From Candidatus Kaiserbacteria bacterium (GTDB lineage Bacteria > Patescibacteriota > Minisyncoccia > Phycocordibacterales > UBA2100): a DNA stretch of 39,668 nucleotides. Made by a program: the position numbers and the translations under genes. The notes beneath the pieces were generated by a model. The model searched no databases. It saw only the letters and a program-made list of their open reading frames with translations, and was not told the DNA's origin. The first letter of the stretch is position 1, and each line of letters begins with the position of its first letter. Below are positions 1-39,668 of this stretch, in pieces. The DNA lies in contig JAHFMV010000010.1 in the NCBI GenBank assembly GCA_023267655.1, forward strand, positions 1 through 39,668. The letters are read 5' to 3'.

Positions 1-8
1 TGTGCATA

Positions 9-62
9 CAAAAGGCGCTAACGATTAATGGTCTGAACACCACAATCGTACGGCGCCTTTTG
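9..62 (-). terminator. Long hairpin downstream of tRNA-Trp
   Basis: The arms AAAAGGCGC (10-18) and GCGCCTTTT (53-61) pair. Inside them ACGATT (21-26) pairs with AATCGT (44-49), and TGGT (29-32) pairs with ACCA (39-42), leaving a six-base loop. Read on the minus strand the structure ends in a T-rich stretch, so it can terminate the rpmG/tRNA-Trp transcript. It is longer than a minimal terminator and could also be the stable end of a small RNA. Confidence 0.6.
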
Positions 63-77
63 CCATTTCAAAGAGCT

Positions 78-103
78 TTGTTGACACCACGAACTGTCAA
101 CAA
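78..103. repeat. Perfect 9-bp inverted repeat
   Basis: TTGTTGACA (78-86) and TGTCAACAA (95-103) are perfect inverted copies separated by eight bases. It sits between the hairpin at 9-62 and the 3' end of tRNA-Trp. It could be a hairpin in the tRNA precursor or a dimeric operator; TTGACA also resembles a -35 box. No gene starts close enough here to decide. Confidence 0.4.
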
Positions 104-146
104 CTCGATGCTAACGTACAGCTCCGGCGAGTTATGCGCTTTGTTG

Positions 147-217
147 CGGGCCCACTAGGAATCGAACCTAGGTCTGCTCTTTTGGAGAGAGATATTCTAC
201 CGCTGAACTATGGACCC
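147..217 (-). tRNA. tRNA-Trp (CCA)
   Basis: The reverse complement folds as a cloverleaf. The acceptor strands GGGTCCA and TGGGCCC pair (one G-U), followed by discriminator G, as is usual for tRNA-Trp. The D arm, the T arm with TTCGATT loop and the anticodon loop CTCCAAA (anticodon CCA) are all present. CCA is not encoded at the 3' end. The first pair of the anticodon stem (positions 27/43) is a U-C mismatch. The gene lies downstream of rpmG on the same strand, matching the common bacterial order rpmG-tRNA-Trp-secE-nusG; secE and nusG would be outside the window. Confidence 0.95.
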
Positions 218-218
218 G

Positions 219-306
219 GAAGCAGCTACGAGCTGCTAGCTTCAAGCTTATAGGTAAATTGAAAAATCTCAATCACCGTTTCTCGCAGCTTGACGCTCGA
301 AGCTAC
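219..306. repeat. Stop-codon repeat family, copy a (rpmG end)
   Basis: On the minus strand the sequence TAGCTTCGAGCGTCAAGC begins exactly at the rpmG stop codon and continues TGCGAG. A degenerate inverted counterpart lies at about 219-250, so the segment can fold back between rpmG and tRNA-Trp. The same 18 bases begin at the dnaB stop codon (32797), and a variant follows the rpsM stop (15659-15683). Confidence 0.7.
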
Positions 307-461
307 TTCTTTGCTTCTTTGTGCGGCGTCGATTTTCGACACCATTTGCAATACTTTTTGAGTTCGATTTTCTTGGTTACCAACTTCCTATTTTTGCGTG
401 ACCAATAATTCGTGCGACCGCACTTTGAACATGAAAGCTTGATGAGTTGATCTTGAGACAT
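303..461 (-). CDS. rpmG: 50S ribosomal protein bL33
   Basis: A 52-residue protein starting MSQDQLIKLS, with the zinc-ribbon cysteines C11-x2-C14 and C38-x2-C41 and a basic middle, as in cysteine-containing bL33. It is a structural component of the large ribosomal subunit near the E site. The length is normal for the family. The start is the only ATG that gives the full N-terminus. The stop TAG is shared with the first bases of a dispersed repeat. A good promoter (TTGCAA, 17 bp, TATATT) lies about 50 bases upstream. tRNA-Trp follows on the same strand, which supports the assignment. Confidence 0.93.
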   Translation of the reverse strand: MSQDQLIKLSCSKCGRTNYWSRKNRKLVTKKIELKKYCKWCRKSTPHKEAKK

Positions 462-508
462 GAAATGAGGGCGAGGAGCGCATAGTTGCCTTCCCTGCCC
501 GTGCCTGA

Positions 509-537
509 AATATAGCCTAAATCATGCCTCTTTGCAA
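509..537 (-). promoter_or_regulatory. Promoter for rpmG/tRNA-Trp
   Basis: On the minus strand a -35 TTGCAA (532-537) and a -10 TATATT (509-514) are separated by exactly 17 bp, leaving a leader of about 40 bases before rpmG. The spacer contains GGCATGAT (521-528, minus), one half of the palindrome at 646-662, a possible operator half-site. Confidence 0.65.
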
Positions 538-633
538 CTCCGCCTTGTCTTCATCCAAATGCTCTATATTATGAAGCGATTACTAGATTAATTCGTTCTT
601 TAGAAACGGAAGCGGTTTAAAAAAATAATAAGC

Positions 634-888
634 GTGTGGCCCTATATCATGCCTGGCATGATCGGGATACGAGGAAAAGGGTTGGCCTACGGGCTGACAA
701 TCGGACCGGCTAAAACATCTTCGATGTTCGCTGAGTATCTGCGGGAACCTTTCGGTAGCACTCTCTATCGTAATGTTTGTCGGAAAACGTTGCCGGTAAC
801 GGCGAATCCAAATGACAAACAAACAGAGTCAAGCACCTTCTCTATGAATGGACAGGTGCTCGACAAGCCACTTCCAAGTGTACTGTAA
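634..888 (+). CDS. Possible small hypothetical protein (weak)
   Basis: An open frame of up to 84 codons (GTG at 634; ATG alternatives at 649 and 658) precedes glmS. I recognise no domain, signal peptide or membrane segment. There is no Shine-Dalgarno sequence. TATATC (643-648), nine bases before the ATG at 658, could act as a leaderless -10. An overlapping minus-strand frame (583-822) is equally unsupported. It may be a gene remnant or non-coding. Conservation in related genomes would decide. Confidence 0.2.
   Translation: MWPYIMPGMIGIRGKGLAYGLTIGPAKTSSMFAEYLREPFGSTLYRNVCRKTLPVTANPNDKQTESSTFSMNGQVLDKPLPSVL
646..662. promoter_or_regulatory. 17-bp operator-like palindrome
   Basis: ATCATGCC-T-GGCATGAT is a perfect palindrome around a single central base. 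That geometry cannot form an RNA hairpin but suits a dimeric DNA-binding protein. The half-site recurs at 521-528 inside the rpmG promoter spacer. The regulator is unknown. Confidence 0.4.
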
Positions 889-897
889 ATAAACCAA

Positions 898-926
898 TTG
901 ATGGATTTACGGAACACCTCTATTCT
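898..926 (+). promoter_or_regulatory. Promoter for glmS
   Basis: A -35 TTGATG (898-903) and a -10 TATTCT (921-926) are separated by 17 bp. Transcription would start near 933, giving a leader of about 20 bases before the glmS ATG. Confidence 0.55.
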
Positions 927-954
927 CTTATTGGGGCGTTAGAACACAAATTTT

Positions 955-2718
955 ATGTGTGGAATATTCGGATACGTCGGCACGGAACGTGATGCTTCCG
1001 ATGCAGTTATTGAAGGTTTGCGACGATTGGATTATCGGGGATATGACAGCTGGGGCGTAGCTGTTTTGAATCGCCACGGTATCGAGGTGGAAAAACACGT
1101 CGGCATAGTTACGAAAGAGCCACTCAAGATACGCGGAAATATCGGTATCGGGCATACGCGCTGGGCAACACATGGTGCGGTTACTGAAAACAATGCGCAC
1201 CCGCACTATGCGGCGGACAAATCGTTCGTCCTTGCGCACAACGGCATTGTGGAGAATGCGACGGAATTGAAGGCGGTGCTCGAAAAGAAAGGTCATAAAT
1301 TTCACACGCAGACGGACACGGAGACGATCGTGCGGCTCGTGGAAGAAAAACAGAAAAGGCATAAAAAGCTGGCAGATGCCGTGCGCGCGGCCTTCAAAGA
1401 TTTGACCGGTCGCAACACGATCATCGTCCTCGCAAAAGACGGCGAAGTAATTGCGGCGCGTAACGGTTCGCCCTTGGTGTTTGGTTCGAAAAACGACGAA
1501 CTGTATTTCTCCTCGGATGTTTTGTCGTTCGCCCCGCATGTCTCGAGCGTCATGGTCATGGAGAACGGGCAGATGGTGTCGAAGAACGGCCAACGCTTGC
1601 AGGTTATGGATATTGCCAAGGGTACGAAAGTTACACCGAAGTTCGAAAAAAACGCCATCGTGGGAGGCGAAGTAAACAAGGGGGACTACGATCACTACAT
1701 GCTGAAAGAAATCCGCGAGGCGCCATTCGTCGTCCGCCAGCTCTTGAAAGAACCCGATACGAATTATCGCGCGTTAGCCGCGGCAATCAAGAAAGCAAAG
1801 AACGTCTACACGATTGGATCGGGCACAGCCGGTGCTGCTGCAGCACAGATTGCCTTCTATTTGCGGGTCTACGGCGAGATAAAGGCGACCGCGCTCATCG
1901 GTGCGGAGGCTTCGGATTACTACTCCCTTATCGGCAAGGGCGATCTTCTGATCGCACCGTCGCAAAGCGGCGAAACTGCCGATGTGTTGGAAGTACTCGA
2001 GCTTGCCAAGAAGCGCGGCGCAATGATCGCATCGCACGTCAACATGCCGGGCAGCATGATGACCCGCATGTCGGATTTCAAGTTCATGGCACAGGCCGGG
2101 CCGGAGATCTGTGTCATGTCGACAAAAATATTCACCTCGCAAATTGCGTGGGGCTACCTCGTTGCAAAAACCGTTGGCGGAAAATTGCAGGATGGTAAAC
2201 GAAATTTGTCGGCGCTTGCAACCGCGATGAATAGGTATCTAAAAGACGAGATCGTGCTCAAAACCCTCAAAGAAATTGCAGGACGCATGGCCAAAAAAGA
2301 AGATCTCTACATTCTTGGCAAAGGGCAGAACCAGCAGATCATCAAGGAAGGCATGGTGAAAATCATCGAGGGCTCGTACATCCATGCGCACGGCATTCCT
2401 GCGGGCGATCTCAAGCACTATGCGATTACACTCATGGAAGAAGGCACGCCGGTCATCGCGGTCGTTTCGAACGATACGCTCAAAAACGATGTCTTAAATG
2501 CCATCCACGAGGTGAAAGCACGCGGTGCGAAAGTCGTCGGCATTGCGCCGGAGAACGCCGAGCAATTCATCGATTGGCTGAAGGTGCCGGATACCAAGGA
2601 GACGAGCGCGATCATGAACGTCATCCCATTGCAACTCCTCGCCTACTACATGGCACTCGCGCGCGGCAACAACATCGACAAGCCGCGCAATATTGCGAAA
2701 AGTGTGACGGTGAAGTAA
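955..2718 (+). CDS. glmS: Glutamine--fructose-6-phosphate aminotransferase (isomerising)
   Basis: Makes glucosamine-6-phosphate from fructose-6-phosphate and glutamine, the entry to UDP-GlcNAc and peptidoglycan precursors, in the cytoplasm. The protein starts MCGIFGYVG, so the nucleophilic Cys is exposed after Met removal. The N-terminal amidotransferase domain (about 1-220) carries GHTRWATHG and AHNGIVEN. Two SIS domains follow (TIGSGTAGAA near 285, PSQSGETADV near 335, ILGKGQNQQI near 450). The C-terminal tail ends DKPRNIAKSVTVK, like the isomerase end of the family. At 587 residues it is slightly shorter than the usual ~610. It is a single-gene unit convergent with the histidine kinase; a foldback repeat fills the gap. 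Confidence 0.96.
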   Translation: MCGIFGYVGTERDASDAVIEGLRRLDYRGYDSWGVAVLNRHGIEVEKHVGIVTKEPLKIRGNIGIGHTRWATHGAVTENNAHPHYAADKSFVLAHNGIVENATELKAVLEKKGHKFHTQTDTETIVRLVEEKQKRHKKLADAVRAAFKDLTGRNTIIVLAKDGEVIAARNGSPLVFGSKNDELYFSSDVLSFAPHVSSVMVMENGQMVSKNGQRLQVMDIAKGTKVTPKFEKNAIVGGEVNKGDYDHYMLKEIREAPFVVRQLLKEPDTNYRALAAAIKKAKNVYTIGSGTAGAAAAQIAFYLRVYGEIKATALIGAEASDYYSLIGKGDLLIAPSQSGETADVLEVLELAKKRGAMIASHVNMPGSMMTRMSDFKFMAQAGPEICVMSTKIFTSQIAWGYLVAKTVGGKLQDGKRNLSALATAMNRYLKDEIVLKTLKEIAGRMAKKEDLYILGKGQNQQIIKEGMVKIIEGSYIHAHGIPAGDLKHYAITLMEEGTPVIAVVSNDTLKNDVLNAIHEVKARGAKVVGIAPENAEQFIDWLKVPDTKETSAIMNVIPLQLLAYYMALARGNNIDKPRNIAKSVTVK

Positions 2719-2721
2719 GAA

Positions 2722-2829
2722 AATTTGCAAACTTCAATTTCGCAATTTGCAAACAAAATAATAAGCCACAAATCTCAAAAAGTGGATTCTTTGACATTTC
2801 TTTGCAAATTGCAAATTGAGAACTGAAAA
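2722..2829. repeat. AT-rich foldback repeat, copy 1
   Basis: The arms TTCAATTTCGCAATTTGCAA (2733-2752) and TTTGCAAATTGCAAATTGAG (2801-2820) are near-inverted copies. The unit fills the space between the convergent ends of glmS and the histidine kinase. A similar unit of nearly the same length, sharing outer arms and the inner CAAATCTCAA, lies at 26234-26338. No ORF is inside, so this is a MITE-like or REP-like intergenic repeat. Confidence 0.75.
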
Positions 2830-4935
2830 TTAATTCGTCGGGAGTTCGACGACGAATTCTGATCCCTTCCCTGCGCCCGCCGATTCTGCGCGAATTGTCC
2901 CACCATGCGCCTCGGTCACTTGTTTTGCAATAAAAAGCCCATAGCCGGTAGAATCGACATTCACCTTGATCGAGTCCTTGCCGTGGCCGCCTTCGGTAAA
3001 AAGTCTCGGGCGATCTTCATCGGTAATACCAACGCCGGTATCTTTGACTGAAAATCGAATCGCCTTTCCTGAATGCGTAAGTGACACGTGGATACTTCCC
3101 TGCGGCGTGTAGCGGATCGCGTTGTCGATGAGATTACGCAGCACATGTTCCGCGATTTTTTCCTTATCGCCAACAAATTGATACGGGGCATTCCCATCCA
3201 CAGTATATTCCAGTGTTAATTTCTTGCCCGTTGCTTTTGCGCGCAACGTTTCAACGGCTTCTTCGACCGTTGCACGAAAATCAAATGATTCTTTTTTATA
3301 TGCCACTGTGCCTTTCTTTAAATTCGACGCATCTAGGATATTCATCACCGTCGAGACACCATCACGCATGCGTGCAAGTGCCGTTTCCGCCAGCGACTTA
3401 ATCGGCATCGAAATCGCCCCGTAATCACCCTCAACGATCCCCGCAAACGCATTCTGACCTTCCGTGAGATATCCCTTGATCTCGTGACTGATGAAATGCA
3501 AAAGACCTTCTTGGCGCGTATTTGCTTCAGCGAGACTCTTGGTTCGCTCTTTCACTTTTTCCTCGAGGCCGTGGCTATATTCTTCCAACTCTGCATGCGA
3601 CTTTTTCAAATCACGACTCATTTGGTTAAACGAAGACGCAAGAGTCCCGATCTCATTTTTGCTGCGGACCGAAATCGTGTAATCGAGATCTCCGGAGCCG
3701 ATCGCTTCCGCGCCTTTCGTAAGCAGTTGAATCGGTCGTACTGTACGCGCGACAAGCACAACGCCAATCAGCGACGCTATGAGGATAATGAGTATACTTG
3801 CAGGCACAATTCTCAACAAAATATTGTTCTGAACGGACTTAGATATTTCGGTGTGCAGCGTACCTACTGCCTGCAACAACACAGATTCCTCTGCAACGAC
3901 ACCGAGACTAAACCCCGTTTGATGCAAAGGCGCATACGCGATGGAGAGCGTCCTTCCGGCGCTGTGGATGCTTCCGAATCCTTCGTTGCCTTTTTTCATA
4001 TCTTCCAGAATGGGAAGAAATTCTGATGAAGAACTAGCGAGATTTGTTTTTACTTCGCCCTCGGTGCGGTCTCTGCCGAGAATATCGCGATATGCCTTGT
4101 CAGGAAACGCGACCGCCGTTCCGTTTTTATCAATTAAAAAAGCATACGAACCATTGATCGGGCTATATGCGGTGATGGTTGTAATGATGTTATTGAGGAG
4201 GACGTCGATGCCGATCACTCCTTCGAATCCGTGTGACGTGTAAATCGGCGCCGTCGTCGTGATCATGAGTCCACGCTCGGCTGGATCGTCATAGAGAGGC
4301 GACCAAACCACGGCTTTTCCTGGATCTTCTTTTGGTGTCCCCTGGACATATACCGGATCATCGAGTGTACTGTGATCTGGAGGTGCAACATTTCCGAGCA
4401 CGATGTTTGGAAAATAACGGGAAAATCCTTTATCATCGATTGTGTACACTGCGACGCTGTCCGGACTACTTGCAAGTACGCTCGGCGCAATGAAATCAAG
4501 TTGTGCCGTAAGATTGATGCGTTGTTTTTCTTTTGCATCGACAACGACATAATCCGGAATAAAAATACTCGATACATCGGACTCGGCATTGAGGTATTTT
4601 CCGTCGCGCTTGAAAACGCGAGTATCGTACGTCCAATAGGCGTTGCTCGCATAGGCGTCGGGATGCTCGAGTACCCCCGCTGTAAATGATGCAAGGTTAC
4701 TCGCATCACTACGGACTTTTTGAAACACGAGGTCTTGCTGTTCGGCCGCGCCTTTGGTTATCTGCAATAGCGATTGCTTTGATTGTTCTCTAAGGACATT
4801 GCTGGTTGCATTCCCCGCATCGGTGCCGGCAGTTTGCGTCGAGGAAACTCCCAAGACTGTAGTGATGACAATCGTCAAGATCGTAAGCCCGAGCGTAAGC
4901 GCGAGGATCTCTTGTTTGAGACTTTTGAAAAACAT
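2830..4935 (-). CDS. Membrane sensor histidine kinase (Cache-HAMP-HisKA-HATPase)
   Basis: A 701-residue kinase. Membrane segment 1 is about residues 10-30, an extracytoplasmic Cache-like sensor about 35-370, membrane segment 2 about 374-396, HAMP about 397-450 and a coiled coil about 445-475. A HisKA-like helix with HFISHE places the phospho-acceptor at His484. The HATPase has the N box (NLIDNAIRYTP), G1 (DTGVGI) and G2 (STGYGLFIAKQV). No response regulator is adjacent, so the partner is elsewhere. The ligand is unknown; Cache sensors often bind small organic acids, amino acids or amines. The histidine-decarboxylase-like gene is divergently transcribed from the same 88-bp region. TATTGT seven bases before the ATG may give a leaderless mRNA. 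Confidence 0.9.
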   Translation of the reverse strand: MFFKSLKQEILALTLGLTILTIVITTVLGVSSTQTAGTDAGNATSNVLREQSKQSLLQITKGAAEQQDLVFQKVRSDASNLASFTAGVLEHPDAYASNAYWTYDTRVFKRDGKYLNAESDVSSIFIPDYVVVDAKEKQRINLTAQLDFIAPSVLASSPDSVAVYTIDDKGFSRYFPNIVLGNVAPPDHSTLDDPVYVQGTPKEDPGKAVVWSPLYDDPAERGLMITTTAPIYTSHGFEGVIGIDVLLNNIITTITAYSPINGSYAFLIDKNGTAVAFPDKAYRDILGRDRTEGEVKTNLASSSSEFLPILEDMKKGNEGFGSIHSAGRTLSIAYAPLHQTGFSLGVVAEESVLLQAVGTLHTEISKSVQNNILLRIVPASILIILIASLIGVVLVARTVRPIQLLTKGAEAIGSGDLDYTISVRSKNEIGTLASSFNQMSRDLKKSHAELEEYSHGLEEKVKERTKSLAEANTRQEGLLHFISHEIKGYLTEGQNAFAGIVEGDYGAISMPIKSLAETALARMRDGVSTVMNILDASNLKKGTVAYKKESFDFRATVEEAVETLRAKATGKKLTLEYTVDGNAPYQFVGDKEKIAEHVLRNLIDNAIRYTPQGSIHVSLTHSGKAIRFSVKDTGVGITDEDRPRLFTEGGHGKDSIKVNVDSTGYGLFIAKQVTEAHGGTIRAESAGAGKGSEFVVELPTN

Positions 4936-5007
4936 ATCGCGTACAATAAGTGTAGCTGGACTATCACCGATTCTGCGCTTTAATCTCTTTCACTGTGGAC
5001 AAACGCC

Positions 5008-5016
5008 TGTTACAGT
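5008..5016 (+). promoter_or_regulatory. Extended -10 (leaderless) for hdc-like gene
   Basis: TGT-TACAGT lies seven bases before the ATG at 5024, so the transcript would begin at or next to the start codon. No Shine-Dalgarno sequence is present. This is one example of the spacing seen before many genes in the window. Confidence 0.5.
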
Positions 5017-5023
5017 TTGACCG

Positions 5024-6157
5024 ATGACGGCCTTCGACATGAGTACATTTAATATTTCTGCTGAAGACAAAAAGCGGCTCGACGATCTGTACGCGATGTT
5101 CCATGAGCGCGGCAAACGCCACATGGGGTATCCGGGGAATTTGCTCTACGATTACCGTGATCTTTATCGTTTTCTTGCCTTTACCATCAACAACGTCGGA
5201 GACCCGTTCGTTGACGGGCAATATGACATCCACACGCATCCATTCGAGCGCGAAGTCATCGAATTTTTTGCGGATCTCTTCCATGCTCCGAAAGAATCAT
5301 ATTGGGGTTACATAACGAACGGTGGAACCGAAGGCAACGTGTATGGTCTGTATCTTGCGCGAGAAGCGCTGCCGGAGAGCGTCGTTTATTTTTCTGATAA
5401 CGCACATTATGGACTTTTGAAAGCGGCGCGGTTCATGCAATTTCCGATGTCAGTTATTCCGTCGCAGCCAAACGGCGAAATGGACTACGAAGAACTCGAA
5501 GAGGCACTGCGGAGAGATTCGCGTCCTCCCATCATCGTCGCGACAGTGGGAACGACGATGCGAGGCGCAATCGATCAGATCGAGAAAATTGTTGCCGCAC
5601 TACAGCGCCAAAACATCACGAAATTTTACATCCACTGCGATGCCGCACTCCTCGGAATGGTATTGCCGTTTCTCGACGATGCGCCGATTTTCGACTTCCG
5701 TCTTCCCATAAGCTCGCTTTCAGTCTCTGGACACAAAATGATCGGATCGCCGATTCCGTGCGGTGTCGTCATTGCGCGACTCGAGAACGTGGAGAGGATC
5801 CAGAAGCATATCGAACTCATTGGAGCACCTGACACAACACTCTCTGGCTCGCGCAACGGCCATACTGTTCTTTTCCTGTGGTACGCGATGCGACGGTATG
5901 GGCACGCGGGATTCAAGGCAATGATTGAGAGTTGTCTCGATGTGACGCGATATGCACTGCGACGTTTTGCCGAAATTTCATGGGAAGCGCATGCCGGAGA
6001 TTTCTCGGTCATCATCCTTATCAAACGTCCATCGGAGAAAATCGTAAAAAAATGGCAACTTGCCATCGAAGGGGAAAACGCACACGTCGTCATCATGCCA
6101 AACGTGACAAAAGAAGCTATTGACGCATTGATCGCGGATGTCTCCGCCGAGGCGTGA
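5024..6157 (+). CDS. hdc: PLP-dependent histidine decarboxylase-like enzyme
   Basis: A fold-type I, group II decarboxylase of 377 residues, about the length of bacterial PLP histidine decarboxylases (~378), which convert histidine to histamine and CO2. The PLP lysine is Lys238 in SVSGHKMIG. Asp206 (IHCDAAL) would hold the pyridine nitrogen and His128 (DNAHYG) would stack on the ring. TNGGTEGN (98-105) is the phosphate-binding loop. The whole layout matches HDC better than aromatic-amino-acid decarboxylases. Met6 (5039) is an alternative start, but the -10 seven bases upstream favours 5024. The stop abuts the stop of the convergent membrane-protein gene with no base between. No histidine/histamine antiporter is nearby, so the substrate is inferred from family only. 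Confidence 0.85.
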   Translation: MTAFDMSTFNISAEDKKRLDDLYAMFHERGKRHMGYPGNLLYDYRDLYRFLAFTINNVGDPFVDGQYDIHTHPFEREVIEFFADLFHAPKESYWGYITNGGTEGNVYGLYLAREALPESVVYFSDNAHYGLLKAARFMQFPMSVIPSQPNGEMDYEELEEALRRDSRPPIIVATVGTTMRGAIDQIEKIVAALQRQNITKFYIHCDAALLGMVLPFLDDAPIFDFRLPISSLSVSGHKMIGSPIPCGVVIARLENVERIQKHIELIGAPDTTLSGSRNGHTVLFLWYAMRRYGHAGFKAMIESCLDVTRYALRRFAEISWEAHAGDFSVIILIKRPSEKIVKKWQLAIEGENAHVVIMPNVTKEAIDALIADVSAEA

Positions 6158-6646
6158 TTACCCCCGGGCAAAGGCGAGGGCAAGGTAGGCGCCGAGGAGC
6201 CACCAGAAGCGGAATTGTTCGGCAAAAATGGCCTTGGTTTGGGCGCTAAAAGGCAGGATTTGGCTCAAAATGGGCACTTGGAGCGACACAATTGCCAGGA
6301 TCGCTGCAGCGGCCACCCCGGCTAAAATAGCCTGTATTGGCTGCCCCATGCCACCGTCGAGGAAATCGAGCCCCATACGGCGCACCATGAAATACGACAG
6401 GGCGAGGAGCACGGCAAAAACACCTGCTTGCACCATCGATGATCCGGAAAGCGCGCTCACGCTTCCGAGGACCACCGCTGTTTTCAAAAACGAATGCAGG
6501 ACTAACGTGAGCGGAAGTGCAACTGCAAGCGCTGCAGCCCGCCCCATGCCGGCACGCAATGTGTCCGCCATGAGGACGAGCGCAATGCCGCCGAGGACAA
6601 ACCATTCAAATGGTACGAATGTAAAAAATCCCTGTAGTGCTGCCAC
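6158..6646 (-). CDS. Small polytopic membrane protein, unknown function
   Basis: About 162 residues, nearly all hydrophobic, with perhaps five membrane helices (starting FFTFVPFEWFVLGGIALVLM) separated by short polar loops such as VRRMGLDFLDGGMGQ. I recognise no transporter motif. The GTG start at 6646 is chosen because TACAAT lies exactly six bases before it, the spacing seen for other leaderless genes here, and because it clears the dnaJ stop. A longer frame opens at ATG 6691 but overlaps the dnaJ end by 29 bases. It follows dnaJ on the same strand. Its stop abuts the hdc stop. Confidence 0.7.
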   Translation of the reverse strand: MAALQGFFTFVPFEWFVLGGIALVLMADTLRAGMGRAAALAVALPLTLVLHSFLKTAVVLGSVSALSGSSMVQAGVFAVLLALSYFMVRRMGLDFLDGGMGQPIQAILAGVAAAAILAIVSLQVPILSQILPFSAQTKAIFAEQFRFWWLLGAYLALAFARG

Positions 6647-6662
6647 TCTCCTATTGTACCGT

Positions 6663-7754
6663 TTAAATTCCTTCGGCGCGCAACTTTTCAACAGCTTCTT
6701 TTGCGGCCTTCGAAAGTTTCTTGGGGAACTCGATATCGACGCGAACCATTAAATCACCGCGTGAACTGCGTCCGTGCGGTACACCACGCCCTCGGACACG
6801 GAGGAATTCGCCTTGCTTCACGCCTTGCGGGATCGAAAGCGTTGTCTCACCGTCGAGCGTTTGGATTCGATATTCGCCACCAAGGAGCGCATCGGATAAT
6901 TTGATCGAGAGTGCGGTGACGAGGTTGTTTTCTTCGCGAGTGAAAAGTTTGTCTGCTTTCACATGAACTTTCACGTACAAATCTCCCGCCTGTGCGCCCG
7001 GTAGTGCTTCGCCGCGCCCGGGCATACGAATCATCTCGCCATTTTCGACGCCTGCAGGAACGATGATATGGATCTCTTCTTGTTTCTTGAGGGCGCCTTC
7101 GCCATGACAGTTGGTGCACTCTTCTTTTGGAACTTCACCGCGGCCTTTACACGTCGGGCATACGCGCGTCGTTGCGAACGAACCAAAGAATGTATTACGC
7201 GCCTCGCGGATCTGCCCTTTGCCGTTGCACGTCGAACACGTAATGGTCGCCGTTCCCTTTTTTGCTCCGGTACCCGCGCACACATCGCAGAGAGCCGTTT
7301 TCGTAATCAAGACGCGACGTTCGGCACCAAATATTGCATCTTTAAACGGGAGCTCGATATCCATCGAAATATCGCGACCACGTTTTGCACGGCGTCCACC
7401 TGCACCGCCAAAGAAATCACCGAAAATATCGCCGAGGTCGAATTCGACGCCACCTTCACCATTATTGAATCCCTCAAAGCCTTGAAACCCTTGCGCAAAA
7501 TTCGAGAAATCAAAACCGCCAAAGCCCGCACCTTGACCTTGCCCGCCGGAGTACGCACCGAATTGGTCGTACTGCGCACGTTTCTTTGTGTCAGAGAGCA
7601 CGGCATAGGCTTCACTAGCCTCTTTGAATTTCGCTTCGTCGCCACCTTTTTTGTCGGGATGGTATTTGTGTGCAAGCGCACGGAACGCTTTTTTAATTTC
7701 ATCTTCGGAGGCGCTTTTCGAAACGCCGAGGATTGTATAGTAGTCTTTTGCCAT
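6663..7754 (-). CDS. dnaJ: Chaperone protein DnaJ
   Basis: Hsp40 co-chaperone that stimulates DnaK ATP hydrolysis and delivers unfolded clients. 363 residues. The J domain (1-70) has HPD in [11 protein letters not shown] Gly/Phe-rich linker (about 75-130) follows. The zinc-finger region has four CxxCxGxG-type repeats ([32 protein letters not shown]). The C-terminal substrate-binding domains end in VEKLRAEGI. The start [11 protein letters not shown] is the conserved family start; ATG at 7763 or 7853 would add non-homologous residues. TATAAT (7762-7767) is seven bases upstream, predicting a leaderless mRNA separate from the dnaK-kinase pair. Confidence 0.96.
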
Positions 7755-7761
7755 AGCAACC

Positions 7762-7767
7762 ATTATA
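7762..7767 (-). promoter_or_regulatory. Consensus -10 (leaderless) for dnaJ
   Basis: A perfect TATAAT on the minus strand lies seven bases before the dnaJ ATG, in the 37-base gap after the kinase gene. It gives dnaJ its own leaderless transcript. I see no CIRCE element (TTAGCACTC inverted repeat) near any chaperone gene. Confidence 0.6.
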
Positions 7768-7791
7768 GGGATATCTGTGAAAAAGCAAAGT

Positions 7792-8640
7792 TTACGACAA
7801 ATATTCGCGGATGAGCTTGTCGAACCGCCATTGTTGCAACCGCGGCCACGCATTCATGCCGCTGCACAGCCAAATGGCGCGACAAAACGCCAAATCATTG
7901 ATGTCTTTCTGCGAAATGTGTATTTGCGCTTTCTTTGCGATTGGTAGCAATGCTTGTACATACTCATTTTTTTGGTCATCAGTAAACCGATAGTGCGCAT
8001 GAAATTCATGTTCACGTGTAAGTGGCGACCAGTCAGCCGTCATAAGCGCGGAAACGATGTCGTAGCCCACCGGCCCATAAAACGAATCTTCAAGGTCGAT
8101 GACGCCGCCTTCGTACATGTTTGCTGCATTACAATCCCCATGCAGGAGCGTCCCCGGCATTTTCTGCAAACGCGCTGCGACTTCGACGAACCGCTCTTCG
8201 ATAGCTTTTCCGTATCCACCGATTTCGCGCGAAAGGTGCATCAGGTTGATCCCTGCAGCAAATTCTTGAATATTCCATTTCGGCTGCGCGGCACGCACCT
8301 CGGCGACAAACAGTTTTTTTGCGACAGCGACGAAGCGTGCGAAATTCGTATCAGTAATACTGCCCGTCGCATAATCATCGGCAAAGAGTGCGCGAAATGA
8401 TGCGCGCCCGAGCGAGGCTTCAATAAAATATCCCTTCCCTTCGTGCTCACCCTCTGCTCGTATTTCCGCGACGGGATAGTGCGCTTTTTCCATTTCGTGG
8501 TGAAGCGCGAGGTCGCGCGTGATGTTACTTTTCTCGCCAATGCGCAAAAACTCCGATTGTCCGCGATACACCGCGGCACCGGATCGCTGCGTGCCGAGCA
8601 GATCGAACGTTTTCCCTTCGATACTAAGTGTCGCGGGCAT
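7792..8640 (-). CDS. APH/choline-kinase-fold phosphotransferase
   Basis: 282 residues with aminoglycoside-phosphotransferase-like kinase signatures. The catalytic loop [12 protein letters not shown] (HGDxxxxN) is near residues 166-177, and the metal-binding motif [11 protein letters not shown] (DLE in place of DFG) is near 180-190, followed by a helical C-lobe. The N-lobe is short and Gly-poor. The substrate cannot be predicted: the family includes antibiotic, choline, homoserine, fructosamine and sugar kinases. The start lies two bases after the dnaK stop, so the gene is co-transcribed with dnaK. That placement, between dnaK and dnaJ, is unusual and makes an antibiotic-resistance role less likely than a housekeeping one. 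Confidence 0.8.
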
Positions 8641-8642
8641 GC

Positions 8643-10505
8643 CTACTGATGCTGCTGTGGACCAGATTCAGGATTCTGTTGCCCCGCATCACCTTGCGGC
8701 TGTTGCTGTTTCGCCATAGCTTCACCGATCGCGCTCATGGCGCTGGAGAGCGCGTCAGCAGCTGATTTGATGGCGTCTGCATCAGTGCCTGCGCGCGCAG
8801 ATTTCAATGCATCGATTTTCTCTTGCACGTTCTTTTTCACCTCATCGCCCACTTTGTCACCGTGTTCCTTCAATGCTTTTTCTGCCGCGTACATCAGCTG
8901 GTCTGCCGAATTGTGTGCTTCGACAAGATCACGTTTCTTCTTATCGCTTTCGGCATTCGCTTCGGCGTCGGTCCGCATCTTTTCGATATCGGCATCAGTG
9001 AGACCACTACGCTGCTCAATGCGAATGGACTGCTCTTTGCCCGATGTTTTATCTTTAGCCTTCACACTCAAAATTCCATTTGCATCGATGTCGAACGTAA
9101 CTTCAACTTGCGGCATGCCGCGCGGCGCCGGTGGGATTCCGTCGAGATTAAAACGACCGAGCGATTTGTTATCCCCCGCCATTGGACGTTCGCCTTGGAC
9201 GACATGGATCTCGACCGATGGCTGGTTATCGGAAGCGGTTGAAAAGACCTGTGATTTTGAGGTAGGAATCGTGGTGTTGCGCTCGATCAATTTCGTCGCA
9301 ACACTGCCGAGCGTTTCGATGCCGAGCGAAAGCGGGATCACGTCGAGAAGGAGCACGTCTTTAACATCGCCCTGCATAATGCCGCCCTGGAGTGCCGCGC
9401 CGAGTGCAACGACTTCGTCAGGATTGACGCCCATGTGCGGCTTTTTGTTGAAGAATTTCTCGACGGCGCTCTGCATCGCGGGCATACGCGTTTGGCCGCC
9501 GACCAAGATGACTTCGTTAATATCGCCAACCTTAAATGGCGAGACATCCATCGCGCGTTTCGTGATATCCATCGCCCGTTTGATGAATTCGTCAGAGAGT
9601 TCTTCGAGCTTTGCCCGAGACATCTTTATTAAAAGATGTCGGGGGCCCGAAGCGTCCGATGTGATGAATGGAATATTGATTTCAGTCTCTACGGCCGTCG
9701 AGAGTTCGATTTTCGCCTTCTCTGCGGCTTCATCCAGTCTCTGGCGGGCAAGAGCGTCATTGCGGATATCAATACCGCTTTCTTTCTTGAATTCATCAGC
9801 GATCCAGCCCATGATTTTTTGATCAAGGTCTTTTCCGCCAAGATGTGCATCGCCGTCCGTTGCGCGAACTTCGATCACATCATCACCGACTTCAAGCACC
9901 GAAATATCGAACGTACCGCCGCCGAAATCGAATACGACGATCTTTTCGTTCTTCTTTTTGTTGAATCCGTAGGCGAGCGCGGCGGCTGTCGGCTCGTTGA
10001 TGATACGCTTCACATCGAGTCCGGCGATTTTCCCCGCATCTTTCGTTGCTGCGCGTTGTGCGTCGTTGAAATACGCAGGAACCGTGATCACCGCTTCCGT
10101 AATCGTCTCGCCAAGCTTTGCCTCCGCATCCTGCTTCAATTTTTGGAGAATCATCGCGGAAATTTCCTCCGGTCGATACCATTTGTCGCCCATTTGTACT
10201 TCGATGCCGCCATTAGACGACTTCCGCATTTCAAACGGAACAGCTGCTTTATCTTTTTGCACCATTGCCTCGTCAAAGTTGTGCCCGATGAAGCGTTTGA
10301 TTTGGTAAATAGTATTTTTTGGATTCGTAACGGCCTGGCGACGTGCAAGAAGGCCTACAACGCGCTCGCCGGTTTTCGTAACTGCCACAACTGATGGCGT
10401 CGTACGTGCGCCTTCCGCGTTTTCAATGATGACCGGCTCGCCGCCTTTTACGACTGCGACCGCGGAGTTCGTTGTTCCCAAGTCAATACCAATTATTTTT
10501 GCCAT
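8643..10505 (-). CDS. dnaK: Chaperone protein DnaK (Hsp70)
   Basis: ATP-dependent Hsp70 of 620 residues, cytoplasmic, working with DnaJ and GrpE. The nucleotide-binding domain (about 1-375) begins [15 protein letters not shown] and has [16 protein letters not shown] and [11 protein letters not shown]. The conserved linker [15 protein letters not shown] leads to the substrate-binding domain and helical lid. The Gln/Pro-rich tail ([20 protein letters not shown]) is typical of bacterial DnaK. A 12-bp hairpin lies inside the coding sequence at 9615-9644. The upstream promoter borrows its -35 from a REP-like repeat. There is no Shine-Dalgarno sequence. Its partner grpE is separated by a RAYT gene. 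Confidence 0.98.
9615..9644 (-). repeat. Strong hairpin inside dnaK coding sequence
   Basis: CCCG (9615-9618) pairs with CGGG (9641-9644), and ACATCTTT (9621-9628) pairs with AAAGATGT (9633-9640), leaving a two-base bulge and a four-base loop. The encoded residues (RHLLIKMSR) align with the normal DnaK sequence, so it is not an insertion. The codons CTT TTA ATA AAG look A/T-rich against their surroundings, as if the fold were selected at the RNA level. Confidence 0.5.
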
Positions 10506-10546
10506 ATTTTTCTGAATTGTGTCAAATTGATAATATTATTCCGGAT

Positions 10547-10574
10547 ATTATATGTGATGAATTTAAATGTGCAA
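10547..10574 (-). promoter_or_regulatory. dnaK promoter using a REP repeat as -35
   Basis: On the minus strand TTGCAC (10569-10574) and a perfect TATAAT (10547-10552) are separated by 16 bp. The -35 lies inside the RAYT-associated palindrome (10567-10589). Transcription would start near 10540, giving a leader of about 35 bases without a Shine-Dalgarno sequence. Confidence 0.6.
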
Positions 10575-10589
10575 GCCAAGCCTGCACAT
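10567..10589. repeat. REP-like palindrome, copy 1
   Basis: ATGTGCA at the left and TGCACAT at the right flank the nine-base loop AGCCAAGCC. The unit is identical to that at 11340-11362 and inverted relative to 11371-11393. The three copies bracket the RAYT gene, as expected for its cognate REP sites. Confidence 0.85.
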
Positions 10590-10609
10590 GTATGTAATAA
10601 TATATGATT

Positions 10610-11311
10610 TCAGTCAAGTTCTAGCTCATGAAAGTCCTCACCCCTCAGGTATTTCCCTTCCAATAAATCTCTGCCGAAAGTAATCAGATCTTCTTCCCCA
10701 AAAATTTCATCTATGGCTTCAAAGTCGACTAACGAACGTTGGCGCAAACGGAGATAGTCCGCGAGACTATTAAAGGGATCCGACTGAGCCCACTCGAGCG
10801 CTTGTTTGTAGTTTTGTATCGCATTTTGAAACCCATGCGGATATCGTTCAAATGGATTTTTTATTTGTATATATGCGGCCAGATACTGCAAGTGCACATC
10901 AGAGTCAACAACTCGAGCTCTGTACGGTCCTTGGAAAAGTGAGCCTCTTTCTTTGTATTTCGTATTGAAATAGGCTGCCATACTTGTACACACGCGCTGC
11001 ATGAATTTTGCAATTCCGTCTTCCGTGCGTTCCTGCAAAAGTATATGAAAATGATTATCCATCAGGCAATATGCAAGGATGGAAACGTACGGCGCAGGCT
11101 CCCCCCATGTTTCTGGACGTTTGAATCCTGCGCGAATATGTTCTGGCGCAATCTCTCGCTCCCAATTACGAGGCACTGAGTCGTCATTCAGATATTTGAT
11201 AAGTCTCAAAAAACGCCATCGATCAGATTCGTCTCGGACGATGTTCGCCTGCCGCGCACCTCGTTGGACAACATGGACAATGACGTCTTTCCCAAAAGTT
11301 TCTTTTCGCAT
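10610..11311 (-). CDS. REP-associated tyrosine transposase (RAYT, Y1 HUH family)
   Basis: 233 residues of the IS200/IS605-like single-strand HUH nuclease family. The opening HVVQRGARQANI and the HUH pair H87-x-H89 in CLMDNHFHILLQE are clear. The catalytic Tyr is most likely Y114 in MAAYFNTKY, followed by the family pattern RGSLFQGPYRA. RAYTs nick and rejoin single-stranded REP hairpins and are usually domesticated single-copy genes rather than self-mobile. Here palindromes of one family lie just beyond both ends of the gene, supporting a cognate RAYT/REP pair. The gene separates grpE from dnaK. The start ATG (11311) matches the family N-terminus. Confidence 0.92.
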   Translation of the reverse strand: MRKETFGKDVIVHVVQRGARQANIVRDESDRWRFLRLIKYLNDDSVPRNWEREIAPEHIRAGFKRPETWGEPAPYVSILAYCLMDNHFHILLQERTEDGIAKFMQRVCTSMAAYFNTKYKERGSLFQGPYRARVVDSDVHLQYLAAYIQIKNPFERYPHGFQNAIQNYKQALEWAQSDPFNSLADYLRLRQRSLVDFEAIDEIFGEEDLITFGRDLLEGKYLRGEDFHELELD

Positions 11312-11339
11312 TAAGGCAATGCTGCCCTAAATGCAATCT

Positions 11340-11393
11340 ATGTGCAAGCCAAGCCTGCACATGAAGATTAATGTGCAGGCTTGGCTTGCACAT
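11340..11393. repeat. REP-like inverted pair (BIME-like), copies 2 and 3
   Basis: Copy 2 (11340-11362) has the same orientation as copy 1. Copy 3 (11371-11393) is its exact reverse complement after the eight-base spacer GAAGATTA. Together they can form one long cruciform or stem. This head-to-head pairing is the BIME arrangement on which RAYT proteins are known to act. Confidence 0.85.
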
Positions 11394-11428
11394 TTCAGTC
11401 TCCAAGTTCTCTGAATAAAGTAATTTGA

Positions 11429-11968
11429 TTACTTAAAGATTGCCACTTGGGCGGGGCGGAGGATGCGATTTTCTGTACGGTAGCCGCGGCGGAAGACTCT
11501 GGCTATGGTGTGAGAAATTCCGCCTTCCGCTTCTTGGATGGGCTCGTGAAGCGCGGGGTCGAATTGGTCGCCTTCTTTTCCGAACAGTTCGACACCGTGG
11601 GTCTTTAAAACGCCTTCGATTTGGCCTCTGATGCTCTCGATGCCGGAACGCCACGCTTTATCGACGTTGTTCCATGCCTCACCTTGCATCGCCATATCAA
11701 ATCCGTCGAGTGCAGGAATTAATTCTTCAACAAGAATTTCCTTGCCGCGATTTCCCGCGCGAGAAAGCGCTTCGGCGACTTCTTTTTTAGCATTCACCAT
11801 GTCTGCTTTTGCCCGCTGCCAGCCGTCGAGATATTCATCACGTTTTGCTTTTGCTTCTTTCAATTCTTCGCGTAATTTTTGCATTTTCGCCTTTACAGCG
11901 CCTGTTTCTCCGAGTTCATCTTCGGGTTCAAAGTCGACGTCTTCGTTTTCTGATGGAGTAGAAATCAT
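11429..11968 (-). CDS. grpE: Nucleotide exchange factor GrpE
   Basis: 179 residues. The N-terminus is acidic and likely disordered (ENEDVDFEPEDELGE). A long coiled coil (about 28-75) is followed by the conserved region LVEELIPALDGFDMAM, which contacts DnaK. The C-terminal beta domain has HEPIQEAEGG and GYRTENRILRPAQVAI. GrpE releases ADP from DnaK in the cytoplasm. The start at 11968 (MISTPSENED) is chosen because the extended -10 TGC-TATACT lies eight bases upstream and the longer frame reads through a terminator. It belongs to a chaperone block but is cut off from dnaK by the RAYT. Confidence 0.95.
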   Translation of the reverse strand: MISTPSENEDVDFEPEDELGETGAVKAKMQKLREELKEAKAKRDEYLDGWQRAKADMVNAKKEVAEALSRAGNRGKEILVEELIPALDGFDMAMQGEAWNNVDKAWRSGIESIRGQIEGVLKTHGVELFGKEGDQFDPALHEPIQEAEGGISHTIARVFRRGYRTENRILRPAQVAIFK

Positions 11969-11976
11969 ACGCGTTG

Positions 11977-11985
11977 AGTATAGCA
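11977..11985 (-). promoter_or_regulatory. Extended -10 (leaderless) for grpE
   Basis: TGC-TATACT lies on the minus strand eight bases before the grpE ATG. A T-rich -35 region overlaps the terminator of the preceding gene. The mRNA would have a leader of only one or two bases. Confidence 0.55.
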
Positions 11986-11989
11986 AATT

Positions 11990-12026
11990 GCATATAAAAA
12001 CAAAAACCGTCTGCGCGCAGACGGTT
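11990..12026 (-). terminator. Rho-independent terminator
   Basis: AACCGTCTG (12005-12013) and CAGACGGTT (12018-12026) form a nine-bp stem with loop CGCG. Reading minus, the stem is followed by TTTGTTTTTAT. It closes the small gene ending at 12036 and isolates grpE from the ribosomal cluster. Confidence 0.85.
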
Positions 12027-12035
12027 CTATGCGAG

Positions 12036-12290
12036 TTACTTTCGTCGGTCTCGACTGATGACGGAAATGACCTCGGAAATTTGTTCGTTCCCGAAATGAT
12101 TGCACAAATCAATCAGATCGAATAGCAATTTCTCATTGTCTTCTGTCAAACGATGTTCGAAATTGCTGCGGAAATATGCATAAGCTTCCGTTTCGCGAAC
12201 TTTGACGTCGTTTCTTGCAATTTCCTCTGAGATACCTCGTGCAATGCCGTGGGCGAGTCCTCCGGATTTATGTTTTGGCGATTTTGACAC
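12036..12290 (-). CDS. Small hypothetical protein (84 aa) with strong SD
   Basis: Starts at GTG 12290, preceded by GGAGG at six bases, a near-ideal Shine-Dalgarno spacing; the longer frame to 12356 has no such signal. The protein begins basic (MSKSPKHKSGGLAHGIARGISEE) and ends in a helical part with FRSNFEHRLTEDNEKLLFDLIDLCNHFGNEQ. It has no membrane segment or recognised domain. It lies just after rpsI on the same strand. A possible own promoter (TTGCTT, 17 bp, TAGTCT) overlaps the rpsI end, and a clear terminator follows. It belongs to the set of small genes here with leader, SD and terminator. Confidence 0.7.
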   Translation of the reverse strand: MSKSPKHKSGGLAHGIARGISEEIARNDVKVRETEAYAYFRSNFEHRLTEDNEKLLFDLIDLCNHFGNEQISEVISVISRDRRK

Positions 12291-12357
12291 CTTTAGCCTC
12301 CACTTCTTTGCCTTAAGCTCTCGAGCGAGACTACAATGGATCGTTTGTGAAAGCAAA

Positions 12358-12750
12358 TTAACGCTTACTCCATTGCGGAGCGCGGCGTGCAGCCACGAGG
12401 CCGAATTTCTTGCGCTCCTTTGCGCGAGGGTCGCGCTTCAAAAATCCTTTTACTTTGAGGTCTTTGCGATATGCGGCATCCATTTCAACGAGAGCGCGAG
12501 AAATGCCGAGACGGACGGCTTCTGCTTGTGCCTTTTGACCACCGCCCTTCACCAGTGCAGTTACGATAAATGCACCACCGACTGTTTTAAACGGCGCGTG
12601 GATCGTGTCGTGCATGATTGTAAGTGGAAAGTAATCCGACGCGTTTTTGTTGTTGACGGTAATTGATGTTGATTTTGCCGGCGTGATGCGTACACGTGCC
12701 GATGCGGTCTTGCGGCGACCTACTGTTTCGATGTATTTCTTATCAGCCAT
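12358..12750 (-). CDS. rpsI: 30S ribosomal protein uS9
   Basis: 130 residues, ending in the characteristic basic tail RAPQWSKR, which reaches the decoding centre. The family pattern YIETVGRRKTASARVRI at the N-terminus and GGGQKAQAEAVRLGISRAL in the middle are clear. Normal length. Its ATG lies one base after the rplM stop, so the two are translationally coupled, as in most bacteria. Confidence 0.97.
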   Translation of the reverse strand: MADKKYIETVGRRKTASARVRITPAKSTSITVNNKNASDYFPLTIMHDTIHAPFKTVGGAFIVTALVKGGGQKAQAEAVRLGISRALVEMDAAYRKDLKVKGFLKRDPRAKERKKFGLVAARRAPQWSKR

Positions 12751-12751
12751 A

Positions 12752-13111
12752 TTATTCTGTAATTATCAAACGTTTAAGTCGTGCGGTTTTCATGGTGTTG
12801 CGCGGAAGCATGCGTTCGATTGCTTTGCGCACCGCTTCGCCCTTGCCGCGGCGACCAACAAGCGAGCCAAGCGATTCAATCTTGAGCCCACCTGGGTGTC
12901 CCGAGTACTGTGTGTAGGATTTTTGCAAACGTTTCTTTTCAGTCACGCGGATTTTGCCGGCATTTGAAATCGTGACTTTCACGACCGACGGGATGTGCGG
13001 CGTGTAGTCGGCGTGCGCCTTACCCATAAGTGCTTTTGCCGCTTCTGCCGCAACGCGGCCGATTGCCTTTCCGGATGCGTCGATCGTGTATTGTTTTTGC
13101 TTTTGTTCCAT
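12752..13111 (-). CDS. rplM: 50S ribosomal protein uL13 (short form)
   Basis: 119 residues, compared with about 142 in most bacteria. It keeps the N-terminal YTIDASGKAIGRVA core, the AHADYTPHIPSVVKV region, KSYTQYSGHPGGLK and the C-terminal AIERMLPRN. The missing length appears to be mostly from the N-terminus and C-terminus rather than from frame disruption. The start at MEQKQKQYTIDA is used because upstream codons overlap rplQ and are not homologous. It lies four bases after the rplQ stop and directly before rpsI. Confidence 0.94.
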   Translation of the reverse strand: MEQKQKQYTIDASGKAIGRVAAEAAKALMGKAHADYTPHIPSVVKVTISNAGKIRVTEKKRLQKSYTQYSGHPGGLKIESLGSLVGRRGKGEAVRKAIERMLPRNTMKTARLKRLIITE

Positions 13112-13115
13112 ACAA

Positions 13116-13469
13116 TTATGCGACAAATTCGATGCGTGCCATTTCTGCGACGCGATTGCCGATTTTGCCGAGGCGAATGATGCGCGTGTAACCACCAGCG
13201 CGCGTAGCGTAGCGTTTTGCGTATTCCGCGTGCAACTTTTTTGTTGCTTCCGGTGAACCAAGTCGTGTCGAGACGAGGCGTCGCGATGCGACGGTGTCAG
13301 ATTTGCTTGCCGTCACCAACTTTTCCACGAACGGGCGGAGCTCTTTTGCCTTCGCTTCGGTTGTCGTGATCGCATTCGAGAGCACCAATGAGCGCGCGAG
13401 GCCACGCAAAAGCGCGCGGCGTTGTTCGCTCGTTCTATTGAATGTCCGGCGCTTCTTGTGGTGCTTCAT
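13116..13469 (-). CDS. rplQ: 50S ribosomal protein bL17
   Basis: 117 residues. It has the standard opening MKHHKKRRTFNRTSEQRRALLRGL, the segment TEAKAKELRPFVEKLVT and the C-terminal GYTRIIRLGKIGNRVAEMARIEFV. bL17 binds 23S rRNA near the exit tunnel. The gene follows rpoA as in almost all bacteria, but a tandem repeat sits in the 52-base gap between them. Confidence 0.97.
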   Translation of the reverse strand: MKHHKKRRTFNRTSEQRRALLRGLARSLVLSNAITTTEAKAKELRPFVEKLVTASKSDTVASRRLVSTRLGSPEATKKLHAEYAKRYATRAGGYTRIIRLGKIGNRVAEMARIEFVA

Positions 13470-13472
13470 AGG

Positions 13473-13505
13473 GTAGGTTCAAGGTGTCAGGTTCCAGGTG
13501 CTAGG
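13473..13505. repeat. Tandem 14-bp near-repeat between rpoA and rplQ
   Basis: AGGTTCAAGGTGTC is followed at once by AGGTTCCAGGTGCT, then AGGG. The two units differ at three positions. The array occupies the space between the rpoA stop and the rplQ start. Its function is unknown; it resembles the other short intergenic repeats of this window in placement but not in sequence. Confidence 0.6.
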
Positions 13506-13521
13506 GAGATGCAAAAATACC

Positions 13522-14487
13522 TTATTGTGAGCGCAGGGTCAAACCAAGGTTAGAAAGCGCACGCTTGATGTCCTGCAAGCCCTTCTGGCCGAGACCTTCG
13601 ATCGCGAGGAGGTCGTCTTCGCGCTTGCGCACGAGACCGCCGACGGTGCGGATCGAAGCCGCATCGAGCGCCTGCTCGACGCGCTGCGGCATGTTCAATT
13701 CCGTGATGCGCGTCTTGAGCATTTCAGCATCTGCTGTCTTGTCTTCGCGACGCGGTCCTGCATCTTCGTCTGCCTCCGCTGTTTCTTCGGATTCCTCTTC
13801 CTTGAAGCCGACGATTGCCCGCAATTGATGGATCATCGTTTCGATTGATTTTTCAAGAGCTTCGCGCGCGGTAATCGTGCCGTCCGTTTCGATCAAAATT
13901 CGCAGCCGATTGAAATCCGTACGATCACCGACGCGCATGTTTTCGACTTCGTAGTTGACGCGGCGGATCGGCGAGAAAATCGCATCGAGCGCGATAGTGC
14001 CGATGTCAACGCGTTCTTTCTGATGGACTTCTTTCGGTACATAGCCGAGGCCGCGTTCTGCGCGCACTTCGAGTTCGAGCGTAACCTTGCCCGTGATGTC
14101 GGCGATATGCTGTTCGGGATTGAGAATTTCAACTTGTCCTGGCACTTTGAAATCTTCTGCTGTTACTGTCTTTGGACCTTTGACCGAAAGGGTAAGGGTC
14201 TGCGGCTCGTCGCTGAGGAGTTTGAGACGCATCTTGCGAACGTTCAAAAGGAGGGTGACGACGTCTTCTTTGACGCCTTCGATGGTCGAAAATTCATGCG
14301 CAACGCCCGGGATTTTCACGGACGTGACTGCGGCGCCCGGAAGCGAGGAGAGAACGATGCGGCGCAAGGAGTTCCCCAACGTATAGCCATAGCCGGGATA
14401 GAGACCGTCTATCTCGTAGGTACCAGAGCGATCCTCTTCGGAAACGACGCGGGGCTTACTGGGGAGGGCAATGTGATAATCTTGCAT
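13522..14487 (-). CDS. rpoA: DNA-directed RNA polymerase subunit alpha
   Basis: 321 residues. The N-terminal assembly domain (about 1-230) has GYTLGNSLRRIVLSSLPGAAV and the later VENMRVGDRTDFNRL. An acidic linker (EEESEETAEADEDAG) leads to the C-terminal HhH domain (RTVGGLVRKREDDLLAIEGL, GLQDIKRAL), which contacts DNA and activators. Length is normal. It follows rpsD in the conserved rpsM-rpsK-rpsD-rpoA-rplQ order. Confidence 0.97.
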   Translation of the reverse strand: MQDYHIALPSKPRVVSEEDRSGTYEIDGLYPGYGYTLGNSLRRIVLSSLPGAAVTSVKIPGVAHEFSTIEGVKEDVVTLLLNVRKMRLKLLSDEPQTLTLSVKGPKTVTAEDFKVPGQVEILNPEQHIADITGKVTLELEVRAERGLGYVPKEVHQKERVDIGTIALDAIFSPIRRVNYEVENMRVGDRTDFNRLRILIETDGTITAREALEKSIETMIHQLRAIVGFKEEESEETAEADEDAGPRREDKTADAEMLKTRITELNMPQRVEQALDAASIRTVGGLVRKREDDLLAIEGLGQKGLQDIKRALSNLGLTLRSQ

Positions 14488-14581
14488 ATGAAAATGGGCG
14501 CGAGACTAATAAAGCGCTTGTGAGCAATATACATTAATTAATAAAAAATGGCAAGTTTTGGCCACAAACAGTGGATAATTG

Positions 14582-15196
14582 CTACCTGCTGTAGAACTCG
14601 AACACCGCAGGATAGTCAAGAGGAATTTCGGCCGGCGTGTAGGCTGGGTCGCCCGCTACTTTTGCCACCATCGTCGTGAGATCGACGGAAAGCCAATGAG
14701 GGATGCTGCGAGCAGAGGCATTTTCGCCTTGCATGTGTGCAAAGAGCGTCGATGCGCGCGAACCTTCACGCACCGTGATCGTGTCATCAGTCTTGAGTCG
14801 GAATGACGGCGTCGTGATGCGCTTACCGTTGACGAGCAGATGGCCGTGCGAGGTCATTTGGCGTGCACCGCGACGCGTCAGAGCAAAACCGGCGCGATAT
14901 GCGGCGCTATCGAGGCGAAGTTCGAGCGCGCGATGCAAACTTTCTGATGGATTCTTCGTTGCAAACGCTGCTTCCGCGTAATTCGCAAGTTGCTTTTCCG
15001 GGATGCCGTACGTGAAGCGCACTTTCTGCTTTTCAAGAAGTTGTCGACCGTAGTCGGTCTTGCCGCCGCGACCGCCGCGCGAAGGCTTCTTGCCGCTGCG
15101 AGCTTCCGCGAGCGCAAATTTTTGGGTCTGCGTCTGTTCGAAAATCTGCGCGCCGAGGCGCTTGGCGATCTTATATTTTGATTTAATTTGCAACAT
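14582..15196 (-). CDS. rpsD: 30S ribosomal protein uS4
   Basis: 204 residues. An N-terminal domain with KTDYGRQLLEKQKVRFTYGI is followed by an S4 RNA-binding domain (MTSHGHLLVNGKRITTPSFRLKTDD). uS4 is a primary 16S rRNA binder that nucleates 30S assembly. The start MLQIKSKYKIAKRLG lacks the usual MARY(T/G)GP opening, which is a lineage variation rather than truncation. A 94-base gap follows towards rpoA, A/T-rich and with a DnaA-box-like TTATCCACT near 14571-14579. Confidence 0.95.
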   Translation of the reverse strand: MLQIKSKYKIAKRLGAQIFEQTQTQKFALAEARSGKKPSRGGRGGKTDYGRQLLEKQKVRFTYGIPEKQLANYAEAAFATKNPSESLHRALELRLDSAAYRAGFALTRRGARQMTSHGHLLVNGKRITTPSFRLKTDDTITVREGSRASTLFAHMQGENASARSIPHWLSVDLTTMVAKVAGDPAYTPAEIPLDYPAVFEFYSR

Positions 15197-15210
15197 AAAG
15201 ATTTCGAGGA

Positions 15211-15645
15211 TTAGATGCGGCGAGCTTTACGTGGGCGGGGTCCGTTATGCGGTACCGGTGTGTCATCCGAAATACGGGTGATTTCGATGCCTTTTCCCGC
15301 AAAACCGCGGAGTGCACTCTCGCGTCCCGAGCCAACGCCGCGAATGACCACATCGACTTCTTTGAGTCCCATAAGCGCGCCTTTTTCACCGACAAGTTCG
15401 CCGACTTTTGCCGCAGCAAAGGGCGTGCCTTTCTTCGCACCGGAGAATCCAAGAGCGCCAGAGGATGACCATGCGACCGTATTTCCTTCCTTATCGGCGA
15501 GCAATACCTTGGTATTGTTGTAGGTAGCATGGATATGGAGCGTGCCCGAGGCGAGCGCTTTTTTCGAGCCACGCGCGAGGGAGCGACTCTTGAGCCCTTG
15601 GTCGACGGTTCCTCCGCTCTTTCTGATTATTCTTTTTTTGCCCAT
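15211..15645 (-). CDS. rpsK: 30S ribosomal protein uS11
   Basis: 144 residues, slightly longer than the usual ~129 through a basic N-terminal extension (MGKKRIIRKSGGTVDQGLKS). Core motifs HIHATYNNTKVLLADKEGN, AWSSSGALGFSGAKKGTPFAA and PHNGPRPRKARRI are clear. It forms part of the 30S platform. It sits between rpsM and rpsD in the conserved order. Confidence 0.96.
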   Translation of the reverse strand: MGKKRIIRKSGGTVDQGLKSRSLARGSKKALASGTLHIHATYNNTKVLLADKEGNTVAWSSSGALGFSGAKKGTPFAAAKVGELVGEKGALMGLKEVDVVIRGVGSGRESALRGFAGKGIEITRISDDTPVPHNGPRPRKARRI

Positions 15646-15658
15646 GGTATTTGTATTT

Positions 15659-15683
15659 TCTAGAAGCTCGACGCTCGCAGCTG
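15659..15683. repeat. Stop-codon repeat family, copy b (after rpsM)
   Basis: On the minus strand, AGCTGCGAGCGTCGAGCTTC begins six bases after the rpsM TAA. It matches one arm of the larger element after dnaB and is related to the element at the rpmG stop. It fills most of the rpsM-rpsK gap. Confidence 0.65.
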
Positions 15684-15687
15684 TTTT

Positions 15688-16071
15688 TTATGTTTTCTCC
15701 AGCTTACGACGACCGGATGTCATTGTTTTGCGGACGTTGCCGCGGACAGTTCGAGAGTTTGTTTTGGATGTCTGGCCGCGCACCGGCAATTTCTTCATGT
15801 GACGAATGCCGCGGTGCGCTTTGATGTCTTTCAGACGGCGAATGTTGCCGGAAATAAAACGGCGAAGCTCGCCTTCAACGTTGAATTTTTCGATCGCCTC
15901 GCGAAGTGCCGTTTCTTCTTTTGCAGAAAGTTTTTCCGGACGAGTTCCTGGATCGATGCCGAGTTCCTTCAGGGTTTCTTGCGCACGCGGACGACCCACG
16001 CCATAAATCGCCGTGAGACCGATCTCAAGGCGCTTTTTTTCTGGAATGGTAATGCCGGCAATACGTAACAT
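15688..16071 (-). CDS. rpsM: 30S ribosomal protein uS13
   Basis: 127 residues. It opens MLRIAGITIPEKKRLEIGLTAIYGVGRPRA, has IRRLKDIKAHRGIRHMKKLPVRGQTSKTNSRT, and ends in a basic tail that contacts tRNA and the subunit bridge. Normal length and typical position after rpmJ. Confidence 0.97.
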   Translation of the reverse strand: MLRIAGITIPEKKRLEIGLTAIYGVGRPRAQETLKELGIDPGTRPEKLSAKEETALREAIEKFNVEGELRRFISGNIRRLKDIKAHRGIRHMKKLPVRGQTSKTNSRTVRGNVRKTMTSGRRKLEKT

Positions 16072-16093
16072 GATGTCTGTAAATTATGTTGAA

Positions 16094-16207
16094 TTATCCT
16101 TGGCGCTGTTTATGTCGCGGGTTCGAACAAATAACCCACAGCGCGCCGCGACGACGCACGTGTTTGCACTTAATGCAAATTTTCTTGACTGATGCTTTGA
16201 CCTTCAT
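16094..16207 (-). CDS. rpmJ: 50S ribosomal protein bL36
   Basis: 37 residues, [14 protein letters not shown] onward, with zinc ligands C11, C14, C27 and H32 as in the zinc-binding form of bL36. Normal length. The longer open frame is ignored because the conserved start MKVKASVKK is unambiguous. It lies between infA and rpsM, the classical order. Confidence 0.95.
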
Positions 16208-16226
16208 AAAAAAGTGCAGATCAAAG

Positions 16227-16433
16227 CTAGAACCGTCTCGTGATTCGCGCTCGTCCCCCGTACGGATCAAGTAGGACGGAGACTTTGTCACCGACCAACA
16301 CCCGTATACGATGCAACCGCATCTTGCCGGCAAGGTACGCAATGGTCAACTCCCCACTTGGGAGTTTGACGCGAAACAGTGTGTTGGGAAGGGCCTCTTC
16401 GACCACTCCGTCCACGACTTCTGGTTCAGCCAT
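16227..16433 (-). CDS. infA: Translation initiation factor IF-1
   Basis: 68 residues forming a single OB-fold: [52 protein letters not shown] and the basic end [10 protein letters not shown]. It binds the ribosomal A site during initiation. The start MAEPEVVDG is set by family alignment; the frame upstream reads into the promoter. It heads the ribosomal-protein unit. Confidence 0.95.
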
Positions 16434-16446
16434 ATCTGCGCGAGAT

Positions 16447-16475
16447 AGAATAGCAAGGATGGGTACAAGAGTCAA
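16447..16475 (-). promoter_or_regulatory. Promoter of the infA-ribosomal protein unit
   Basis: A -35 TTGACT (16470-16475) and a -10 TATTCT (16447-16452) have a 17-bp spacer. The predicted leader before infA is only about eight bases, with no Shine-Dalgarno sequence. It is the best promoter seen upstream of the nine-gene run. Confidence 0.7.
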
Positions 16476-16484
16476 GACTGGAGC

Positions 16485-17807
16485 CTAAAAATCGGCTGCT
16501 GGATCGGTGAGAATGACCTTGATTGTGGTCGCGTCTTGCGGAAAGGCATGTCTCCAGAACGGTGTAATGCGCGCCCGAGCCTCTTCGATAGCCGGAAAAC
16601 CCTTGATAATTGCTTGGAATGCTGTCTCCGAGCGGCCGGCAAGGGCTTCCGCGAGCGCCTTGGTATCTACATTCCAGATAAGCTGTCCTCGGCCTGCCAC
16701 GGTAAAGGTAATCGCCTGGACGCCAAGGTCGGGACCGTTCAAGGCTCCGACAGGCTGCGCGGTCACCTCGCCAAATCGAATGGAAACCGACTGCCCTTCG
16801 GCATCGGCGCTCACGGCTTGCGCTACCGCATGTGCAAAAGTCTCAGTCGGGAAAACCGGAATGGTAACCGTTGCGCGCTCGTGGATGCGGACGCCGCCGC
16901 CGGCCTCCGATGTCGGCGCGAGCGTTTCGAATGCGATTGCCGCGAGGCCCGGGAACGTGAGCGATCCTTGCGGCGCGGTCTTTTGCAATTCATTCGCTTT
17001 TTCCGTCAGACGATTGCGCACTTCAGCTTTTGACGATTCGAGAACTGCCGGTGAGACTGCGGGCCGATCCCCCGAGAAGCCGCCCGTGAATGCCGCGGTC
17101 GATTTCGCATAGACCTTCGAGTATTCCGGCGAAGATTTCAATCCGGGGACATTGAACGTATCGGGATTAACGTTGTATTTTGGGCCGGTTTGATCAGCGA
17201 AGACCGTTACGTTTATGGTTCCTGGTGCCGTTCCTTTTGCGGCAGGGACATCGACTGATGCGGGAATGCGGAAAATAAGACCGGCCGAATTTTGGAAGCG
17301 TGTATTTTTAATGAGCCGAGCTTGTTTTGCCGTTTCGTTAAAAACGGTGATATTACCCGTCGCTTTTTCTTCGGCATGTTCAGTGCCATTTGCCTGCACG
17401 ACAGCGGAATCATCAAACACTTGCGAAATAACGGTGTAGGCAATCGTACCTGCGGTTGCCGATGCTGCCGGATATGCAGTAAGTGGATTCGACGTATCAA
17501 AGGTCATTGTGTGCGTATGCGGCGTCACCGTGATCGACGTCGAGGGGAAGAATACAAACAACGCGGCGACTGCAAGTACGATAAGTGCGATGATCGCCGC
17601 GATCCACACGCCCCACCGTGAGCGACGCGTAACTTCTTCGTGTTCGTACTCGGGTGGTCGCTCTGGCATCCGCGGAGGTGCTTGTAACTTCACGCGCGCG
17701 GCTGATGGCCGGAAGTCTCGAATTGATCGCGCGCGAGACGCAGGGACGGGCATCTCCTTTTCCGAACCGTCGTCTGGGGTGATGTCTTGAGAATAGTGAC
17801 GAACCAT
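16485..17807 (-). CDS. Membrane-anchored baseplate-J-like protein
   Basis: 440 residues. A proline-rich and charged cytoplasmic N-terminus (1-64) precedes one membrane helix (about 66-86, VWIAAIIALIVLAVAALFVF). The long outside part is beta-rich and contains the baseplate J/gp47-like segment GNITVFNETAKQARLIKNTRF ... GLIFRIPASVDVPA near 160-200. Proteins of this type are often labelled baseplate J in CPR genomes, though no phage genes are nearby. The start at 17807 has TATACT nine bases upstream. It follows the actin-like gene by 23 bases on the same strand, suggesting joint function at the envelope. Function is unknown. Confidence 0.7.
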   Translation of the reverse strand: MVRHYSQDITPDDGSEKEMPVPASRARSIRDFRPSAARVKLQAPPRMPERPPEYEHEEVTRRSRWGVWIAAIIALIVLAVAALFVFFPSTSITVTPHTHTMTFDTSNPLTAYPAASATAGTIAYTVISQVFDDSAVVQANGTEHAEEKATGNITVFNETAKQARLIKNTRFQNSAGLIFRIPASVDVPAAKGTAPGTINVTVFADQTGPKYNVNPDTFNVPGLKSSPEYSKVYAKSTAAFTGGFSGDRPAVSPAVLESSKAEVRNRLTEKANELQKTAPQGSLTFPGLAAIAFETLAPTSEAGGGVRIHERATVTIPVFPTETFAHAVAQAVSADAEGQSVSIRFGEVTAQPVGALNGPDLGVQAITFTVAGRGQLIWNVDTKALAEALAGRSETAFQAIIKGFPAIEEARARITPFWRHAFPQDATTIKVILTDPAADF

Positions 17808-17830
17808 GATGCAAGAAGTATACCCCACGA

Positions 17831-18988
17831 CTACGCCGTTTGCTCAAGAATGTTCACATACCCTGCCGCGACGCCAATACCGGTATCTGCAATACCCGAT
17901 TTCCACGTCACGACGTCGGTCAGGTGCTCTGGCGTGAGCGTCTCGACGACAAGCGGCTGCATAGTCGCCGTAAATTGTGAGAAATCAAGACGTGAGAAAA
18001 AACCTTGAAGCCACGGCGAGAGTTCCACGGGAGCAGCGAGAATCGCGTTGTTCGGTAAACGGCGTTTTGCGGCAAGTGTCGCAAACGATTCCCCAAATAC
18101 TTTTGCAAGGTCTGGTTCGAGACGCGCGAGCGAATCTTTGAGCGCTTTACATGCGTCGGTTGAGCACGTATCGGTCGAGAGCATGCGCAATTGTGTCAGT
18201 GTTTCTTCCGGCATTCCCGCGCTTGAAATTCGCTTGATGATCGTGGTGAGGCCTTCCGGCACTCCCGCATTTTGCGATACCGTTTCGCGCAGAAAAACAG
18301 AACACGTGGTCGTCGAGCCGCCGACATCGAGAACGACGTAGCGATGAATGTCCGGCATGTGTTCGCGCAAGAGTGTGGAGAGCGCAGTGAGTCCCGATCG
18401 CACGATGATATTTCTTCCCGGCGCTACTTTGCCGAGGCGCTCTTTGACGCCGCGGAGGATTTCGGGATGCACTTCGCTTTCGTAGGCGACAACGCCCGCG
18501 CGCACCACGCGTTTCCCGAGCGGGTTTCCGGTCGGATAGCCGTTCAGATACACCTGCATCACGCCGGTTTCGAGGATGGAACTTTTGTTAAAATCTGACG
18601 GCTCGGTGAGTGCTTTTTTTGCGAGCGTCGCGATTAGGTCTTTCGACACGGCTACCTCTTTGGGGAATACTTCTTCTGCGTGCGCCGTCCGCAGTCGCGT
18701 CCAAGGCGACCGTATGATCGCGTATATGGTCTGCGGTTGCTTCGGCGCATGCGTAGCGTCGCCTCCGGCGTATGCTTTCAATACTTTGTCCGCGCATTCT
18801 TCAAGCAGCTGCACAACCGCGCTCGCACTCTGATCTTGTGTCCGCTCTTCCAGGGGAAGTCGCATTCGCTCGCTCGCGAGGATTGTTGCCTGCGTCTTTG
18901 AAAGCAGAGCAACAGACACGCCGACGCTGACGTCTTCGACATCGGCAACAAGCACCACTTTCCCTGAAGTGCGCTTCAATGAAAACAT
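17831..18988 (-). CDS. Actin-like ATPase (FtsA/PilM-type fold)
   Basis: 385 residues. A phosphate-2-like motif YVVLDVGGSTTTCSVFL lies at about 217-233, and an N-terminal strand pair VVLVADVEDVSVGVSVALL at 11-29 stands where phosphate-1 usually is, though it lacks the canonical DxG. The size and layout match FtsA/PilM-like members of the actin superfamily. No N-terminal amphipathic helix or C-terminal membrane peptide is obvious. It probably assembles at the membrane with the protein encoded next. PilN, PilO or FtsZ genes are not adjacent. The start at 18988 is supported by TATACT seven bases upstream. Confidence 0.65.
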   Translation of the reverse strand: MFSLKRTSGKVVLVADVEDVSVGVSVALLSKTQATILASERMRLPLEERTQDQSASAVVQLLEECADKVLKAYAGGDATHAPKQPQTIYAIIRSPWTRLRTAHAEEVFPKEVAVSKDLIATLAKKALTEPSDFNKSSILETGVMQVYLNGYPTGNPLGKRVVRAGVVAYESEVHPEILRGVKERLGKVAPGRNIIVRSGLTALSTLLREHMPDIHRYVVLDVGGSTTTCSVFLRETVSQNAGVPEGLTTIIKRISSAGMPEETLTQLRMLSTDTCSTDACKALKDSLARLEPDLAKVFGESFATLAAKRRLPNNAILAAPVELSPWLQGFFSRLDFSQFTATMQPLVVETLTPEHLTDVVTWKSGIADTGIGVAAGYVNILEQTA

Positions 18989-19035
18989 TGATACAAGTAT
19001 ACAGTATTCCGTATACGGTATACCGCACAAAAGAC

Positions 19036-19064
19036 AAGGGGCCGGATGTTCAGTCCGGCCCCTT
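19036..19064 (-). terminator. Strong hairpin terminator
   Basis: AAGGGGCCGGA (19036-19046) and TCCGGCCCCTT (19054-19064) form an 11-bp stem with a seven-base loop. Reading minus, it is followed by GTCTTTTG. It ends the small membrane-protein gene at 19080 just before the start region of the actin-like gene. Confidence 0.75.
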
Positions 19065-19079
19065 ATTTGCATTCAGCCT

Positions 19080-19268
19080 CTACTTTGACTCGAAATATCC
19101 GAAGTAAATGGCTGTGATCACACCACCCCATATGCCATATGTCATTTGGTGCGTGTATACTTTCCAGTATTCCATTTGCTGGAAAAGTTGAATCCCGAGC
19201 GCTTTGTCAACGTAATGCTGCGTCGCCGCAGCAGCTATGATTACGATCAACAAGATAAGCCAGCGCAT
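19080..19268 (-). CDS. Small membrane protein (62 aa)
   Basis: The protein has an N-terminal membrane helix (WLILLIVIIAAAATQHYV), a polar middle (QLFQQMEYWKVYTHQ) and a second hydrophobic segment (GIWGGVITAIYFGYF). No family recognised. The start ATG has GGAGAGG five bases upstream, and a clear promoter precedes it within the end of alaS. A terminator follows. This promoter-SD-terminator unit argues that it is a real expressed gene. Confidence 0.7.
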   Translation of the reverse strand: MRWLILLIVIIAAAATQHYVDKALGIQLFQQMEYWKVYTHQMTYGIWGGVITAIYFGYFESK

Positions 19269-19300
19269 GTTCCTCTCCTTCTGAAAGAGCCTGAGAAACC

Positions 19301-19329
19301 TTTATACCACAGAACTCGCCTCATTGCAA
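19301..19329 (-). promoter_or_regulatory. Promoter of the 62-aa membrane protein gene
   Basis: TTGCAA (19324-19329) and TATAAA (19301-19306) have a 17-bp spacer. The -35 lies within the alaS terminal codons. The leader is about 25 bases and contains the Shine-Dalgarno sequence. Confidence 0.7.
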
Positions 19330-21210
19330 TACCGCTTTGATGCGGCGGATGCCGGCGGCAACGGCTTCTTCTTTTTGGATTTTGAAAATGCCACCTTTTT
19401 CGATTTCGCTCGTGTTTGCAACATGCGGGCCGCCGCAGAATTCAATTGAAAATGATTGATCATACAAAGGACGGTCCTTTGTAGCGCCGAGGGGGCCAAG
19501 CGAATAGACTGACACCATATCCGGATACTTCGCACCGAACTCGTGCTGCGCATTCAATTTCTCCGCCTCTTCTTTCGGCATCGTCGAGCGAATCATCGGC
19601 AAATGTTCTTTGATTTTCTCGTTCACAATATCTTCGACTTTCTTTTTCTCATCGTCGGTCATTTTTGCGGTATGCGAGAAGTCGATGCGCAACCTCTCAC
19701 CCGTAATATTTGAACCGCGTTGCTTCACATGATCGCCGAGGATCATTTGCAGAGCTTTGAGAAGAATATGGTGTGTCGTGTGCAAACGAACGGTCGCTTC
19801 TGATTGATCAGCAAGCCCACCTTTGAATTTTTGTTCGGCGCCGGCACGAGAAAGATCGCGGTGTGAATCCATTTCTTTTTTGAATGCATCCAGATCAACC
19901 GACGCACCGCGTTCTTTCGCCAATTCTTGCGTGAGTTCGAGGGGAAATCCATGCGTTGTAAAAAGGACATAGGCATCGTGGCCGGAAATAGTGTCACCCT
20001 TCGCTAATTTTTCAAACTCTTTTAGACCACGCGATAACGTCTCACGGAATTTCGATTCTTCTTCTGCAATTACTTTTTCAATTTCGATCGACTTTTCGCT
20101 GATGTCAGGATACTGATCTTTGTACATCTCTGCGATCGGTCGCACAACACTGGCGAAAGCATTTTCTTTGACGCCGAGCTTATCCGCATACCGAACACTG
20201 CGACGAATAAGTCGACGCACGAAATACCCTTGCTCAACATTGCTTGGTCGCACGCCATCGGAAATAAGAAATACTGCCGCTTTCATATGATCTGCGATCA
20301 CTCGAAAGGCAAATTTGTCATCTGCATATCTCCGGCCGGACAACTGTTCAACAAAGGCCAATATCGGCGCATGCGCTACGGGGAAAATATCTGCAGAATT
20401 ATTCGCAGCTGCAGCTATGCGCTCAAGCCCTCCACCATAATCGACATTCTTTTTTGGTAAATTTTCGTAACCAGTTTCGGTTTTCAGGTATTCCATGAAC
20501 ACCGAATTCCCCAGCTCGATGTACCGGCCACAATCACAGTTAGGATGGCAGTTAGCTCCCCACTTGGGGTCATGCTGTACTTCAGGAAAAAGATAAAACA
20601 TTTCTGTATCGGGTCCCCCTGGTTCACCAGCGGGCATCTTGTGAGGTGCTCCCGCTCGACTCCACCAATTTTTATCGCCGTAAAAGAAAATGCGTCCACC
20701 TTGTTCTCCGACTTCATATCCACGTTCCTCTGTACCGATGTCAACCTCTTTTGCTTCTATCCCGGCTTTAGCAAAAACCTCTCGCCAAATGTCAGCGCTC
20801 TCCGTATCTTTCGGAATCCCGGCCTCAGGATTGCCTATATAGCACGTTACGAAAATTCTTTTCGGATCAAGATTGATTTCTTTGGTAAGAAATTCCCAGA
20901 ACCAAATGATTTGTTCTTTCTTGAAATAGTCTCCGAAGCTCCAATTGCCGAGCATTTCGAAACATGTCGTATGACGGTTATCCCCAACCTCTTCAATATC
21001 TCCCGATCGAAATGCTTTCTGAGAATCAACGAGACGCGTCCCTTTTGGATGCGGCTGGCCAAGAAGGTACGGCAAAAGCGGCTGCATTCCGGAGCCGGTA
21101 AAGAGTGTTGTCGGATCGTTTTCAGGTACAAGCGATGCGGAGGGAATGACGGCATGCCCTCGGTCGGCAAAGAATTTAAGATATTTCGAACGAATTTCGT
21201 TTGAGGTCAT
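19321..21210 (-). CDS. alaS: Alanine--tRNA ligase (lacking C-Ala domain)
   Basis: 629 residues, compared with about 875 in most bacteria. The aminoacylation core has KYLKFFADRGHAVIPSASLVP, GSGMQPLLPYLLG, the helical tRNA-binding part and the ERIAAAANNSADIF motif. The editing domain is present with HTTHH (the HxxxH zinc/editing motif) and CGGPHVANTSEI (usually CGGTH). The protein ends right after this domain, so the C-Ala oligomerisation/tRNA-elbow domain is absent, a feature I associate with CPR AlaRS. The start MTSNEIRSKYLKFF is chosen by homology; a weak extended -10 (TGC-TACTTT) lies eight bases upstream. Confidence 0.96.
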   Translation of the reverse strand: MTSNEIRSKYLKFFADRGHAVIPSASLVPENDPTTLFTGSGMQPLLPYLLGQPHPKGTRLVDSQKAFRSGDIEEVGDNRHTTCFEMLGNWSFGDYFKKEQIIWFWEFLTKEINLDPKRIFVTCYIGNPEAGIPKDTESADIWREVFAKAGIEAKEVDIGTEERGYEVGEQGGRIFFYGDKNWWSRAGAPHKMPAGEPGGPDTEMFYLFPEVQHDPKWGANCHPNCDCGRYIELGNSVFMEYLKTETGYENLPKKNVDYGGGLERIAAAANNSADIFPVAHAPILAFVEQLSGRRYADDKFAFRVIADHMKAAVFLISDGVRPSNVEQGYFVRRLIRRSVRYADKLGVKENAFASVVRPIAEMYKDQYPDISEKSIEIEKVIAEEESKFRETLSRGLKEFEKLAKGDTISGHDAYVLFTTHGFPLELTQELAKERGASVDLDAFKKEMDSHRDLSRAGAEQKFKGGLADQSEATVRLHTTHHILLKALQMILGDHVKQRGSNITGERLRIDFSHTAKMTDDEKKKVEDIVNEKIKEHLPMIRSTMPKEEAEKLNAQHEFGAKYPDMVSVYSLGPLGATKDRPLYDQSFSIEFCGGPHVANTSEIEKGGIFKIQKEEAVAAGIRRIKAVLQ

Positions 21211-21247
21211 ATTCGCAAAAAGTAGCATAAAACAAAGGCGGCGACCA

Positions 21248-21481
21248 CTATGGGACGCCGCTCTTACTTAGATCTTTAACACCGTACGCCCTTTCTTCGA
21301 GACGCCGAATTGTCTGGCGCAAGGCATCTCTCCATTCCAGTTCAAATGTTTTTCGCAGCTCCTTGTCGGGTATTTTCTCGATCATCTTTCGGGCATCCGA
21401 AAACCAATCCATACTGCGCAATGGTGCGCATCCTGGGGCCGAGGCCAGCCTGAGCAAGTGTAGAATTTGTTGATTCAACAT
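21248..21481 (-). CDS. Small hypothetical helical protein (77 aa)
   Basis: Likely all-helical, with an amphipathic, charged C-terminal half (ARKMIEKIPDKELRKTFELEWRDALRQTIRRLEERAYGV). No family recognised and no membrane segment. GGAGAG five bases before the ATG is a good Shine-Dalgarno sequence. A promoter with TTGACC (21537-21542) and an A/T-rich -10 near 21513-21518 overlaps, back to back, the promoter of the M16 peptidase gene. Confidence 0.6.
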   Translation of the reverse strand: MLNQQILHLLRLASAPGCAPLRSMDWFSDARKMIEKIPDKELRKTFELEWRDALRQTIRRLEERAYGVKDLSKSGVP

Positions 21482-21552
21482 CCAGACTCTCCGTGCTTAA
21501 CATTCCGATCACTTTCTATCACACAAGAGGAAGCCAGGTCAACCGTCAATTT

Positions 21553-21581
21553 TTGCTGAAAACGGCCTTTACGGCTATGAT
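21553..21581 (+). promoter_or_regulatory. Leaderless promoter of the M16 peptidase gene
   Basis: TTGCTG (21553-21558) and TATGAT (21576-21581) have a 17-bp spacer. The -10 ends six bases before the ATG, so the mRNA should start at the start codon. This is the clearest full leaderless promoter in the window. Confidence 0.7.
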
Positions 21582-21587
21582 GCCGAA

Positions 21588-22859
21588 ATGAAATACGATA
21601 TCCACACATTAAAAAACGGACTGCGAATCGTACTTGCGCCACGGGACGGTGCGGAGACAGCGAGCGTGTTTGTGATGTCGGGGACCGGATCGCGCTACGA
21701 GACGAAAGAAGAAAACGGGCTCGCGCATTTTCTTGAGCATATGTTTTTCAAGGGTACAAAAAAGCGGCCGAGTGCTCGTGCGATAAGTGAAGAACTCGAC
21801 GGCATTGGAAGTGTTTATAACGCTTTCACTTCGAAGGAACGAACAGCGTATTATGCAAAAGTCAGCAGTCAGTATTTGGACACCGCGCTCGATGTGATAA
21901 CGGATATTTATCTCAATTCCACCTTGCCCGCGAAAGAAATCACCAAGGAACGCGGCGCGATCATCCAAGAGATCGATATGTACGAAGATATGCCGATGCG
22001 GACGATCGACAATGTTTTTGATGCATTGATTTTCGGTCAGGAACACCCGCTCGGCCGCACAATCCTCGGTCCCAAGGAAAACATCCGTACGTTTTCTCGC
22101 GCGAATTTTGCTGCATACCTCAAACGACATTATGTGCCCGCAAATACGGTTGTCGCGGTCGCCGGCGGTTTTTCCTCGCGGAAAGTTCTGGCGAATATCA
22201 AAAGAAAATTTGGCGGCTTGAAAGCGGGTACAACGTCGGAATATATCGCCTTTGCCTCAATGCAAGAGGGTCCCCGCGTCGCAATCAAAGAAAAGAAAAC
22301 CGACCAGACACAAGTAATGCTTGGCGTTCCGGCATATCCGTACCTCCACAAAGACGAGTACGCACTTGCTGTCCTTGCGGCTATTTTGGGCAGCGGTATG
22401 AGCAGCCGACTTTTCCTTGAAGTGCGAGAGAAGCGCGGGCTCGCCTATTCAGTGCATGCGTGGGCGGAAAAATATCCCGATACCGGCTACTTTGTCGCGC
22501 AGGCAGGCGTTGAGCACGGAAAATTGCAAAAAACTATCGAAACAATTCTTGCTGAATTTAAAAAAATAAAACGTGTGCCTGTTTCTGTGACAGAGCTCAC
22601 AAAAGCAAAGGCGCATCTGAAAGGAACCATGACGCTTGCGCTCGAGAGCAGCGATGCGGTCGCAGAGAACGCCGCATCGTCTCTGATTAACCTCGGCAAA
22701 GTGCGCGGACTTGAGGAGGTGTTGACCGGAATCGATGCCGTCACGGCAAGTGACGTCACTCGTGTTGCCTGCGACCTGTTTAAATCTGAAAAATTGAATC
22801 TCGCAATTATCGGCCCTCACGAGGACCGAGAGAAGTTACTTGGGCTTTTAAAGCTCTGA
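21588..22859 (+). CDS. M16-family zinc metallopeptidase
   Basis: 423 residues, the usual size for a single-chain bacterial M16B peptidase. The inverted zinc motif HFLEH (His47, Glu50, His51) with the third ligand Glu128 (76 residues further) is intact in the N-terminal half. The C-terminal half is the non-catalytic homologous domain with GLAYSVHAWAEKYPDTGYF. Such enzymes cleave signal or processing peptides and degrade small peptides. There is no signal peptide, so it acts in the cytoplasm or is exported by an unknown route. It is monocistronic with its own leaderless promoter and ends at a large palindrome. Confidence 0.92.
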   Translation: MKYDIHTLKNGLRIVLAPRDGAETASVFVMSGTGSRYETKEENGLAHFLEHMFFKGTKKRPSARAISEELDGIGSVYNAFTSKERTAYYAKVSSQYLDTALDVITDIYLNSTLPAKEITKERGAIIQEIDMYEDMPMRTIDNVFDALIFGQEHPLGRTILGPKENIRTFSRANFAAYLKRHYVPANTVVAVAGGFSSRKVLANIKRKFGGLKAGTTSEYIAFASMQEGPRVAIKEKKTDQTQVMLGVPAYPYLHKDEYALAVLAAILGSGMSSRLFLEVREKRGLAYSVHAWAEKYPDTGYFVAQAGVEHGKLQKTIETILAEFKKIKRVPVSVTELTKAKAHLKGTMTLALESSDAVAENAASSLINLGKVRGLEEVLTGIDAVTASDVTRVACDLFKSEKLNLAIIGPHEDREKLLGLLKL

Positions 22860-22893
22860 TCTCAACTTGCTAGCGCTCGCGCCATCCCCATGG

Positions 22894-22937
22894 CTCATAC
22901 ACTTATCTCATGCTATAGCATGTGATAAGTGTATGAG
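22894..22937. terminator. 44-nt near-perfect palindrome between convergent genes
   Basis: CTCATACACTTATC (22894-22907) pairs with GATAAGTGTATGAG (22924-22937). After one T-T mismatch, CATGCTATAGCATG continues the palindrome to the centre. It lies between the convergent ends of the M16 peptidase and alkyltransferase genes, so a bidirectional terminator is the simplest reading, although it is far longer than needed and lacks a proper T-run. Confidence 0.6.
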
Positions 22938-22956
22938 ATTTATCTGTTTCGAAAAC

Positions 22957-23211
22957 TTATAGTGCTCCTTCGCTCATCAAAATTTCTCTTTTGCGCGATG
23001 GCCCACCGCGGTTGTAGTTACCGATGACGCCGCTCGTGTGGATCACGCGATGGCACGGGACTGTCGGATCGTAATTGGTGCGCATGATGGCGCCGACAGC
23101 GCGCGCCGCATTCGGATTCCCCGCTTTAATCGCAACTTGTTTGTACGTCATTGATCCGCCTTTTGGGATTTTGCGGACGATATTCAATACTTTTTCGCGA
23201 AAGGTTTTCAC
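22957..23211 (-). CDS. DNA-binding-domain-only O6-alkylguanine alkyltransferase
   Basis: 84 residues covering only the C-terminal DNA-binding/catalytic domain of Ogt/MGMT: FREKVLNIVRKIPKGGSMTYKQVA, NPNAARAVGAIMRTN and the active site PCHRV with the acceptor Cys. Alkyltransferase-like proteins (ATLs) have Trp in place of this Cys; here the Cys is present, so direct methyl transfer is possible. The usual N-terminal domain is missing. The GTG start has TGC-TATGAT six bases upstream, giving a leaderless mRNA. It repairs O6-methylguanine or flags it for other repair. Confidence 0.9.
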   Translation of the reverse strand: MKTFREKVLNIVRKIPKGGSMTYKQVAIKAGNPNAARAVGAIMRTNYDPTVPCHRVIHTSGVIGNYNRGGPSRKREILMSEGAL

Positions 23212-23230
23212 AAGAGCATCATAGCATTAA

Positions 23231-23248
23231 GGGGAGCCTGAGCTCCCC
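23231..23248. terminator. Short GC-rich hairpin
   Basis: GGGGAGC (23231-23237) pairs with GCTCCCC (23242-23248) around a four-base loop. It lies after the small membrane-protein gene ending at 23281 and before the alkyltransferase -10. There is no clear T-run, so the strength is uncertain. Confidence 0.45.
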
Positions 23249-23280
23249 TCTATAATCACGACATCACGACTGCGTCACGT

Positions 23281-23487
23281 CTAGTCTCGAGAAGTTCTGT
23301 TAGGGAATTTCAATGCGCCGATAACTGATACACACACGGCACCCATGAGTGGAATCAAACTATAATTTGCAATCTGTTCTGAATTAAACCACCAACCGAG
23401 AAAACCTATACCTAAACCCATGACCACTAAGACGCTGCACAGATTCCACCCCCACCAATTGCTTCCCTTACCGTGATCTGTCGGCAT
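23281..23487 (-). CDS. Small membrane protein (68 aa)
   Basis: A polar Trp-rich start (MPTDHGKGSNWWGW) precedes two hydrophobic helices (about 17-34 and 44-60) and a short basic end. No family recognised. The ATG is preceded by AGGAGA within the 13-base leader sequence TCACGATAGGAGA, also found before the gene at 36759-37001. The promoter is TTGTAA-17-TATAAA. It belongs to the SD-led small-gene group of this window. Confidence 0.65.
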   Translation of the reverse strand: MPTDHGKGSNWWGWNLCSVLVVMGLGIGFLGWWFNSEQIANYSLIPLMGAVCVSVIGALKFPNRTSRD

Positions 23488-23528
23488 ATCTTTCTCCTAT
23501 CGTGATTCGAAACGCTGATTCTCCGGCA

Positions 23529-23557
23529 TTTATACCAAATTCATTGACTGTTTACAA
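23529..23557 (-). promoter_or_regulatory. Promoter of the 68-aa membrane protein gene
   Basis: TTGTAA (23552-23557) and TATAAA (23529-23534) are 17 bp apart. The -35 overlaps the stop of the upstream nuclease gene. The leader is about 35 bases. Confidence 0.65.
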
Positions 23558-24367
23558 GCCAAGAGAAGTTTGTTCAGACTTACCTGTTGTCTTGACAGGT
23601 GATTTCTGCGCTGTGAATGCCTGCAGTTTTTTGCCGACCATTTCGCGGTAGACGCAGTAATCGCAACCGTCGCCCACTGCGGGTAATTTATTGCTATCGA
23701 GACATTCTTTGATCTTCAAGAGCGTCGGCTCGACCCATGAATCGTTACCTTTGTACGGGACAAGGGTAACCTCGAATTCCAGTTGGCCGTCGAATGCTTT
23801 TTTGTCTTTGCTCGCGTTTGCATAGACGAAATACCCGGTGTCGGAAACAGTAAATCCGTTGTGGCGAAAGAGCCACTGGTAGACTTCCATTTGCTGCTTG
23901 TAGCCATCGTGCCAGTCCTTATCAAGCGCTTCAATTTTTTCGTCTTTACTGGTGGATTTGTAATCGACGATGTGCAGCTCGCCTTTCGGACTTACCCACA
24001 CGTCATCGACGGCGCCGGAGACCGTAAAGCTTGTTGGTTTGTGTCTGACTTCGATGCCTTTGAAGTTCTCACGCCAGATATTGATGTCTTTGTGTTGAAA
24101 AGGAACAAGATCGAGGCCGTATTGCTCCATCAAAGGGTGCGCCGTCTTTCCATTGCGATGAATATCGAATTCTTTTTTAAGAAGCGCGTCGACGGCGGAG
24201 TTGAGATTAAACGGAAAGCCGGGCGGACGACCCGTGCCGAGTTTGTTGTCGATATAAAAACACCGCGGGCATTCGGTAAAAAGCCCGATCTTTGAACGCG
24301 AGAGCCGCCATTTCGGCCCACCATAATTCCATCCCGGATTGCGGTCGGGTTTGTAGTACTGACTCAT
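23552..24367 (-). CDS. PD-(D/E)XK nuclease-family protein (RecB/Cas4-like)
   Basis: 271 residues. The catalytic core has GAVDDVWV (D121/D122), IVDYKSTS (D135-x-K137) and the downstream motif QQMEVYQWLF (158-167), the usual RecB-type nuclease order. Cysteines C33/C36 (ECPRCFY) and C235/C238 (CDYC) bracket the core, as in Fe-S-containing Cas4/AddB-type nucleases, although the 2+2 spacing differs from canonical 1+3. No cas genes are nearby and no helicase is fused. A role in DNA end processing is inferred. The start at 24367 has TATACT exactly six bases upstream. Confidence 0.8.
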   Translation of the reverse strand: MSQYYKPDRNPGWNYGGPKWRLSRSKIGLFTECPRCFYIDNKLGTGRPPGFPFNLNSAVDALLKKEFDIHRNGKTAHPLMEQYGLDLVPFQHKDINIWRENFKGIEVRHKPTSFTVSGAVDDVWVSPKGELHIVDYKSTSKDEKIEALDKDWHDGYKQQMEVYQWLFRHNGFTVSDTGYFVYANASKDKKAFDGQLEFEVTLVPYKGNDSWVEPTLLKIKECLDSNKLPAVGDGCDYCVYREMVGKKLQAFTAQKSPVKTTGKSEQTSLGL

Positions 24368-24391
24368 CACCGCAGTATACAGTATTGGATA

Positions 24392-24421
24392 TTGCGTGCG
24401 GATAAAAATTCATGATATAAA
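24392..24421 (+). promoter_or_regulatory. Promoter of the 101-aa gene
   Basis: TTGCGT (24392-24397) and TATAAA (24416-24421) have an 18-bp spacer. The leader is about 45 bases and ends in GGAGGA upstream of the ATG. The divergent leaderless -10 of the nuclease gene (24374-24379) lies just outside the -35. Confidence 0.65.
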
Positions 24422-24472
24422 GCAGGCAGAAGATCTTATACAAACTTCGTGATCAACAGAAGGAGGACGTAA

Positions 24473-24778
24473 ATGCAGTTTAATTTCACGCAGCTCTGGC
24501 AAGAGTACCAAAGTAAAAAGGAAGCTCGCAAACGCGCGGTTGTGACAAGAATGGAACTCGATATGTGGATTAAGGCCGATATTGTCTACCTTCGACAACT
24601 ACGCACTTGCACCCACGACCGGTACTTCCACAAATTGGCTGAATTAGTGCTCGACTATGCGCACGCGACGTATGAACCGACCGAGCTCGCAAATTTCTTG
24701 AAAGAGATCGCTGGTCTGCAGTCTCGCTTGAACGAGTACGATGCCAAGCGAGTACAGAAGGAAGATGTCCCAGCGTAG
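24473..24778 (+). CDS. Hypothetical helical protein (101 aa)
   Basis: A charged, probably all-helical protein (FTQLWQEYQSKKEARKRAVV, LANFLKEIAGLQSRLNEYDAKRVQKE). No family recognised and no membrane segment. GGAGG seven bases before the ATG, a promoter and a textbook terminator directly after the stop make it a self-contained transcription unit. It is divergent from the nuclease gene. Confidence 0.7.
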   Translation: MQFNFTQLWQEYQSKKEARKRAVVTRMELDMWIKADIVYLRQLRTCTHDRYFHKLAELVLDYAHATYEPTELANFLKEIAGLQSRLNEYDAKRVQKEDVPA

Positions 24779-24795
24779 TGAGATCGCGAGGCGGC

Positions 24796-24821
24796 GGCGG
24801 GCAATGCAAATTGCCCGCTTT
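24796..24821 (+). terminator. Rho-independent terminator
   Basis: GCGGGCAA (24796-24803) and TTGCCCGC (24810-24817) form an eight-bp stem with a six-base loop followed by TTTTAT. It ends the 101-aa gene unit. Confidence 0.85.
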
Positions 24822-24830
24822 TATGTTGTG

Positions 24831-24864
24831 TCTAACGGCCCAATTACACCATTTGGGCCGTTAG
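24831..24864. terminator. Hairpin at the mgtC-like stop codon
   Basis: CTAACGGCC at the left pairs with GGCCGTTAG (24856-24864), with further pairing inside. The right arm contains the stop codon of the mgtC-like gene. No T-run follows on the minus strand, so it may be a transcript-end stabiliser or a weak terminator between convergent genes. Confidence 0.55.
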
Positions 24865-25316
24865 GGCAGACCAGCGTCGTGGAGGCGCTTTAACATGCGC
24901 TCGACATACCACATTGCAAAGAAAATTCCCAAGGTGAGCGCCGCGGCGAATACCGCAACCGCGTACATGTGGAAACCGACAAGGACACCGATAGCGGCGG
25001 AAACCCAAAGTCCGGCTGCGGTCGTGATGCCGTGCACGGAATCGTTGCGCATAAAGATGAGGCCGGCGCAGACGAAGCCAACGCCTTGGACGATGCCTGC
25101 TGCCATGCGAGCCGGATCAAAATTAACGATCCCCAGATATTGCGCATCGATCGCGCTGGTCGCGACGATAAACGCGCACGCGCCGAGAGAGACGAGCGCA
25201 AAGGTACGCATACCCGCTCGCTGCTGCGCCACAATGGATCGCTCCGTCCCGATCGCGAGGCCGAGCAAAGCCGCAAGAAATAACTGGCCGAACATTACCA
25301 ATGACGGGTCTCCCAT
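24861..25316 (-). CDS. MgtC/SapB-family membrane protein
   Basis: 151 residues with five likely membrane helices. The family pattern QLFLAALLGLAIGTERSI...RAGMRTFALVSLGACAF at the N-terminus and GVGFVCAGLIFMRNDSVHGITTAAGLWVSAAIGVLVG in the middle is clear. The C-terminal soluble domain of virulence MgtC is absent, as in the short SapB type. The role in bacteria is inner-membrane adaptation to low Mg2+ or acid, with mechanism unresolved. The start at 25316 is chosen for its TACACT six bases upstream (-35-like GTCACA 17 bp further) and for the family N-terminus. Confidence 0.9.
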   Translation of the reverse strand: MGDPSLVMFGQLFLAALLGLAIGTERSIVAQQRAGMRTFALVSLGACAFIVATSAIDAQYLGIVNFDPARMAAGIVQGVGFVCAGLIFMRNDSVHGITTAAGLWVSAAIGVLVGFHMYAVAVFAAALTLGIFFAMWYVERMLKRLHDAGLP

Positions 25317-25335
25317 GTGAATAGTGTAGCGCCTT

Positions 25336-26217
25336 TTACGGCCGATGTGACGCAAGTGGCCTCGTAGGTGTGAATTTCTTTTCTTCACCCGCAAATGGCG
25401 AGCAGAGATATTTTGCTTCTTCCATCACACTTGGAATCCGCGCGGGCCGCACGCCATACTCTTCAAGCAGATGCGGGTTCTGCACGTGCCGACACAGCAC
25501 AATATTATTTTCCATCAGGCGATGCTTTTCGCTGTCGCTTAAGCTGGTGAGCGCGGTAAGCGGATGCACGCGGGCACTTTCGATCATGTCCATTAAGCCG
25601 CGTTTGTGCGGATAATCCCAGCCAATGAGCGTCAAATTCGAACATTGTGCGTAGCGAATAGCATTGCGGGTAAATCGGGTGTTGGTCACGAGCCAGCCTT
25701 CGTCGACACGCGACGATTTTTCGGGAGATCGCGCAAGGTCTTCATAGCGCGCCTGCACGTAGAGCGCATCTTTGATGTCAGTCTTTCCGCCCGGTTCGTT
25801 ATGAAATTTCGCTTCAATGCCGACGCGCTTGCCATTTTTCTCCGCGAGGACATCGACTTCGTGCGGCGCGCAGCGGCCGGTGAGTGCAACGCCCGTGCAC
25901 GTCGTCCATCCATGCGCCTTCAAAATCTCTGCGAGAAATTGCTCGAACGGAAAACCGCTGGGGCCAAGCGCAAAGACAGCGCGTTTGATCGAATAGCGCG
26001 CCGCGATGGCCGGAATGTCGGTCTTGCGGAGCATGTCAAAGGCGTGCGAATAGATTTCTTCCGTTCGCATGCCATCTTCAATATGCTTTTCAACACGCGC
26101 GACGATGTCTGCGCGCGTGGCAGTGTTCGCCCCAGCCCGCGCGAGCGAAGAATCCAATTTATGCGGGTCGAATGGTTCCCTTTCTCCGTCCGCTTTTGTA
26201 ATCCAAACTTGGTGCAT
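25336..26217 (-). CDS. ATP-cone domain fused to Mrr-like endonuclease
   Basis: 293 residues. The N-terminal ATP-cone (about 3-83, VWITKADGEREPFDPHKLDSSL ... IAARYSIKRAVF) is the nucleotide-sensing module of ribonucleotide reductases and NrdR. It is joined to a PD-(D/E)XK domain of the Mrr type with HEVDVLAEKNGKRVGIEAKF (E120, D122, E135-x-K137). A further segment with GWLVTNTRFTRNAIRYAQCSNLTLIGWDYP supports an Mrr-like core. The C-terminal tail has two isolated Cys. The combination suggests a nuclease gated by ATP or dATP. TATTAT six bases before the ATG predicts a leaderless mRNA. No methyltransferase is adjacent. Confidence 0.85.
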   Translation of the reverse strand: MHQVWITKADGEREPFDPHKLDSSLARAGANTATRADIVARVEKHIEDGMRTEEIYSHAFDMLRKTDIPAIAARYSIKRAVFALGPSGFPFEQFLAEILKAHGWTTCTGVALTGRCAPHEVDVLAEKNGKRVGIEAKFHNEPGGKTDIKDALYVQARYEDLARSPEKSSRVDEGWLVTNTRFTRNAIRYAQCSNLTLIGWDYPHKRGLMDMIESARVHPLTALTSLSDSEKHRLMENNIVLCRHVQNPHLLEEYGVRPARIPSVMEEAKYLCSPFAGEEKKFTPTRPLASHRP

Positions 26218-26233
26218 AAAAAAATAATACCAT

Positions 26234-26338
26234 AATTTGCAAGCCTCAATTTGCAAATGAAATTCCAAATCTCAAGCATCAAAAAATTTGGATTTGAAGC
26301 TTGTAATTTTGTTTGCAAATTGCAAATTAGAATTTGAA
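26234..26338. repeat. AT-rich foldback repeat, copy 2
   Basis: The arms AATTTGCAAGCCTCAATTTG on the left and TTTGCAAATTGCAAATTAG (26312-26330) on the right invert on each other, with the centre CAAATCTCAAGCATC. The outer arms and the CAAATCTCAA core match copy 1 at 2722-2829. It fills the gap between the start of the ATP-cone nuclease gene and the mnmA stop. Confidence 0.75.
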
Positions 26339-27361
26339 TTATGCTGCGATGATTCCTCCGCCGATCATAATTTCTCCATCGTACACGACAAGCGACTGTC
26401 CGGGCGGAGCAAGGTGCGGCTCGTCAAAAGTAGCCATGTTGTTTGCGATTGTGCACGCAACGGATGTCTCTCGATAGCGTGCCTGTGCCGTATATTTTTT
26501 TTCTTCCTGCGGTTGCGAGAGCCAATTTGTATCGATCAGTGTTGCGCTTCGACGTGCGGCTTTTGTTCGATCGGTCGAAACCGCGATCGTGTTTTCTTTA
26601 GTATTTATACTCGTCACGAAATACGGCATTGTGTGGGCTGAATGTGCATAAATGCGAAATCCATGCCGCTCGCCGAGCGTGTAGAGTGCTGCGCCATCGT
26701 GTTCTCCGACCGTGACACCCTTTTCGTCGAGAACGTCTCCCCTTTCAAGCTTGATATAGTGCGCAAGAAATTCCCGCATCGTAACATCGCCGACAAAGCA
26801 CAACCCTTGGCTGTCTTTTTTTGTGGCGACGGGCAGGTTGAATTTCTGCGCCAGAACGCGAACTTCGGGCTTTGTATAACCGCCAACGGGAAACAAGACC
26901 CGCTTCAAATCCTCACCGGTGAGTTGCCACAGAAAATACGACTGGTCCTTATTTGTGTCTTTTCCGCGATGCAAAGCACTGTCGATGTTTTGTGCGTAAT
27001 GGCCTGTGGCGACAAGGTCTGCGCCTTCTGAAAACACCCACCGTGCAAACGCGCCGAATTTGATGTGACGGTTGCACAGTACATCCGGATTCGGCGTGAT
27101 ACCGCCTGCGTAATTCGCGACCATGTCATCGATCACGGTTTTCTTGTATTCGTCGGAGAGGTCGATTTCTTTAAACGGAATTTCGAGTGCCGCGCACACG
27201 CGCATTGCATCGAGCCGCTCTTTTTGCCACGGACAATCGATAAATTCTGGCCGCCATATTTTGATGAATGCGCCGATAACGTTGTAACCTTGTTCTTTTA
27301 GTAGCGCGGCAGAAACGGCGCTATCCACGCCGCCTGAGAGACCAACGAATACGGTTTTCAT
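26339..27361 (-). CDS. mnmA: tRNA-specific 2-thiouridylase MnmA
   Basis: 340 residues. The PP-loop SGGVDSAV (9-16) binds ATP. The catalytic cysteines are Cys96 in NPDVLCNRHIKFG and Cys188 in SQGLCFVGDV. ATGHYA (118-123) and the C-terminal beta-barrel are typical. It adds sulfur at U34 of tRNA-Lys, -Glu and -Gln. The start at 27361 gives the conserved MKTVFVGLSGGVDS; the longer frame only translates a terminator-like leader. It follows mltG on the same strand but is separated from it by that structured leader. Confidence 0.96.
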   Translation of the reverse strand: MKTVFVGLSGGVDSAVSAALLKEQGYNVIGAFIKIWRPEFIDCPWQKERLDAMRVCAALEIPFKEIDLSDEYKKTVIDDMVANYAGGITPNPDVLCNRHIKFGAFARWVFSEGADLVATGHYAQNIDSALHRGKDTNKDQSYFLWQLTGEDLKRVLFPVGGYTKPEVRVLAQKFNLPVATKKDSQGLCFVGDVTMREFLAHYIKLERGDVLDEKGVTVGEHDGAALYTLGERHGFRIYAHSAHTMPYFVTSINTKENTIAVSTDRTKAARRSATLIDTNWLSQPQEEKKYTAQARYRETSVACTIANNMATFDEPHLAPPGQSLVVYDGEIMIGGGIIAA

Positions 27362-27364
27362 ACC

Positions 27365-27402
27365 AAAAAAGAAACCCCGGCCAGCAATAGGCGCTGACCG
27401 GG
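27365..27402 (-). terminator. Terminator immediately before the mnmA start
   Basis: CCCGGCCAGC (27376-27385) and GCTGACCGGG (27393-27402) form a ten-bp stem (one G-U) with a seven-base loop. Reading minus, the T-tract TTTCTTTTTT follows and ends only three bases before the mnmA ATG. It is either the mltG-unit terminator or an attenuator controlling mnmA. Confidence 0.85.
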
Positions 27403-27404
27403 AT

Positions 27405-27446
27405 CTTGCCAGAGCCTGTCCAGACCCGGAGGCCATGGGAGGCAAG
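27405..27446 (-). promoter_or_regulatory. Structured leader upstream of the mnmA attenuator
   Basis: On the minus strand CTTGCC (27441-27446) pairs with GGCAAG (27405-27410). Inside, GCCT pairs with AGGC, with further CC/GG pairing. The element occupies almost all of the mltG-mnmA spacer upstream of the terminator. A stem of this kind could compete with or stabilise it. Confidence 0.45.
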
Positions 27447-27473
27447 TTCATAGTACGTATCTGCACTCAAAAA

Positions 27474-28523
27474 TCAAGTCCCCAAATACAACGCCTTCAG
27501 CCGCAAATGCTCCTCATACGTTTTCGAAAAATGCGTTACGTGATTGTGATCCGCGAGATAGAAAAGATACCCTTTGTCGATCGGATTTACCGCAGCTTTG
27601 AGCGATGAGAAACTCGGGCTATCAATCGGCGTCGGCGGCAAGCCTTTGTTGGCATACGTATTGTACGGATCTTTTTTATTGGCGAGATCTTTTTTCGTCA
27701 GATCGAACGTCGTGTAACCGAGACTATAGAGAAACGCCGCGTCGACTTGGAGCGCCATGCCGATTTTGATGCGACGCCAAAGAACGCCCGCGATCATTTG
27801 TCGATCTTGCATGGTGAAGCCTTCTTTTTCGAGAATCGACGCCATAATGACGATGTCTTTCAGCGAGTGGCCGGATTTGGTGACATCGCCAACTAATTTC
27901 TCAATGTTTGAATCAAAATTCTGGCGCAGTGCTTCGATGACGGTGTCTTCGTTTGCGTTCGGCAAAAAGAAATACGTGTCCGGAAACAAATAGCCCTCTT
28001 GCGGCCGCGCTTTGTCGATGAAGCGGTCAGCGTCGAAACGCTGCAATTGCGATGCAAATAATTTTGCCATCTCTTTGGTCGTGGCGCCTTCAGGGACGCG
28101 GAAGCGGATCGGCTCGAGGCCATAGGCGCCGGTCGTGATCGCCCGAGCGACGGAGAGTACGTCTCTTGGTTCTTTAAAAAGATAATCGCCGGCTCGGACA
28201 CCGCGATCACGGCCCAGCAGAATAACTGCAGTGCGGAATGCATATGCATGTTGTACAACGCCTTGTGCCTGCAATAGATCGCCTACCTGCGCGGCGGTTG
28301 CACCTTCCGGGACATTCACGAGTTCTCCCACCGGAAATTGCTGCGGCGGCGCGATCGTATACATGTACACGACAAGCGCCGTACCGCCGCCAATGAGGAT
28401 CATCAGCATCGAGCGACGATTGGAATGCTCGCGCCATTCGAGCGCGAGGCGCTGCGGTTCGCTATAGAGCCACTCGAAAACGCGGTATGAATATTCCTTC
28501 AGTTTGTGCAAAATTGGGTGCAT
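27474..28523 (-). CDS. mltG: Endolytic murein transglycosylase MltG (YceG)
   Basis: 349 residues. One membrane helix (about 39-56) is followed by the LysM-like domain (VPEGATAAQVGDLLQAQGVV) and a second VPEGATTKEMAKLF segment. The catalytic Glu is in IMASILEKEGF (near 232). The C-terminal motifs YNTYANKGLPPTPIDSPS and YLFYLADHNHVTHFSKTYEEH are typical. It cleaves nascent glycan strands outside the membrane to set their length. The start lies six bases after the stop of the upstream membrane-protein gene, so they form a unit. Confidence 0.95.
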   Translation of the reverse strand: MHPILHKLKEYSYRVFEWLYSEPQRLALEWREHSNRRSMLMILIGGGTALVVYMYTIAPPQQFPVGELVNVPEGATAAQVGDLLQAQGVVQHAYAFRTAVILLGRDRGVRAGDYLFKEPRDVLSVARAITTGAYGLEPIRFRVPEGATTKEMAKLFASQLQRFDADRFIDKARPQEGYLFPDTYFFLPNANEDTVIEALRQNFDSNIEKLVGDVTKSGHSLKDIVIMASILEKEGFTMQDRQMIAGVLWRRIKIGMALQVDAAFLYSLGYTTFDLTKKDLANKKDPYNTYANKGLPPTPIDSPSFSSLKAAVNPIDKGYLFYLADHNHVTHFSKTYEEHLRLKALYLGT

Positions 28524-28529
28524 GGAAAG

Positions 28530-29975
28530 CTACATCGGCAAATTCGGCGGTGCCTCGGATTTTGCGACCGGAATGCGCTGCAATCCGGGCGGCTTCGTCG
28601 GTGTTGCTGGTGGGTGCCAGAGCGTGGCAAGGATTTCAGTCGACATGTGAATCGGCTCCACGATATTCCACGGTGTGTGGAAGAATTGCCGACGGCGATA
28701 CATATCGAAATACCGGCGCGTCCACAGATTGTAGCGGACGCCGTTCCAATCCTGCCACAGATAATCAAAATCGTTGTGGCCGCGGCTCGGACGCAAGGCG
28801 TTTAAATAATTGGGATTATTGAATGGCCGCCAAATCCAACGGAACGCCGAATATTCCGCCGACCGCATTTTGCCGGCAGGGGCGATGTAAATGCCGCGTA
28901 GTCCACAGTCAAAAATGAGTTTGCTTAGTTGGCGATCCATTGCTGCCATCTGCTCTTTTTGTTCTTCTGTCGGGCGCGGAAAGCCGATTTTCGTCACTTT
29001 TTTGCCGTCCACGATATCCGTTTGCTCGGATGCGGCCTTACGGATCGCTTCGACTTCATCATGCACTGCCTTTTTCCAGTGTTTTGCGAAATACCCCTTA
29101 ATAACTATTTGGATCCACACCTGCTCTTCTTTGTTCAGCGCGCTTAATACTTCGAGTACCGATGCGTACGGATCAACGAGGTGCTCGTCTTTCGGATCCT
29201 TGTCGAGCTCGAAATCGATGTACGTCTTGATGGGATAGACGTCAGTCACCTTATCTTGATGGTAGTTTTGATACACATAATCGGTGCCCCAACAGGTGTA
29301 TCGTGCCGGATCGTATTCGAACTTCGAGGCATAATCTTCGACTTCGACGATCTCAACTTCCGGATATTGACTGTACATCGCGGCTTCGATGATGTTTTTG
29401 TAGGTCTTGCGCACCCAAATATAAAAATGTATTTCGCCGCCAAACGAGCAGATCTCGAGTGATGCGTACGGATTCATGCCGCCGTACCAGTTGCGGTCGA
29501 TTTCGGTCGTCGTTCCCGAGCGAATCCAGAAACTGGTGATCACTTGCTCCATCGCGCGCGGTGATTTTGAGATTTCGGTTGGCATCTTAATCTCGAGCAA
29601 GACCGGATTCGTACGCGTAAAGACATAGTACGACTGGATGTACCAATGCCACGCAGCCCAAAAGCCGACTACGAGCCCCACCGGCGCAAGGACAGGAAGC
29701 GAGAGAAACAGCCAGCTGAAAACCAAGAGGCCGTACTCCGGCATTAGCCGGATGCCTGCGAGAAAGAGCGGAATAAAAAGTATGATGAGGAATGTGCCGC
29801 GCGAGATGCCTTTATCCCCCACCCATTTCACCCACGATTCGATTCCAAACCATTTGTGGAAAAATTTCTCGAATCCTTCTTTATCGCCGTGCGACGGTTC
29901 AAAGAGCGACTCAATGCCGCCTGCAACGCTTTCGAGTACCGCATCAAGAGCGTTTCCCTTTTCCTCATCCGCCAT
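28530..29975 (-). CDS. Large membrane protein of unknown function, T4SS-associated type suspected
   Basis: 481 residues. The N-terminus is acidic, then two or three membrane helices lie at about 50-115 (GTFLIILFIPLFLAGI, LVFSWLFLSLPVLAPVGLVVGFWAAW). A long soluble domain (about 120-440) has WWKK/W-rich segments (FDYLWQDWNGVRYNLWTRRYFDMYRRRQFF). The end HMSTEILATLWHPPATP ... PPNLPM resembles C-termini I know from CPR type IV secretion/TraD-like ATPase proteins, but no Walker motif is present here. TGC-TACAAT six bases before the ATG predicts a leaderless mRNA. It is the first gene of a unit with mltG, consistent with an envelope role. Confidence 0.6.
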   Translation of the reverse strand: MADEEKGNALDAVLESVAGGIESLFEPSHGDKEGFEKFFHKWFGIESWVKWVGDKGISRGTFLIILFIPLFLAGIRLMPEYGLLVFSWLFLSLPVLAPVGLVVGFWAAWHWYIQSYYVFTRTNPVLLEIKMPTEISKSPRAMEQVITSFWIRSGTTTEIDRNWYGGMNPYASLEICSFGGEIHFYIWVRKTYKNIIEAAMYSQYPEVEIVEVEDYASKFEYDPARYTCWGTDYVYQNYHQDKVTDVYPIKTYIDFELDKDPKDEHLVDPYASVLEVLSALNKEEQVWIQIVIKGYFAKHWKKAVHDEVEAIRKAASEQTDIVDGKKVTKIGFPRPTEEQKEQMAAMDRQLSKLIFDCGLRGIYIAPAGKMRSAEYSAFRWIWRPFNNPNYLNALRPSRGHNDFDYLWQDWNGVRYNLWTRRYFDMYRRRQFFHTPWNIVEPIHMSTEILATLWHPPATPTKPPGLQRIPVAKSEAPPNLPM

Positions 29976-30004
29976 TCATCTATTGTAGCAAAGGTTTTGC
30001 GGGT

Positions 30005-31084
30005 TTAGCGCGCAAGTACGTACTTACCCTCGTTGTCACGTTTGAATTCGCTGTGCTGGAGATTGACGACGATGGTCGCGTCTTTGACGTAGCGTTCGCG
30101 CTTCACGCGTTCGATAATTTCATCGCGAGTCAGTGCACCGTCGCGAGTAAGGATGTTGCGGATAACTTCGCGGACGACGCCCGGTGCGTATCCCCATTCC
30201 TTGAGCGCATAGAGACCGCGGCCGACGAGCACGAAGCGGCCGTCCTTGATAAGTTCGTTGTGTGTCGTTGCAGGGTGCGCTGGCTTCTTGAAAAGATCTT
30301 GGATGCCTTTAGCGACTTCAGTGAAGTGCATCGGCGAGCCGTGGCGCTTGAGCGTGAGGTAGGCGAAATCGCGGGTGTTCTTGATGCGGACATGCGGCGA
30401 TTCCGTGCGACCCCATTCGCCGAGTGGATTGCGTCCAAGGCGCTTCGAAAGTCCGAGCCAACGCATGAGCGTTTCGCGGTCAGTGTTTTTCACGCCGCTC
30501 TCTTTGAGGTATTTTGAAAATTCCGCGATGAATTCGTCTTCGGGGAGGAGTGCCATCGGTTCGATCGATTCGTACAATTTCAAAAGCGCGTCTTCGACTG
30601 ATTGCGCGAGCGACTGATCCACGTGCCAGCGGCGATGGAAATCCGCATCTTCACGGCGGTCACCGAAATGATGCCCGACATTGAGGAGGAAGAGGATATG
30701 GTTGCGTTCACCCTCGTTCTTCGGGATTTCCGCGAGGATAGTGACTTCGGAGAGGACGCCGCCGAGGTCGGTAACCGCTTTCTTCAGTTCTTCGAGCACC
30801 TTTGCGTTCTGTGCATAGACGTTAGAATCGCGCAAGGACGCAATACCACTCGATTCGATCTGGCGGATGCGTTCGCGGGTGATTCCGTATTCCTTGCCGA
30901 TTGCTTCGAGCGTGCGTCCCTTGCCGCCTGTGATGAGGCCGAAGCGGTCGTTAAGAACACGGCGAGCACGGTCAGGGAGGCTGGCAAGCAGCTCTTTGGT
31001 GATGTTTTTCGCGGCAAATGAGAGGCTTGCGGCGTTCTTCGCGGTGGTTTTCTTAGTATGCAAATCTGCTTTATTGGCGGTCAT
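30005..31084 (-). CDS. Sigma-70 region 4 / HARE-HTH fusion regulator
   Basis: 359 residues. Residues about 33-85 are sigma-70 region 4 (LPDRARRVLNDRFGL ... TLEAIGKEYGITRERIRQIE) with the -35-binding helix-turn-helix intact. Region 2, needed for the -10 and core binding, is absent. Residues about 240-300 form a HARE-HTH domain like that of the delta subunit of RNA polymerase (HGSPMHFTEVAKGIQDLF ... GRFVLVGRGLYALKEWGY), followed by another winged-helix-like part. A role as RNA-polymerase-associated regulator is inferred. The start MTANKADLH is after the predicted transcription start; the upstream in-frame ATG (31165) is not transcribed from the promoter seen. It is divergent from dnaB. Confidence 0.8.
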   Translation of the reverse strand: MTANKADLHTKKTTAKNAASLSFAAKNITKELLASLPDRARRVLNDRFGLITGGKGRTLEAIGKEYGITRERIRQIESSGIASLRDSNVYAQNAKVLEELKKAVTDLGGVLSEVTILAEIPKNEGERNHILFLLNVGHHFGDRREDADFHRRWHVDQSLAQSVEDALLKLYESIEPMALLPEDEFIAEFSKYLKESGVKNTDRETLMRWLGLSKRLGRNPLGEWGRTESPHVRIKNTRDFAYLTLKRHGSPMHFTEVAKGIQDLFKKPAHPATTHNELIKDGRFVLVGRGLYALKEWGYAPGVVREVIRNILTRDGALTRDEIIERVKRERYVKDATIVVNLQHSEFKRDNEGKYVLAR

Positions 31085-31136
31085 GGTGTATACAAATGTG
31101 GCTGCAAGATTGACTTGTAGTTCCTTCGTGACATAC

Positions 31137-31165
31137 CTTATATCAATTATCGGTTTGTATGTCAA
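31137..31165 (-). promoter_or_regulatory. Consensus sigma-70 promoter for the sigma4-HARE gene
   Basis: A perfect TTGACA (31160-31165) and TATAAG (31137-31142) have a 17-bp spacer. It is the closest to the full consensus in the window. The leader is about 45 bases, with no good Shine-Dalgarno sequence before the ATG at 31084. Confidence 0.8.
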
Positions 31166-31401
31166 CCTCGCCCGGAACTCTTATCCCCACCCCCTCCACT
31201 CATTACTCACAAACGCGCACGGTATATCGTAGATCCGGGCAAAATGCAAGGCCTGCCCAGGTCACCACATTTGGCAGTTACTATTGTGCCGCCATATGTC
31301 ATCACCTCTTTACACATTACAGTGGATAACGGGTGTATAAAATGTGAAAAAACCATGCGCAATTCTGCCAAATTTTGGTGCGGGGGTGCTAGTATATCGG
31401 G
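31166..31401. other. Divergent intergenic region with DnaA-box-like sites
   Basis: Between the sigma4-HARE gene and dnaB there is TTATCCCCA (31181-31189) and, inverted, GTGGATAA (31322-31329; TTATCCAC on the minus strand). These are one mismatch from, or eight bases of, the DnaA box TTATCCACA. The dnaB extended -10 lies at 31387-31395. No gene is seen. The A/T-rich unwinding element and box clusters of an origin are not evident. Confidence 0.45.
31387..31395 (+). promoter_or_regulatory. Extended -10 (leaderless) for dnaB
   Basis: TGC-TAGTAT lies six bases before the dnaB ATG. The -35 is weak, as expected for an extended -10 promoter. Confidence 0.55.
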
Positions 31402-32799
31402 ATGGCTACCAGCGCATCGTCACGCATTCCTCCACAGGATGTTGAAACAGAAAAAGCACTGCTCGGAAGTTTGATGATCAACCAAGGTGCGATCTACGAG
31501 ACGGCAGATGTCGTTCGTATGGATTCTTTTTACGCACCAAAACACCGTACGATTTTCGATGCGATGCTTTCCTTGTATCAGAAGGGCGAGCCGATCGATG
31601 TGGTGACTGTTGCGAGCAAATTGGATGAGCGAAAACAGTTGCAGGATATCGGCGGACGCGCGTATGTCTCGGAACTCGCGGGAAGTGCGGCCTCGCCCGG
31701 CTCAGCTGCTCACTACGCACAGGTCGTGCAGACGAAATACATGCTCCGCGCGCTCGGCGACGCGGCTGCAAAAATCGGCGAGCTTGGATTTGCGGAAGAT
31801 CGGGAAATCGACCAGGTTCTTGACGAAGCACAACAGGCGGTTTTTGCAATTTCAAACGCATCGACGATGCGCAATTTCACTGCGATTAAAGAAGAACTGA
31901 CATCCGCATGGGAGCGACTGGAAGCGCTGCAAAAACATGACGGCGCAATGCGCGGGGTTCCTACTGGTTTCCCGGCACTCGATACGATGCTGTCGGGACT
32001 TCAGAAATCCGATCTCGTTATTCTCGCCGCGCGCCCATCGATAGGTAAAACAACCCTCGCGCTCGATATTGCCCGGCAAACCGCGATCAGACATCAGACA
32101 CCGGTAGGCTTCTTTTCGCTTGAAATGAGCTCCCAGCAACTCGTAGACCGCATGCTCGCGGCACAAGCCGGAGTCAACTCATGGCGTCTGCGTACGGGCA
32201 AAATTTCAAAAGACGAAGAATTCGACCGCTTGCAAGAAGGTATGGCCGCCTTGAGCGACGCTCCGATTTATATCGATGACAAGTCCTCAAATACCGTGCT
32301 CGCGATGCGCTCGACGGCACGACGTATGAAAATGGAAAAAGGTCTCGGATTGATTGTGATTGATTATTTGCAGCTCATCATCCCCTCGACGACAGGTGCA
32401 AATGTATCGACCGTGCAACAAATAACGGAAATTTCTCGAGCGCTCAAGGGCATGGCGCGTGAACTCGATGTGCCGGTACTCGCGCTCTCGCAACTTTCTC
32501 GCGCCGTTGAGCAACGCGGCGGAAAACCGCGCCTTTCTGATCTTCGTGATTCAGGATCGATTGAACAAGACGCCGATGTCGTCATGTTTATCCACCGCGA
32601 AGATATGATCGGCAGCCGTACCGGTGGCGAGCGCAACAACGTTGCAGAAATTCTCATTGAAAAACACCGTAACGGACCAGTTGGAAAAGTAGAGCTTTTG
32701 TTCGATGAGGAAAAGACGACGTTTTTGAGTGTAGAAAAATCCGACTTTGGCGACTTTACACCGGAAGCGAAGGTGGGGAGTGAAGAAACGCCTTTCTAG
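31402..32799 (+). CDS. dnaB: Replicative DNA helicase DnaB
   Basis: 465 residues. The N-terminal primase-interaction domain (PPQDVETEKALLGSLMIN ...) and the RecA-like C-terminal domain are complete. Walker A is AARPSIGKTTLAL, Walker B is LGLIVIDYLQLI, with FFSLEMSSQQLVDRMLA and the Arg-finger region DLRDSGSIEQDADVV. No intein interrupts the usual insertion sites. It unwinds DNA at the replication fork. The TAG stop is the first codon of a dispersed repeat. It is monocistronic or followed by recR, which has its own -10. Confidence 0.97.
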   Translation: MATSASSRIPPQDVETEKALLGSLMINQGAIYETADVVRMDSFYAPKHRTIFDAMLSLYQKGEPIDVVTVASKLDERKQLQDIGGRAYVSELAGSAASPGSAAHYAQVVQTKYMLRALGDAAAKIGELGFAEDREIDQVLDEAQQAVFAISNASTMRNFTAIKEELTSAWERLEALQKHDGAMRGVPTGFPALDTMLSGLQKSDLVILAARPSIGKTTLALDIARQTAIRHQTPVGFFSLEMSSQQLVDRMLAAQAGVNSWRLRTGKISKDEEFDRLQEGMAALSDAPIYIDDKSSNTVLAMRSTARRMKMEKGLGLIVIDYLQLIIPSTTGANVSTVQQITEISRALKGMARELDVPVLALSQLSRAVEQRGGKPRLSDLRDSGSIEQDADVVMFIHREDMIGSRTGGERNNVAEILIEKHRNGPVGKVELLFDEEKTTFLSVEKSDFGDFTPEAKVGSEETPF

Positions 32800-32894
32800 C
32801 TTCGAGCGTCAAGCGGCGAGCTGCGAGCTGCGAGAAAAATGCGGATTATGAGTCTAGTCTCGAAGCTCGACGCTCGCAGCTCGCAGCTGCGCAG
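32796..32894. repeat. Stop-codon repeat family, copy c (after dnaB), inverted arms
   Basis: The left arm begins with TAGCTTCGAGCGTCAAGC at the dnaB stop, then GGCGAGCTGCGAGCTGCGAG. The right arm CTCGAAGCTCGACGCTCGC followed by AGCTCGCAGCTGC (about 32858-32890) is its imperfect inverse. The loop contains GTCTAGTCTCG. This is the most complete member of the family; single-arm or degenerate members lie at 219-306 and 15659-15683. Confidence 0.8.
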
Positions 32895-32923
32895 CGTTAA
32901 CCAAATACGCTACAATGTGGCGC

Positions 32924-33535
32924 ATGTCTGCAGACCCCATTGAAAAATTGTCTTCGTTGTTTGAGCGTTTCCCTGGCATCGGCCCTCGACAGGCGCAGCG
33001 TTTTGTACAATTCTTGTTGCGCTCGTCGCCGGCGATCCGCCGCGAACTTATGGACGGTGTCCGCGAACTCGGCTCGTCGGTGCATCAGTGCCCGGAGTGC
33101 ATGCGCTACTCTGCCGGGAACAAAGGCTTATGCGCTATTTGTGCGGACAATAATCGTGATACCGGACTTCTTGCCGTCGTTTCGAGCGACGGGGATTTGC
33201 TCGCACTCGAGCGGTCACACACGTATCGTGGCAGGTACTTTGTGCTCGGCGGTTTGATCTCGCTGGCATCAGACAAAATCAACGGGCTTCGATTGAGCGA
33301 ACTGACCACCTCCCTTTCACAACGCGCCGACGCGGGATTGCAAGAAATTATCCTCGCCTTCCCTGCAAATCCCGAAGGCGATGCAACCGCAATCCGCGTC
33401 CGCGAAGAACTCGCCCCAATCGGTCTCATCCACGGATTCAAAGTCTCGACCCTCGGTCGCGGACTTTCGACGGGCTCGGAATTGGAGTACGCCGATCCCG
33501 ATACGCTGAAGAGCGCGCTTGATAACCGAAAGTAA
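32924..33535 (+). CDS. recR: Recombination protein RecR
   Basis: 203 residues. A helix-hairpin-helix (FERFPGIGPRQAQRFVQFLL), the four-Cys zinc finger (CPECMRYSAGNKGLCAIC), a Toprim domain with LLAVVSSDGDLLALERS, and the C-terminal Walker-B-like region (FKVSTLGRGLSTGSELEYAD) are in order. With RecO/RecF it loads RecA at gaps. The start MSADPIEKL is used, since TACAAT (32911-32916) ends seven bases before it; the ATG at 32915 lies inside that -10. It is convergent with the pilin gene. Confidence 0.96.
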   Translation: MSADPIEKLSSLFERFPGIGPRQAQRFVQFLLRSSPAIRRELMDGVRELGSSVHQCPECMRYSAGNKGLCAICADNNRDTGLLAVVSSDGDLLALERSHTYRGRYFVLGGLISLASDKINGLRLSELTTSLSQRADAGLQEIILAFPANPEGDATAIRVREELAPIGLIHGFKVSTLGRGLSTGSELEYADPDTLKSALDNRK

Positions 33536-33542
33536 CGAGTCG

Positions 33543-33953
33543 TTACAATCCTGCTGCGCGGCAAATGTCGTTCCATGGGCCAAAATTGCCACCAAGCAGC
33601 GCTTTCATGAGGGTATCGACGACAAGCCACGCAGCAAGAAGCACAATGAGTCCCATCGCGACATTGCCGAAAATCTTGCGCGCTTCGGATTGTTTTTCGA
33701 GTGCTTCGTTTGAGAGATAGAGAAATCCGGCATACGCAAACATCAGCGCCGAGAAAAAGATAAAAATAAAAACGCCGGTGTTGATAACATTTTGTGCAAG
33801 TTTCGCAAGATCGCAGACGGTGCAATTCACGCCGTCGCACGGCACGATTTGTTTCGGCAACCCCGCGCCTCCCTGTTGCGCAAAGACGGCGAGTGGAAAC
33901 GCGATCACAAGCGAATAGTACCCAGCCAGCATCGCAGCCCGAAATCGATTCAT
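33543..33953 (-). CDS. T4SS-type pilin-like membrane protein
   Basis: 136 residues. An N-terminal signal peptide (about 1-25, ending AVFAQQ) is followed by a short exported part with three Cys (VPCDGVNCTVCDLAKLAQN). Two membrane helices (VFIFIFFSALMFAYAGFLYL; GLIVLLAAWLVVDTLM) flank the basic segment NEALEKQSEARKIFG. This is the layout of the T4SS_pilin family common in CPR genomes. These proteins are thought to form surface fibres or part of a DNA-uptake apparatus, which is not proven. The start at 33953 has TGT-TACAAT six bases upstream; the frame to 34019 is not transcribed. Confidence 0.8.
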   Translation of the reverse strand: MNRFRAAMLAGYYSLVIAFPLAVFAQQGGAGLPKQIVPCDGVNCTVCDLAKLAQNVINTGVFIFIFFSALMFAYAGFLYLSNEALEKQSEARKIFGNVAMGLIVLLAAWLVVDTLMKALLGGNFGPWNDICRAAGL

Positions 33954-34052
33954 GCGGGAATTGTAACATCGCTTGCCTGGCTTCGCGGAACCTTTGGGGA
34001 AAAGAAATGGCGGGCGCATGGGGCGCCCGCCTTGGTTTGCGTGATCTACGCG

Positions 34053-34565
34053 CTACTGTGCCATAAGAATCCACAAATTCTCCGGCACCATCTTACGTTC
34101 CTCTACCTTGATCCGCTCGTGGAGCGATTCTACGGTGTCATCCGGCAGGCGGCGTACCGCGCGCTGATCAACGATCGGCCTATGATCAAGTTGCGGAGTC
34201 GCGTAATGCAGCGTACAACCGGTGATTTTGACGCCGAAATGCCACGCGTCAGCGACGGCATGATCACCCTTGAATGCAGGCAGCAATGACGGATGTGTGT
34301 TGAGAGTCTTGTTCTCAACGAGGTCAATGTGACGAGCCAAGAGAATCTGCGTCACGCGCTCCGTGAACGCTTGTCGGTCGAAACTTTTATCAGACCGGAC
34401 ATAGTCCGCGCGATGTACGATTTCACATTCGATCCTTCTTAGAGCCGCAACCTCGATCGCGCGGCACTCCCTGTCCGCAAGCACAAGGCTCACCGGCAGG
34501 TGGTCATCAATTATCGACTCCATGATGGAGCCGGTACCAGAGACGAGAACTGCTAACCTTTTCAT
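34053..34565 (-). CDS. Formyltransferase-fold protein (PurN-like, shortened)
   Basis: 170 residues, compared with about 210 for PurN (GAR transformylase). The N-terminal MKRLAVLVSGTGSIMESII matches the SGxGSNL loop with a Thr substitution. The catalytic triad positions Asn89, His91 (LNTHPSLLPAFKG) and Asp127 (ATPQLDHRPIV) are present. Relative to PurN about 15-20 residues are missing just before NTHP, the region LAGFMRIL... that helps bind folate. The frame is intact, so this is an internal deletion or a divergent subfamily. GGGAGA six to seven bases before the ATG is a Shine-Dalgarno sequence. Purine biosynthesis neighbours are absent. Confidence 0.75.
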   Translation of the reverse strand: MKRLAVLVSGTGSIMESIIDDHLPVSLVLADRECRAIEVAALRRIECEIVHRADYVRSDKSFDRQAFTERVTQILLARHIDLVENKTLNTHPSLLPAFKGDHAVADAWHFGVKITGCTLHYATPQLDHRPIVDQRAVRRLPDDTVESLHERIKVEERKMVPENLWILMAQ

Positions 34566-34663
34566 CGCTATCTCCCAAGGTTTGAGAACATTTCACCCTC
34601 ATGTATGCACGCTGCGACAACAGTACGATATTGAAGATCGCAGAGCAAGGATTTAAATTCTGA

Positions 34664-34702
34664 CAAAATGAAAATAACCCCCACAAAGAAGGAGGTATTT
34701 TC
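34664..34702 (-). terminator. Terminator of tRNA-Tyr
   Basis: Reading minus, GAAAATACCTCC pairs with GGGGGTTATTTTC (one G-U and a one-base bulge) around an eight-base loop and is followed by ATTTTGTC. It starts four bases after the encoded CCA of tRNA-Tyr. Confidence 0.8.
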
Positions 34703-34705
34703 ATT

Positions 34706-34791
34706 TGGTGCGCCGGGCAGGACTTGCACCTGCGAAGGTCAAAGACCGCGTGATCTACAGTCACGTGCGTTTGCTGCTCCGCCACCGACGC
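34706..34791 (-). tRNA. tRNA-Tyr (GTA)
   Basis: An 86-base class II tRNA. Acceptor strands GCGTCGG and CCGGCGC pair fully (one U-G), followed by discriminator A and encoded CCA. The anticodon stem CGTGA/TCACG holds loop CTGTAGA (anticodon GTA), and a long variable arm (CGGTCTTTGACCTTC) follows, as required for bacterial tRNA-Tyr. The T loop reads TGCAAGT, with G at position 55 in place of the near-universal U. The 5' 31 bases overlap the 3' end of the LAGLIDADG gene, and a terminator follows. Confidence 0.95.
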
Positions 34792-35564
34792 GCGAACATT
34801 TTGTACCGGCGCACGTGCTTGGGATTCTTAGGTCCGATTTCCCGGAAGAAACGTTTTACATCCGGAATTTTGGTCAGATACACCCTGTACGCGCTCACTG
34901 CCGATGGACTATATCCTAACTCTCGGAGCATTCTCTGTAAAGAAACTAAGAGCGGCACGGAGCGGTTACAGAGCGACACTTGGATGCCGTATCTTAGTTT
35001 ATACACCGAACCGTCCGTATCAAAAAAACCGCGTAAACACATCCGCATGTATTCGGGTTTCTCAAAAATCCATCGCGGAACATCTACTTGCGCAGCAACC
35101 TTGTTTTGAACCAACCCTTCAGCCTTGAGCCATTTCGTTATCTGTGTCGACCCAAGATAAACTGTCGTATGGCCGCGGTTTGAAGTCATGATTTTCGGAA
35201 CGCCACCAAATATTTCCCGCATAAGCGCTTGCACATATCGAGCATATGGTGCTTCTTTCGTCCCCAGTGTCACCATGAGCTGGAAGTGGCCTACGTGGCC
35301 ATCGCCGAGCAAGATACCGAAGAATTCTGCGAGTTTCTCCGACCGCGTGTTCGGTACTTGAACATCAGTCCGGCGATTATCGGCACGCACTTTCCGCTTG
35401 CGATTTGTGGGGATACCAAGGCGTAGCAGCCGATCGTATATGCTCGCATCTGAAAGAGCGAGTAGAATGCCGATTTCGTGAATCGTCTTATTTTCAGTCA
35501 CATACAGTCTATGCAATTCGCGGCGGTATTTATTTTCTTCGTCCTCTCTCCAACGGCGAGCCAT
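34761..35564 (-). CDS. LAGLIDADG homing endonuclease-like protein overlapping tRNA-Tyr
   Basis: 267 residues with two LAGLIDADG motifs, LAEFFGILLGDGH (78-90) and CLRGFFDTDGSVY (176-188), each with its catalytic acidic residue, so it is a two-motif monomeric type. An N-terminal helix-turn-helix (about 25-50, TIHEIGILLALSDASIYDRL) precedes them. It is free-standing: no intron or intein ends are visible. The last ten codons read through the acceptor and D arm of tRNA-Tyr, and the stop TGA is part of the tRNA anticodon stem. The tRNA itself is intact. Its 5' flank is an IS element ending 48 bp before the ATG. Confidence 0.85.
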   Translation of the reverse strand: MARRWREDEENKYRRELHRLYVTENKTIHEIGILLALSDASIYDRLLRLGIPTNRKRKVRADNRRTDVQVPNTRSEKLAEFFGILLGDGHVGHFQLMVTLGTKEAPYARYVQALMREIFGGVPKIMTSNRGHTTVYLGSTQITKWLKAEGLVQNKVAAQVDVPRWIFEKPEYMRMCLRGFFDTDGSVYKLRYGIQVSLCNRSVPLLVSLQRMLRELGYSPSAVSAYRVYLTKIPDVKRFFREIGPKNPKHVRRYKMFARRWRSSKRT

Positions 35565-35611
35565 ATCATATTATTACTAATTGACCACTCGGATACAACC
35601 ATTCGGTTTAA

Positions 35612-36644
35612 TGGAAATAAATGGTGGATAGCGGCGCGCGTTTTCACAACCCAAGATACGCCCGGATCACTTTGAAGCGGCGGTCGAGACGCAGCCCCCG
35701 ATGCACGTTCACGTGCGTCTTGAGGGCGTTCCACGTGCCGTCCAAAGAGTTGGTGGTGTTCGGAATATGTAGGTCGGAATACTTTTGATACGTGTACAGA
35801 AAAGGCAGGTTTGTTGTGAGTGAACGGTATGCTGCTCGGAGCTTGCGATGCGTGTACACCGGCTTGCCGCAGTGTGAACAGATGTGTTTCTCGTTGAGTT
35901 CGGATCGGAACTTTTCTTCGAAGGCAGCGAGCATCGCGACCATCTCAACTTCTGTACTCTTCGCGATTAATCGAGCGATTGCAAGCAGCGCTTTGTGCGA
36001 GTCGAGCTTCGGCCTCGTCGTGAGCGCCCGTCGCACGATGCTCCACTCATGGTACTGGCATATCTGGACGGGGATGCCCTCAAACACCTTGGGAATGCCT
36101 CTCCTCCCGTCGAGTATGACCGCGGTGATCGCGTATCCGAGCGACTCGATGTGACGTCGAAGCGTTTGATATTCGAGCTTCGTCTCGTGCCGGAGTTCAG
36201 CGACGTACAGATTCTCTTTTGCATTCGGATCACGTGCGACAAGAACACCATACTCGCGTCCGAAGTATGTAGCATCGATCACAAGAATGACAGGTCGAGG
36301 ATGATGTATCTTTTTCGGTAACTCTGTTGCGTCGAGAAGCTTGGTGATCGTGCGCGGCGTTCTGTCCACGTCTTCGCCCAGCTGTTCCTTCGTCCGTTTG
36401 CCGCGCACATACTCGCGCCAGAGCACTCGCGTGCGCGAGACGGTGCGGCGCGCACTGCTCGCAGACTTCCGGCATGCCATGCAGATATACCGAACTACGC
36501 CATTGCGTTTTCCATTTCTAACGACCGCGCTCTGACCGCAAAACAGGCACTTTTTTTCTCATATTTTACAGATGCATTTAAAATATTGCCGAAGTATGCC
36601 TCAATGGAGCGCCACGGGCACGATTTCATCCACCAATTTTTTCC
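35612..36644. mobile_element. IS256-like insertion sequence (variant zinc-binding type)
   Basis: Terminal inverted repeats GGAAATAAATGGTGGAT (35613-35629) and its inverse in ATCCACCAATTTTTTCC (36628-36644) match at 15 of 17 positions. TTTAA occurs on both outer sides (35607-35611 and 36645-36649), a possible 5-bp target duplication, though TTTAA could also be chance since IS256 relatives usually make 8-9 bp. The element is about 1.03 kb and holds one transposase gene whose stop lies 15 bases from the left repeat. Confidence 0.75.
35644..36562 (-). CDS. IS256-family transposase, variant Zn-binding type, frame interrupted at an A7 run
   Basis: From 36480 there are 278 intact residues with a DDE-type catalytic core: Asp69 (LVIDATYFG), Asp124 (ILDGRRGI) and Asp247 in NTTNSLDGTW, where relatives usually have Glu. 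The same frame reads on upstream through a full zinc ribbon (CLFCGQSAVVRNG ... RYICMAC) but reaches a TGA with no start. An ATG at 36560-36562 lies in another frame, joined through a run of seven A (minus strand, 36551-36557). With six A the protein would read MRKKCLFCGQ. So expression needs transcriptional slippage or ribosomal frameshifting, or the copy is dead, or the read has a homopolymer error. A second CxxC (CSHC) lies near residue 201. Confidence 0.8.
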
Positions 36645-36652
36645 TTTAACTC

Positions 36653-36758
36653 ACACATTCACTGTTTATAAGTTGGGTGCTGATCCCTTTTAACTGACAA
36701 AAAGATCAGGCCGGTCTGTGAGGACCGGCCATTTGAGATGCAAGCGCTGCGCTCTTTC
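36653..36758. other. Gap between IS element and the 80-aa gene
   Basis: It contains the terminator at 36699-36730 and otherwise only A/T-rich sequence. I see no gene or repeat. Confidence 0.5.
36699..36730 (-). terminator. Rho-independent terminator of the 80-aa gene
   Basis: GGCCGGTC (36709-36716) and GACCGGCC (36723-36730) form a perfect eight-bp stem with a six-base loop. Reading minus, it is followed by TGATCTTTTTG. It lies 29 bases after the stop at 36759. Confidence 0.85.
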
Positions 36759-37001
36759 CTAGTCCCAGCTATAACGCTTCGGACTGAAGATGGGCCTGCC
36801 TGATGGCGGGTAATCGACGCGCTGGCCCGTCGCGTCGCCGTGCCGCTTGTCCGCGGCCTCCGCGTTGCGCACGTGGGTGCGGATTCGATCTTCCGACGCG
36901 TACCGACGACCAACATCGCCTACGGCGATGTTGCGCTGCGACTGCCGCTCAGTCTCCGCCAATGCACGATGTTGAGCGGCATCAATAAGATCTTTACTCA
37001 C
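36759..37001 (-). CDS. Hypothetical charged protein (80 aa)
   Basis: A hydrophilic, Arg-, Asp- and Ala-rich protein (DLIDAAQHRALAETERQSQRN ... RIRTHVRNAEAADKRHG), with the end PSGRPIFSPKRYSW. No family recognised. The GTG start is preceded by AGGAGA within TCACGATAGGAGA, the 13-base leader shared with the gene at 23281-23487. A promoter TTGCGA-18-TATAGT lies about 65 bases upstream, and a strong terminator follows. So it is a complete transcription unit between the IS element and clpB. Confidence 0.65.
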   Translation of the reverse strand: MSKDLIDAAQHRALAETERQSQRNIAVGDVGRRYASEDRIRTHVRNAEAADKRHGDATGQRVDYPPSGRPIFSPKRYSWD

Positions 37002-37041
37002 GGTTATCTCCTATCGTGACGAGTATCTCTCGTGACCACTT

Positions 37042-37072
37042 GGACACGAGTAGCTAGACTATACTACCCTCA
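37042..37072 (-). promoter_or_regulatory. Promoter of the 80-aa gene (approximate position)
   Basis: On the minus strand TTGCGA and TATAGT have an 18-bp spacer in the region between clpB and the 80-aa gene. The leader of about 50-65 bases contains the repeated element TCACGA twice, the second followed by the Shine-Dalgarno sequence. Confidence 0.5.
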
Positions 37073-37096
37073 TCCTGTATTTCGCAACTCACCTAC

Positions 37097-39668
37097 CTAG
37101 GCACCAACTCCAGCCCGCATGCGAGTGCGATTACGCGGAATACGTTCCGCACCTTTGCGGACATCGAACGTGAACTGCTCGTCTTTCGCATCGATTTTGA
37201 CGGAGCCGCCTTCCATGACGCCGCGGGCGACCATCATATTGGCGAGCGGCGTGAGGATTTTCGTCTGGATCAGGCGCTTGAGTGGTCGTGCACCGTACTG
37301 CGCGCTGTGACCGTCTTTTGCAAGGAGCGCGAGCGCAGAATCCGAGAACGAAACGGCGATCTGCTTTTCTTCGAGTCGCTTGACGACTTGTTCCACCTGC
37401 AATTTTACGATCTCCTTCATCGCCTCCGGCGAGAGAATATTGAAGAGGACGATCTCGTCGAGGCGATTTAGAAATTCCGGACGGAAGAATTCTTTGAGAG
37501 AATCCGTGACTTTATCTTTGACTTGTTCGTACCGCGCCATTTCAGAAATACTTGCTCCCGAGCCGAAGCCGAGACCCGACATACGCTCGATGTGCTGCGA
37601 ACCGATGTTCGAAGTCATGATGATGACAGTGTTTTTGAAATTCACCGTGCGACCTTTGGAATCCGTAAGACGACCGTTGTCGAGGACTTGGAGGAGGACG
37701 TTGAACACTTCGGGATGCGCCTTTTCGATTTCGTCGAAAAGAATAACGGAATACGGACGATGGCGCACCAATTCGGTGAGTCCCCCGCCTTCGTCATGGC
37801 CGACATAGCCCGGCGGCGAGCCGATCATTTTTGATACGGAATGTTTTTCCATGTATTCCGACATATCGACGCGGATGAGCGATTTTTCGGAATTGAAGAG
37901 GATGTCCGCAAGAGCGCGGGTGAGCTCCGTCTTGCCGACGCCGGTAGGGCCAAGGAAGAGGAACGAACCGACCGGACGATTCGGATCGGAAATACCGGCG
38001 CGCGAACGTTTGATCGCATCCGCGACTTTCTGCACCGCTTCGTCTTGTCCGATGATGCGCGACTTAAGCTGCTCTTCGAGTTTCGACAATTTTTCTGCCT
38101 CTTCTTCGAGCATGCGCGAGACCGGGACGCCCGTCCAACGAGAAACGACCGATGCGATGTCTTCTTCGGTAATTTCTTCTTTAAGCACGCGACGAATGAG
38201 TTGCAATTTCTTCAAGCGTTTCTGATTTGTATCAAGCTCTCCCTCCAGCGCAGGAATGCGACCGTAGCGGATTTCTGCAGTTTTCGTGAGATCGCTGCGC
38301 GCTTCGGCATGCTCGGCATCGATACGTGATGTTTCGAGCTCATTCTTGATGCGCTTGATTTCACCGAGTGTTTCTTTTTCGTTCTTCCATTTCAATTCAA
38401 GTTCGTGCGTCGAATCTTTCAAATCTGCAATTTCTTGTTCAATAGACTTCACGCGCGCCTTTGCTTTTGGTTCCTCTTCGGCCGCTTCTTTCTTGAGCGC
38501 CTCTTTCTCGATTTCCAGACGCATTATTTTGCGATGCGCTTCTTCGAGTACCGGCGGTTTGTTCTCCAGCGAGAGCCGCAGCGCGGCTGACGCTTCGTCG
38601 ATGAGATCTACCGCTTTATCCGGAAGAAACCGCTCCGTGATGTACCGGCTCGAAAGTTGTACTGCCGCAACAATCGATTGGTCAGTAATGTGGACGCCAT
38701 GATAGAGCTCGTATTTTTCTTTCAGGCCACGTAAAATCGCAACCGCGTCATCAACCGAAGGTTCATTAATGTAGACTGGCTGGAAGCGGCGAGTGAATGC
38801 AGCATCGTGTTCGATGTGGCGCTGGTATTCTTTGAGGGTCGTTGCGCCGATGACGCGGATCTCGCCACGAGCCAGTGCGGGCTTCAGCATGTTGGACGCA
38901 TCGAGTGCGCCATCTGCCGCGCCTGCGCCGATCAACGTATGTAATTCGTCAATAAAAAGGATGATCTTCCCTTCTGATTTTTCAACTTCTTTCATCACCA
39001 TTTTGAGGCGCTCTTCGAATTCGCCGCGGTATTTCGTGCCGGCGACGAGGAGCCCGAGGTCGAGCTGAATGAGCTCCTTCCCGCGCAAGCTCTCCGGTAC
39101 ATCGCCACTCGCGATACGCGTCGCGAGACCTTCGGCGACCGCAGTCTTCCCCACACCCGCTTCGCCGATGAGAACGGGATTATTTTTCGTACGACGCGAG
39201 AGGATTTGGATCACGCGCGTGATTTCCTCGTCGCGGCCGATAAGGGGATCGAGTTTGTTTTCGCGAGCGCGCTCGGTGAGCGAGCGCGCGAAGCGTGTCA
39301 AGGCACGCGGTTTCTTTTCCGTATCGACATCGCGGATGCGGCCTTCTTTGATATCAGCGAGGACACGTGCGAGCGCCGCACGATCAAGGCGGAAGCGTGA
39401 AAGGACTTCCGCGACTGGCCCCGGATGTTCGATGACGCCGAGGAGCAGGTGCTCTGGCGAGACAAATTGGTCATTAAATGATGCGGCGATGCGCGGCGCG
39501 CTTTCAAACACGCGGACGAGTTCCGGCGTAAGGTAGAGCTGAAATGATGGCGAGACGGTCGAACCGCCGCCGCCTTCGATCAATTCCATGATCGAATCCT
39601 GCATGTGCGTCGTATCAATCTCGAGCTGGTCGAGCATCGGCAAGACCATCGTCTCTTCTTGGAGGAGA
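37097..39668 (-). CDS. clpB: ATP-dependent disaggregase ClpB (5' end outside the window)
   Basis: At least 856 codons. The Clp N-domain is cut: the visible frame opens [15 protein letters not shown], which corresponds to the middle of the first N-domain repeat, so the real start lies beyond 39668. AAA-1 has GEAGVGKT and [11 protein letters not shown]. The long M-domain coiled coil (about residues 390-500) identifies ClpB rather than ClpC/ClpA. AAA-2 has [19 protein letters not shown] and the conserved EFLNRLDEI. It rescues aggregated proteins with DnaK/DnaJ/GrpE, which are encoded in this window. The basic C-terminal tail ([18 protein letters not shown]) is an extra. Confidence 0.96.

Follow-up and report, generated by a model that had tools for sequence, protein, structure and literature searches.

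What does an actin-like cytoplasmic protein do when its gene is paired with that of a membrane-anchored, baseplate-J-like protein in the midst of translation genes? We addressed this question computationally for a gene pair in the window, the 39,668-nucleotide stretch of DNA analysed here, which belongs to a genome (G000) of 1.09 Mb that is 98.9% complete. Both genes lie on the complementary strand. The first (17831..18988, -) encodes an FtsA-class actin-like protein of 385 amino acids, hereafter the scaffold; its open reading frame opens at 19072 in the program-made list, and the ATG at 18988 yields a protein beginning MFSLKR. The second (16485..17807, -) encodes a bitopic envelope protein, hereafter J, of 440 amino acids from an ATG at 17807, or of 447 amino acids from the GTG at 17828 with which the frame is listed (16485-17828, -). 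We accepted the ATG start, which yields MVRHYSQDITP, because the N-terminal motif of the family (M-x-K-x-x-x-Q-D-I/V-V-P) begins there, and with this start the two genes are separated by exactly 23 nucleotides, the spacing given in the initial annotation for two adjacent same-strand genes. On one side the pair is flanked by alaS and on the other by infA, rpmJ, rpsM, rpsK, rpsD and rpoA (window annotation), which bears out the earlier remark that it has no phage, pilus or divisome genes around it. A small open reading frame (19080-19268) separates alaS from the scaffold gene and is not conserved in relatives.

The AF2 model of the scaffold (pLDDT 93.6, pTM 0.92, 73 sequences) predicts the FtsA fold with high confidence, including the 1C subdomain. 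Its best Foldseek matches are Thermotoga FtsA (E 3e-19), and structural comparison with VIA gives Z 26.4 to FtsA (7q6g; 3.4 Å over 345 residues), 22.6 to PilM (2ych) and 16.5 to MreB. In hhalign profile comparisons, the scaffold reaches 97.85% (E 6.5e-13, 311 columns) against an FtsA profile built from its own genome and relatives and 96.2% against PilM; it is FtsA-class more than PilM-class. Neither window protein scores above a curated cut-off against Pfam, NCBIfam or PDB sequences. The window scaffold obtains 14.5 bits against Pfam FtsA (PF14450), under the cut-off of 31.8, which is passed by scaffold homologues in other classes (e.g. L138, L133 and L134). The scaffold signature LNGY.T.NP.GK.A, which is of the FtsA 1C type and opens with LNGY at residues 148-151 (18536..18547, -), aligns in the profile comparison with the FtsA stretch DG..V.GRP.GM.G, which we take to lie in the 1C subdomain; N149, G150, Y151 and P156 are at least 90% conserved across the 73 sequences. 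The nucleotide-binding motifs are partly degenerate. A phosphate-2 region is present at residues 217-230 (18299..18340, -; family D-I/V-x-G-E-V-T-D), the phosphate-1 loop of the window protein reads DVEDVS, and the Gly-Gly adenosine motif of FtsA and PilM is missing throughout the scaffold family. Given the missing Gly-Gly motif and the altered phosphate-1 loop, ATP hydrolysis is doubtful, so that of the FtsA/PilM-fold ATPase originally proposed the fold stands and "ATPase" is better read as "actin-like fold".

The second protein was described at the outset as a single-span protein with an exported J-like domain, and this description holds. In its AF2 model (pLDDT 87.9), residues 1-70 are disordered and the ordered part follows a single transmembrane helix at residues 72-92 of the 447-amino-acid form (17553..17615, -; a DSSP helix in the model). 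Exactly one transmembrane segment is predicted in 61/61 homologues, with on average 3.7 Lys and Arg residues before it versus 1.6 after it, and the positive-inside rule predicts an N-in/C-out topology. The predicted exported part contains a beta-barrel (residues 153-250; 17079..17372, -) that VIA matches to GlxA, a galactose oxidase homologue of Streptomyces lividans (5lqi; Z 15.1, 1.5 Å over 95 residues, 28% identity), and then to the phage Mu baseplate (9ki1 chain H; Z 12.4), with other baseplate J and wedge proteins lower. As modelled, the exported part is nearest to the GlxA barrel, with phage gpJ second; however, only the barrel is common to GlxA and J, and the remainder of GlxA is unmatched. 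Sequence profiles point in the same two directions, towards a phage baseplate wedge (phrog_6, E 1e-4) and the Pfam GlxA barrel (E 0.0018, under cut-off). The base around the barrel (about residues 132-325) gives a weak SIMPL-like match (Z 6.9) that may reflect a common arrangement only. At the other end of the protein, most homologues carry the consensus M.K...QDIVPP..RSIR.IP (17757..17807, - in the window) within the disordered, low-confidence cytosolic tail, and D15 is conserved in 59/61; the window tail departs from this consensus downstream of QDITP.

The two genes travel together. A single-sequence search recovered the scaffold in 114/148 genomes of the order, with one match apiece (it is single-copy in the source genome), and all 72 relatives examined have J immediately downstream of it, with strand and gene order unchanged; the pairing is not a matter of chance. 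The gap is below 400 nucleotides in 71 of the 72 and 515 nucleotides in the other. Across the window and 20 wide neighbourhoods, both genes are present in 21/21 and alaS in 20, with rpoA and rpsD found in 19, and the context alaS-scaffold-J-infA is constant. A phylum-wide search with the J profile found J in 360/380 Patescibacteria genomes. Scaffold-profile matches occur in 266/287 phylum genomes and may take in FtsA and PilM, so adjacency to J served as the scaffold criterion outside the order: among genomes with both positions listed, the scaffold lies directly upstream of J in 68/70, the exceptions being a match at the end of contig C8 in one genome (G262) and a match on a contig other than that of J in another (G161). 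The initial annotation had held that the idea of a joint machine would fall if the genes were rarely adjacent in relatives; they are adjacent almost throughout, and the pair is a phylum-wide feature of a housekeeping locus. In a collection of genome contigs, the single window J sequence found no match, and the core J alignment matched contigs that, wherever their records state a lineage, are all patescibacterial (Kaiser-, Taylor-, Zambryski-, Nomura-bacteria and others). With three control genes (alaS, rpoA and rpsD) taken out, the distances of scaffold and J remain correlated across 18 loci (partial r 0.45; Mantel p 0.006), which is modest evidence for co-evolution of the two proteins, and the synteny with the translation operon could mean nothing beyond co-expression.

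In architecture, the pair resembles PilM-PilN and FtsA-FtsN and belongs to neither pathway. As in PilM-PilN, an actin-like protein comes first and a bitopic one second, the latter with a short conserved motif at its cytosolic N-terminus, and as in FtsA with FtsN, a cytosolic scaffold of full-length FtsA fold is combined with a bitopic partner; the complex structures behind this analogy (2ych, 5eou and 7q6i) are among the Foldseek matches of the scaffold. In contrast to PilM-PilN, the pair has no PilO, PilC or PilB neighbours, is kept where PilC is absent and exports a different fold, and unlike FtsA-FtsN, its scaffold is not linked to ftsZ, has no adenosine GG motif, and is partnered with a GlxA/gpJ barrel protein instead of a SPOR protein. 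The open-access literature yielded no description of a scaffold-J pair, and the pair is absent from the main text of a Tn-seq study of Patescibacteria (PMC10633639). The pair probably forms one undescribed cell-envelope machine.

We propose, with a probability of roughly 0.55, that J is expressed together with a cytoplasmic scaffold of the FtsA class dedicated to it, which binds the N-terminal cytosolic tail of J and arrays J for a core function in the envelope. By likeness to PilN and FtsN, the J motif is the expected docking element, and we infer direct binding, in which the QDIVPP-RSIR tail would be gripped by the 1C-like subdomain in the manner of PilN by PilM and of FtsN by FtsA. Clustering or polymerisation of the scaffold at the membrane would then array J into an envelope patch or ring, with the exported barrel-on-base region of J supplying folds of the ring or baseplate type. 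Such a module most likely serves the wall or division, and neither piliation nor a specific hook for host cells. A core role is favoured by the ubiquity of the pair, by its housekeeping location and by its MltG neighbourhood: scaffold-J adjoins RuvX-MltG in other classes, with RuvX and MltG directly after J in several loci, and in the window MltG is encoded at 27477-28523, 8.5 kb from the pair.

Division itself offers another reading, in which the scaffold is a second FtsA at the FtsZ ring and J an FtsN-like septal activator. The nearest solved folds of the scaffold are indeed FtsA, FtsZ is found in 278/287 phylum genomes, and MltG and RuvX are the neighbours just described. However, the source genome has one FtsZ, with a canonical FtsA just upstream of it on contig C25; this arrangement, together with the location of the pair, rules out that the scaffold is the standard divisome FtsA, an identity that the initial annotation had named as fatal to its proposal. 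Moreover, four near-complete genomes (G211, G231, G364 and G405) have J and no FtsZ match, evidence against a strict role of J at the FtsZ ring, and some orders have FtsZ and J with no scaffold beside J. We therefore consider a divisome paralogue rather unlikely. FtsW/RodA is near universal (285/287) and does not separate these hypotheses, save that one of the four genomes, G211 (99% complete), has neither an FtsZ nor an FtsW/RodA match and nevertheless carries J.

Surface attachment, the function first suggested for the pair, would have the scaffold position J as an external adhesin that holds a host cell. The predicted export of a beta-structured domain fits this idea, as does the host dependence of Patescibacteria known from cultivated members (PMC12206443). 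Against it, J is near-universal in the phylum and belongs to a housekeeping locus beside alaS and translation genes, no adhesin-like repeats were seen, and the pair is retained in two families without the type IV pilus platform protein. A specific role in gripping the host thus lacks support, and we regard it as improbable.

An alignment module for type IV pili, with the pair acting as PilM-PilN does, is very unlikely. PilM is the second-best fold of the scaffold, the architecture is PilM-PilN-like, and two loci (L140 and L141) have a J paralogue behind a T2SSE ATPase; there, however, no further pilus gene was seen, and the product of the gene just upstream is a membrane protein that Pfam does not match, and we rejected this link. 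No pilus genes lie near the window pair, and its genome has two PilM genes elsewhere. No sampled genome of family f129 (G171, G206, G248, G263 and G277) or f139 (G188, G220, G234 and G289) has PilC (PF00482), yet J is present in 9/9 of them, with the scaffold directly upstream in eight; two, G171 and G206, are single-contig genomes. Retention of the pair without PilC argues against a role in pilus alignment and, together with the separate PilM genes, rules out that the scaffold is a PilM copy. Members of both families apparently do without type IV pili (no T2SSF/PilC match), and each has a single FtsW/RodA match. Finally, a remnant or domesticated part of a phage tail or contractile injection system is barely credible: J shares its barrel with the J/gp47/gp6 and wedge proteins of baseplates (Z about 12), but it is anchored by a transmembrane helix, chromosomal and syntenic in its distribution, its best match is the cellular GlxA, the neighbourhoods of 20 relatives show an alaS/ribosomal-protein context and not a tail or injection gene cluster, and neither two IMG/VR queries (no relative confirmed) nor phage GenBank (no relative found) returned a viral or phage relative, on which ground we dismissed a phage origin.

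Returning to the scaffold-J module, its composition varies among lineages. In other classes, J is extended at its N-terminus by a domain of about 90 amino acids (YIDVDEEITSVIDKIK...), with the scaffold still upstream. This cytosolic domain (YIDVDEEITSVIDKIK...LLQS.VNLKLLK) precedes J in L133, L134, L136-L139 and L145, and the L145 example had no match in a Pfam scan. Several orders of the window's own class have J flanked by alaS and infA and lack a scaffold gene at that place, so J can work without the scaffold. In the order of G447, J matches occur in 39/41 genomes, mostly as a single open reading frame of about 740-815 amino acids (some matches are in pieces, broken up in alignment or where a contig ends), and no separate scaffold gene was seen in the two loci read. 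The first 260 residues of this long J score 58.6% against PilM and 6.6% against the scaffold family in profile comparison, and show sub-threshold matches to DUF1464 and UvrC_RNaseH; from these weak signals the region reads as a possible reduced actin/RNaseH-type domain. If an actin-like domain is confirmed, the long J would represent a natural scaffold-J fusion. The notion of a two-part machine consequently survives as regards the pairing itself and fails as a strict rule, given J without scaffold in some orders and the possible fusion in one.

Patescibacteria are a very large and poorly understood group with reduced genomes, in which many conserved genes have no assigned function, and a near-universal J, in a pair that is syntenic with translation genes and makes clear structural sense, offers a testable prediction about minimal envelope organisation. 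It is conceivable, at somewhat less than even odds, that the pair is an ancestral trait of Patescibacteria and constitutes, alongside the divisome and the pili, a third envelope machine of the actin-like kind. In it, the scaffold would organise GlxA/gpJ-barrel proteins into a ring or patch across the cell envelope, and one lineage would have fused both parts into a single protein.

Some smaller observations concern the loci themselves. Long J proteins are encoded at L143:6072-8363 and L144:6056-8281, the former with a sortase gene directly after J. The short J paralogues (about 380 amino acids; L140:6685-7830 and L141:7217-8350) lie directly downstream of a PilB-type T2SSE ATPase; thrS follows J in L141, and in L140 the distance to a thrS-family gene is about 4 kb. 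Elsewhere in the window, an IS200-like (Y1) transposase-type protein is encoded at 10610-11311 (-), between the dnaK and grpE genes.
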